From positions 4,345,001-4,409,000 of the forward strand of contig JAGUCH010000008.1 of assembly GCA_019096065.1 (NCBI GenBank): 64,000 nt of DNA, given 5' to 3'. Shown piece by piece: positions 1 through 64,000 of this stretch (within the stretch, counting starts at the first letter, position 1; the number at the start of each line of letters is the position of its first letter). Below the pieces are notes generated by a model that did not search any database, was not told where the DNA came from, and saw only the letters and a list, made by a program, of their open reading frames with translations. The translations under genes and the position numbers were made by a program. Source of the stretch: Paracyclopina nana (taxonomy: Eukaryota > Arthropoda > Copepoda > Cyclopoida > Cyclopettidae).

Positions 1-335
1 CGTTGAAAACTGTACTAGTCGAAGAAAAAGCTGTCAATCTTCCGATTGTTTTAGCAACAACATGAGACCCTCAATCACCAACCTATAAACATCAGCAGCG
101 TTCGGTGTTGCACAAATAAAAATATCAGGTTTAGCAAGTTACAACTACGCCTTTCTTTCTCGCGCGTAAGCACATGTATGTGTATAAATTGTCTCCTTCG
201 GCCTCGCGAAGACAGACGAAGCGATTTTCCATGCTGGCAAAAGAGAGCGAGGCGTTGGCCACGACGGAGTTGCGCTTCTGCTCAACAACGGAGGCCGCTC
301 GCGACCTCGAGACATTTAGTTCGATATCCGACGCA
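1..335. other. 5' flank of the GPCR gene
   Basis: No separate gene is seen here. The reading frame of the GPCR stays open upstream to an ATG at 174, so the N-terminus could be 54 residues longer. That stretch has no signal peptide or membrane segment. It may be 5' untranslated sequence. Confidence 0.4.
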
Positions 336-3300
336 ATGAATAACAGAAGTAGTAGTGACACATTTATCTCTGACATGCACTACCTCACCCTCTTCTGGAT
401 TGAAGGGGTAGGCATTGCTTCAGTGGCTCTCGTAGGGCTGGGCGTGAACCTGTTCGCCATTTGGAGGCTGTCTTTCGGCCTCCGAAAGTCGGAAAGGCAC
501 TGCTTTCACCACTTGCTGCTCTCCCTGTCAGTCTGTGATCTCATTCACATCATTTTGACGGTGACATGCTTCTCGCTGCCCCAGCTCAGCGTTGCTTACC
601 GGACCCAGGTTCTGCTCCATGCCATCCCCTTTTTGATTCCGCTGGCACAAATGTCCCTGTGCTCGTCCAGCTTGACCACCGTGGCTTTGACGGTGGAGAG
701 GTACATCAGCCTTTGCTGGCCCTACCTCCGCTACAGGTTCAACATCAAGGCCTGGTATTTCATTAGCACAGTGGTTACCTTCTCTGTGTTGTACAACACT
801 CCGAGGTTTTTCGAATGGATGACTTATACCGAGGCCGTGGAGAGGCCTTGCTCCACCTCCTATTTGCATCCAGGTAACTATAGTAATTTTTTTTTGTGTA
901 CGACGTATGCACCATGAATATTCTAATATGCTTGCTGTAAGTGAGAAGAAACTTTGTTACTTTAGCCGTTTTAGCCTGATTAGCAAGTCAAAATACTTTT
1001 TCTCCGCGAGGAGCTCCCTGCCTTATTATGAAAATAATTGATACTTTCAGCTCAGCTAGAGCCCAACTCAGCCCCAGTCAGCCTTGTTAACGTCACCTAT
1101 CCAGCCATGACTGACATGGAGATCCTCGAAACTTTGGATGACGAGGCGCTTGAAGAGATCATTCGGACCAATTCCATGATGCATCATCATGACAACAACG
1201 AGGCTCAAACGAGTCAAGGATCCATTGCTCACAACTGTACTGAGACAGTATGGAACGTCACTTTGGTGCCCAGAGAATTGAGGAAGAATCATACATATGT
1301 TTTGGTAAGAGTACGACATTCTCCAGCTTCCAATCAGTGTGAAATTTGATCTCGTTTGACATGGATCTCAAGCATGTTCGCCCATAGCAGAACTGCAGTA
1401 GTAGCAGTAATGCAGTTCGCTTCCAGTTTCCTGCTCGAAGAGAAAAAAGTCACATCTCACAGAGAATAATGTCTGGGGGGAAAAATAAGAGAATTTGATA
1501 CTGTCAATGTTATGATCTTCTCATTATTTATATAAGTTACGTCCAGGAAAAAAGATAAAACATTAAGATAACCAAACTTCTTCTTTTCGTGAGCCACAAC
1601 AATATAATGCACTATGTATGAGCTAAAAAAGTATATTAATAGGATACTGCCAGGACGTGCAGTGACTCAACGTATCTGTAATCCATCGTGATGCTATGAT
1701 TCATTAAGGCATTCAATAGTATTGGACAGATGCTATATACCTAGCTGTTACATTAGCCGGAAAAAAGCGAATGGTCATCTGTTTAGAGGCAACATATCAG
1801 TTGGGCTTTCAAACTCGAAAATGGAAAGAGAGAAAGCCCGTAAAGATGCCCAAGTACGAACGACCTTTTCAAAAGCAGTTCTAAAAATATGACACTGACA
1901 TATAAGAAACTGGTAAAGGTGGTATGCACTCAATCATCATGGCAATATTATCATAGAGCTCCCATATACATTTACAACATAGTGGAAAGCGAGGAAAATT
2001 ATATTTATTCAGTGCATAAAAGCAGAAGTTTGTACTGAACAAACAGTGGTGAATTATTTACCATGTTATAGCAGTATGTGGTGGCCCATGAAGAAAGATC
2101 CCCTTTTTAAAGTGCCCAGGCATGGTCGTGCTGAAATGTTGCCAGTCAGATGTTGATATGACAGTGCACAGTGGGTCAAAAAGCCGATTTCACGCGCACT
2201 AGAAAATCCGCCAAATCGCCCGAATTCTAATTTAACCACCAATTTACAACTTCTAATTGGGTTGACTTCTAGGCAATGAAAAGAGACAAAAATGGTTTGA
2301 ATTGACAGATACATACTCAAACTTTACCTCAAAATCAAACTTTGCTTGAAAAAGTGTTCAACAAGAAAAATGGTAGATTAGCCATTTTTGCCCCTTTGGG
2401 CATCCATAACTTTTGATTGGAATCGAATTGAATTGCTCTTTTATGACTGAGAGGTCAATCAGACCCCATTTAATGATTATTTATCAAAATTGGCTGCGGA
2501 AATTTGCGGACTTGGGAGCCCTGAATGTTAGTTTTTAGCTTACGGCCCTATGAAAATTGACACCTACGATTTCGCGAGTTTTTTTCCCGTGCGCGTCCAG
2601 AAGGCATTTTGAGCCACTGTGCAGTGTGGGTCCCTATATAATTTTATGGCCCAGTCCATTATGATAATAATGCACGACGAGCCAGAGGCGTTTGAACTGA
2701 TGATGTCAACAACTCACAACTTTTTTGGGGGCTCTTTCAGGTCTACATCAACTGGATGAATTTCATCGTGAACCTAATGTTCCCATTGGCCACTCTCCTC
2801 ACCCTTAATTTGTCAATCTACAAAGGGCTGCAAAGGCTGCACAAGCCACCCAATTCGAAGCATCCCCTGTCAGCCTCAGCCTCGCCGAGGCCAGAACAGC
2901 AGCAGCAAAGATGTACCTCGATGATCAAGAGGTTGACAAGGATGAGCACTTCAGAGGCTACAACTGACCAGCCTTGCACTAGCAGCAGTCGAGCTCCATC
3001 CACGGTCCAAATAGATGATGAAGATGAACGAGACAGAGACGCGAGGTTTGCCAGAGCATCCATTTTGATGGTCCTGGTTTTTGGCCTCTGTCACACACCC
3101 AGGCTCATCACCAACACAATGGAAATGTTCATCGATCAGGCTAATTTGCCGGCTGTAAGTTGAAAGCCAATTCATTGGGAAGAGCAAAAAATACTGCTCC
3201 CCTATAGCAACAGCTTTTGTAGAAAATGCAGCACAACAACTACTAGCTTCTTACAATATATAGTGAACAAATAGTAAAAAAGCATCCTCAATAGAAAGCC

Positions 3301-4274
3301 TTATAAATGAATCAGCTGGCTTGAATAGCAGCTGAGAAAAAGTATCATCATCTATTTATGTGAAAAGAGAGATAGAAAAATCTAGGGAGAAAAATCCAAA
3401 GCTGAAATGGGCTTTATGGCAAAGTGGCTATTCACAGCCAAACCGTTAAAAGGCCATCAATCAAAGTTTCTTTTATGTGGAGAAAAAAAGAGATGTGTGC
3501 GTCACATCATTAAAAAAAGCCCGCCTTTGGCCTCCTTCATCAATTTTAATCGGGAAAATACTTTTATGAGATTCTAGCGTTTTCATCAGGGCTTAAAATT
3601 CTAGGCAGTTAGTTTACCTCTCGCACGCGATCAACTAAAATGAAGGCTTTTCGGATATAAAGTGGCCCTTAAAGAATCTAATTTAGATTGGCTAGCTGCA
3701 ACAGCAGAGACCGAGGCTTTCACTTGAGTAATTTTTTAGTATCACTCTTCATTTTGCAGTTGGCATAAAGCCTCGCTTGCGGCGGTTAAAAGGCCAAAAA
3801 GGCTTTGCTAATCATTCCAGGGAATTGGATTTTGCCAAATTGAGCTCGTTTCTAAATACGGCTTTTTTGTTTCAGTGGGTCGAAGTGCTCGTTTGCGTCA
3901 ATCATCTCCTGGTGACTATCAACTCTTCTTTCAACTTCTTGATTTACCTCATGGGCTCAAAAAGGAAAGCGAACAATGGTAAGCGCCAAAAATAAATGCT
4001 GCCATTGCATTGTAAAACCTTGATTACGCCAATTACAGAAAGAAGCACCAATACGTACCATACTGTTACTGTGATGCGAAAATCCTCTTCCCAATCATCC
4101 AATGTGCATGCGTGCGCTGGAAATCAGGCAGTTTTCACTGAGAAAAATGGCCATTTGGCCAGCCCGAGAAACGGAGTAGTTCAAATTGAACTGAAATTCA
4201 TTGATGAGAATTCCCAGCTCGCAGCCAGCTTCCCAGCTGAGAAAAGCTGCGTGAGCGAAGTCACTGATGTGTAG
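336..4274 (+). CDS. FMRFamide-receptor-like class A GPCR
   Basis: Five exons join in phase: 336-873, 1051-1304, 2741-3154, 3876-3978 and 4039-4274, giving 514 residues. The product should be a plasma-membrane neuropeptide receptor coupling to G proteins. TM1 (about residues 22-44) has the GxxxN-type Asn, TM2 (60-80) has the conserved Asp in SVCDLI, and TM3 ends in ERY at 121-123. TM6 contains CHTPRLITN and TM7 contains NSSFNFLIY in place of NPxxY. The FLIPLAQ stretch before TM3 and the TM7 motif resemble the insect FMRFamide receptor group, from family knowledge only. The usual Cys at the start of TM3 is not evident. Exon 2 encodes a long acidic second extracellular loop with a His run and four N-glycosylation sequons. 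The start at 336 is chosen because MNNRSS lies just before TM1; ATGs at 174 and 231 are in frame too. The peptide ligand is not predictable. Confidence 0.85.
2167..2621. mobile_element. Non-autonomous Transib-like element in GPCR intron 3
   Basis: The left end reads CACAGTGGGTCAAAAAGCC. The right end, in reverse complement, reads CACAGTGGCTCAAAATGCC, and both are followed inward by a second shared block ACGCGCAC. The pentamer CAGTG sits immediately outside both ends (2162-2166 and 2622-2626), a 5-bp target-site duplication. A CACAGTG-type terminal heptamer with a GC-rich 5-bp duplication is the signature of Transib, the RAG1-related superfamily. The 455-bp interior has no transposase ORF, so this would be a deletion derivative or MITE. 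It lies between GPCR exons 2 and 3 and should be removed by splicing. Confidence 0.75.
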
Positions 4275-4318
4275 TAGTAGCATGTAGTGTAATTATAAAT
4301 GTCATACATATACATTTG

Positions 4319-4324
4319 AATAAA
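4319..4324 (+). promoter_or_regulatory. Polyadenylation signal of the GPCR gene
   Basis: An AATAAA hexamer lies 45 bp after the GPCR stop codon, in AT-rich sequence, as expected for the mRNA 3' end. Confidence 0.6.
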
Positions 4325-7300
4325 TGATCTCATTTATGGAATAGCAAATGGAATATACCACACCGCAATGGAGAGCGGTGGCCATTATCTCTTTTCCTAA
4401 GGAATCTTCCTGACACTGAGCATTACCATACAACTACTTACAGCCATAGTAAGACTTCCATGCATGAATCTTTCTGATATTGGTGCCTTACAGAATATAA
4501 AACCAGCGAACGCGTCGTAAATCTGGCTTTTTCATTGTGGGCTGCTGATTCCTTTGAAAAGAGGCAGACTAGCTACTTTCTGCCTCAAAGATGACTAGAC
4601 TTAATTGATGATTTATTGAGTGTCTGATCTTTCAAGCTGGCTGCAAATGGCAGACCCGTTTGGCTGCATTTTTAACCTACTTCATACGTGGCTAACGCTT
4701 GAAAAGTTCATGGGCAGGGAATACGCCTTCAACTTGGGTATGGCTCAAAGTAAGCAGCTTGAAAACTGACTTAAGCAAGCTCACAAAGTTGGGCATAAGC
4801 TGAAAATTGCAGCAACAAAATTAAGTGAAAAAAATTGTGCCAAGGCCACCAAGGCAACCAGCGCAAAGAATCTATCATTATCTTTTTAGTGAGATGCAGT
4901 TTCAGGAGCATGCTACTATATAGTCCATATTAATTACGTACACAGAGGTCTTCAACATCTATTTCCTCCATCATGTCCGGAGAATGCATAATTTAAAGCC
5001 TGAGCAATTAAAGCAAGGATATATGGCTACACGACGACGTTATCGCATACAATACTGAATTGCATTGGCGGTGGTCATAATCGAATATTTCAATCTAGGT
5101 CTGCGCGTCGACATATGGGACATGGAAGATACTACGTCGTAACCACGGTAATAATCATGATGGCCGCTAAAGAAATAATTTCCGACAAGAATTCAAAATG
5201 GTAAAACAAAGCTGCTGCCCCACCACAAGCAAGGTGGACGACACACGGTCAAAACCCAGACCAAGCTGCGTGCAGGACAACGCCCACTCAGAACTTGGTT
5301 AAAAATAATTCATAGGTCAAGGCCAGGGAAGTCGTAGCTCAGGGAATGAGGGCTCGTACTTTTAGTGCATACTCTATAGGTTTAATTGAGCAATTCCATT
5401 CATCTTACCTGTGTTGCTGCTGCATCCATGAAATAAAGGTGAATAGGAATTTGGGCAGATTTTAAAAGCACTCAATCATGGGCCACAATGTGGATGGCCA
5501 TATGGTATTCTACATAACGGAGAAGCTTCGTCACAAAGAAGGCCAAAAGATTATGCTAGCAAGCCAAGACTACCGACTGGCTCTTTTATCTAAATCTGAT
5601 GCCAAAAACTTGAACACAGTTCCGCGTAATACATACATCGATGGCCATTATTATCATTATCATTGCAGTGGACGTCCAAAACAAATCTCGAATTCTAATT
5701 GTCAAATATAAATTCGTATGATTATGAAACAAGCTTTTATGTTGATTCTAGGAAAATTAATCCGATGCGCGATGCAGCCTTTTCGCAGCTTAGCCAATGC
5801 AAGGCTTGAAAACATAAAAGTACTAGTAAAAATGCATTTTGGAGAATTCAGAACTTGCCTCCCGCAATTTTCTTCCTTATACTACTGCCGCACCCCTTTT
5901 AAAAGCAACCTCTGAATGTGGTGATCCTTTTTATGGGTTGACCACCACATTTATGCTCTTTGTTTCCTCTTTTAATAGCAGCTAGGACATAATCTATCCA
6001 ATAAAATTAGCCACAAAATCTGGCTACAATTCTAATCACTTCTTACCTTCAGAGAACGTTGCCCTCTAGCCAAAACTTCAATTCGTTGAAATTGTGCTAT
6101 TCTCACTTTCCAGCCTAGTTCGTTGTTCTTTACCGAATCATTGTTTGTTTATGTGGTTGTAGCGCTACCAGAGCTGTCAGCTCAAAAATGCCCAATTTAA
6201 TTATAGAATTTCCCTCCGAGCCTAATTGGCAGATAGCAAAGCAAGAATGAAGTTACCAAAGCCTCAATTGTAAGTACCCTTCAAAGTGTAGCATTATTTG
6301 AGGTAGTTTGGTAACTTTAATTGGTGCCTTTTCATCTCCCAGCAGCTTTGTTAATAATGTAAAAAAAAACTGTTTAGTTCATAAAATAGAAAAGTTTCTG
6401 GCAAAAGTTGGAATGGTGGGTGCTGCGCTGTGTACTATTTGAATTGGAGCTGTCACAAGCATCAAGCCAAGGCCAAAAATATCCAGTTTTGCTGGCACAA
6501 TTTTGCGGTCTTTTGTGTGACAGAGATCCTGTGTGCATTTAATTTATAGGCGGCTAGCTCTGGAACTTGAAAGGAGGCTTCCAAATGAAATTCCATCTAA
6601 GTGCTAGAATTTAAGGTGTTTTCTTCCTGTGCTGCTTGGCGTTTGGTCAGCACAATTTACACTGGTTAGCTTTAGCCACTGGAACTACGCAAAATGAGGT
6701 TGGGGAATTCGAAAAGTCCCTCGCTGCGATAAATAGAGTTGCTCAAAACAAGGAACAAGTTTGACACGATCGAGTAGGAGCAGCTGGAATCCAGGGTCTG
6801 CGAGAATTGTCACAAATTCCAAAAGTGTTGTTCATCCTGGCCAACGCCTTGATCTCTAAAGATGGTGGAGCATCGTGACCTCGACAAAATGAGTTTGTCT
6901 ATGAGCTCATTTACGCGACTACGCTGCGTACAGTTGCCGAAACCATTTCTTGGCAAAACCGAGCAATGCCATTATTTGTCACAAAGACAAAAAGCCTCCA
7001 TTATTCTGGGCCTTTGATCTATTTCCTATGCCATATAATGTAGCTGCAGCAGTGCTATAAAAGTGCCTGCACTTTGCTGCGACTAGAATACGAAAGATGA
7101 GAGCTCGTCCCTTCTTTGATGGCCCCAAAAGGAGTGGAAATTGAATTTTTGCACTTGCAAGAAACTCCGAGTGTACTATGATGCGTATACGGTATTGCTA
7201 AACGTTTGGGGTATCACACACGAGTCCATTAGAGCTGCTCACTTCCTCTAAATCTATAATGGAGGCTTGAATAAATCCTTTGGCAAACTGTGAAAGACTC

Positions 7301-10300
7301 AAATTGCAAACTGAGACGACCTTGAGGAGTTGACCCGCATCCTCAACATTGAGGCGATTGGGCTCGCGCAACTTGAAAAATCGATCTGCATCAATCGACC
7401 ATGAATAATCCGATTAAATTAGTCAACCTGCGCTCAGCTGAATGCGGTGGCAAAAGATTCAAAGGCGTGGGCATGCTAAATGGGGTGCAAAAAAAGCTGA
7501 TCAATGTTTGCCTTTTTCGAAGTCCTCCTATCAATCGGACAGATCGATAGCTCGAACGCGTATCCAAAGCTTAAGGGGGCAAAATGTCCGTGGGCCAAAA
7601 GTGCTCATTTAGGGGAGGGCCGCCATGTTTTCTGGTCATCATAACTCACGTTATTTCCTAGTGTGCGTATAATTATATGCAGTAGGCTCGCCGGTATTTG
7701 GAGTCAGAGAATGAGAATAGGATTTTGCGTTACCTGAGACGAGTGTGTCATCGCTAATTGGTAAATGCTGATCAATTTCCATGTAAACGACAAAAAGCCA
7801 ACTCTCATCTCAATTTTAGTTGGGTTATATCCAATTGCAATAAAGGCGACCAATTCTAATTGGGCAGTTTATAATGCAACGTTCACATAGCTAGTTAAAT
7901 TGCTCAGATTCCCCCTAAAATCGACGTTCCAATTTAGATTATTGCCTCGTAAAACTTTCCGCTATATCTGGCTATAGCCCGGGTTTTACATCATTACAGG
8001 GCTTTCACCAAACACAATCTCTTCGGCTTGCATCAACTCTGCGGTGTACGGTGAGGAGATACAATTACCACAAACCGTCTATTACCCACAAAAGGAGAAT
8101 CTCAAAAGACCTATTCTTGGCTCAATGTTGCCAGGGTTTGCTCTGATTTGTGCTCGACCAATTTAACAAGCGTAAGGAAAAACGAGGCTAAAAATGCAAA
8201 ACTTTTCATTTCTTAGCAATGAACTTTGGAAAAATTAAATTATACTGTACTCAAGCTGATATGACGTACGTACGTACAATAAGAAAGTCGTAATATTAAT
8301 GGCTTCTCACAAGGTTAAGAAAGCATATCTTTCTCTTCTTTTTTGCTTTTGGCTCAAAGTATTAAGGCAACAATGTATTTACCAAGCTTGCTGAGCAAAT
8401 AACGTTAACAGCTTTTCCTGTGGTTTCGTGTAAAGCATAAACATGCTTCCACTTCATTCATTTTTTCACAGCCCAAAATATTTTTTATTGTCCTAAAGAC
8501 CATGACCAAAAAGCCACGAGGTGGCATGCATTATTTATGTTGACACACATCCCAAAATCTTAATCAGAAAGTGTGTGAAGGAACTGAGATTGGAAAAGTT
8601 TTCGCACGTGGCTTGTCAATTAAAGGTTGGCATTCATTGAGATAAGTTGGAAGTTGATACTTGAGGCTCACACACGCGTAAGAAAAACGATTCTGCACTC
8701 TAAAGGTAAGCCTTTAATTACTAGGGTTTTTTTTCTTGTAAATAATACTAGCACCTTCTTTAGAAGCATTTAAAAAGCTCCTTTTGCTCAAGCCTTACAA
8801 CTCCATAATAAAATGGAGACATGCTATCGACACTATTAGAAGCCTTGACATCCAGACTGAAACTGATGATGAAACATGTAAGCAATACATTTTCAAAATG
8901 ATGCTACTTTAAGCGCAAGTCAGCATAAAAATCTAGTCCACCATGAAATGCTCTGCAGTTAATGGTAGTGATTAGGTGCACCTCCTTGTCATCAAAAACA
9001 GGAACATTTGACGAGATTAAATAATTTCAGGCCTCGAAAGGAAGGCTGCCTATTTATGGCCCCAAGATGATCTATAATGTAAGGTGACCCCTTATCTCAG
9101 CTGTACTTCTACACTTCATCTGACTATGCTATGGAAGGGCTTCTGACGAAAAAAGTAGAGTTCTATGAATCGTGAGTTTCACGAAAAAGCTGTCAGATGA
9201 TAGAAAACGCCATATTTAAGCAATTCTTGAAGTATGAATTCCATGTCTGGTAAAGCTGATTAACAGGCTCCTCCCACTCGAGCACTAAAAAATTGGCGCT
9301 AAAATCTAAATTTGAATTTCCCGCTTTTTCATTGAAGCAAGCAGCATAAGCGCCACCGCACAAATGACGAAAGAACTAAAATAAGTTTAGTGAATTAACT
9401 TGCATACTTCCGTCTAGAATTGTCATAGTGGATGGCCCTGTATGGCCCCTTCTTTAGGATATGTGTTCGCAAGTTTAAAAATAGGGGTGCGTAATTTGCT
9501 GCGCTGCTGCTGCTGCGGCCCTTTTTGTCAAGGAAGTGATTTTTAGGTCAGAAGCTTCCATTGCGTCCGTTTGTGCAGCAGCACTCATGGCCTTGATTAT
9601 TATTACTCCTCGCTGGTCCTCCTTTGTGCGAGATCTAAAATGGGTCGCAGTTTAGTAGCTCCACTCATTACGCGCGCTACAATGACAACAACAAAATTGT
9701 GAACACAATTTCCTCAATATTTTGATCCCCATGCGTATAAAGTCCTGGAAAAGAACTTAGTAAAGTAATTTCGAGGTGCATTTGTTACATCACGAGGAGT
9801 TTTGCTCTTCTTTCGAGCAACTTTTGTATGCTTGTGGGTTTACTAAAAGCTTCAGGGATATTTCAAAGTCTAAGCCAGATGTCTGAGTAAATCTTCCTGA
9901 AAAATTCTATTTTCAGACCTCTTGAGAAGTTAGGAGGAGAAGAAGGCTTTATCAACAACGATTTGTCAGAAGACATGTTTCACCACATATTTTCCTTATC
10001 CTGAATTCCACTGGTGCAGTGTGTAGCATCCTGACAGATTGACAGGAGGAATTCGTATAACATGTGTCAAAAATTACGAGCCCGCGCAAAGTCTCGTCCG
10101 TAATAGCCTAAAATCGTAGTACGAAAAATGGCATTATAATTGATTAATCCATTTTACGTTGCGAACATGAAAATCACGAGATAAGCATATAATGTCTGGC
10201 ATACAGCAACTTTCAAAGCGGCCATCAATCTCAATAGACAAAATGTAGATCTAGTTTCTGTAGTTGCTCGTATCTCAACTGTAACAATACAGCTAATCTG

Positions 10301-10534
10301 ATTATGCAAGCTTTGCTTGGCAAGAAGACCATTCCATTAAAAAACTGGGCCCTGGACTGGCCATAAAGTACTCATACATACTTTATTGTGCTTGTAGTAC
10401 ACTTTTAATATTGGGGTGTTGGCTGAACCAATATTCAGCACAATGACTCCTCAAGGTCCATAAATTGATTTGTTCTACTGCCACTGCAGCATCCAAAAAT
10501 CTCCTATTGGTGCATGCAAAGTTTTGCAAAGAGA
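4325..10534. other. Gene-poor intergenic region
   Basis: About 6 kb of AT-rich sequence. The longest open frames are under 80 codons, lack splice-compatible neighbours and resemble no family I know. No RNA gene is seen. Distal regulatory sequence or decayed transposons may be present but I cannot support any. Confidence 0.5.
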
Positions 10535-10537
10535 TAA

Positions 10538-10695
10538 GGGCGTTCTCATATTGGACTTTAGCTTACCAAAACCTGATTTTGGTTAACCAAAAACTGGTTT
10601 TAGTAAAGCTCTATGTAGTGGCTACCTACCGAAAACTGGTTTTTGGTTAACCAAAATCAGGTTTTGGTAAGCTAAAGTCCAATATGAGAACGCCC
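10538..10695. mobile_element. PIF/Harbinger-like hairpin MITE
   Basis: A 158-bp nearly perfect palindrome with a short unpaired centre near 10610-10625. It begins GGGCGTTCTCATATTGGAC and ends with the exact reverse complement. The trinucleotide TAA flanks both sides (10535-10537 and 10696-10698). A 3-bp TWA duplication with ends starting GG is typical of PIF/Harbinger (Tourist-type) MITEs. No coding capacity. Any transcript across it would fold into a long hairpin. Confidence 0.75.
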
Positions 10696-10698
10696 TAA

Positions 10699-13091
10699 CA
10701 ATACTGATTTTTTATTTCAGCAGTTTCAGGGACCAAGACATGCTATATTTTTGGGTCAGGAAAAAAGTCCCATCAAAGATCTACAGTTAAATTGTATTCA
10801 ACAGCCAACGTGACCGGAAGGCAGCCTATAGACTACCATTCTATGGTAAATTTGGCGCAAAATGAAGCATTAATCTTTAGCTCATGTTCTGCTACGATTT
10901 GTCAAAATCTAAATTGACAATGCAACCTATTGACCTGAAGGCTTGAACATTGTTCTTGTGATGATGATTAGGTAACCAGTCTAGGTAGTGTGCAAAGCCA
11001 TAAATCTTGGTAAACGAGCCTTCTAAAGTAATGCTTTGAATGCGTACTTTGCGCAGAAAGAAGTTACATAAGAAAAAAGTTGGGCGTTTTTGTTTCCGTC
11101 CTAGCTCTTTCTTGTCAGCTTCTTCTTTTGTGATACGTACCACTTTCCTTCGTTGCGGAACCTGAGCAGCCAGGGAATTAATGAGGGCCAGATTAAGATC
11201 AGTGGGAGATCCCTAAGCTAATTGAGTACTGCTTTGTATATATTGCATTCACGACTTTTTGGACATACACTAGGCCAATTTGAGATTCTACCCACTAGTT
11301 GAAGCATGCCATTAAAGTCGGAAATGAGAGCTTTAATTACTGCATCGTTTGAGGCATTTTGACGGCAAATTGAGATGTTTGGCCTGCCAGATTTTCGGAA
11401 AACGTAAACACAGTGGGCGCCAAGATATGGCCAAGATAGGAGCTCGCGCATATCTTCCGTAAAAGGTCGCGCGTCGCGAATTGTTTTCACACGTAATTTT
11501 ATCCCCCATAAGGCTCTGTTGCGATTTTGTCTGTGGGCCAATTTCCTCGTTTGATACGGTAGAATTTTTGAGGAGGAGTTGTTGCGCTAAACACACTCAA
11601 TAATAAGATGATGCCACGCCATTGTTTTCGAGGTCATTGGTCAGGTCGAATGAGATACAAACAAGTCAACAAACAGCACTTCCTCCATGAAAATTCCTCA
11701 CATCTGTGCTTTGATTAGCATCATCAACTGGGCCCATTATACTGAGCAAAAAGTAGCACCCATTTTTTATGCCCCCTATTTAATGGCCAGACTGTTTATA
11801 TTTATGACACCTATAGCAGCTCCAAACTGGCCATTATGTAAGGCTAGGTGGGGTCACCGTCGTCATCCTTTTGTTTCCGCCAAAACCTTCAGAGTTCAAT
11901 TGGTGGTCGTATCAAGTTTTGCGTGCACGTTTTCAGCTTTTTATGACTGGCCATTGTGCATCATCATCATTAGCAGAGTAGTCGTAAAATGGTCATGAGT
12001 ATTCTATGACATAAACAGTTGGAAATTCAATCCGCATACTTGACAAGTAGGAATTACTGCGTGCGAAGCATTTTGAGTAGCAGGTCTCTTTTAGTCGTGA
12101 GTGCTTGATCAGCCTGCAAAATAGCCTAGAACTAAAGGTTCTCTTGGAATGCATCTTTTTTTAGGGGGGTTCTTCTCACATATCCTATTTTGCATAATAG
12201 CATTATTATAAAAGCATCAAGTGGAATACAATATGATTGTCTGGCAATGGTCAAAAAAGATCTTGAAGCAATTTACGAGCAACCTTCCGACTTGATATGG
12301 TGCATAAGGTACGTTATTCAAGGGTGTGTCATTCAGATACTATATCCGTTGCATATCATATTTTCAATGGTTAAGCAGTCCCAATGGTACCAGTCAAACG
12401 AGATGATTATCTAAACAACAAGCTTCGAGTGTGCGTTTCTCGGAAAAAGCCCAAATCTAGGAAGGCTATTGGGGGAAAAACAATCATGGTCATATGTTTT
12501 GAGGACCTGGCTAATTACTTACTGTATGACCCATTGTTTGCTTGCTCTCAACGCCTTTCTATGCATTTGTCTTTTTTTGTAAAGCCAATAATTTGCAATC
12601 TGGCATATCCATCCTGGCTCTTTTGACATCCAACAAATTACAAGCAGGTAGGTCCTCATATCAGATGCCTCTGGGCCTAGTGTGAAGTTGTTACGCACAA
12701 AATGCATTTTGATGGCGTCCAGCGCATGACAAACGGATTTGAAAACTGCATTCAATGTTGCACACAATAGCTGTACACCTTGATAATCATAAATTCACCC
12801 TCTAGCATGACTTAATTTTCCGTTCTACACACCAATCACACCTTTACAAATATCGGCCAGCCATGAAATCGAAAAAAACGCATTCTTGGCTAAATCTGCA
12901 CAAAATTGACGCATTTCAAAAGTGTTGACAAGTAACGCTCCAACTGGTTTACAGCTTCCGCGCGCATGCGCAGCTGCGCGGTCGAAACTCGAAAGAAAAT
13001 CGTAAACAAATAGCACGAGCTCGGTAATAGAAATACCTTTATTTTCCATTTGCCAGCAACTTGGGTAACTGCGAGGTCAATTGTGGAGGAG
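10699..13091. other. Intergenic region
   Basis: No gene is supported. Two overlapping minus-strand frames at 11218-11596 and one at 10892-11143 have no recognisable domain and no paired exons. Confidence 0.4.
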
Positions 13092-13595
13092 ATGGGGAGA
13101 AAACCGAGAAAAAGAGCGGTTACCGACGAATCCCATGGAAACTCTAAGAAAAAACCGAAAGTGTCAAAAAAGTGGAGGAGGCACAGACGACCGAGAAGGC
13201 TGAAAAAGCCGAAAACCGCTAAAATTATTCCCAATTTGCCCGATGAAGAAGTCGTTACGGCCAATGACAATGCTGAAAATAGCCTTTCAAATTGCGGCAA
13301 ATGCGACGTTAAGGAACAATTCAGCTACAAAATATTGATTCTCAAATCCGGACTGGATGACAAATGCTCTGATCTGGTCAAAAAGGGCTTATTTTGCTAC
13401 CTGTGCATGAAGGCTTTTACTACAGTCCATGGGCGAAATCAACACATTCTTGATACTCATATTGAGAATGTCTGCCATTTCTGCAAGCTGATCTTCGACA
13501 AGATGAAGGATTGGGTGTGGCACACTTGCCAAAGGCCAACTGCTTCCCAAGGGCTTCCCAACCAGGCTTTGATCATGAGCAACAGCTCTTCTTAG
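13092..13595 (+). CDS. Small zinc-finger protein (C2H2 plus C2HC)
   Basis: An open frame of 167 residues from the ATG at 13092; an upstream in-frame ATG at 13050 would add 14. The N-terminal third is extremely rich in Lys and Arg (KKPKVSKKWRRHRRPRRLKK), like a nuclear-localisation or nucleic-acid-binding tail. The C-terminal half has a C-x2-C-x12-H-x4-H finger starting at CYLC, then a C-x2-C-x12-H-x-C finger starting at CHFC. The expected role is nuclear DNA or RNA binding. Two fingers alone are few for sequence-specific binding, so this may be one exon of a larger gene or a diverged fragment. A splice acceptor near 13055 (TTTGCCAG) is possible. Confidence 0.5.
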   Translation: MGRKPRKRAVTDESHGNSKKKPKVSKKWRRHRRPRRLKKPKTAKIIPNLPDEEVVTANDNAENSLSNCGKCDVKEQFSYKILILKSGLDDKCSDLVKKGLFCYLCMKAFTTVHGRNQHILDTHIENVCHFCKLIFDKMKDWVWHTCQRPTASQGLPNQALIMSNSSS

Positions 13596-16544
13596 AAAAT
13601 GACATCACTGATAAGAGGATTTCAACGAGGTAATTCTCATCCAATCTGGTTGATAGTATGAAAATTAGCTCTGGCTTGATTGTTTTTGAGTAAATGCATC
13701 GTTTGAAATGCAATTATGGGCTGGTATACTTATTAGGCATCCTTGCATCTAATCTAAAACACTCTTTTTTAAAAAGTCAATTTTTTATAATTGCTTTATT
13801 TCGTATGTTGCTCCTAAATTGGAAGAGATCTCCTTCTACGTTAGTGAATTAACCAAAAGACATGAAAGGCATGAATCATTACAAAGACCAGCTTTTGTTG
13901 TGGGCTCTTTTGTTGTTTGGGGGGAGCTAATGTCATTGTCAAGATTAGCTCGTTAAAAGTTTTATGTAAAGCTTGACTGTTATTGATGATATGAGAGACA
14001 TACTCGTCTGGCTGAAGAAGTAATGAACACAGCATATTCTGATATAAGATGGTAAAAAAATTATGCAATCTCAAAAGCCTTCATTTTCCGTAAGATTATT
14101 ATTTGCACACGATAAAATGAGCTTGATGGCAAAATGGAAACTTTTTTACCTTCTTATATCATTGCCATTGAGGGAAGATCTCAAGTTTCTTGGGTTTATA
14201 AATGACGAGGGAGCTCTTTTTCTAATTCCTCATTCGCTACTTAAGGGTAAACTTTTCCAAGGATTTCAAAGAGTGAATGTAAATTGCTTCTTTCTAACCC
14301 ACTAGCAAATTGATGATCCATGCCAATTTTCCAAATTTGGTAAACCAATTCAAAACAGTTTCATTCGCCAAAGTAGAAAGTGAGAAGTTTGTGTTTGTGA
14401 TGTGATTTTTCTTTGCCTTTTATTGATGCCAACTGCAAGTGCGTTTGTTGTTGCCAAGTAACAGGAGCTTTCATTTTTCTTACCTTCCACTCTGCATGGT
14501 TTGAGCAACATACCATAATTCTGCCACTTTATCATGCCTAGTAGAAGAAAACCTTTCATTTGTAAAACAGGGCACGAATAGCTCAAAAAGATTTAGAGCT
14601 CTATTTACATGCTAGGGATTTATCCAATTTGCCTCTCCGCAGAAAATCGGACTGAGCACGTTGTGCATTTGCTTCATTCATCCATTTTCGAATTCCACTT
14701 AGCCCCTTCTTTTGGAGTTCCTCTTTTAAGTTTCATTTTGATAGAGACCCATATTGAAGCACATGAGGGCTTTTAAGGCTGGAGGGAGACATCAAAGTGA
14801 ATTTTTTAAGGATGGTAGTATGTCATTCAGGTAGCTCTGCTGAAACATATGCAAATTATTTCGTGGGCAAAGTAGGAAATGACTTCTACTTATGCTTATC
14901 TCAATCCACCATCGATCATGAAGATGGCATGAGATCGCATAAATAAGCAGAGTTCACGAGGCAATAACTCAATCTCTCCTATGGCCCACTATTACCCAGT
15001 TAATTAACTGCTTCTTCCTAATGTTAGGAAGTCCCCCGCCATCTGATGTAATTATAGTTTTTCCATTATGTGATGCATGAGGTAAGGGAAAAAATCACTC
15101 AAGAAATGGCATTTTTTGCCTTGAAGCTTCTGCATTGCCCCCTGCTGCCACAAATTTATGAGTGTGTGCCGAAAAGTGACAAAGCAAATTATACACAACT
15201 GAATAGGCTATAAAAAACGTTGTGCCTTAAGACAAGTGAGCAAATTAAAAGTACTACGCAAAGTATACTATGCATATCATCATGTCTCCTTGTGAACGCT
15301 ATTATAAAAGGTATCATGAGAAATACCATGCCATGGAAATTGATTGTTGTGCACACCACATGGAGGTGGGCTATTTTCTGCTACGTTCATCATAATTACT
15401 TCATTACGCAGCGTGATTGAGCTGTGTGCGATGCATTGAGAAAAGATGAATCGGCGTTTGAAGGATCATCATTCAAGTCACTTGGGCTGATAATAAAAGC
15501 TGAAAGTGGCGGTGGAACTCTATTAATAATTAATTACTTTAATGAGCAGTGTCCTCAATTTCGCTTCCTTGACTGCTGCATTATTGTAGTATCTTTCCAC
15601 TTATTTGAATTTGTGGAGAATTTCAATTCTAGAAAACTCAATAATCATAAATGGAGCATAGATGTGAGTGGATAGTTGTTATGACAAGCGCTACATATGC
15701 ATGAATCGTTATACTGTTTGATGGATGTTTCTACTACACTACAAAGTCATCACATTTAATGTAACTTTGTGCAGTACAAAAAAATCATGCATTTTTTAAT
15801 GCCCATCCAATTTTGGCCCAAATTCTACTCAATCATTCGTCTCATTAAACTCAGTCCCGAAAAACGCTACAGGGTGCCCAGATTGGAGACGACTGAAATT
15901 GCCATAATTTCTTCCGGGTTGCCACCACTCACTGCGCGTAGCTTTTATAATGCTGTGCACTACTTCTTATTTGGTCTTGCAACGAAAAAATTGGGATGTA
16001 CACAAAGGCGTCTTTAATCATCTCGAGTCATAGGTTTTTTTTTACAGATATGTGCAATATTTTAGACAATAAGGAATTCTTCTTGTGTGTATTGTTGCGG
16101 TCACTAGTTTTTTCTAAAACCTTTTTGGCAATGCTTGATCATACGCTATTATAATAATTGTGGCTTTTCTAAATGACGCACGCGCGTCGTTCAGCTCCCG
16201 TTAAAAGCTGACCAAAAATGAATGTTCTAATTTGTCTTCGTCGCTTTTCATTCAAAAAAAGCGACCATGCTTTTTTTAACGGACAAAAGGTGACTGTCAA
16301 TATCATCGATATCATAATGCTCCTAATTTTGTCATGGTCTATTCAAGAGTAGTAGCATATGGCCGATAGGCTTCCTGCTAATCAATTTTTATTGTACACC
16401 TGAAAATGACACGTCACGACGCATCTGACACAAGAGAACAAAAGATAGTTGTACATAATGGCAGGACCGAAAAACTTTCCAGAATTGCAGTCTAGACTAT
16501 CTACCATTAATTTCAAGTGTGGCGGTGGTGGACAAAATTATACC
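13596..16544. other. Intergenic region
   Basis: Nearly 3 kb of AT-rich sequence with only short, unsupported open frames. No RNA gene or repeat is evident by eye. Confidence 0.45.
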
Positions 16545-16547
16545 TTA

Positions 16548-16692
16548 GGCTCATTATCTTCCGCGTCTTTGATCGTGGCCTGCTTACGGTTGTTATCGCT
16601 TCTTATTTACTGACATCGCAACCTCGTCAGTAAATAAGAACGAATAACAACCGCAACCATGCTACGATCAAAGACGCGGAAGATAATGAGCC
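16548..16692. mobile_element. Second PIF/Harbinger-like hairpin MITE
   Basis: A 145-bp palindrome whose arms start GGCTCATTATCTTCCGCG and pair with only a few mismatches, leaving a short loop near 16615-16628. TTA flanks both ends (16545-16547 and 16693-16695), a 3-bp TWA duplication. The arm sequence is unrelated to the hairpin at 10538, so this is a different family. No coding capacity. Confidence 0.7.
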
Positions 16693-16695
16693 TTA

Positions 16696-18284
16696 ATCAC
16701 CATTTTGGCGGTGCACACTACCATTTTTTGTAGAATTTTTTAGCCGCAATTTCTGGTGATTTATGCCCCTCTTGGGCATGCTGATGATGTTGATGATCTT
16801 AGTGGCCATAACGGTTTAGTATTTAACTTATGGCACTTCCACCAAACGTGAGCACACCATTTTGCCTTAAAATTCATTTTCAGGAAATATAAATCATTCG
16901 GCCTGTCAATATGCCACTACCAGTAATACACATGCAATTTATTAATTGCGATCTAAATAGCTTCAAAAATAACAAGTCATCTTGCCTATGAACATAAAGC
17001 AAAGGTACGAACTCCGAGGGCAGAAAATTGCCCTTTTTTCCAGATTCGCAACCAGATCGTTGTCATGCATTGCCGTTTATGAAGCTTTTGGCACTCAAAA
17101 TCGTGATAACGTAGACATGCCTGAAACTCGATCAAAAGACCCCCAACTGAGATGATGACTTCACGAAGAAGAAGTCAAATAATTCCGGATGCTGCTTGAA
17201 AATAAGATATTGTAGCACAATTGACCGAGCTATTATCAAATACGCTTCAATTAAAAATCTCAATTTCCTGGATTCCTAAAAATACTAGTAAATTACGATG
17301 CACATTTCCAAATGCTAATTTCGACTCAGTCACGATTTTTTTGGGTGCAGAGAAATAGCTCATTTTGGAAATTGGACCACCTCCTCGTTTGTTTGATTTT
17401 ACGAGCTCTTGATTCCTCCATAAAAACTTGTTACATAACTTTTAATTGGGTGCATCAAAAGTAAATTGGATTTTAGCTTTTTTCAAAAAATATTCATGGT
17501 GCACAATTCAATCAGCAAACATCATAGGCTGATAAAAAAATCAGTATGCAATGCATGATGCCGATTGCAAAGATGGGGTATTTTATTCTCAAAGCGTTTG
17601 CAGTCAAGAAGCGCGAAATTGGAACCGACAATGGAGTGATGAATGAGTAAGCTAAAGAGTTGAGCAGCAGCCGCAAAAAATGAAAGACTTGCTTGGCAGC
17701 GGAGAATGTGTAATTCTACACTGATCTCATTGCACCAGGAAATGAGAGCTTACATCAATTGATAAAATCTAGAATCAAAACCCACGCCCACTAGAGTGTG
17801 TGTATAGCTTCCAGCAAAATCGACATTAAACGAAGTAGTATCTTTCTGCTTTGATTAACGAAAAAAGAGGGAATAATTGCTGGCTTTTATGGTGCTTTGT
17901 CTTCAATTTACTTTCTTTCTTCTCGCCATAATTAGGAACAAAAGTCACACCAAAGCTTGTCAATTAATTGGGCCTATCTCAGCATCTAAGAGGCATAAAT
18001 AGATGGCTAATTAGGACACAAAAGACTTTGTCAAGACCTGCCTATAAGTAGGAGCTTTTATGACACATTTTGATTTTTTGCTGCCCAAGTCGTGATCTGA
18101 CCTCACCTAGTTGGGCGTTGAGGGTTGGGCAGTGGAGAGGTCAACAAACTTTGCACGCACGAGTTCTACGCAGGTTCCGTCAGTCTCGTGAATTTGACGC
18201 AACGGCGTCACTGACGCAACAGTTTTAGCGCAACATTTCTTGACCCTGAAGCGCTGCTTTGACGGGCGCGACGAGCGTTGCCCG
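16696..18284. other. Intergenic region upstream of the secreted-protein gene
   Basis: No gene seen. The last few hundred bases are presumably promoter-proximal sequence for the gene at 18369. Confidence 0.4.
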
Positions 18285-18292
18285 TATAAAAA
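18285..18292 (+). promoter_or_regulatory. TATA box of the secreted-protein gene
   Basis: TATAAAAA lies 84 bp upstream of the start codon in a locally GC-richer stretch. With about 30 bp to the transcription start this leaves a short 5' leader. A clear TATA box fits a strongly or tissue-specifically expressed gene. Confidence 0.6.
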
Positions 18293-18368
18293 TGGCTGTT
18301 GCAGACCGTTTCCGACCATTGGATCTGCTGAGTCCAACTTGAAAACATCTGAGTATCTCTAAGTCACA

Positions 18369-19512
18369 ATGAAGGTAAGTTCCCGATTAATTTCCGGGAC
18401 TTTGCGGTTATTTCAAGTTATGCATCAGCTGACTTAAGACACATCAGCTGACTTAAGACAAATCAGCTGACTCAAGACACATCAGCTGACTCAAGACACA
18501 TCAGCTGACCTAAGACACATCAGCTGACCTAAGACAAATCAGCTGACATAAGACACATCAGCTGACTTAAGACACATCAGCTGACCTAAGAAACATCAGC
18601 TGGTTTAAGACACTTCAGCTGACTGAAGACACATCAGCTGACCTAAGAAACATCAGCTGACTGAAGACACATCAGCTGACTGAAGACACATCAGCTGACA
18701 CAAATAACAACTACTCTCTATTGCTTCTACGGTATTTTAAAAAGCCCCCTCTCGTGTAGGCCTTCATTTTGGCTCTCCTCCCCATGGTGGCTCTCGCCTC
18801 CCACCCCGCCCCCTATGGTGGCTATGAGCCAGCATGGAAATGCAGGGATACCAACACAAGCGTGTACGCCGAGGTGTGCGTCCCCGCCTTCGCTGACCAG
18901 ACCACTCCCGTGGTTTTGGCCGTGAAGAACGTGGTTGACAACGACTACTGCTACAACCAGATCAGAACCGTGTGCGAGGAAACCACCAGGACCGAAGCCC
19001 GCGAGATCTGTACCTACAACTACGTCAAGAAGGAGGAGGTGCATACGGCCATCACCACCCAGGTACAATTCATAACCCAATGGATTTAATTGCTTATTTT
19101 AATCAAATTATGCCAGGTGACTTATGAGACCAAAACTGAGACCATGAGGGTGACCAGCTGCAAGCCTTCAGGCTATGGTGACCACTATGGAGGTGGAGAG
19201 CACCAATACTGCCGTGAGGAGTACCAGACCCAATCCTACAAGATCCCTCTTGTCACCGTGCCCTTGGAAGTCTCCGTCACCGTCTCCGCCCCTGAGCCCG
19301 TCCAGAACTGCGTGACCAAGGACATTGTCATCACCGAGGTTGTCTGCCAAGACATCGTGGAGGAGAAGTGCTTCAATGTGGCCAAGTTCGAGGATGGTAC
19401 CAACACCGTTGACAAGACCGAGACTGTTTTGGGAGAGCCCAACTGCAACGCTGTCACCCTCACCCTGCCCACCGAGGCTTGCTCCAAGGACCATGCCTAT
19501 GGACACCATTAA
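18369..19512 (+). CDS. Secreted 12-cysteine protein, function unknown
   Basis: Three exons join in phase: 18369-18374 (only Met-Lys), 18760-19062 and 19117-19512, giving 234 residues. Joining the tiny first exon to exon 2 creates a typical signal peptide, MKAFILALLPMVALAS. The mature part has 12 cysteines, many Thr and Val, and repeated TETxxxxVTxCxxxxY-type strands, suggesting an extracellular, disulphide-bonded beta-rich protein. Histidine and glycine occur at both mature ends (HPAPYGGYEP and YGHH). Codons are strongly biased to C or G in the third position, unlike neighbouring genes, which suggests high expression. I recognise no named domain. A cuticular, egg-coat or haemolymph protein would fit, but this is inference. 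The first intron holds the 19-bp repeat array. Confidence 0.85.
18423..18707. repeat. 19-bp minisatellite of 15 units with CAGCTG cores
   Basis: Fifteen consecutive 19-bp units of the form ACATCAGCTGACYTAAGAC lie in intron 1 of the secreted-protein gene. Each unit keeps the palindrome CAGCTG, an E-box core. Variation is concentrated in the YTAAGA part. The array starts about 50 bp after the donor site and ends about 50 bp before the acceptor. Confidence 0.9.
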
Positions 19513-19615
19513 GATAGATGCTCACTCTATTCCAGCAGAGCTGTGATCTTATTTGAAACGACCCTATTTATTGACTCATTGTTATGCAATTCGCTTTATT
19601 TGTCACATGTTAGGC

Positions 19616-19621
19616 ATTAAA
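19616..19621 (+). promoter_or_regulatory. Polyadenylation signal (ATTAAA)
   Basis: The common variant hexamer ATTAAA lies about 100 bp after the stop codon of the secreted-protein gene. Confidence 0.45.
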
Positions 19622-19724
19622 ATACAACGCTATTACTACAAGATACCTACTAGCCTTGTAACAGATTTCACCTTGATTTACCAAGCCTTAATAATGATGA
19701 GAAAATGGTCCTTTAAATAACAGC

Positions 19725-19796
19725 GGCTCAATGGTCTAGGGGTATGATTCCTGCTTTGGGTGCAGGAGGTCCCGGGTTCAAATCCCGGTTGAGCCC
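19725..19796 (+). tRNA. tRNA-Pro (anticodon TGG)
   Basis: A complete cloverleaf can be drawn. The acceptor GGCTCAA pairs perfectly with TTGAGCC and is followed by discriminator C. The anticodon stem is CCTGC/GCAGG with loop TTTGGGT, giving anticodon TGG at 19757-19759. The T arm is CCGGG/CCCGG with loop TTCAAAT. No intron is present. A run of five T at 19801-19805 serves as the Pol III terminator. Confidence 0.97.
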
Positions 19797-19800
19797 TTCG

Positions 19801-19805
19801 TTTTT
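19801..19805 (+). terminator. Pol III terminator of tRNA-Pro
   Basis: TTTTT begins four bases after the discriminator base of the tRNA gene. Confidence 0.8.
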
Positions 19806-20226
19806 GCCATTATTCTGCATATTTTTAGTGCTTCATTGAGAATTCGACCTACTTTTGTTTCGCTTTGAATTTTTCATTTTGGCATCTCATTGAAATATTG
19901 ACCTATTGATTTCTATTTTTATTAGTGCCCAAAATGGCCGCCAGGGGCGCTTCTTGTCTTTTCTCAGCTTTGTAGGAGGAGCATAAGAACTGAGACAGAG
20001 ACTTTGACCCGAACGCCCTCTATTTTCTCAGACGAGAAGCTTTAGCAATCTGGAACCTCAAAAACATTCTTTGAACAAAAATATTATGTAGCTTGCATCA
20101 TTTCAAACATAAACTTGATGCAAATGCAAAATTAAGCGTTTATCATTCAAAAAGAGTAACAACATGGGACAAAGAAGTCTTGTCATACTCTCGCTTTAGA
20201 GCTTGCTGATGCAAATTCGAGTTCCT

Positions 20227-20466
20227 AGAAATCCACTCCATTGGGCCAACATAGTCAAACAAAAAAAGGGGTCAGACTTTGCTTTCCTCGTTGTACTTTA
20301 TTGATGCAAGCTTATTATTGAATTTTGTCGAGTCTTGGAAGTGCAATTGTACTAGAGTGACCTTAGTTTTCAACAAAAATACTGCGTAGCAAAGTTGGCC
20401 AACCTCCCAAGAAAGCAAAGTGAGTTAAAATTTAGCTTTTTTGCCTGACCCTGTCAGTGGATTTCT
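20227..20466. repeat. Decayed inverted-repeat element (weak)
   Basis: AGAAATCCACT at 20227 is matched by its reverse complement ending at 20466. Inner blocks (GGGTCAG and ACTTTGCTTTC) also recur inverted. The arms are interrupted by mismatches and unequal spacing. No flanking duplication is evident. It may be an old foldback transposon. Confidence 0.35.
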
Positions 20467-20771
20467 GAAGAAGTCATCTTCTACGCACCTGTACACGCAT
20501 AAAAGTAGCATCTCACTCTTTCACGCGCACATGTGACTTGTCATCGTGGGGCATCCACATAAAGCGAGACCTAACAGAAAATGACCTTAAAAAATTCAAA
20601 ATTAGAAAGCAGCCGTGGACATGACCGTTTTGCTGAATAAAGTACATTTTGGAGACACATTATGCGCGTTTACTACGGTCTAACTGGAAATTGGCGGATT
20701 TTGACCACGCACCCGGGCCACAAAAGCAACTCTGATGCTGCCTAATCGTGTGAGTAGCGGGTGCCAAAAAA

Positions 20772-21595
20772 GTGAAATATTTCAGCGATTGTGACAGCGG
20801 GAAAGCCGCGCGCTACAAATGGACAGATGCTCTTAGTTCTAGCTCGTCTTCGAGTGCCGAAAGTTGCCAAGATTCGGGGTGCAGTGCGCGACTGGGACAC
20901 CATAAGGAAATCGAACAAAGTGAACGACTCTCGATCCAGCTGGCCAAAATGGCTGGCCAGGTACCGTTGAGCGAGGCCTGCTTGGCCATGTTTGCCATGC
21001 TGATCGTCCTCATATTCGTCCTCATCTACTACTGCGCCATGCCGGTGTACCACGGGCTGAAGCGGCGAAAAGAGCAGCAGCGGGACTCCTCATGGGAGCG
21101 GGATCCAAGGTGGAATGGGGACAAGTTCAGGTTCACGCCAAAGCTGCCCGAGGAAATGCTGAACGATAAGAAATACAGCAGATTGGCGGCCTGCAGCAGG
21201 AGCTCCAGGTAATCCGTGAAGGCGTTGCGTTATGCCTTTTTTTAATGTGCGGTTTACTTTTTAGCGTGCGATCCACCGTGGATAATCAGGGCCAGATGAG
21301 CATTGGAGAGCTCAATGCTGATGCCCGCATGTCCGGAAAGCCCCCGCAATATTCGGACTTGTACGAGTCCCCCAATTCGAGTTTGGCCTCCACGCCGCCT
21401 CAGTACGCGTCCAAAACGCCCAGCGTGGAAATCACCTCGAGCAACGAGACCGTGGATCAGCCAAAGCCAAATGTGCGGATCATCAAGCCAAAGAAGACCA
21501 AGAAGTCGCCAGTTGATCCTCCAACCGCGGAAGAAATTCACGAAGCTGCCGCCAAAAAAGCTGCGGAAGCGGAAACTAGGGAAGAATCGGCGTGA
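20772..21595 (+). CDS. Single-pass membrane protein with two PPxY motifs
   Basis: Two exons, 20772-21208 and 21265-21595, join in phase 2 for 255 residues. The N-terminal part is polar with a Ser run. One hydrophobic helix (about residues 68-92, ending LIVLIFVLIYYCAM) is followed by basic KRRKEQQR, predicting a cytoplasmic C-terminus. The tail carries PPQYSDLY and PPQYAS, two PPxY motifs that bind WW domains such as those of NEDD4-family ubiquitin ligases. It ends in a Lys/Ala/Glu-rich segment. Layout resembles trafficking adaptors such as Commissureless or WBP1/VOPP1, but I see no family-specific sequence. An alternative start at 20949 (MAGQVPL) would place the TM helix near the N-terminus. 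Confidence 0.75.
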
Positions 21596-24009
21596 AATTA
21601 GCGCCATTTTGGTGCAAAGCCTGTACTATTTGTCAAAAAAGAATATATGTAAGCGTATAATTGAGCCAATTTTAATTATTGGAGATCCTAAAAGTGGAAA
21701 AGGGATCCTCTTATAGTCAAGTGATTTTCTTCTTAGATTAAAAAAAAGAGGAAGTCGTTAAAATTACGCATGCAAGTGGCACATCTTCTTGCATCATAAA
21801 TGGCTCTTTTTCATTAAAGGTGCATGCGGATGCTGCATGCGTAGAGATGCGCCTTTTTTTATTACTGAGTGGCTTCCTATCGATCGCGTGCTCGCAAAGG
21901 GAGACGTTAGAGGAGATTTCTCCAGCCAATGTGGCTCCTTCTCGTTTGGCGTAGGGCGCCTCCTCTGTTTTGGCAGCAACATAACATTGCTGATCACAGC
22001 TACTGTGCAACCATTGCAACGGGTTCCATTGGCCACAAAATACCGTTCCAAGCAATAAGATGACATTATGATGTAGAAATTCACACTCTGCACGCTTGCG
22101 TCATCCTTTGCCGATCCAAGGTAAGACCATTTTTGCCAGTTGTTTGCTTTTCTCGAAAAAAACGAGAAATATTTCAATCTTGATTGGCCCCTTTTTTTAA
22201 TCGCGAAACTTGTGAAAGTGTCAGGTGCACAACACCGAGTCAATCAATGGCATGGGAGATGGCTGAATTTACCCAATTAGCGGGGGAACCCACTTATTTA
22301 ACTGGATATTTCCTCATTAACTTGATGAACTTGATAATAAGGGCTGACATATAACGTTTAGCTTGCATCCAAATCTGTTTTGCTGTACATATAATTCATA
22401 CAATTAATTACATTAATTTTTTTCATCCTCACCAAAACTAGAATTGACATTATAGATAACTTCTAGAGGCACTTTTTTGCTCGTGAAAGCCGCAACTTTT
22501 GTTAGGGATATCTGAAAACCTCTCGTGGAACTATTGAGAAAAGTTTTAATTAACATGACAACGGAGAGCAGTCTACCTTAAAAACGTCTTTGCGTCATAT
22601 CTCTAATCTCACTAGATGTAATGAAACTTTATTTTGGTGAAACTAGCTCACTTTCCGAATTGACTTCCGTCTCATTCACAACCATTTGAGCCATTTATGC
22701 TACTACGCAGCGCAGAGATTGAGGAGCAGATTGAAGTTATTGCTATAAACTCTCTAAATATACAAGTTTAATTTCCGGTATGAAATCAGCAGATCACAAA
22801 TAGATACTTATGAGATGCTAGTGTATTCTGTAAGCCCCTTTTTATATATATTTTTTTTACTTTTTTTCTGCTGAAACTCAACTAATTATGAAATTGCCTT
22901 GCGCAATTAATTTTTGCCATGAAATCTTTTTTTCGTGTTTCCTAATTTCAAGTGGTCGAATTTTTTAATAAGCTTTTTGCGTGGCTTTTCCGCAATTACA
23001 CAATACATCATCAAAGTAAAGCTACCCTCCAAATGCTTCGTCTGGATGTTTCTCGTGGCGCTGCTGCTTTGATTGTGGAAGTTCAAATAATTTCAGCAAA
23101 ATGGCGTTATCAAAGCAAGTCGCTTACCCATTTGTGCTGCATAGTGAGAAGCCCTTTCTAGCTTTCAGACTCAGCCAAAGAACAAATAGGGGCACAATCC
23201 AGCTTACTTACCTGTGATACGGCTAAAATACAGGCTAGATAAATTATCAATACATAGGAAAAAGCCTGTTTTTAAAAGGCTTATGCTTGAGCAGCTTGCC
23301 TACAAAATAAGCTCTTTAAAAAGGGAAGTTTTTTCTCTTATGCTCGACTTCCTTCGAAGCCTTTTATTAGCATCGTGAAAAGCATAATTTTGAAATTAAG
23401 GCAGCATTCCTTGTAAGGCAATTGAGCCTCGTAAATTATCCAACGTTTTTCATGATGACAGCCATCATAAGGACATTAATACTATACTTCAACTACTGCG
23501 CATAACGAGTTAGCCTATGCTACGTACTTGGATGTTTCAGCTGGAAATCAATTATGTTCTTAGTTATGCTGAATCAGTTATATTCAACGGACCCTTGATA
23601 TGGAAGATAATGCATTGTACTTATTATGGTACGCTTCATGCCCTGAATGAATTACGATTTTCTGCTTCGAATTTCTCTAGAACAGGTGAGAGCACAAATC
23701 TATCCACAACGGAATGTTAGAAAATACCATAGTAGCTTGTTCTTTTCTGTATTCAAATTCTGAACATCATGGCTGGGTAAGAGGCTTTAAAAAAGAGAAA
23801 GCTCATCATTTATCCATCTTGCTCTGTTGAATTTGGTTCCCTCAAGTCTTGCTCATCGAGACCTTGCGTAACGTACTACATATCAGACCCATCCCCATCT
23901 GATATATCACTACCTTATAGGTAACGAAATGCAATAAGTCAATAATCCATGCATGGGTTGATGTAACCGAACGAACTCATTCCAATTGTGAGCTCAATTC
24001 AATATGAAG
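21596..24009. other. Intergenic region left of the nested transposons
   Basis: About 2.4 kb of AT-rich sequence without a supported gene. Overlapping frames on both strands around 21738-22243 are short and unrecognised. Confidence 0.4.
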
Positions 24010-24011
24010 CT

Positions 24012-24027
24012 CCCAGCGAACCCTTTT
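24012..24027 (+). repeat. Left terminal inverted repeat, copy A
   Basis: CCCAGCGAACCCTTTT. It is identical to the left end of copy B and inverted at both right ends. The next several hundred bases hold scattered ATCAAATTT, CAAATTTG and AAACTTGA words, candidate transposase-binding subterminal repeats. Confidence 0.9.
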
Positions 24028-24487
24028 CGAGGAAAGTGCGAGTTATCAAATTTCGTGTTTTATCGCAGTTATTGGCTTTTTATCAAATTTTTCCTCAAAA
24101 TTCGTTCGTAACAACTTTCAAATTGGATTTAAATCAACTTTGACCAAACAAATTTTACTCCATGAAAAGAAATTTAATAAAAATTCGTTTGAAATGACTT
24201 CTTTCAAACTTGATGACTGGAAATTTTCTCTCACATTATTTTTTTCAAATTTGAATAAACTTGTTTCTTCAAACTTAATTTTAAGTTGATACCTTTTACA
24301 AACTTGATAAAAATCTAAGACTTATAATTTTTTAAAAAAGATTTTAAAACATACATGCAATTTTATTTAATCTCCCGCATTCCTTTTATTTTGTTCCGCC
24401 GTCACTAAATTGAAATTACTTTCCAAAAAAATGTTGTGGTGATTTTATCAAGTGTTTTTTTGACTCGTTTAGAATTTTATTCACATT

Positions 24488-27442
24488 TTAAGTGTAGTAT
24501 ACATCGTTAGGAACAGAGATAAGCACATTACCGGCCAAAACAGCCTTACATAGTATTTTTCTTTTCAGGACTTTTACATCCTCATTGTTAACTTCATCCG
24601 CAACTTTAACGAACACATCATCCCAGTCCAAATCCGGTGCCTCAGGGGTGAAGAACTTTTTAGTGTAAATTTGATTGCAAATGTAATAGTCGCCTTCTGC
24701 ATCAAAAACAAAGTAGAATAATCCATCTCTTGTGCACACAATGTTGTTTGATCTTCGTTTTGGTCCTTTTCCTGCTACAGTGATCTTGTAGCCGCATGAA
24801 TGGTCGTTCATGTTGGATATGAAAGATTTAATCAAGCATTGCTTTGCAAAGCTTAAAGTGTACGGCTTGATTATCTTTTTTAAATATGAAAAATAGCTTT
24901 CAAAAGGCATGGCACTGAAATCACTGAGCGGACCAATTCGGCGAATCTCCAATAAGTGTGAGAACGTGTGAACATTAAAGGAGCAGTTCTTCTTTCCAAA
25001 GTTTCTTTCAAATAACTTGTAAAAGTCACTTTGCTTCCGGAAGGCAACAGATTCAGGCATTATTTGAGAAAAGATTGGGTCTGGCATAAGAGCGGCATGT
25101 ACAATGAAACAGAAATATAGCCATGTCTTTGTAACAGATTGGGGAACATAGGCTCGCATTGAGTAGTACATGTGAGAAAAGCCACAACATATTATTGCCA
25201 AAATTTCACTGGCCTTCAGATGTTTGAAGTTGTTAGTGATGCTTCTTGTAACTCGTGGAAATTCTTGCGGAATATTTTGGATTGTCCACAAGGCATCAAA
25301 CTTTTTTGCGATTTCTTTTCCAGTGCCATTGGAAATGTCTTTGGCATCATTGACATCCAAAACGAGGCCCATTAAGGCCCTGCCGACGCCTAGTGAGATG
25401 TTGTGCATCGGGTCGGGTACGAAATCTCGAATTATATCAAAATCTGTCAACTGGAGCAAAGGAGAAGTACCCTTAATACCAAAGCGTTCTCTTATGGCAA
25501 GACTGGGATCAGCTTCCAACTTTCTGGTGATCTCTAGCCACTCCTGGTGCGTTCGACGTTTATATCTTAGAGTGTCCGTTCCAAAACTCATCTTTTTATC
25601 TCTTTTCAAATATGTTCCAACGCAGTAACACCACTCACAGCTACAAAATCCGTTGTGCTGTTTCAGACACTTCATCTTGGCCCGCATCGGGCTGTCGCCA
25701 ATAAACTTCCTGACAACAAAGTTATTGTCAAGGCACTCTTGCAAGATTCGTCCACACAATTCAACAATATCAGTTGTCTGCCCTTTGCGGTATACATGGA
25801 TAGCCACCGGCCAAACTTTTCTACAAGGTAGAAATCGTAGCACGTTCATAAGGCAATCCGACGACTTGGCCAATGGTACTCCGTCCACAAAGAGATCGAC
25901 ATATTTCTTGCCGTTTACTTCACTTTTGATTCCATTTGGATGGACACTCAAGAAAAACTTGTACAACTCCGTCATCTCCACGGTCGACCACTCGCATAGT
26001 AAAACGTACCTTGGTCTCGGGTAACGTTTCCTTGGAAATTTAGAGCCGTTGTATTGAAAAGTCTTCTTAGTGACGTTGTCGTAGAATTCGTAGGTCATAT
26101 TGACTGGTGGAATGACCTTTTCAAACCGTTTCTTAATAGCTTTGTAACTTAAGAGCACTCTGTCACTTAATGACCTGGCGAAGTTCCAAAATGCCTTAGC
26201 TGCTCTATCCGTTACTGCTAGGATTGAGGCAAGGAAGAAGAATCTTGCATATAATGCTTGATTGCGCTCTTTTTGGGTTTTCAACTCGTTCTCTTTCTCC
26301 AACGCTTCTTTAAAGTCTTTCAAAGTAGTCCCGTGAAGCAGCAGAGCATTGTCTTCTTTTGGATCCGGCTCACCCTCCTCTTGAATTTCTTCCAAGGCGT
26401 CGTAGAACACATCCTCTTGCTCAACAGTTGGCATGTCCATCATTTCTTGCATGGTAACCTTTAAAGAGTGCCTATTGAGTTTTGAACAAGTTTACATAAA
26501 GAGAATGAGTTTGCTTACCGGCTCGCCATCGCAATCCTCATTTGGATCGGTAAGCTCATCAGACCGTTCATTTTCAATGAAATCTAATTGGTGGCCATGA
26601 TCATGAACTGTGCGTCGCTCATCAAAAATCAACGACGTGTCATCACTATCGTCTGGTGTATCATCCTCGTTCTTGTTTTCAGCTTGCGATTGAGTTTGAA
26701 TGTTGATCTTTCCACTAGATTGTGGATTTTCCAGTTGGTGAGTGTCACTACTTCTCCGCATGATGACTCCAGATGTACCGGGCTGTGGATTGTCCAAGTC
26801 CAAACTCTTTTCCATAGCTTTTCTTTCCCGCTTAGCTGCTATAAGGTCACTCAGTTCTGGCGTATCCAATGATTGACCTTCAGGCATCTCGGAAAGTGCT
26901 TCTTCAAACAGTTCATCGTCAGTGTCATCATCAAAAGACGGCGTCTCCTCATCAGGTCCGATATCACCGAGCGCTTCCAATTTTCGTTTCAAATTTTTTC
27001 GCAACAAGCGTTGATTGCGTTCAAGATCATTTTGGCCGGCTATCCTATCAAAGCTGTCGTCAGCCTCAACATTGCCGCTGTTGTCCTCAACATCGGCAGA
27101 TGACGAGCTCGATGTATTTTTCAAAACAGTAATGCAATCATTGATTGCATTTGGATCGTCACAGTTGAAAGGACAGATTTCCAAATGATTTCCAAACAAG
27201 TTACTGTCACGTAGCCTGTAAAGACGATGATTTTAGTGAGAAAGAATCTGCACAAAGTTAAAAATTACTTACGACTCCTCTGTAACTCCTTGCTGGCCTT
27301 GAAGCACTCGCACTTGAGCAGCACATCGATATTGTATTATTCGCAGCTTTCTGCGTGCTTCTCGAGCACGAATGCGATACCGAGCCTGCTTTGCAGCATC
27401 ACTTTCCTTCGCACCTTTTAATTTTTCTTTTTTCTTTGGCAT
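24488..27442 (-). CDS. DDE transposase of copy A (CACTA/EnSpm-Mirage-Chapaev-like)
   Basis: Three minus-strand exons join in phase: 27442-27273, 27215-26519 and 26458-24488, giving 945 residues. It should catalyse excision and insertion of the element in the nucleus. The N-terminus (MPKKKEKLKG, then a run rich in Arg and Ala) looks like a nuclear-localisation or DNA-binding segment. A 230-residue acidic, Ser/Asp-rich linker follows. The catalytic part has a first Asp in FVDGVPL (about 480), a second Asp in GDSPMRAKMK (543), a Cys cluster FCSCEWCYC that could bind zinc, DPMHN (640), and a Glu in SAMPFESYFSYLK (about 808). This order matches animal transposases of the CMC group as I know them. 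Compared with copy B it lacks two residues (NVLRFLPC instead of NVLCARFLPC). AATAAA on the minus strand lies 7 bp past the stop. Confidence 0.82.
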
Positions 27443-27859
27443 TTTGTTTTCACAGCAATGTCAACGTGGAGAAATCAATATGGCGTCGATACAATGATAA
27501 GCTTTTTTTTCGGTCGATACGAAAATGACAAAATTAAATTTAAAATCAAAAGTAATTAATTACATCAATTCGATTTCATTTAATATCTCAATTAAAGAAT
27601 TAATAAAAATTTCTTTTATTTTTAATTTTACAGTTTTTTTCGTGTCGCCCCTCAAAGCTGACGAAAATTTGATAAGAAGCGTTAGCGGCTGCCTTACTGC
27701 CCAGCGCAGCCTTACCGGCCCAACATTTGGCGGAACATTCCAGAAGGTTCGATAGCGTCCCCTTCTTATCAGTAGTCGCTCAGCTTCAAAGGTGAGAGGA
27801 CGCGCAAAATCTCAAAAAATCGACGCCATCTTGGAAATTGTTTTCAAAAAAAGAAAACG
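27443..27859. promoter_or_regulatory. Divergent promoter between the transposon's two genes, copy A
   Basis: The 417 bp between the two start codons must hold both promoters. The sequence TCGACGCCAT occurs in sense orientation 38 bp before the transposase ATG (27480-27489, minus) and 30 bp before the accessory ATG (27820-27829, plus, extended to GCCATCTT). GCCATCTT is the reverse complement of the AAGATGG core bound by YY1-type factors at start sites. Copy B has the same arrangement at 34088-34097 and 34428-34437. Confidence 0.55.
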
Positions 27860-30613
27860 ATGGCTCCGCGCAAGAAGAAGCCAACCGATACCGATACGAC
27901 GCCCCCTGATTCTCCGGGTGCTAAGTACGATAGGGTCGTATTCATCTGCTTGCGAGATCAAGAACCAGTCCTGTCGATGCCAATCGATCATGTCTATGGT
28001 GACGGCCAAACTTTGCAAGACGTTGCCAACTTTGATGGAAGCAAACGCTTGACTATCCAGCAGCGAGTGAAGGTGCACAACTTCATCTTTGACGAGACGA
28101 AGCCTCAAAAGGGCATGTCGATCTTCTGCCGAGTGCAGACAGGTAAGAAACGAATTTGTATTTCCTTGTTAATAAGTTTCTTATTTGTATTTTGTATTTC
28201 AGGCGTTGATCAATCGAGAGTTGATAGTTTAGTCAAAGACTTGAACTCTCGTTTCAAATCCCTTTCGTACCCGCAAAAGTCAGCCTTGAAGGCCTTGATG
28301 ATCAACAGTTGGGGAGAAAAGATGATGAAGGATTGGACGTACGACGAGAAAAATCCAATCACCAACAAGATCACGTACAAACCTTGGAATTCAGTTGGAA
28401 CTCGTGGCCGCGGCACTGAAGAGCTTCCAGTAACCACTGGAGCTGAGGATTCGGATGAGGATTTTCAGACTTCCAATGCGAAGAAAGGATCGAAGGCAAT
28501 CTTGTCTAGCTCCTCCGAGGGTGGGAGAACGCCCAGAAACGAATCGGTAAGTTTGGAATTTGTTTCAAAGTTGATCCAAATTTGATTCAAAGTCGATCGA
28601 AATTTGTTAGAAAATTCAATAATAATTCAATAACGCTCGTTTTCAGGACGTCCATTCAGGATCGTTCTTGCAGAATCCTTTCTTCACGCCTGGAACATCC
28701 AAGGATTCTCCATCGACCGGCAAGCTGCACGATCCTCAACCAAGCACTTCCAAAGGTCTTGGAAAGAAAACGGGAAAAATAGCCTCCCCAGCAGCAGCAA
28801 CGGTCATTGATTTGACCAAGGAGTCCGCCAAGGACAGCAGGAAGAGAAAGGCTGCTTCTGCCAAGAGCAAAAAGGTCGTGGAGGAAACGTCTGAATCTGA
28901 TTCCACGTTGACACCTTCACCTTCCAAGAGGCCAACTTTGGATTTGATGGCGCAAGGGATTTACTCCCAACAAGAATTGGCACCGAAGGATGCTGTTCCA
29001 TCTCAAGTTGCTGGGGCTTCTGGCGTAGTGCGAGCTCAATCAGGATCAACTGGTTCTCAAGGACAGGCGCAAGGCAATGTTCAAGGAGTTGATCAAGTGA
29101 TGTACGACATTGCCATCCCTCGAATGGTAAGTTTCGATGAATTGAACGTAAAATTTCTTTTCTAACTTGTTTACAACGTATTAGGATGTGCCTACTTACA
29201 CTGAGGCCATTGTCATTAGTGAGGAACAACTTGACAACAAGTTGAGGGCATTCCTTACAGACTACCACAGCATGGAGGTTCAAGCTGAATCCTTTAAGAT
29301 CGTCATTAAAGCGGCAGTCAAAGAGGCCATTGACGAAAAGCTGGACAACCTCAAGGTCTTCATCAAGGCTACTTTTGCTGAGGAAATCCAAAAGGTCATG
29401 GAAGCGATGTCTACCAAGGCAACTAAGGCCAGCACTGGGGTAAGCAATTCTTTATTATACGCGTGATGCCTTTTCTAACAAATTTAAAACTCGTTTAGAA
29501 AATTTTGGATGAACTGCGGGCGATTAAGGTTACGATCGAGGATTTCAGCATCGAGCAAGCTCGAATTCGTGGCCAAATCAGCAATATGACTGAGCATCAG
29601 GCAGAAAAAGAGTCCCGCTCATGTGGAATTCTAGGCAGATTCCTGCCATTTGATTTGATGGGACAAGGCTTTGATTTGTTCTGCTCCTCGCACACGTTCA
29701 GTCCAAGATTGTGTCTCTCATCAAGGACGAACTGTTGACCAATCCAAAAAAACTTCCCGTTGACGTGCAAATTGCTTTTGCATTCACCAATGGATTGTTG
29801 ACCCGCCTGGCAATGGCTCATCTTGTCTGGCGTCAGCCTAAGAAGTAAGTGTACTGATCAATGCATTTACTCGTTGGGTTGCAATATCAACCATTTGAAG
29901 CTTCTTCATTTCAAAGCATGATTTTCTTATTCGCATCATCATTCTAAATGTTTTGTACTTCTTTTTAATATAGTTCAAAGAAAGTCCTCTACTATAAGAG
30001 GAAGATTCCTGATGCCACTGAGAAGATCATCACCAAGGACATCATCCCGTTTGTCCGTGCCAATTTGGAACTCGGCGGTGAGAAGCGAATTGGATCCTTT
30101 GCTGGTGTGAAGAAGGTCATGACCAACCGGTTCAATAATGCTAGAACCAAGCAATTGGAACTTGCTTTCGAGGGTAACATCAACCCTGACCTTGGATTGG
30201 ATGCGCTGCACAGCATTGACAACGAATTTTATGTGCACAATGTTGTAAGTGTTGTTTTTAAATTATATCTTGCAAATTTGATTCAAACTTGATTTAAAAC
30301 GTTTATATTTTTCAGCATGCCATCCCTGAGTCTGAAATGGAGGATCGGCTCGTGTACAAGAGGAAGTTGTATGACTCTCGCGGCGAATGCAAGAATGCCT
30401 TTGACAACTACAAGCCTGGTGAGAAGTCAAAAACGGTTTCCAAAGATGAATTGGAGTTTCTCTTTGACTCCATGCGAGGCCCAAACTCGTCACGCAAGGT
30501 TTACACCAACTACGAGATCATGCAAGGCATTGTTGCTGCAGCCAAGGCCGATGGACTCGATGTTAGGAAAATGACCTTTGACCAGCCTTCCAACATGCCT
30601 GATGTAAGTACCT

Positions 30614-30629
30614 CCCAGCGAACCCTTTT
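30614..30629 (+). repeat. Left terminal inverted repeat, copy B
   Basis: CCCAGCGAACCCTTTT, starting directly after the CT that ends A's interrupted intron fragment. Confidence 0.9.
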
Positions 30630-31089
30630 CGAGGAAAGTGCGAGTTATCAAATTTCGTGTTTTATCGCAGTTATTGGCTTTTTATCAAATTTTTCCTCAA
30701 AATTCGTTCGTAACAACTTTCAAATTGGATTTAAATCAACTTTGACCAAACAAATTTTACTCCATGAAAAGAAATTTAATAAAAATTCGTTTGAAATGAC
30801 TTCTTTCAAACTTGATGACTGGAAATTTTCTCTCACATTATTTTTTTCAAATTTGAATAAACTTGTTTCTTCAAACTTAATTTTAAGTTGATACCTTTTA
30901 CAAACTTGATAAAAATCTAAGACTTATAATTTTTTAAAAAAGATTTTAAAACATACATGCAATTTTATTTAATCTCCTGCATTCCTTTTATTTTGTTCCG
31001 CCGTCACTAAATTGAAATTACTTTCCAAAAAAATGTTGTGGTGATTTTATCAAGTGTTTTTTTGACTCGTTTAGAATTTTATTCACATT

Positions 31090-34050
31090 TTAAGTGTAGT
31101 ATACATCGTTAGGAACAGAGATAAGCACATTACCGGCCAAAACAGCCTTACATAGTATTTTTCTTTTCAGGACTTTTACATCCTCATTGTTAACTTCATC
31201 CGCAACTTTAACGAACACATCATCCCAGTCCAAATCCGGTGCCTCAGGGGTGAAGAACTTTTTAGTGTAAATTTGATTGCAAATGTAATAGTCGCCTTCT
31301 GCATCAAAAACAAAGTAGAATAATCCATCTCTTGTGCACACAATGTTGTTTGATCTTCGTTTTGGTCCTTTTCCTGCTACAGTGATCTTGTAGCCGCATG
31401 AATGGTCGTTCATGTTGGATATGAAAGATTTAATCAAGCATTGCTTTGCAAAGCTTAAAGTGTACGGCTTGATTATCTTTTTTAAATATGAAAAATAGCT
31501 TTCAAAAGGCATGGCACTGAAATCACTGAGCGGACCAATTCGGCGAATCTCCAATAAGTGTGAGAACGTGTGAACATTAAAGGAGCAGTTCTTCTTTCCA
31601 AAGTTTCTTTCAAATAACTTGTAAAAGTCACTTTGCTTCCGGAAGGCAACAGATTCAGGCATTATTTGAGAAAAGATTGGGTCTGGCATAAGAGCGGCAT
31701 GTACAATGAAACAGAAATATAGCCATGTCTTTGTAACAGATTGGGGAACATAGGCTCGCATTGAGTAGTACATGTGAGAAAAGCCACAACATATTATTGC
31801 CAAAATTTCACTGGCCTTCAGATGTTTGAAGTTGTTAGTGATGCTTCTTGTAACTCGTGGAAATTCTTGCGGAATATTTTGGATTGTCCACAAGGCATCA
31901 AACTTTTTTGCGATTTCTTTTCCAGTGCCATTGGAAATGTCTTTGGCATCATTGACATCCAAAACGAGGCCCATTAAGGCCCTGCCGACGCCTAGTGAGA
32001 TGTTGTGCATCGGGTCGGGTACGAAATCTCGAATTATATCAAAATCTGTCAACTGGAGCAAAGGAGAAGTACCCTTAATACCAAAGCGTTCTCTTATGGC
32101 AAGACTGGGATCAGCTTCCAACTTTCTGGTGATCTCTAGCCACTCCTGGTGCGTTCGACGTTTATATCTTAGAGTGTCCGTTCCAAAACTCATCTTTTTA
32201 TCTCTTTTCAAATATGTTCCAACGCAGTAACACCACTCACAGCTACAAAATCCGTTGTGCTGTTTCAGACACTTCATCTTGGCCCGCATCGGGCTGTCGC
32301 CAATAAACTTCCTGACAACAAAGTTATTGTCAAGGCACTCTTGCAAGATTCGTCCACACAATTCAACAATATCAGTTGTCTGCCCTTTGCGGTATACATG
32401 GATAGCCACCGGCCAAACTTTTCTACAAGGTAGAAATCGTGCGCAAAGCACGTTCATAAGGCAATCCGACGACTTGGCCAATGGTACTCCGTCCACAAAG
32501 AGATCGACATATTTCTTGCCGTTTACTTCACTTTTGATTCCATTTGGATGGACACTCAAGAAAAACTTGTACAACTCCGTCATCTCCACGGTCGACCACT
32601 CGCATAGTAAAACGTACCTTGGTCTCGGGTAACGTTTCCTTGGAAATTTAGAGCCGTTGTATTGAAAAGTCTTCTTAGTGACGTTGTCGTAGAATTCGTA
32701 GGTCATATTGACTGGTGGAATGACCTTTTCAAACCGTTTCTTAATAGCTTTGTAACTTAAGAGCACTCTGTCACTTAATGACCTGGCGAAGTTCCAAAAT
32801 GCCTTAGCTGCTCTATCCGTTACTGCTAGGATTGAGGCAAGGAAGAAGAATCTTGCATATAATGCTTGATTGCGCTCTTTTTGGGTTTTCAACTCGTTCT
32901 CTTTCTCCAACGCTTCTTTAAAGTCTTTCAAAGTAGTCCCGTGAAGCAGCAGAGCATTGTCTTCTTTTGGATCCGGCTCACCCTCCTCTTGAATTTCTTC
33001 CAAGGCGTCGTAGAACACATCCTCTTGCTCAACAGTTGGCATGTCCATCATTTCTTGCATGGTAACCTTTAAAGAGTGCCTATTGAGTTTTGAACAAGTT
33101 TACATAAAGAGAATGAGTTTGCTTACCGGCTCGCCATCGCAATCCTCATTTGGATCGGTAAGCTCATCAGACCGTTCATTTTCAATGAAATCTAATTGGT
33201 GGCCATGATCATGAACTGTGCGTCGCTCATCAAAAATCAACGACGTGTCATCACTATCGTCTGGTGTATCATCCTCGTTCTTGTTTTCAGCTTGCGATTG
33301 AGTTTGAATGTTGATCTTTCCACTAGATTGTGGATTTTCCAGTTGGTGAGTGTCACTACTTCTCCGCATGATGACTCCAGATGTACCGGGCTGTGGATTG
33401 TCCAAGTCCAAACTCTTTTCCATAGCTTTTCTTTCCCGCTTAGCTGCTATAAGGTCACTCAGTTCTGGCGTATCCAATGATTGACCTTCAGGCATCTCGG
33501 AAAGTGCTTCTTCAAACAGTTCATCGTCAGTGTCATCATCAAAAGACGGCGTCTCCTCATCAGGTCCGATATCACCGAGCGCTTCCAATTTTCGTTTCAA
33601 ATTTTTTCGCAACAAGCGTTGATTGCGTTCAAGATCATTTTGGCCGGCTATCCTATCAAAGCTGTCGTCAGCCTCAACATTGCCGCTGTTGTCCTCAACA
33701 TCGGCAGATGACGAGCTCGATGTATTTTTCAAAACAGTAATGCAATCATTGATTGCATTTGGATCGTCACAGTTGAAAGGACAGATTTCCAAATGATTTC
33801 CAAACAAGTTACTGTCACGTAGCCTGTAAAGACGATGATTTTAGTGAGAAAGAATCTGCACAAAGTTAAAAATTACTTACGACTCCTCTGTAACTCCTTG
33901 CTGGCCTTGAAGCACTCGCACTTGAGCAGCACATCGATATTGTATTATTCGCAGCTTTCTGCGTGCTTCTCGAGCACGAATGCGATACCGAGCCTGCTTT
34001 GCAGCATCACTTTCCTTCGCACCTTTTAATTTTTCTTTTTTCTTTGGCAT
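31090..34050 (-). CDS. DDE transposase of copy B
   Basis: Exons 34050-33881, 33823-33127 and 33066-31090 give 947 residues, with the same motifs as the copy A protein: FVDG, GDSPMR, CSCEWCYC, DPMHN and PFESY. Apart from the added Cys-Ala before RFLPC I see no amino-acid change. The extra six bases create CGTGCGCAAAGCACG, a small perfect hairpin. All frames are open. Together with intact ends and a complete accessory gene, this makes copy B potentially autonomous. Confidence 0.83.
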
Positions 34051-34467
34051 TTTGTTTTCACAGCAATGTCAACGTGGAGAAATCAATATGGCGTCGATAC
34101 AATGATAAGCTTTTTTTTCGGTCGATACGAAAATGACAAAATTAAATTTAAAATCAAAAGTAATTAATTACATCAATTCGATTTCATTTAATATCTCAAT
34201 TAAAGAATTAATAAAAATTTCTTTTATTTTTAATTTTACAGTTTTTTTCGTGTCGCCCCTCAAAGCTGACGAAAATTTGATAAGAAGCGTTAGCGGCTGC
34301 CTTACTGCCCAGCGCAGCCTTACCGGCCCAACATTTGGCGGAACATTCCAGAAGGTTCGATAGCGTCCCCTTCTTATCAGTAGTCGCTCAGCTTCAAAGG
34401 TGAGAGGACGCGCAAAATCTCAAAAAATCGACGCCATCTTGGAAATTGTTTTCAAAAAAAGAAAACG
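34051..34467. promoter_or_regulatory. Divergent promoter, copy B
   Basis: Same 417-bp intergenic interval as in copy A, with the paired TCGACGCCAT elements at 34088-34097 (minus) and 34428-34437 (plus). I see no difference from copy A. Confidence 0.55.
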
Positions 34468-37400
34468 ATGGCTCCGCGCAAGAAGAAGCCAACCGATACC
34501 GATACGACGCCCCCTGATTCTCCGGGTGCTAAGTACGATAGGGTCGTATTCATCTGCTTGCGAGATCAAGAACCAGTCCTGTCGATGCCAATCGATCATG
34601 TCTATGGTGACGGCCAAACTTTGCAAGACGTTGCCAACTTTGATGGAAGCAAACGCTTGACTATCCAGCAGCGAGTGAAGGTGCACAACTTCATCTTTGA
34701 CGAGACGAAGCCTCAAAAGGGCATGTCGATCTTCTGCCGAGTGCAGACAGGTAAGAAACGAATTTGTATTTCCTTGTTAATAAGTTTCTTATTTGTATTT
34801 TGTATTTCAGGCGTTGATCAATCGAGAGTTGATAGTTTAGTCAAAGACTTGAACTCTCGTTTCAAATCCCTTTCGTACCCGCAAAAGTCAGCCTTGAAGG
34901 CCTTGATGATCAACAGTTGGGGAGAAAAGATGATGAAGGATTGGACGTACGACGAGAAAAATCCAATCACCAACAAGATCACGTACAAACCTTGGAATTC
35001 AGTTGGAACTCGTGGCCGCGGCACTGAAGAGCTTCCAGTAACCACTGGAGCTGAGGATTCGGATGAGGATTTTCAGACTTCCAATGCGAAGAAAGGATCG
35101 AAGGCAATCTTGTCTAGCTCCTCCGAGGGTGGGAGAACGCCCAGAAACGAATCGGTAAGTTTGGAATTTGTTTCAAAGTTGATCCAAATTTGATTCAAAG
35201 TCGATCGAAATTTGTTAGAAAATTCAATAATAATTCAATAACGCTCGTTTTCAGGACGTCCATTCAGGATCGTTCTTGCAGAATCCTTTCTTCACGCCTG
35301 GAACATCCAAGGATTCTCCATCGACCGGCAAGCTGCACGATCCTCAACCAAGCACTTCCAAAGGTCTTGGAAAGAAAACGGGAAAAATAGCCTCCCCAGC
35401 AGCAGCAACGGTCATTGATTTGACCAAGGAGTCCGCCAAGGACAGCAGGAAGAGAAAGGCTGCTTCTGCCAAGAGCAAAAAGGTCGTGGAGGAAACGTCT
35501 GAATCTGATTCCACGTTGACACCTTCACCTTCCAAGAGGCCAACTTTGGATTTGATGGCGCAAGGGATTTACTCCCAACAAGAATTGGCACCGAAGGATG
35601 CTGTTCCATCTCAAGTTGCTGGGGCTTCTGGCGTAGTGCGAGCTCAATCAGGATCAACTGGTTCTCAAGGACAGGCGCAAGGCAATGTTCAAGGAGTTGA
35701 TCAAGTGATGTACGACATTGCCATCCCTCGAATGGTAAGTTTCGATGAATTGAACGTAAAATTTCTTTTCTAACTTGTTTACAACGTATTAGGATGTGCC
35801 TACTTACACTGAGGCCATTGTCATTAGTGAGGAACAACTTGACAACAAGTTGAGGGCATTCCTTACAGACTACCACAGCATGGAGGTTCAAGCTGAATCC
35901 TTTAAGATCGTCATTAAAGCGGCAGTCAAAGAGGCCATTGACGAAAAGCTGGACAACCTCAAGGTCTTCATCAAGGCTACTTTTGCTGAGGAAATCCAAA
36001 AGGTCATGGAAGCGATGTCTACCAAGGCAACTAAGGCCAGCACTGGGGTAAGCAATTCTTTATTATACGCGTGATGCCTTTTCTAACAAATTTAAAACTC
36101 GTTTAGAAAATTTTGGATGAACTGCGGGCGATTAAGGTTACGATCGAGGATTTCAGCATCGAGCAAGCTCGAATTCGTGGCCAAATCAGCAATATGACTG
36201 AGCATCAGGCAGAAAAAGAGTCCCGCTCATGTGGAATTCTAGGCAGATTCCTGCCATTTGATTTGATGGGACAAGGCTTTGATTTGTTCTGCTCCTCGCA
36301 CTACGTTCAGTCCAAGATTGTGTCTCTCATCAAGGACGAACTGTTGACCAATCCAAAAAAACTTCCCGTTGACGTGCAAATTGCTTTTGCATTCACCAAT
36401 GGATTGTTGACCCGCCTGGCAATGGCTCATCTTGTCTGGCGTCAGCCTAAGAAGTAAGTGTACTGATCAATGCATTTACTCGTTGGGTTGCAATATCAAC
36501 CATTTGAAGCTTCTTCATTTCAAAGCATGATTTTCTTATTCGCATCATCATTCTAAATGTTTTGTACTTCTTTTTAATATAGTTCAAAGAAAGTCCTCTA
36601 CTATAAGAGGAAGATTCCTGATGCCACTGAGAAGATCATCACCAAGGACATCATCCCGTTTGTCCGTGCCAATTTGGAACTCGGCGGTGAGAAGCGAATT
36701 GGATCCTTTGCTGGTGTGAAGAAGGTCATGACCAACCGGTTCAATAATGCTAGAACCAAGCAATTGGAACTTGCTTTCGAGGGTAACATCAACCCTGACC
36801 TTGGATTGGATGCGCTGCACAGCATTGACAACGAATTTTATGTGCACAATGTTGTAAGTGTTGTTTTTAAATTATATCTTGCAAATTTGATTCAAACTTG
36901 ATTTAAAACGTTTATATTTTTCAGCATGCCATCCCTGAGTCTGAAATGGAGGATCGGCTCGTGTACAAGAGGAAGTTGTATGACTCTCACGGCGAATGCA
37001 AGAATGCCTTTGACAACTACAAGCCTGGTGAGAAGTCAAAAACGGTTTCCAAAGATGAATTGGAGTTTCTCTTTGACTCCATGCGAGGCCCAAACTCGTC
37101 ACGCAAGGTTTACACCAACTACGAGATCATGCAAGGCATTGTTGCTGCAGCCAAGGCCGATGGACTCGATGTTAGGAAAATGACCTTTGACCAGCCTTCC
37201 AACATGCCTGATGTAAGTACCTACCCTTTTTTTCAATGCCATAGCTTTACAAACTTAGGCTATAACAGATAGATTATTTAGTACCCAAATGGCCTTTTAT
37301 AATCTTTTAAACAAATTTCCATGTAGGTTCGTGTCATCTACAAGAAAGTCCTCGATGACAACATTGCCGACATGGATGCATTGCTCAGAAAGTTTCCTGT

Positions 37401-38242
37401 CGACACCAACATCAAGCGTGAGCGATCCGACAGCGAAAATGAAGAGGAACTTCAATTGCGTGACATTTCATTGGCAAGCAATTCTGGAGGATCTGATGAA
37501 GGAGACGATGAAGATGACGGCAACGTTGGCCAAGACGAGCAAGCAAGAGCTGTTGGAGATGACGAGTTTGGCGATGTGGAAGAGATTCTTGAAGAAGAAA
37601 CTGAAAGTCCTTCCGAATTTGATCGGAACATTGAGCAAGTCCCGCCGACCGAGGAGCATGAAGCGTCCCAAACTCCTGAAGATGAACGCATTCCAGTGGA
37701 ATTGAATTGGAAACCAACTGGAAATAGAGAGGAGATCAGGAAACAAGCAAAGAAGATCCGTGCTGCCATTGAGTGTGGCATTCCTGCCAAGATTGCCGCC
37801 GAAGCTGTCATGGGCATTCAACCTGAGCGCCCTCCATCGCCTGAGAAGAGAACCATCCCTCCACCATTGCCTCCAGTAAGCCCAAACTCATTCATACACC
37901 TTATAAATAGTTTATGTTTTTAAAACGTTTTCAAACTTTAATAAGTAGGAAAAGCTCAATTTTTTTATTTCTGAAGTTTTACTCGCACTTAATAACTGTT
38001 TCACTACTTAGATAATAAGTAATTACAACTTTATTTACAAAATGAATTTATCTCTTCTCCATAGTAATAGATGTTTCTTTCTTTTTCAGTTGCCAGAAAA
38101 TCCTTACGCCCTTCCTAACCCGTATGCTCACATGACCAATGAAGAGCTTGAAGCGCGCATCAAGGAGATTCAACGACGCACAATCTTGCAAAAAGAGTTG
38201 CGAGAGGCTGAGGAGGCTGCACGTCGCCAGAGTCAAGAGTAA
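34468..38242 (+). CDS. Transposon accessory protein of copy B, function unknown
   Basis: Nine exons join in phase: 34468-34750, 34811-35154, 35255-35734, 35793-36047, 36107-36453, 36583-36853, 36925-37212, 37327-37875 and 38090-38242, giving 989 residues. Features in order: a basic N-terminus (MAPRKKKP); a conserved-looking block with Trp-rich FKPWNS-like residues encoded by exon 2; a Ser/Thr/Pro- and Lys-rich disordered middle; a helical segment in exons 4-5; a Lys/Arg-rich block in exon 6 (VLYYKRKIPDATEKI); a charged block in exon 7; a very acidic exon 8; and a C-terminal coiled coil (NEELEARIKEIQRRTILQKE). I recognise no domain. Possible roles are terminal-repeat binding, transposase partner or chromatin factor, all inference. 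AATAAA lies at 38401-38406. Confidence 0.75.
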
Positions 38243-38832
38243 CAGTTTTATCCTGGATCCATGACTTTTCAAACAAGATTGGAATTCATCATTGCGTTAG
38301 AAGTCATGCATTGAAATAATTTCTATGTCACTTAAAAAAAAAACATTGTATTGCTAAAAATTTGTAAAAGTGTTTCAAACTTGAACCTTTGAAGTGTGTA
38401 AATAAAAGAGCGGCCTTTAAAAAAATTCAAAGTAGTTTGTATTTCATTTCAAAAAGGCCGAAAAGGCCAATGGAGTAGAAAGATTATTATCATGTTTCAA
38501 ATAAATTTGCAAAATTTAATGGTTCCATCGGATCGGCTTTGGCATCGGCTTTTGACAAATTTTTATCAAATTTGTATTCGCTTTCAAATTTGATGTCATC
38601 AACTTTCCTGCAAATAAAAAACATGTTTCTAATAACTTTAAAATATGTTTCCAATGCTTCAATTTCTTTCTTGATGAATCAAATTTATATTAAATTTTTG
38701 TCATCTTTCAGAAAGACATTTATTCATCAAATTTAGTATAGATTCCGTGTTACCAAAACAATAATAACAAACAAATTCCAAAATGAACTTATCGACAAAT
38801 TATTTATAGCTTTGAATCGGATTTCATTTTCA

Positions 38833-38848
38833 AAAAGGGTTCGCTGGG
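38833..38848 (-). repeat. Right terminal inverted repeat, copy B
   Basis: Reverse complement of the left end, followed by CT and then the continuation of copy A. Confidence 0.9.
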
Positions 38849-40460
38849 CTACCCTTTTTTTCAATGCCATAGCTTTACAAACTTAGGCTATAACAGATAG
38901 ATTATTTAGTACCCAAATGGCCTTTTATAATCTTTTAAACAAATTTCCATGTAGGTTCGTGTCATCTACAAGAAAGTCCTCGATGACAACATTGCCGACA
39001 TGGATGCATTGCTCAGAAAGTTTCCTGTCGACACCAACATCAAGCGTGAGCGATCCGACAGCGAAAATGAAGAGGAACTTCAATTGCGTGACATTTCATT
39101 GGCAAGCAATTCTGGAGGATCTGATGAAGGAGACGATGAAGATGACGGCAACGTTGGCCAAGACGAGCAAGCAAGAGCTGTTGGAGATGACGAGTTTGGC
39201 GATGTGGAAGAGATTCTTGAAGAAGAAACTGAAAGTCCTTCCGAATTTGATCGGAACATTGAGCAAGTCCCGCCGACCGAGGAGCATGAAGCGTCCCAAA
39301 CTCCTGAAGATGAACGCATTCCAGTGGAATTGAATTGGAAACCAACTGGAAATAGAGAGGAGATCAGGAAACAAGCAAAGAAGATCCGTGCTGCCATTGA
39401 GTGTGGCATTCCTGCCAAGATTGCCGCCGAAGCTGTCATGGGCATTCAACCTGAGCGCCCTCCATCGCCTGAGAAGAGAACCATCCCTCCACCATTGCCT
39501 CCAGTAAGCCCAAACTCATTCATACACCTTATAAATAGTTTATGTTTTTAAAACGTTTTCAAACTTTAATAAGTAGGAAAAGCTCAATTTTTTTATTTCT
39601 GAAGTTTTACTCGCACTTAATAACTGTTTCACTACTTAGATAATAAGTAATTACAACTTTATTTACAAAATGAATTTATCTCTTCTCCATAGTAATAGAT
39701 GTTTCTTTCTTTTTCAGTTGCCAGAAAATCCTTACGCCCTTCCTAACCCGTATGCTCACATGACCAATGAAGAGCTTGAAGCGCGCATCAAGGAGATTCA
39801 ACGACGCACAATCTTGCAAAAAGAGTTGCGAGAGGCTGAGGAGGCTGCACGTCGCCAGAGTCAAGAGTAACAGTTTTATCCTGGATCCATGACTTTTCAA
39901 ACAAGATTGGAATTCATCATTGCGTTAGAAGTCATGCATTGAAATAATTTCTATGTCACTTAAAAAAAAAACATTGTATTGCTAAAAATTTGTAAAAGTG
40001 TTTCAAACTTGAACCTTTGAAGTGTGTAAATAAAAGAGCGGCCTTTAAAAAAATTCAAAGTAGTTTGTATTTCATTTCAAAAAGGCCGAAAAGGCCAATG
40101 GAGTAGAAAGATTATTATCATGTTTCAAATAAATTTGCAAAATTTAATGGTTCCATCGGATCGGCTTTGGCATCGGCTTTTGACAAATTTTTATCAAATT
40201 TGTATTCGCTTTCAAATTTGATGTCATCAACTTTCCTGCAAATAAAAAACATGTTTCTAATAACTTTAAAATATGTTTCCAATGCTTCAATTTCTTTCTT
40301 GATGAATCAAATTTATATTAAATTTTTGTCATCTTTCAGAAAGACATTTATTCATCAAATTTAGTATAGATTCCGTGTTACCAAAACAATAATAACAAAC
40401 AAATTCCAAAATGAACTTATCGACAAATTATTTATAGCTTTGAATCGGATTTCATTTTCA

Positions 40461-40476
40461 AAAAGGGTTCGCTGGG
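40461..40476 (-). repeat. Right terminal inverted repeat, copy A
   Basis: Reverse complement of CCCAGCGAACCCTTTT. It is followed by CT and then host sequence ACCTAATGATG. Confidence 0.9.
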
Positions 40477-40478
40477 CT

Positions 40479-42097
40479 ACCTAATGATGTAAGGTTGAGC
40501 GTGCACGGAAATAATCATATTGTCACGAGTATCATCCTTCTTGGTATAATTTAATTTGAGGCTTCTCAGTCAGGAGCTTCGTTGATTTTGGCTTTCACGG
40601 TGTGACTTTGATAGGCCCAAGATTGGGGGAAGGAAAAGTGCACTTAATTGCACTAATAGTTTCCTTACTATATAGTATACTACAGCCAGTTTCTATTCTT
40701 TGCATAGCACGTCCAAGGATCAGTTTTCTTATTTATAAAAAATTCACGAATTTGGTAGTTCTGGCTTCATTCTGCATAAGTATCTATAATGTACTTGAGC
40801 TCAGATCTCATGAATAATGTCTTTGTGTCCATTATTCCATGTGGGGTAATTTGAATATTTGGCTCGGCAAAGAGTTGGGGGGAGTGCACATGCACTAAAA
40901 AGCCTCTTCAGTGGCAGCTAGCAGGAGCTCGTTTTTTTCTGGTACGTCTCTCGTTGTCTGTTGTGAAAGGCCTCGTGAGCGAGGCCTCACCGCTATCATT
41001 ACAGAGGCCGTCGACGTCGAGGCCGTCGACGTTTCATTCGCGAAACAGCTGTCTTTGTAGTCGGAGTGTTGGAAGATTGGGCACTTCTACTTTCACTTCA
41101 ACGCACCTCGTCTCTTCCTTCGTCGTGATTGAAAAAGCAAAATTCCTCAGGTGACTTTTTGACCAGCTCGATTTTTGCGCAACAACAACAGCTCTGTATT
41201 TTTCCCCGGCCTCTTTCCATGAAAAAACAAGGCATTGTTTTTATGGCCTTTTTTCGCAATTGCAATAATAACATAATACTGATACTTTACAGCTTTTCTG
41301 CTGAATCTTCATGAAGTTGAACATTTTCTTTCTGAAACTTCAAAAAAGGCAGCTTTGATCTGGGCTTTATGTTAGCAACACCACTTTACTTCAAAAAGTT
41401 TTGTGCTCACTCTAAGGAAAACTCGTTTATTCTCTTTCTCGGCCTTTGGAGCATGACCTGGCTTTTATTCTACAAAATCCTTTCCGATTGCCCAATTTTT
41501 CGTCGAGGTCAACTTGTGGAGCATACGAAACGCTCTTCTTTGCGATTGGGAAAGATTAAAGGCTTTCAAAATATTTTTCCTCTCTTTCTCAAACTGTAAG
41601 TTCCCAAAGGGATTTCCCATCAATTTTTCTATCTTTCAAAGTGGGAGGTTTTCCTAAAAGAAAGGCAGCAGCAGCAGGTCTACTACTTCTATTATTTTTG
41701 CACCAAATTGGCTCTTGTTAACTTATTTGAGAGCCACTGTGGTTTCTGCCTAGATCCATTTCCTAAGTCAACAAAGCTCAGCTCTCATTTCCACGTGATG
41801 GGCTTTTCAACAAGATATTTTTTCATTCTCCCACCTTTTTTAGTAGTCTAATGCCTCTCATATTATTGTTCACGCTTAGCTTGAGCATTTTAATGGGCAG
41901 GAGCAAAAAAAGCCGCAATTTTCTCCTGACATTTTATTATTGCCAGATGACATATCTCAAATCTACATGGTGTCCTATTTTCTTAACTTTTCGTAAGGCC
42001 ACACACACAATATGTCCGCAATTCTTGTGATACATGTATCAAGATGCTGTGTGACATTTTCCAACTTCAGTCTCGTTGACTTTGCATTTTATAGTTA
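40479..42097. other. Intergenic region right of the nested transposons
   Basis: About 1.6 kb. Short open frames only, none with a recognisable domain or splice partner. Confidence 0.4.
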
Positions 42098-42101
42098 TTT
42101 A

Positions 42102-42284
42102 TTTCGAGCTGGGGCACGTAAAGTAGGGTCATTAAATAGCTGAGCGAAGATTTTAAAATGGGAAAACTCGAGTACAGCTTTACTAGCCCGAGCCTGTGAG
42201 GGCTGTAATTGTACGAGTGTTTTTCCATTTTAAAATCTGAGGTCAGCTATTTAATGACCCAATTTTACGTGCCCCAGCTCGGAA
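42102..42284. repeat. Large palindrome (foldback element)
   Basis: The left arm starts CGAGCTGGGGCACGTAAA near 42105 and runs to about 42178. The right arm, about 42203-42284, is its near-perfect reverse complement. Inner blocks GGGTCATTAAATAGCTGA and ATTTTAAAAT are shared. The spacer is about 25 bp. No clear target-site duplication is seen. Confidence 0.75.
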
Positions 42285-42458
42285 TATACAATTTTATATT
42301 CTGTAATACGATTTTTGAGTGTTTTAATGAAGTTACCGGGCTGCCCCATGCCCTAGAAAATACTGCTCGGTTTTTGGCTGCTATGTGAATATCACTGGCT
42401 CTCATTAGCTAGCATCCATTGGGTTGGGAGCAATTAAATAGACTTTAAAAATCCATAT

Positions 42459-42531
42459 CTTCCTATGGCACAATGGTTAGAGTGCTAGGCTCTTGATTCA
42501 GGAGTCTAGGGTTCAAATCCCAGTCATTCCA
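42459..42531 (+). pseudogene. tRNA-like sequence 1 (tRNA pseudogene or SINE head)
   Basis: The D arm pairs (GCAC/GTGC around AATGGTTAGA) and a B-box-like GGTTCAAATCC is present, with GGG/CCC in the T stem. The anticodon arm has a long loop (AGGCT/AGTCT enclosing 11 bases) and the acceptor arms do not pair. It could still recruit Pol III but is unlikely to be a working tRNA. Confidence 0.55.
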
Positions 42532-42602
42532 TAACTAATTTTTTTCTTTATCTGGCTTAAATTATGGTTAAAGTCCTATACAGAGCATGCAATTTTCATG
42601 AT

Positions 42603-42674
42603 GTTTCCATAGCTCAGTGGTTAGAGCTTTGGGATGCTAATCCAACTGTCTGAGGTTCGAATCTTGGATGATCC
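42603..42674 (+). pseudogene. tRNA-like sequence 2 (Ser-type anticodon GCT, no long arm)
   Basis: The D arm GCTC/GAGC and anticodon arm TTGGG/TCCAA with loop ATGCTAA would give anticodon GCT. The B-box GGTTCGAATC is good. A Ser tRNA should have a long variable arm, which is missing, and the T stem and acceptor stem pair poorly. A T-rich run follows at about 42678. Best read as a tRNA pseudogene or SINE-like fragment. Confidence 0.55.
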
Positions 42675-42723
42675 TCTCTTTTTCCAACTTCTTTGGAATT
42701 TTGATTACTTCCATGGAATATAA

Positions 42724-42788
42724 GGGGCATTAAATTACTTAAAATCCCTCAAATTTGATTCAAGGGCTGTTAAGTATTTAATATCCCC
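42724..42788. repeat. Small palindrome
   Basis: GGGGCATTAAATTACTT is mirrored by AAGTATTTAATATCCCC. The inner ATCCCT and AGGGCT also pair, around an 11-13 base centre. Confidence 0.55.
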
Positions 42789-43298
42789 CAAATTGCTTAG
42801 AAAGAACTGTGATATAAAAGAGCTGAGTCGGATCGGTAAACTGAATTATAACACGAGGAAATCGTATTACAGTATATAAAAACATTAATTTCCTGCTGTT
42901 TTGATAAAAGGTAGAGTGTCATAGTTTGGCATGCTTTTAAATTGCAAAAAGAGAAAGCAGGAGCAAATTGTGGTATTCAATTGCACGGAGAGACTTTTGC
43001 CTAAGCTTTTACAATCTCACTTTCAAGTCGTAGTAGCATCTGCTGTTGCAAATTCTATAAAAGGTCTTCATCGCTTTCAAGCTCCATCGTGTACTCGTTC
43101 AATGCTAAGTAATCCTATTTCCTGGATTGCATTGAAACTCAAAGTGGTTTAGACATGGCAAATTGGCCAGGGGAAAAATCGTAATTGAAGGTGAAAGCCA
43201 TACTTGTAATAACTGTCAGGCAAGTTGCATCATCATCACCCATGCAATAATTGAGCTGGTATAGAGTAACACCAAGGCTAAGCAAAAAACAGCAAAAA

Positions 43299-43749
43299 AT
43301 GTCCTCCTCACCTGCTGATGGAATGGTCACTTACATCCTCATTGGAGGAGCAGTAATACTGTCCATTCTCGTCGTGCTTGGATTCGTCAGACTTTGCTGC
43401 CAAAAACCCTCAGTCACCAGGGTGGCTTACCCCGTGGCCATATCCAACAGACTCTTCAACGTAAGCTCCTCTTGACAATAAGCAAAATGTGGCTTGTTAT
43501 CTTTATGTTTGATACCTCCAGGACTCAGAAATCGGCAAAGAGCTGCCCTGTCTGCATTGCCAACTCATTGAAATGGGTGAAATGGCATGCTACCAGGAGT
43601 TTTGCCCCCACTGTGGTCGGGTGCCTCCCAGTAGGAAAGCCAGAGACGATTACCTGCTTCAGGATAACCAGGCTGGCTACTCCAGAAGACTGGAGATGAC
43701 CACCTCAGAGAAAAAGGCCAAAAAGCAGCCCAAAGCTCCCCCCTTTTAA
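43299..43749 (+). CDS. Small single-pass membrane protein with paired CxxC motifs
   Basis: Two exons, 43299-43460 and 43522-43749, join in phase 0 for 129 residues. The short N-terminus (MSSSPADG) is followed by a TM helix (about 9-31, MVTYILIGGAVILSILVVLG) ending in Cys-Cys. A cytoplasmic or lumenal domain follows with CLHC and CPHC separated by about 16 residues plus one extra Cys, which could form a zinc ribbon. The tail is basic with Pro at the end (KKAKKQPKAPPF). No signal peptide other than the TM anchor. I do not recognise the family. AATAAA lies at 43932-43937. Confidence 0.75.
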
Positions 43750-45225
43750 GCGCCGTACCATGAGCACAAATTAATGTGTAATGCTGATACGTTCTTGTAT
43801 CCATACCCAGATTTGTGCATACCTCTTCTTTTCTATGTATACCAACATATGAGTGTACTTCTAAAACAACCAGAAAGCCCGTACAGCTACGATTTAAATT
43901 ATACATACTACAACATGATATATAACTTTGAAATAAATGTTGAAATACTTGTCAATGATAGATTTCGCTTGTGACAGTGACTTCCATTCCAACTTTTGAT
44001 GCATTTTCGATTCCAGTACTGTGGCTTGCTTTGCATTGAAAGCATCATATCTTCATTTAGCTTACAAATGGTATTCCTCTTATCTCTCTTGCGCTGCATG
44101 GTCTGCTTACACTGGAAATAATTAATGATGGCTGGAAAGCGACTTAGCATGGGCTTTTCTTGGAATCCCCCTGCTTTAAGGCCCCTCTTTTTGCCCCTTT
44201 CATTATACACAGGGTTTTGATTTTTCCACGAAGCGAGGTGCGATGGAAATCGCTTGCTGGTGGAGAAAGAATGAATGGCATCGAAAAAATGGGCCTATCC
44301 CTTTGTAAAAAGGCTCAGTGGATAGGCGACACCGAGGAAGGCAGACTTTTTGCCCATTTGTGTGCCCAGAGTTTGGCCATTTGGCCTGTCGTTGTGTGTA
44401 TCACGGTACGGCCATTGTTGCCTGTGTTTTATCAGATAGAAGCGAATGCATTAAATTATCTGGTTCTCGCATGATGACGAATGAAATCGCCCATTGTGCG
44501 TGTGTGCACTTATTCTAGCTCTCAGCTTTAAAGAGCTAGCGCGGCAATTTTCAACAAAAGCCTCGTAATTATGGCTTTGTGAAAACAATTTGTTGGCTAA
44601 AACGAGAGGGGGATGATGCATTTCACGCCCACGTGGGTTTTGTCAATTTTTTACACTTGTCCTCGCGCGAAGAGATACTAAATCTAGCAGCACACTGGCC
44701 GGAACTTTAGTTAGCAGCGCAACTTTTTGGGGCCCATCTCAAAGGGTGTGTTAATCTAATTTGGAGTTGTCGTCGGAGTGGACAACTCACGTGCGTGAAT
44801 AATTGAATGCACGCGCGCGCGTTTTTTCGCCAGGATCTGCTCAATGTGCGAGGAGCGTCGACCTGAACTGTTAATTTTGGGTGGGTGGTCCCCCCCGCCT
44901 AAGTAAGCCAGCAGAACACAAAATCTATGCATAGCAATAATATAGTAATGACGATGCCGCCAACTACTCCTACCAAAGTGTACCACCTTGTCACGTTTTG
45001 AGACCACACAAACGAAGCTGCTAAGCTCGTTGGCGGAGGTGTTGACCATAAGTAGGGGGAAAAACTTTTTTGATGCCCGTTGACAGCCTGGTGAGTTCGC
45101 GGAAAAAACCTTTTTTGATGTAAATGCTAATCGGCTTTTCCAGATCATGACTACATTAATCTTGAGTGTGTACTTTCAGGTTGTAAAATGGAGAATACAA
45201 TGGTTGTGAGACAGAAGAGCTGATT
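43750..45225. other. Intergenic region
   Basis: It contains the 3' untranslated region of the preceding gene and the promoter region of the FAM89-like gene. Open frames on both strands are unrecognised. Confidence 0.4.
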
Positions 45226-47692
45226 ATGGATGGCCTCCCACCACTACCGAAAAGTCTGAGTGGCCTCCTCAATTTCAGCCGTGAGTCATTGTCCCGAGCT
45301 GAGGCCAGCCTGGGGCTGAGGCCAACGGCCTCGACTTCCAATAATATTCCGCCAAAGCCAACTGCAGTCTCCACAGCAGCAGCCTCGACTTCGGCTTCGA
45401 GACAGTCTAATATTTCAAGGTAAATGACAACCCCATTATCTTCTTTTCCATGTAGCTCGTGTGCTTTACGCGGAGTTTGAACAGAAATGAAAAAGATCTC
45501 AAGCTCACCGAGGCCTGAAATGGTGTATTTTAATTGAATCAAAACAATAGATATTTGCCTAATGGATCAAGTTATTTGGAGTTCAGTAAAATCATAGAAA
45601 CACAAATCGATTTTCTCTCGCATGAATCAAAGCGTACTTTTGAAAAGAAATCCGATGTTTCACGTGGCATTTCCAAAAGGCCAACGTTTTATTAGCTTCC
45701 TTGCTTCACGTCTAAAAAGCCAATATTAAGATTATTGCTCTGATTTCAGAAACAGCTTGGGCTCGACGTTGGCCTCGATTTCGAGCTCTGGCTACGTGTC
45801 CTCATCGTCTCCAGTGGGCAAAGCCAAAGAAGTTACTGTCAGGCCTGGCATACAGGCCAGCCCTAGTCCAAGTCCTTTCAGGCCCATCCAATCCCCCGGG
45901 CCTCACACATATCAAAATGTCAACTCTCCCGTGAGACCTTCGCCAACGGCATCAGTAAGGTCGAAATTGGAACACACCAGCTCCACAGGTCTCGAATTTA
46001 TGGCTCTCTTTCAATCTCAAAAGTCACTTTATTCCCTGCTTTTTCATGTAAATTCACTTTGCATGGAGGAGTCGGATGCTAGAATAATAATCCTTCTTCG
46101 CGGCATGCAACTACTAAAAGTTTTTTGCCAAAAAAGTTTGCTAGCATGTCTCACCTCAAAAGGAATATTTTTCCTTTGCAGGATCGACCAACAGTTTGTC
46201 AGCTGCGAGCCACTCCATATCACCGCCGCAAGATGGCGCCAGTTTGTCAGAGCGACAGCAGCGCCATCTATCGTCGAGCGCGTCAGCCAGTCCCAAAGAA
46301 ACTTTGGAGTCGCCCTCGGCAGTTCAGGCAGCTTTGGCAGCCGTTGCTGCAGCCTCCTCAATAAAGCGAGGACAAGTAATGCTCCATGCGATTAATAATG
46401 AAGATAGCGCATATTATAAAAAAGTACACTTCTTCCCTAGGCTGCTCCGGTTGACCATGGTTCGCTTAACGATTGTAATTGGATCCACGAGAAGCTGCCT
46501 CAATCCCTTGTCAAATCGATGTCGATGCTAAAAAATGGCAACATCCAGCTGACAACCCCAGAGCCTCCGCCAATAATGATGACTTTTTCCTCGACTGGGA
46601 GCAACAGGAACTCTTTCCTCAGTGGAAGTTCGCTCGACTTCAAATTGGCTACTCTGCGAAACGAAATGGTAATTAAGAGTAAATAGCTCTTCCACATTTT
46701 GACTACATCATCGCCAAGCTAATATTTACCGCATAAGTAAACACGCCATTTAACATGGTCGAGAGGAAAGCTCTCTCTTCCTCTTTGGCAATATTCAGCT
46801 TGTTGGTATTTTTAGGTGGAATTGAGGCAATTAGATATGAAGCTGCTTTGTCAGCTCTGGTCGTTAAATGAATCATTACAAGAATACCGAAAGTCCCTCG
46901 AGGACGAGGAGAGCCAACGAGAAGTTGCCTCCATCCTCGAGGCTCATCTTGAGGAGGACGATGAGGACATTGACGAGGACGAGGACGAGGAGGACGAGGA
47001 CCTTAATGGACTAAGAAATGAGCTTGAACACGAAAGAGGTATACACACTTATTCTGTATCATTTGTTACCCCCATGCAACTAGCTGCTAGCTAATTATAC
47101 TACGTGCTATTGTTAACCGGAAGCCCAGAGAAGTTCACCCACAAAAAGTTGAGGCTAAAAAGCCTCCGCTCATCCATCCATCTTTAAGTCCTCAAGGGGC
47201 GAGCAAGAGTGAAAAAGTGGGCCAACTTTTCACATAATTAATCAACCACTTTTTCCCATCAAGAAAACTCCGTAGGGGATTTGCGTGATCGTCGCTGTGA
47301 AATTGATTTTTTAAAATAAAGCTCAGCATAATTTTGTTGCAGAAGAACTCGAGGTGGGTGAGGGCGAAGAGGAGGACGGATATGCCATTCCCCAAGATTC
47401 GAGGTCGGTTCTGCCTCCACCTCCTGGCAAAGGCCGAATTGTCATTGGTCCCAATACTGCGGCCGCTGCGCGACGCAGACTTCCGGTTCAGCCTCCGAGG
47501 CAGCAGCAGCAGCCACCTATTCAAGGGCAAAGTAGTCAAAGAGCCTTGCCTGCCACGACTGCGATTTATGGCAACATTTTGCCTCAAATGGCTCACGATC
47601 GGGGCATGTCATACATATCATCGAGGGGCTCGCCCAATTCGGCCATGCTAACTAATTTGGCCAACAAGAGAATCAACTCACTCAACAGATAA
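45226..47692 (+). CDS. FAM89: FAM89/LURAP-family leucine-repeat adaptor
   Basis: Six exons join in phase: 45226-45419, 45750-45988, 46182-46375, 46441-46668, 46816-47038 and 47343-47692, giving 475 residues. The N-terminus LPPLPKSLSGLLNFS and the helix [29 protein letters not shown], split across exons 4 and 5 (about residues 278-312), match the conserved parts of vertebrate FAM89A/B (LRAP25). Those are adaptors for MRCK kinases controlling actomyosin and cell motility. Between these parts lies a Ser/Pro-rich low-complexity region of about 260 residues. An acidic run (EEDDEDIDEDEDEEDED) and a Pro/Gln-rich tail follow. Vertebrate members are under 200 residues, so this is greatly expanded. The exon 2 donor is a weak GTCTCG. 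AATAAA lies at 47867-47872. Confidence 0.85.
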
Positions 47693-48495
47693 AACTGTAA
47701 ACTGCTTTCACTGCCTTTATAGCCCTCAGACGATTTCCTTCACTTTTTATTAGCAATTTTTAACTCGTTGATTCGTGCAATATTTGACCGCCACCAACCA
47801 AACTTTAAGTATCTTTAGTAATATCTACCCTTCTGTGCAATTGTTAAGCGTAATCACACCAATATGAATAAAACATCAAGCTCAAGAATTCATCAACTTT
47901 TTGTGCATTGGCTCCAAGCAATATGCTATACCGCCTATATATGGGAATGGGAGTTTGTGCAACAAACAGTGAAAAATTGCTCGACTTTTTTATGTGTGCA
48001 TCATTTTGCTTCGGTGAACATTTTTTATGATACCCTTTGAAAATGCCAATCAGAGTGCATGCATGATGCGTGCAATATTGCGGTTTTGTTCCAATTATCG
48101 ATATCCAGATAGTAGGAGATAAAAGGCCTTTACGAAGCACTATTGAAATAGGATTTGAATTAGGAAGATGGTTTTGAGGCCTCTTCGAGAGATTCTTAAA
48201 TGTATCAAATAGAAACCCAAGGCCAAAGTCCTCTGCATCCTCATCATTGAATTAGGCAAACGTTAAATGAGTTTTCTGCATAACTGAGAGCCACGAAATA
48301 TGGAAAGGATTAGAATCTTGGTTTTTTTCAAAATTAATTAATTCCTTAATGGAATATCCGGAACAACTCTAGAAAGGTCTACTAATAGAGTCTTCTTAAG
48401 GGCAACGTCGCGTGCAATGTCATTTTAATCACAGATTTAAACAGCATTTTATGGGATAAATAGAGGTAGGTGTGACATAATCGAAAAGCACATCT
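47693..48495. other. Intergenic region between convergent genes
   Basis: It holds the 3' ends of the plus-strand FAM89-like gene and the minus-strand coiled-coil gene. No other feature is seen. Confidence 0.45.
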
Positions 48496-50073
48496 TCAAT
48501 CAATATTGTCGATATGGTCCAGAATTTTATTGAACCGTTGGCTCCTCAGAGTTCGGTTCTTCTCCTCATCAAGAAGTCTTTTCAACTTTTTCACTTCTTT
48601 GGCAAGTTTTTTGGTCTCGTGCTTCTTCTGCTCCAGAACTGCATTGGCATCTTCTAGCCTCTCCTCCAATTTGGAAATGGTCTCACCCCTCTCTGCACTT
48701 TGCCTCTTCTGGCTCATCAACTCTCTCCGGGTTGTATCCAATTTTTGCTCCATGTCATCATGTTCATTGCTGAATCTGAAATCAATATAGCATGCCATCA
48801 ATTTTTAACCCTTTTCTCAAATCGATTTTGTCTACCTTGCCACCAGATCCATGGCCTCCTTTCTTAGCAAAGAATTTGACTCCTCTTTCTCTTTAATAGC
48901 AGCATTTTTGTCTTGCAATGACTTTTGCAGGGTCTGAATCGTTTTCTGGAATGCATCTCGTTCCTGCCTTTTTTCCTCTTGTACTCGGCTCAAATCAGCC
49001 TTCTGCTCATCAAGCATCTCATGTTCAAGCTGAAACTTTTCCTCGAAAATCTTCAACTGTTGCTCAAGCTCATGTTGCAGCATTTGGCTTTTTGCCTTCT
49101 CTTTGGCCAACTCTATGTGAGCTGCTTCCGCATTTGCCTCACTCAAGTCAACGCAGTCTTGCAAAGTGGCAACTTCCTTTTCCAACTCTGCAATTCTTCC
49201 CTCATAATGTGCTTCTTGGCTGACTTCATGCTCCGGATCTTCGTCATGAGTTGGAGGATGTAGGACAAGGAACAGCTCATCCGGATCCTCATCCGGATGA
49301 CCTTCGTCATCAAAGTCCGAAGGCTCCTCGGGTCCTTCTTTATTCAAATAGGAAGAATTATAATCGACTTCTTTCAAAAACTCCTCTAATACTTCATGAG
49401 CTAATGCTTGAGCAAAATCATCAATAAGAGCATTGTTGTTTGAATCATGCTTATTACTAGAGAACGCTACTGAGCTTTCCTCTTCACTTTTGTAGGATTG
49501 ACTGCAACAATCAAAGTTGTCATTGAATAAGTTGTCATCAACAGACTTGTTACAGTGTTGGCTGAAATCCAAAGCTTGGTCCAGATCTTGACTTTGTTCA
49601 GGATCAGATAGAATGTCTTCAAGGCTAAAAACTGAATCTTGTATCTCTCCAATAGGGTGGCTTTTTTGCTCTGATTCACTAGGGCTTTGTCGATTGGTGC
49701 AGAGCAAATTGAGTATCACTTCCTCCAGGATTGCTCTCACGATCTCCTCAGCAGACATGTCTCTTTGTTGGGCAGCTGAACAATGATTTGAAACTGAGCA
49801 GTCTTGGCAAAGGCTGTCGCAGCAGGCGTAACTTTCTTTTTGTCCAATTTCCTGCGAAGTTTGCAATTGCAGAGGTAGCTCTTCCTCAATGGAAAAATCA
49901 CTCCAATTTTCAATGTCGTCTGCCTCTTGATTATCATCGAGGATGTCATTAATGCTTTCTTCATCTGGCTCAATCAGGTCCATTTTGTGTTGATTTCGCA
50001 TCATCTTGCTCACTCCGAATCCTAGAACGACAGCAAAGCCCACAGCGGCAACTGTTGCCAAATGGACACTCAT
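48496..50073 (-). CDS. Membrane-anchored acidic coiled-coil protein, function unknown
   Basis: Two minus-strand exons, 50073-48836 and 48775-48496, join in phase 2 for 505 residues. An N-terminal hydrophobic helix (about residues 6-21, TVAAVGFAVVLGFGV) is followed by basic residues, suggesting an N-terminal signal anchor. Residues about 30-290 are strongly acidic and Ser-rich, with a small Cys cluster (CCDSLCQDC). From about 290 to the C-terminus the sequence is a long heptad-rich coiled coil, also Lys/Glu-rich (for example KKLAKEVKKLKRLLDEEKN). The layout suits an organelle-tethering or scaffold protein, for example golgin- or p180-like, but no family is recognised. Confidence 0.75.
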
Positions 50074-51193
50074 TTATGGGTCATGCTTCCATAGCAGTAC
50101 TTTAATAATGCGTGTGTTGATGCTAACATTGTCACAGCAAAACTAGTCAAAAGAACCTTGGAAAATCCCGCTCATCAACGCTTGTATTCCATTCAGAGAA
50201 AGTTCAAAGTGGCTTTCTAAAGTGCTTTACTTACTATAAAAGAAAGCTGGAATTTCACCGATTTCAAAAGGGTGCATAATGTCATTCAGTAACATTTTTG
50301 TTCCGGCTTTTTGCATCATGAAGCCATGACAAAGTGATAGTTCAACATATTTTGTAAGTGCTATTGAACACAAAACTGCTCTTAACGGTCTCGGTCCAAC
50401 AATTCCTCTGAGGACAATTAGCAATGAAAAGATAATTGGATGTAGCATTTGTGTGGCCACACGGTTTTTAGCTTTTTAAAGTCTTTCTCAAAGGTCATTG
50501 AGTTTTATATTTTGTGCCTCATTTGAGGCATGAGATAAAAGAAGACAAAAGCTCGAGTTCGAATTTTACAAGCTCGAACAAATCGAATAATTTGGCTTTC
50601 CATTAAGTTTTGCTATGGAAGGTTGCGTGACGAGAAACGCAAATTGTTGCCTTGATTCAATGCATTTGCTAAATTATATATAATTTCAATTTTTAAAAAC
50701 CCACTCAAGATAGTACAATGCCAAAACCAAACCTTGATCAATCAAAGTTAAAATAGATGTGAAAAGAATGTTGCTTAAAGTCACGAGCTTAGAAATTCCG
50801 AATAAAAATCAAATCAGATATTTGAGAGACATTTGATGGGATCTTTCTGTGGGAAAAAATGGCTGCTCGATCAGCAAAACGAGCAGATCGTGACCGAGGA
50901 AGCAAGTTTTCTTTAGAAAGGGGCCAAACTTTGTTCCAATTGTTTGGCGACCGTCGGTGCTAACAAGGCAGGCGAAAATTGGCTCAATCGTCGGAAAATC
51001 ACGTAAACAGCTTTCGAGAGAGCTGTCAATATTTACTTCGATGCTTTTGTGCGAGTGCTCGCACATTTTTTAAGCACCAACTGTTTTTCTTGGTTGGCAC
51101 TCGTCTGTTTTTTGTCTAGGCAGTATTGGCAAAATAATTGAAATCTATTATTGTTATGGTTACTATCGCTAACTAGCTTAGTAGACTTTAAAC
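50074..51193. other. Intergenic region between divergent genes
   Basis: About 1.1 kb separating the start codons of the minus-strand coiled-coil gene and the plus-strand ionotropic receptor. Both promoters should lie here. No clear TATA box is seen. Confidence 0.4.
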
Positions 51194-53174
51194 ATGCTAT
51201 CGAGAAAGTATTGTCTCGTTTTCCTACTTTGGAAATTGGCAAAAGCTAGCTTTCTTAAGGAATTGATTCAATTCAATCGCCCTAATTGTGTCATCTACAT
51301 GGGCAATGCATTGGAGCTGGAAAATGCTGCTCACGAATATTTGCACCATAATTCTCATCAGTTGTTTATCAATTATGAAGAGTTCGGAAAAGGCCTAGAT
51401 TTTACTACTGTGGTGCACGAAAGGATTCACGGGTGCAGAAATGCTACTGCAGTGTTTTTGTCAAGCCACCAATTATTGGCTAATCACTCACATAATAATG
51501 CTTTCATGACAGTAAACAATTTAAAAACACCGTGCATGTACTATCATAACATATATACAATTTTTATGATTGTCAGGGCCTCAAGTGGTACTTTCCTTTG
51601 GGTATGAATATTGGTCTGGAGCTGAGGATTGATGCTGAATATTATTTCTACAAAGTTTTCAATGACACCTATGGAGAAATCAGCGAGACGTACCGAATTG
51701 ACCGCGATATTTTAGTTGAGAGTGTAGTTTCGATATGGAGAAAAGGCATCGGCTTTTCCCATGAAAAAGAGCCCAATTTACTTGAAAGAAGAGGCCAAGA
51801 CTTGAGAGGCGTTCATTTCAAAACTGTGGCAGCAAATCTCAAGCCAAATTCTTTTTTCGACGAGTATGACGAAAGCACCTTTGTCATCGAGAACATCCAA
51901 GGTCTCATCCCTAGCTTAATTAATTCCTTGAGCAAATCGATCAATTTCACATATACGACCTACGCATCCTTCAGTTATGGAGTGCTTTTTCAAAATGGCT
52001 CCTGGTCACCAGGCATAATTGATGAGTTGATGAAACACAAGGTAAAAAATACGTCCAAAACGGAGCTATATGAAAAATATTTACATTTGATTCTCCATAG
52101 TATGACTTTAGTAATACTGTGCTTGGAATGTCATCTGTGAGAAGCAATGCCATCGATTTTACCATTCCAATCATGACATATGAAGCTAAGCTATTTATAA
52201 TCAAGCCCAAAGAGTCTTTGAATTTTTTCACCTTTTCTCGAGTTTTGACCGCCTCCTTTTGGCTCATTATAGCTGCAACATTTGTGGCCATGGCCTCGGT
52301 GATTTTCTTGTTTTCAAAGTTTATTCAATTGCACGATGAAGAGCATGAGCCTTTTGGAATCACCAATGCTTTAGCAGTTCCAATTTTGGCTCTGTTCAGC
52401 CAACCCTATCCACTCAGAGCAAAAGGAGTGGCATCGAAAATACTCATTTTCACCATTTTGATCACCAATTTTGTCATCTACGTGGCTTATTGTGCAGCTC
52501 TCACCTCAATTCTGACCCTGGACATGTTTGAGGCTCCGATTCATGAGTTGAAAGATGTCATACCACAAGGTTACAAAATGCTCCTTTGGAAAGGCACCAC
52601 GTACGAGTCCTATTTTAGGGAAGCCCTGCCAGGCACTGTGAACAACGAGGTAACTAATTATCGTATTAAAAGTGTAGAATACTAAGAGTAAATTGGAATT
52701 AATGAGGTGTGGAAAGCTTTGATTGAGCCTCATCTTCATGAGTATCCCGAAACTCTATCTGATTGCTGGGACCTAATGCTGAAATCAGATAGGACTGCAT
52801 TTTTCGGTGCTGTAACCCAATCAATCAGTGTCATTAAAGAGCTCGCAAAACGGGACCACGAAGATTATCTATGCTCAGTGGTGATTCTGCCAGTGAACTA
52901 TTTCTCGCTCTACTTGGGGGTTGCCCTGCCCAAAGGATCTCAATGGAAGGCCATATTTGATTATCACTTCTTGAAGATGCTGGAAACGGGGGAATTGGAC
53001 CGTTTTCTCGAATTGTACATGCCCAGCGAGCCAAACACGTGCTCTTCGTTGACCACAGAGATTGGCTACTCCCGATCCATTTCTGCCTTCTTGTTGCTGG
53101 GTGCAGGTGCACTCGTGGCGTTGGTCTACCTCCTGTGCGAAAAGCTATCACATCGGATGAAAACAGGAAAATAA
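51194..53174 (+). CDS. Divergent ionotropic receptor (IR family)
   Basis: Four exons with all introns in phase 0: 51194-51511, 51577-52041, 52101-52649 and 52707-53174, giving 599 residues. The product should be a ligand-gated cation-channel subunit in chemosensory dendrites. A hydrophobic N-terminus (MLSRKYCLVFLLWKL) could be a signal peptide. The short extracellular part lacks a full amino-terminal domain, as in tuning IRs. M1 is about residues 309-334, the pore loop about 350-365 (NALAVPILALFSQPYP), and M2 about 374-398, ending YCAALTSILTL, the equivalent of the SYTANLAAFLT motif. The second ligand-binding lobe follows and M3 is about 571-588. The ligand-binding residues of true glutamate receptors are not evident. 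The stop codon overlaps an AATAAA. Confidence 0.87.
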
Positions 53175-57680
<4,506 letters not shown>

Positions 57681-57820
57681 CTTATAGTATTAAATGTCAG
57701 TAACTAATTGATCACAATATTACAGCGAGCGATGATTTTCTAATTGTTATGTTATAATTATTACCGCTCCTCGCGAGCTGTCCGACAGCTAGGCGAGGAG
57801 GAGACAAAAATGTGATATGT

Positions 57821-57826
57821 AATAAA
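57821..57826 (+). promoter_or_regulatory. Polyadenylation signal of FoxG
   Basis: AATAAA 141 bp after the FoxG stop codon. Confidence 0.6.
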
Positions 57827-60800
57827 CAAGTACTTACAAAGATGAACGTTGAAATCACCCGAGTTCAAAGGAATTTGATGTGTCTTGACACTTGCCTCCA
57901 AAATGTTTTCAAACCTGCTCCGTTCGCTCTCGAGAATTCTGGATACAAATCTAGATTTTTGGGCTCGTTATTTTGTTGTGAGATACGTGTCACGACCAGT
58001 GCGCGCACGTTATTGCCCTCAAAACGCAAGTGTTTCCCCCTGGCTTTTTTACACTGTTTGCATATGGAATTATGGTGAGTTTACTTTGATGTTTGCATTT
58101 TGTAATTCGCTCCCAACTGCCAATTAGTTACAGCAGCTTTCGGCAACAAAACAGTGAGAAACGGGTACATATATAGTAGTGTATCTGATGAGATGTCTGG
58201 TTTTCCATTTGAAGTGGCTTAACTGGGTCGAAACAATTTATTCGAATGATCGAGCTGCTTTCCTGGGGACACACAATTGAGATCATTCAGCCTGATTACG
58301 TATTTCTTCTGCATGAATTGCAACAATTTTTAACAAGTTAAACAAAGGCCTGCTGCAATCTGATTGGCCGGCAACCGTTTTGGACCATTTTTTCGGTGTG
58401 TTGACAAGTGTGGGCTGAAATGCAACAATGACACTATTTATGGGACTCACGACAAGTCCAACAAAGCCAGGAGATATCAACTGCAATCACGATGTGGATA
58501 TAAATAACAAACCTTACGAAGCTGAGCGTGAGAGACCACTTCATCTGATCAAATCTTGCATTTTGCAGAAACAATCCACACAGAGGGAAAAACAAACATA
58601 ATGAGCAGAAATAATTAGCTTTAGAGATGAAAAAAGTTACTTACCCAACCCGACTGCCGTGCAGCCGATGCGGCCAAAAGCGCCACCTGGTGGCAAAAGT
58701 AGGCCCTAACGTGAATGAAAAATATTATTGGCCAATTGGTGGCTTTTTTTTGCTTTGTCCCCAAAGCACAAAAACTAAGGAACAATAGTTGAGTCAATAG
58801 AAAGGGATTGTGGTCTTTTGGCTTCGAATTTCAAGCTTTTTGTTGGGGCGCGTAAATTGGCTGGATTCACAAAAGGAAATCCTGTTGGCAGCCAAATCAT
58901 CACATGATTGAATGGCCTTGATTTGCACACACACCGCTGGCAGCTAGGCCAGCCAATAATAATTTTAAAAGTGTTTCCATTTTGGGACTGAGCTGTGAGC
59001 TGAGACTGTTATCAAAATATTTGGCTGTCAATCCAAACCAAATGGATTGCCATTGTGGCCACAGAATCATTCGAAAAGAAAACCTTTGAAGTGCCTGCAT
59101 CTCAAACCAAACTTTGGAATGTTATCAACAAATTGTTAGTTTAATTTTTTCCATGTTTATCATACATGCCATGGACTAACAACTACTAGTTTAAAGTCCT
59201 GTTTTGCTAGCTCCTCTGATGACAGATGGAAGAGTCAGATCATCAACTGTTTGGATGCTACAGAGAAGAATTGAGCCGATCTTGTTTTTGCCCCTCTCTA
59301 ATCATTTTGAGTCATCGCCCTTTGATTGGATACAATTGGAAAATTGCCACATATTTTTTTCCCACTTGGAGCACGCAAAATAGTCAAACACACTTCCAGC
59401 AGAGCTCCAACTGAGAAACACACATAAATTTAGACGTCCACAAACGTGAACCACAAATTGAAACTAATGGAATTTCCTCCGGCCACATATCCATGCACTT
59501 TAATTCACAGCTAATTTTGCTGATGATGATTTCCATCACCACTACCACAGCAGAAGCTACTTCAACTTATTTTCCTCTCCTCGCGCCACTGTGGGAAAAT
59601 TGTCTATCTGGCGAAATTGCAAAAACATTGGGTCACGTGCGATCCTCAAGAGAGGAATTTGTAGTTAGTTTTTGCCCCGAGGATACTTTTTTGAAAAATA
59701 ATCCTTGGTGATAGTACTATTTTAGAAACATCTGCTGTTTAGTAGTTTTTCACTGCTTCGCATATGTAGCATGAAAAAAAAGCTGGTGCGGTGTGATACG
59801 GATCAATAATAATCACCGATTTGGGACTTGTTATGAGACTTTTTCACCCACTGTGTTTATGACTTGATTGAGATGACAATCTCTGGATTTGTTAGCGACA
59901 CGTGGCGATCATTGTTATGCATCAAAACATGGGGAAAATACAAATATAGTCGGGGCTCTAAGTGAAAAGTTGCCAAAACCAAGAACAACGATTCACACAC
60001 ACGCATCACATGAGAATATATTAGAATGACATGCATGCCTAGTTTTGCCAAGATAAATGATCCGAGTCCATTTTCTAATTTAGCTCCACAGCTGCTGGTG
60101 CTGTCAAAAAGAGTTAATCTGACACATGCTTGGAGCGCTGTCCGAAAAGAGAAGGACGCGCTCAGGCACTTCTGTTTTGAGCTAGGATATTTGTTTACAA
60201 GCCACTTTCAGCCAAGCTTGGCGCGGAGGTATTCAAAAGCAAGCATGCAATTTTGCCTCCCTTTGCCATTGTGCAATATCTGGGCTAGCTCGATGGATGT
60301 AGGCAGGATTTTGTTACATGCACAGTGGTCTGCTGAAATGCGGAACCAATGGGATTCAATTTGGCTGTTTGGGACAATCACGTCGCGAACAATCAACATT
60401 CTTTTCACCCCGATGTCTCTTTATAATTGTTCAGCTTGAGCTTAAAAAAATATTGCTTGAAAATATACCGAGCCGCGCGGCTCGCAGATCAAATTAACAT
60501 TCAAATCACATGAGACGAAGGAGAAATCCGGATGATGATGATGATTGATTGAGAAATTATGAGAATTGTGGGGCAGCAATTTTTCATCAGATTTCGGTTG
60601 ATTTTGTCAATGTGCACCACACTTTCTCCTGTTTATGCATTCAACTCTCGACACATTCAATGCAATGAAATCATCCATCACTCAATATAATAATTCAATT
60701 GAATTAGAAATCTATAAACCGCAGCTCTACTAGAGTACTAGACATAGCTACCAAGATTTGTAACAGTGTCCTCTGAAAACAAAGTTCTGCTCCATTAGAC

Positions 60801-63800
60801 TGGAAAAGCTTTCTAAGGCTTCTGCATGCTATTTAAAAAACTAACTCACCACTGTACTGGTAGATAATTGATTTTTGTTGAAGGGGGAAGAAGCAAGGGT
60901 TGAAAAATAATATGCTTTTCAGCCATTCAGCCAAAAGGAAAACAAAGAAACGCGCGCCAATTATGCTCAATTAAAAAAGTGAGCATTTCATCAATCCCAC
61001 GACAATCCCACAAATAATGGCTTCTTCTAATCTCCGGATTCTTGACTTTTTCTTTACACACACACAGACACACGAAAAAAAATCAGTGCTTTTAAATGGC
61101 TTCTTCGCATGTGTCATGTTGATCAAACAGTGTATCTCCATTGTGCCGTAATTGTATGCAAAGAATGCTTGAAAATGTGTGAATTCCCTGTGTGAGTCTT
61201 TAGCTGCTGCGCGCGGCTAAAAACTTAGAAAAAGCGCCCAACCGAGAGACCTTGCTGTGAAACTCATACTTCTTCTTGTTGGCCACAGATAATGGCGAAA
61301 TCATGATCGTTAAATTAAGCCTTGACGGAAACTAGCCCTTGCTGCTGCAGCAGTTTATTAAGAAAAACTTTCTGACCTGACGAGTTGATTTAATTGAAAA
61401 ATATGAGAAACAAATGCAGGTTTATCCAACTTTTTTTAGTTTTTGGTTAGGCTATTAAAAACTTCATAAAGCTATTTTTTTAGTTTAAATAGCCATAAAG
61501 TTGATAATGCTAAACTAAGCAAAAATTGTAGGGGGCGCTTATCAAAATTATGAGTTTTATTAGTGCGACCCAACCCGCCTGTGCTGTTAGCCTTAACATG
61601 GAAGCGCGGTGTTTTTCACAGTTGCGAATTGGCTTAGCTGTACCAATTCACGAAGCATGGTACGTTCAGCGGGCATTTGATGATGATTGTGGCAGATAGA
61701 GGCGAAATGGAAAGCGTGGCGGCATAAAAATTCCCAATGACATGCATTTTGAATTGTGGGGAAAATTCACGAGTTTTCTCGGCATTCCTCTTTTCACTCG
61801 CGGCCGGTGGGGGAGCTATATTTTATACACTTCTCTTTCACGATCATCATCACCATCACATGGGATAATAAAACAGAATTCTTTCAATAAAATGTCCACC
61901 GCAGAGCATAAAAAATTGGCCTAATCAAACCAACGCGTACGTGGAAACCCGATATTCTTCTTCTTGCTGCAACTCTTTGGTGGTGGTCTGCGATCTAGAT
62001 TCTGCCATTGCTACACTTTTGTGTTTTGCCACTTGCTGGCAAAGCACAATTCCTGCTGAGATTTCGAGGCAATAACTTGTACAATTGAGACCTCACAACT
62101 TGATCCTTTACACGTGCTTGATCGAATGATATCTTAGACACATTCTTGATCCCCCTCGGGGTGACCTTTTTGGCACCCCCGAGTGTTATAAGCCTATTAG
62201 CCGACGAAGCAATGCTTTTCATAACATTGATGATGGACTGAAAATGGAAGACGGAGAAGTGTGACTCAGCGCATTTGCATCTCCAACTTCTTTTTCAGCG
62301 CAAATACCTATATGGGATATTTGGAAATAATGAGTGACAAACAAGTTTTGAAGAAAACATCATCCTAAAGGGCATGAAAGTGAGTCCAAATATGGAAATT
62401 GGTGGTGGTGCGTTTCTCACTTTCCAAATAGCTGCTGCTCTCTCTCTCTCACTATATATTTTCTGTGCAAACATGTCAAAATCGCCTTAAATCTTGCAGT
62501 TAGCATCTAATGATAACAACAACACTTTTGTCAGCATCTTGGGACTTGTGTTTGGAAACTGGGGCTCGGATTTCTCCACTCCTGGAAATTGTCAATGTCT
62601 CCAAACTGGATATGCTGTAGTAGTTTTCTCCAGTAGCAGCATCGGAAGGTCAAATCAGAGGCAAAACGCGTTAAAAAGTCGGCCATATAGGGTTGAACTA
62701 TATGTACAACGATCCATCAACGCGCGGATAAAATGAAAAAAGGGATCCAATATAGTAGAAGCAGATGGCTCTTTTTCTAGTAATTATTGCGAGCAAGTGA
62801 ACCGCGAATGTTGATTTTGAAAAATGACAGGTCCGAATTTTAGCAGCCGCAAATATTTTGAAGTCGTTTGTTCCTAACTTGTTACATCATCATCGCAAAA
62901 TATGTCGGGACAACAAAGATGTGTCACCCACATCAATGCACCGACAGGTCACCAGGGGGTCCACACCATTGGCCCCGTTGGCCAAATCATCATCGGAGAA
63001 ATTTGTAGGGAAAAGTCGCAGGAATATAAAATGTTGCCACACATCTCATTTATCAGCGCTTTGTTCAAGCAGCGCGCTGGCTGCGATAGAAATGGGAACC
63101 TCCCGCGATCACCGCTAATTCCGCTCCCAGCTGGGAGATGAAAAGCTTGAAAAGCCGCCGGCTTCACCGCGCTTATTCCAGAAATAAATAATGGCAATGG
63201 CATGCATTATGCATGCGCCTGATTGCTGCCCGATGCTACATCATCTTTCTGGCTTTTGCCCTTTGCGGGCGTCGAAATTCCTCGAGAGATTTGGGGCTGT
63301 TTCCTACCAAGCGCCATCTAGCTTGGGAATGCTATAATGAGTTGACAGCTTCAAGAGGAGCTGGGTTGTTTTAGAAAATCCCGGCTCAATTGTAGTCCAA
63401 ACATAGTCCTCGGATGGTTGGGCATTTTCACGGCCCAATGGCTTTGGCAAATGCCATGTGGATACCAACCCCAGTTGGAATCTGGAAAACAATGCGCTTG
63501 AAACAATGGACCATTATTTGGAACTTTTTCAGCTCTGTCGCGCGCGCGCGCGCATTTCTCCAAGAAGCTATAGGAGAAAACAAATGCTACTGCTGCTTCA
63601 AAACTTTTGGGGCCAGTAAAAAAGCTGCGATTTCTGGTTGACTGCTCGCTGGACTGAAACTGGTTTGCGGGCAATTGAACATTGCAGTCAACAACGTGGG
63701 ACGTATTGAGAGCAACAGCTGTACCCCACCACTTTTCAGTCTTTCTCAAAATATCGTCCTTTCAAAGCTGCCGCTTTTTTCCAACAATTCATTCGCGCAC

Positions 63801-64000
63801 GAGTGAGCCAAAAAGGAGCAGCAAATTTTGGCCACATTTTTTACCAACTTATTACCGCTTTAGCCGCCCTTGAATCCATTAATAACCTCGGCTTTGGGTA
63901 AAATCACGCTACATTTGTTTTGCCATCAGAGCAATCGGACAATTTTCGCGATTTTCACCCCTTCTAGTCTCATAAAAAGCCAAAATACCAGGGCTCTTAT
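57827..64000. other. Long non-coding stretch downstream of FoxG
   Basis: Over 6 kb without a supported gene. All open frames are short and overlapping. Candidate CTCF-like motifs lie at 58679-58693, 61529-61539 and 63310-63324, and a 15-base alternating CG run at 63539-63553. A gene desert beside a developmental regulator is a common place for enhancers, but I cannot mark any. Confidence 0.45.
58679..58693 (-). promoter_or_regulatory. Candidate CTCF binding site
   Basis: The minus strand reads CCACCAGGTGGCGCT, matching all 15 positions of the bilaterian CTCF core CCASYAGRKGGCRSY. It lies about 1 kb downstream of FoxG. Prediction from motif only. Confidence 0.5.

Follow-up and report, generated by a model that had tools for sequence, protein, structure and literature searches.

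Subterminal repeats are a feature of the plant CACTA/En-Spm elements, whose ends start with CACTA, and in maize the double Ds configuration places a DNA transposon of the hAT superfamily inside an identical copy of itself in inverted orientation. Among animals, the best published match to the elements described here is the TRC group (Transposons Related to CACTA), which includes SmTRC1 of Schistosoma mansoni and the TRCs of Aedes aegypti and Tribolium castaneum. In the sections of the TRC report drawn on here, these are elements of 4.5–9.2 kb with inverted repeats starting CCC, 2-bp direct repeats, and a CXXC in the transposase (PMC1636069). Spongebob (EnSpm-4N1_HM) of Hydra, which its authors place in TRC, also makes a 2-bp target duplication; the part of that report used here gives a 5.8-kb consensus and a broken transposase and lists 441 Hydra copies (PMC4298943). 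The fungal Sly1-1 of Neurospora crassa is 11.5 kb long, is present in few copies, and, as far as the excerpted account goes, combines a CMC (CACTA-Mirage-Chapaev) transposase carrying C(2)C and H(3)H with a divergently transcribed second gene of unknown function (PMC4592977).

A two-gene element comparable to these is found nested in its own kind in the copepod Paracyclopina nana. In the 64,000-bp window analysed (GCA_019096065.1, contig JAGUCH010000008.1, positions 4,345,001 to 4,409,000), junction reading and alignment place copy A on the plus strand at 24012..30613 (left part, 6602 bp) and 38851..40476 (right part, 1626 bp; 8228 bp when the two parts are summed and B is excluded), with the complete copy B, 8235 bp long and oriented as A, at 30614..38848. 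The 16-bp inverted ends CCCAGCGAACCCTTTT are common to both, lying at 24012..24027 (plus) and 40461..40476 (minus) in A and at 30614..30629 (plus) and 38833..38848 (minus) in B. CT stands beside each end, at 24010..24011 and 40477..40478 for A and at 30612..30613 and 38849..38850 for B. The left CT of B lies within intron 7 of the partner gene of A, and the insertion point is 10 bases beyond exon 7 (GTAAGTACCT). The uninterrupted target (GTAAGTACCTACCC...) is kept inside B itself, in the stretch beginning 37199. A sequence-only reading had claimed these positions and lengths, the flanking CT, and that removal of B restores the intron as it stands in B; all four junctions read as it claimed at the level of the assembly, and the empty site is present. 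When the window is compared with B, the matches are B itself and the two parts of A and nothing more, and the window contains no N bases. The insertion adds 8.2 kb to that intron of A and leaves the transposase gene of A unaffected. An Rfam search of the window found one tRNA.

Global alignment of the two copies, base by base, yields exactly four differences, as against the four or so in 8.2 kb that the same reading had counted: a substitution outside the genes at 24376 in A (30978 in B), a 6-bp block present only in B (25839/32441), a 1-bp block also present only in B (29694/36302), and a coding substitution in exon 7 of the partner gene (30380/36989). The two blocks account for the 7 bp by which B exceeds A, again as proposed. 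A residual divergence of two substitutions and two indels supports recent activity, and A and B form the closest pair among the compared elements with this exact end, others reaching 99.0–99.5% over 1.5–3.9 kb. Ends, target duplications, preserved empty site, and low divergence agree, and so far as the assembly shows, the nested self-insertion is genuine and was rightly interpreted in the sequence-only reading.

The differences also indicate which copy has changed. The last exon of the transposase of A (24488..26452, minus strand) is open and two codons shorter than that of B, and the two conserved residues absent from A occur in every one of the 22 aligned rows. The 1-bp indel site (29694..29694, plus strand) is a frameshift in exon 5 of the partner gene of A; this exon is intact in 25 of 26 close places in the genome, the exception being A, where it is split across two frames. 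B therefore has the state of the relatives at both indels. At 30380/36989, A and three of four fetched relatives encode arginine, the fourth relative cysteine, and B histidine. The indels thus favour B and the coding substitution favours A, so that each copy carries changes of its own, and A and B derive from a common source, with both altered since. Descent of B from present-day A is ruled out by the state of the relatives at both indels in B and by the ancestral-like state of A at 30380/36989, the sole polarised substitution. Of the two predicted genes, A is damaged in both and B is open in both. B sits in the partner gene of A, which was frameshifted already or has been since.

The predicted transposase gene of B (31090..34050, minus strand) would encode 947 aa in three exons (34050-33881, 33823-33127, and 33066-31090), with a weak acceptor, TTAAAG, before exon 3 in the predicted splicing. 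The partner gene (34468..38243, plus strand) would encode 989 aa in nine predicted exons: 34468-34750, 34811-35154, 35255-35734, 35793-36047, 36107-36453, 36583-36853, 36925-37212, 37327-37875, and 38090-38243; three near-equal variants are predicted for the exon 6 donor. Between the divergent genes lies a putative promoter region (34051..34467, no strand assigned) holding a third CCCAGCG at 34308. The frame matching the transposase of B is open over 831–963 aa in several relatives, and a 656-aa part of the transposase has at least 68 matches in the genome, a lower bound obtained with 67 of 237 first-look candidates scored.

Twenty-two transposases were aligned, namely that of the window and those of 21 of 30 fetched loci, with near-duplicates and damaged sequences left out. 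All 22 share D190, D255, and E520, taken here as the probable catalytic residues, together with a CxxC after the GDSP motif (after the second aspartate), an HxxxH, and the glutamate of FE(S/A)(Y/F)FS. A profile search of solved structures found no solved relative of the transposase (best E 0.34), and a single-sequence structure model of the 656-aa part was of no use (mean pLDDT 34.4). Pfam searches turned up no transposase domain, and the weak matches that they gave were not believed. Among the 22 aligned transposases, Tricorn_C1 matched six, with E 0.0023 at best, and three further families did no better than E 0.011. Partner open reading frames gave PSK_trans_fac (E 0.0047) and others, below their own cut-offs, and the full partner protein gave Tfb5 (E 0.21).

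The partner gene recurs beside related transposases elsewhere in the genome. Its exon 5 has 74 genome matches; those of at least 48% identity fall in 26 places, 25 of which lie inside the 25 elements whose transposase matches at 55% identity or more, each such element adjoining one when the two tables are compared by hand. At the remaining place, C2:13097629, no listed transposase is nearby. By the same comparison, a listed transposase is found no more than 6 kb from at least 20 of the 47 weaker exon 5 rows, so that the two-gene layout is old.

A survey of the 92-Mb genome for further copies with these ends was made with the 12-mer CCCAGCGAACCC, which occurs at 32 + 31 sites against 1 + 1 for a reversed control, well beyond what chance would give. 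Paired by hand from an exact-end search, so that the ends form a selected set, 58 of the 63 sites make up 29 inward-facing pairs, and five ends are unpartnered at this stringency. Twenty-two pairs are full-length (7.9–8.8 kb, A being counted without B) and seven are short (1.3–1.6 kb, one of them measured without its insert). Flanks of 2 bp match in 25 of the 29, compared with a mean of 3.7 and a maximum of 12 in 10,000 shuffled pairings, and these duplications are of ten different sequences (CT and TA five times each, CA four, AA three, AT and GA two, and GG, AG, AC, and TG once each). CT, with A and B among its five cases, is therefore a variable 2-bp target duplication, and a fixed CT flank is ruled out. 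The four pairs lacking a clean 2-bp duplication are all full-length: C2:4510471 (no match), C3:4184630 (1 bp), and C7:2952627 and C7:4915137 (3-bp matches). In a check free of selection by ends, CCCAGCGAACCC stands on both sides of 22 of the 25 elements that the transposase search picked up at 55% identity or more; of the other three, the tandem units L024 and L025, displayed in full, end in CCCCACGAACCC, and L027 has the same junction. A family with 44% transposase likeness ends in CCCCACTAAGTG. Candidate binding sites of the form CAAAYTTG number four within the left 476 bp and five within the right 605 bp, where shuffled sequence has 0.23 and 0.26, and occur in introns as well.

Judged on its sequence, the family belongs to the CMC group. 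All 22 aligned transposases carry the DDE, C(2)C, and H(3)H residues that mark the group, and the target duplications fall within the 2–5 bp of the wider CMC/CMCT assemblage (CACTA-Mirage-Chapaev-Transib), being 2 bp in 25 of 29 pairs and 3 bp in two more. Ends of the form 5'-CA..TG-3' are usual but not obligatory in that assemblage (PMC12730594); none is seen here, all 29 pairs having CC..GG, the end by which they were chosen. Nor do the ends, which start CCCAGCG, resemble the CACTA termini of plants, and CAAAYTTG provides the subterminal repeats seen in plant CACTA/En-Spm elements.

In common with the TRCs, as these appear in the portions of PMC1636069 considered, the A/B family has inverted repeats starting CCC, 2-bp direct repeats, a size within their range, and the CXXC; the end of A and B matches that of the Aedes TRC, CCCAGTCAAC, at 8 of 10 bases. 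The first 10 bases of the Spongebob end, CCCAGCCAACATTGAC, are identical at nine positions and likewise begin with CCC; Spongebob is, however, numerous and broken in its transposase in the portion of PMC4298943 considered, whereas the A/B family is low-copy and keeps mostly open frames. What separates the family from the TRCs so described is that Pfam Transposase_21 (PF02992) goes unrecognised, with no match in the open reading frames or predicted full-length proteins of the window, nor among the 22 aligned members at E 0.1; a genome search with PF02992 gave 0 matches and its control likewise matched nowhere, so that this search is uninformative. Moreover, the published TRC motif I is present in its strict form in 0 of 22 members (F.DG(V/I)P in all 22, and the later WP in 21), and box A strictly in five and in relaxed form in all 22. 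Because Transposase_21 is unrecognised and motif I is not strictly present, what the sequences suggest is a TRC-like family, and formal TRC membership is not claimed. The divergent two-gene layout does not feature in the TRC description as represented in those portions of PMC1636069. Sly1-1 shares with the A/B family the layout of a CMC transposase, with C(2)C and H(3)H, beside a divergently transcribed second gene, and it too has few copies (PMC4592977). The two-gene element is a further example of an already known kind of element.

A and B are very probably recent sister copies of a single CACTA/TRC-like DNA transposon, A having entered host DNA at CT and a separate copy, B, having then entered A. 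The minus-strand DDE transposase would excise the element at its CCC...GGG ends, presumably by cut-and-paste chemistry, and insertion at a staggered 2-bp cut would leave the 2-bp duplication. The first copy, A, would have inserted at a host CT, and the second, B, at the CT in intron 7 of the partner gene of A. The partner protein may have an accessory role like that of TnpA in the CACTA elements of plants. A 587-bp query finds four places in the genome: two are the window copies, at 100%, and the others stand at 73–74%. With just two close copies, the donor of B would have been the sister chromatid or the homologue, or else a copy that has since disappeared or is absent from the assembly. A single excised element inserting in itself is ruled out by the published products of other transposons: for Sleeping Beauty and piggyBac, the relevant part of PMC3952818 describes deletion or inversion circles, and a nest thus needs two copies. 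Since A and B share an orientation, whereas the two copies of double Ds are inverted, four left-right end pairs could in principle be used (A-A 16.5 kb, B-B 8.2 kb, A left-B right 14.8 kb, and B left-A right 9.9 kb).

A second nest lies on C2, where an element of 8136 bp (4510471-4518606) is inserted in a short element of 1331 bp. A short copy on C4 (7519880-7521240) is without the insert; its identity to the outer element is 100% across the right 312 bp and 96% across the left 1017 bp. In the inner C2 element the transposase is interrupted by a stop, and the flanks show no clean 2-bp duplication. This independent nest, with its empty site kept in a third copy, speaks against the window arrangement being an artefact in which the assembly duplicated a single element or wrongly joined two haplotypes. 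Copies that are 99.98% alike at one place are a difficult case for assemblers, and the nested junctions are read from the assembly; such an error would, however, have to break exactly at the outermost bases of the inverted repeats, add a 2-bp duplication, and leave an empty site in B, and the copies do differ, A having changed in two genes and B in one. We consider it very unlikely. A tandem or segmental duplication, or gene conversion, in place of transposition is more improbable still and can practically be dismissed: a related element has been amplified in tandem in this genome, where three units on C2 are joined by 7 bp, but duplication would not set an entire element, bounded by inverted ends and a 2-bp target duplication, into the middle of a copy, and in the comparison of the window with B the host DNA that flanks A does not recur beside B.

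Transposition of B into A is thus the reading preferred here, and the two nests raise the matter of whether the family favours its own DNA, through local hopping or attraction by bound transposase, over random targets. Two nests among 29 elements compare with 0.06 expected at random, an estimate in which family size is a rounded sum (Poisson P approximately 0.002, or 0.014 if just one third of the genome tolerates insertions), and CCCAGCG recurs at the centre of the element and CAAAYTTG in its introns besides near its ends. Against this, there are only two nests, counted after the fact, and insertions in transposons outlive selection better than those in genes. The excess over random expectation is suggestive, and a preference for kin is a tentative idea that we regard as rather less probable than chance. 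As an event, self-insertion is ordinary, and elements of this kind are known; the present case is unusually clean and young.

The family also persists as old lineages at low copy number. By our own grouping, the 25 elements resolve into approximately 17 lineages of one to three copies each. In 10 between-lineage pairs, identity at fourfold sites is 0.27–0.34, near the 0.27–0.28 obtained after shuffling in five of those pairs, and amino-acid identity is 0.61–0.89. In 20 of the 25, the match runs unbroken through 640 or more of the 656 transposase residues searched; the other five are stopped, truncated, or split. One conceivable account, which we hold to be doubtful, has no burst and decay: some 17 old lineages, mostly saturated at silent sites, would be kept working at one to three copies, with landing in kin, and so nesting, limiting copy number. 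Other possible sources of low copy number under strong constraint are horizontal transfer and a large pool of segregating copies. The genome contains 5073 + 4205 TTAGG repeats and 0 of TTAGGC, which suggests an arthropod, with chromosome ends of arthropod type.

The locus thus offers a clean, datable self-insertion that shows every diagnostic part, within a two-gene CACTA/TRC-like family that looks functional in B. With both predicted genes open, it is plausible that B is still mobile; should it move, it would make a natural CACTA element of an animal, low in copy number, on which to test what the partner protein does. The survey of 29 end pairs and 25 close transposases provides a data set on the low-copy persistence of old transposon lineages without obvious decay.

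Repeats of the form CAAAYTTG are over-represented close to the two ends of B, the nested transposon copy (window 30614-31089 and 38244-38848), and the introns of its plus-strand partner gene are likewise enriched in them. The initial seven bases of the family's ends, CCCAGCG, recur once inside B, at window 34308, between the divergent transposase and partner genes; this internal copy is possibly a binding site, putatively serving self-regulation of the element. A relative of exon 5 of the partner gene, with 55% identity and a 267-aa open frame, lies on the minus strand of contig C2 (C2:13097629-13097934), with no transposase nearby among those listed by the genome search, in which 67 of 237 candidates were scored.

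Host open reading frames in the window were picked out by eye in translations and comprise one that we take to be receptor-like (174-917), others that are presumably ionotropic-receptor-like (51598-53174), and a presumed forkhead frame (56925-57680). An Rfam search of the window returned a single tRNA, at 19725-19796.

Elsewhere in the genome, a head-to-tail array on contig C2, at about 2.564-2.589 Mb, consists of three related elements (loci L024, L025, and L027), each some 8.3 kb long. An identical 7-bp linker, TTAATAT, occupies the junctions between units 1 and 2 and between units 2 and 3, and is flanked by the variant ends CCCCACGAACCC. Two short elements, L037 and L047, share the ends of the A/B family and carry an internal tandem repeat that is open in several frames, and five ends remained unpaired at exact match (C1:4112905, C1:9933017, C7:979804, C8:6330741, and C9:5354369).

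A further family, at about 42%-44% transposase likeness (loci L028/L029 and L033/L034), has the ends CCCCACTAAGTG. Copy pairs among these loci are 100% identical over 3864 bp and 99.8% identical over 3933 bp, and because they are nearly or fully identical, this family, like that of A and B, also looks young.
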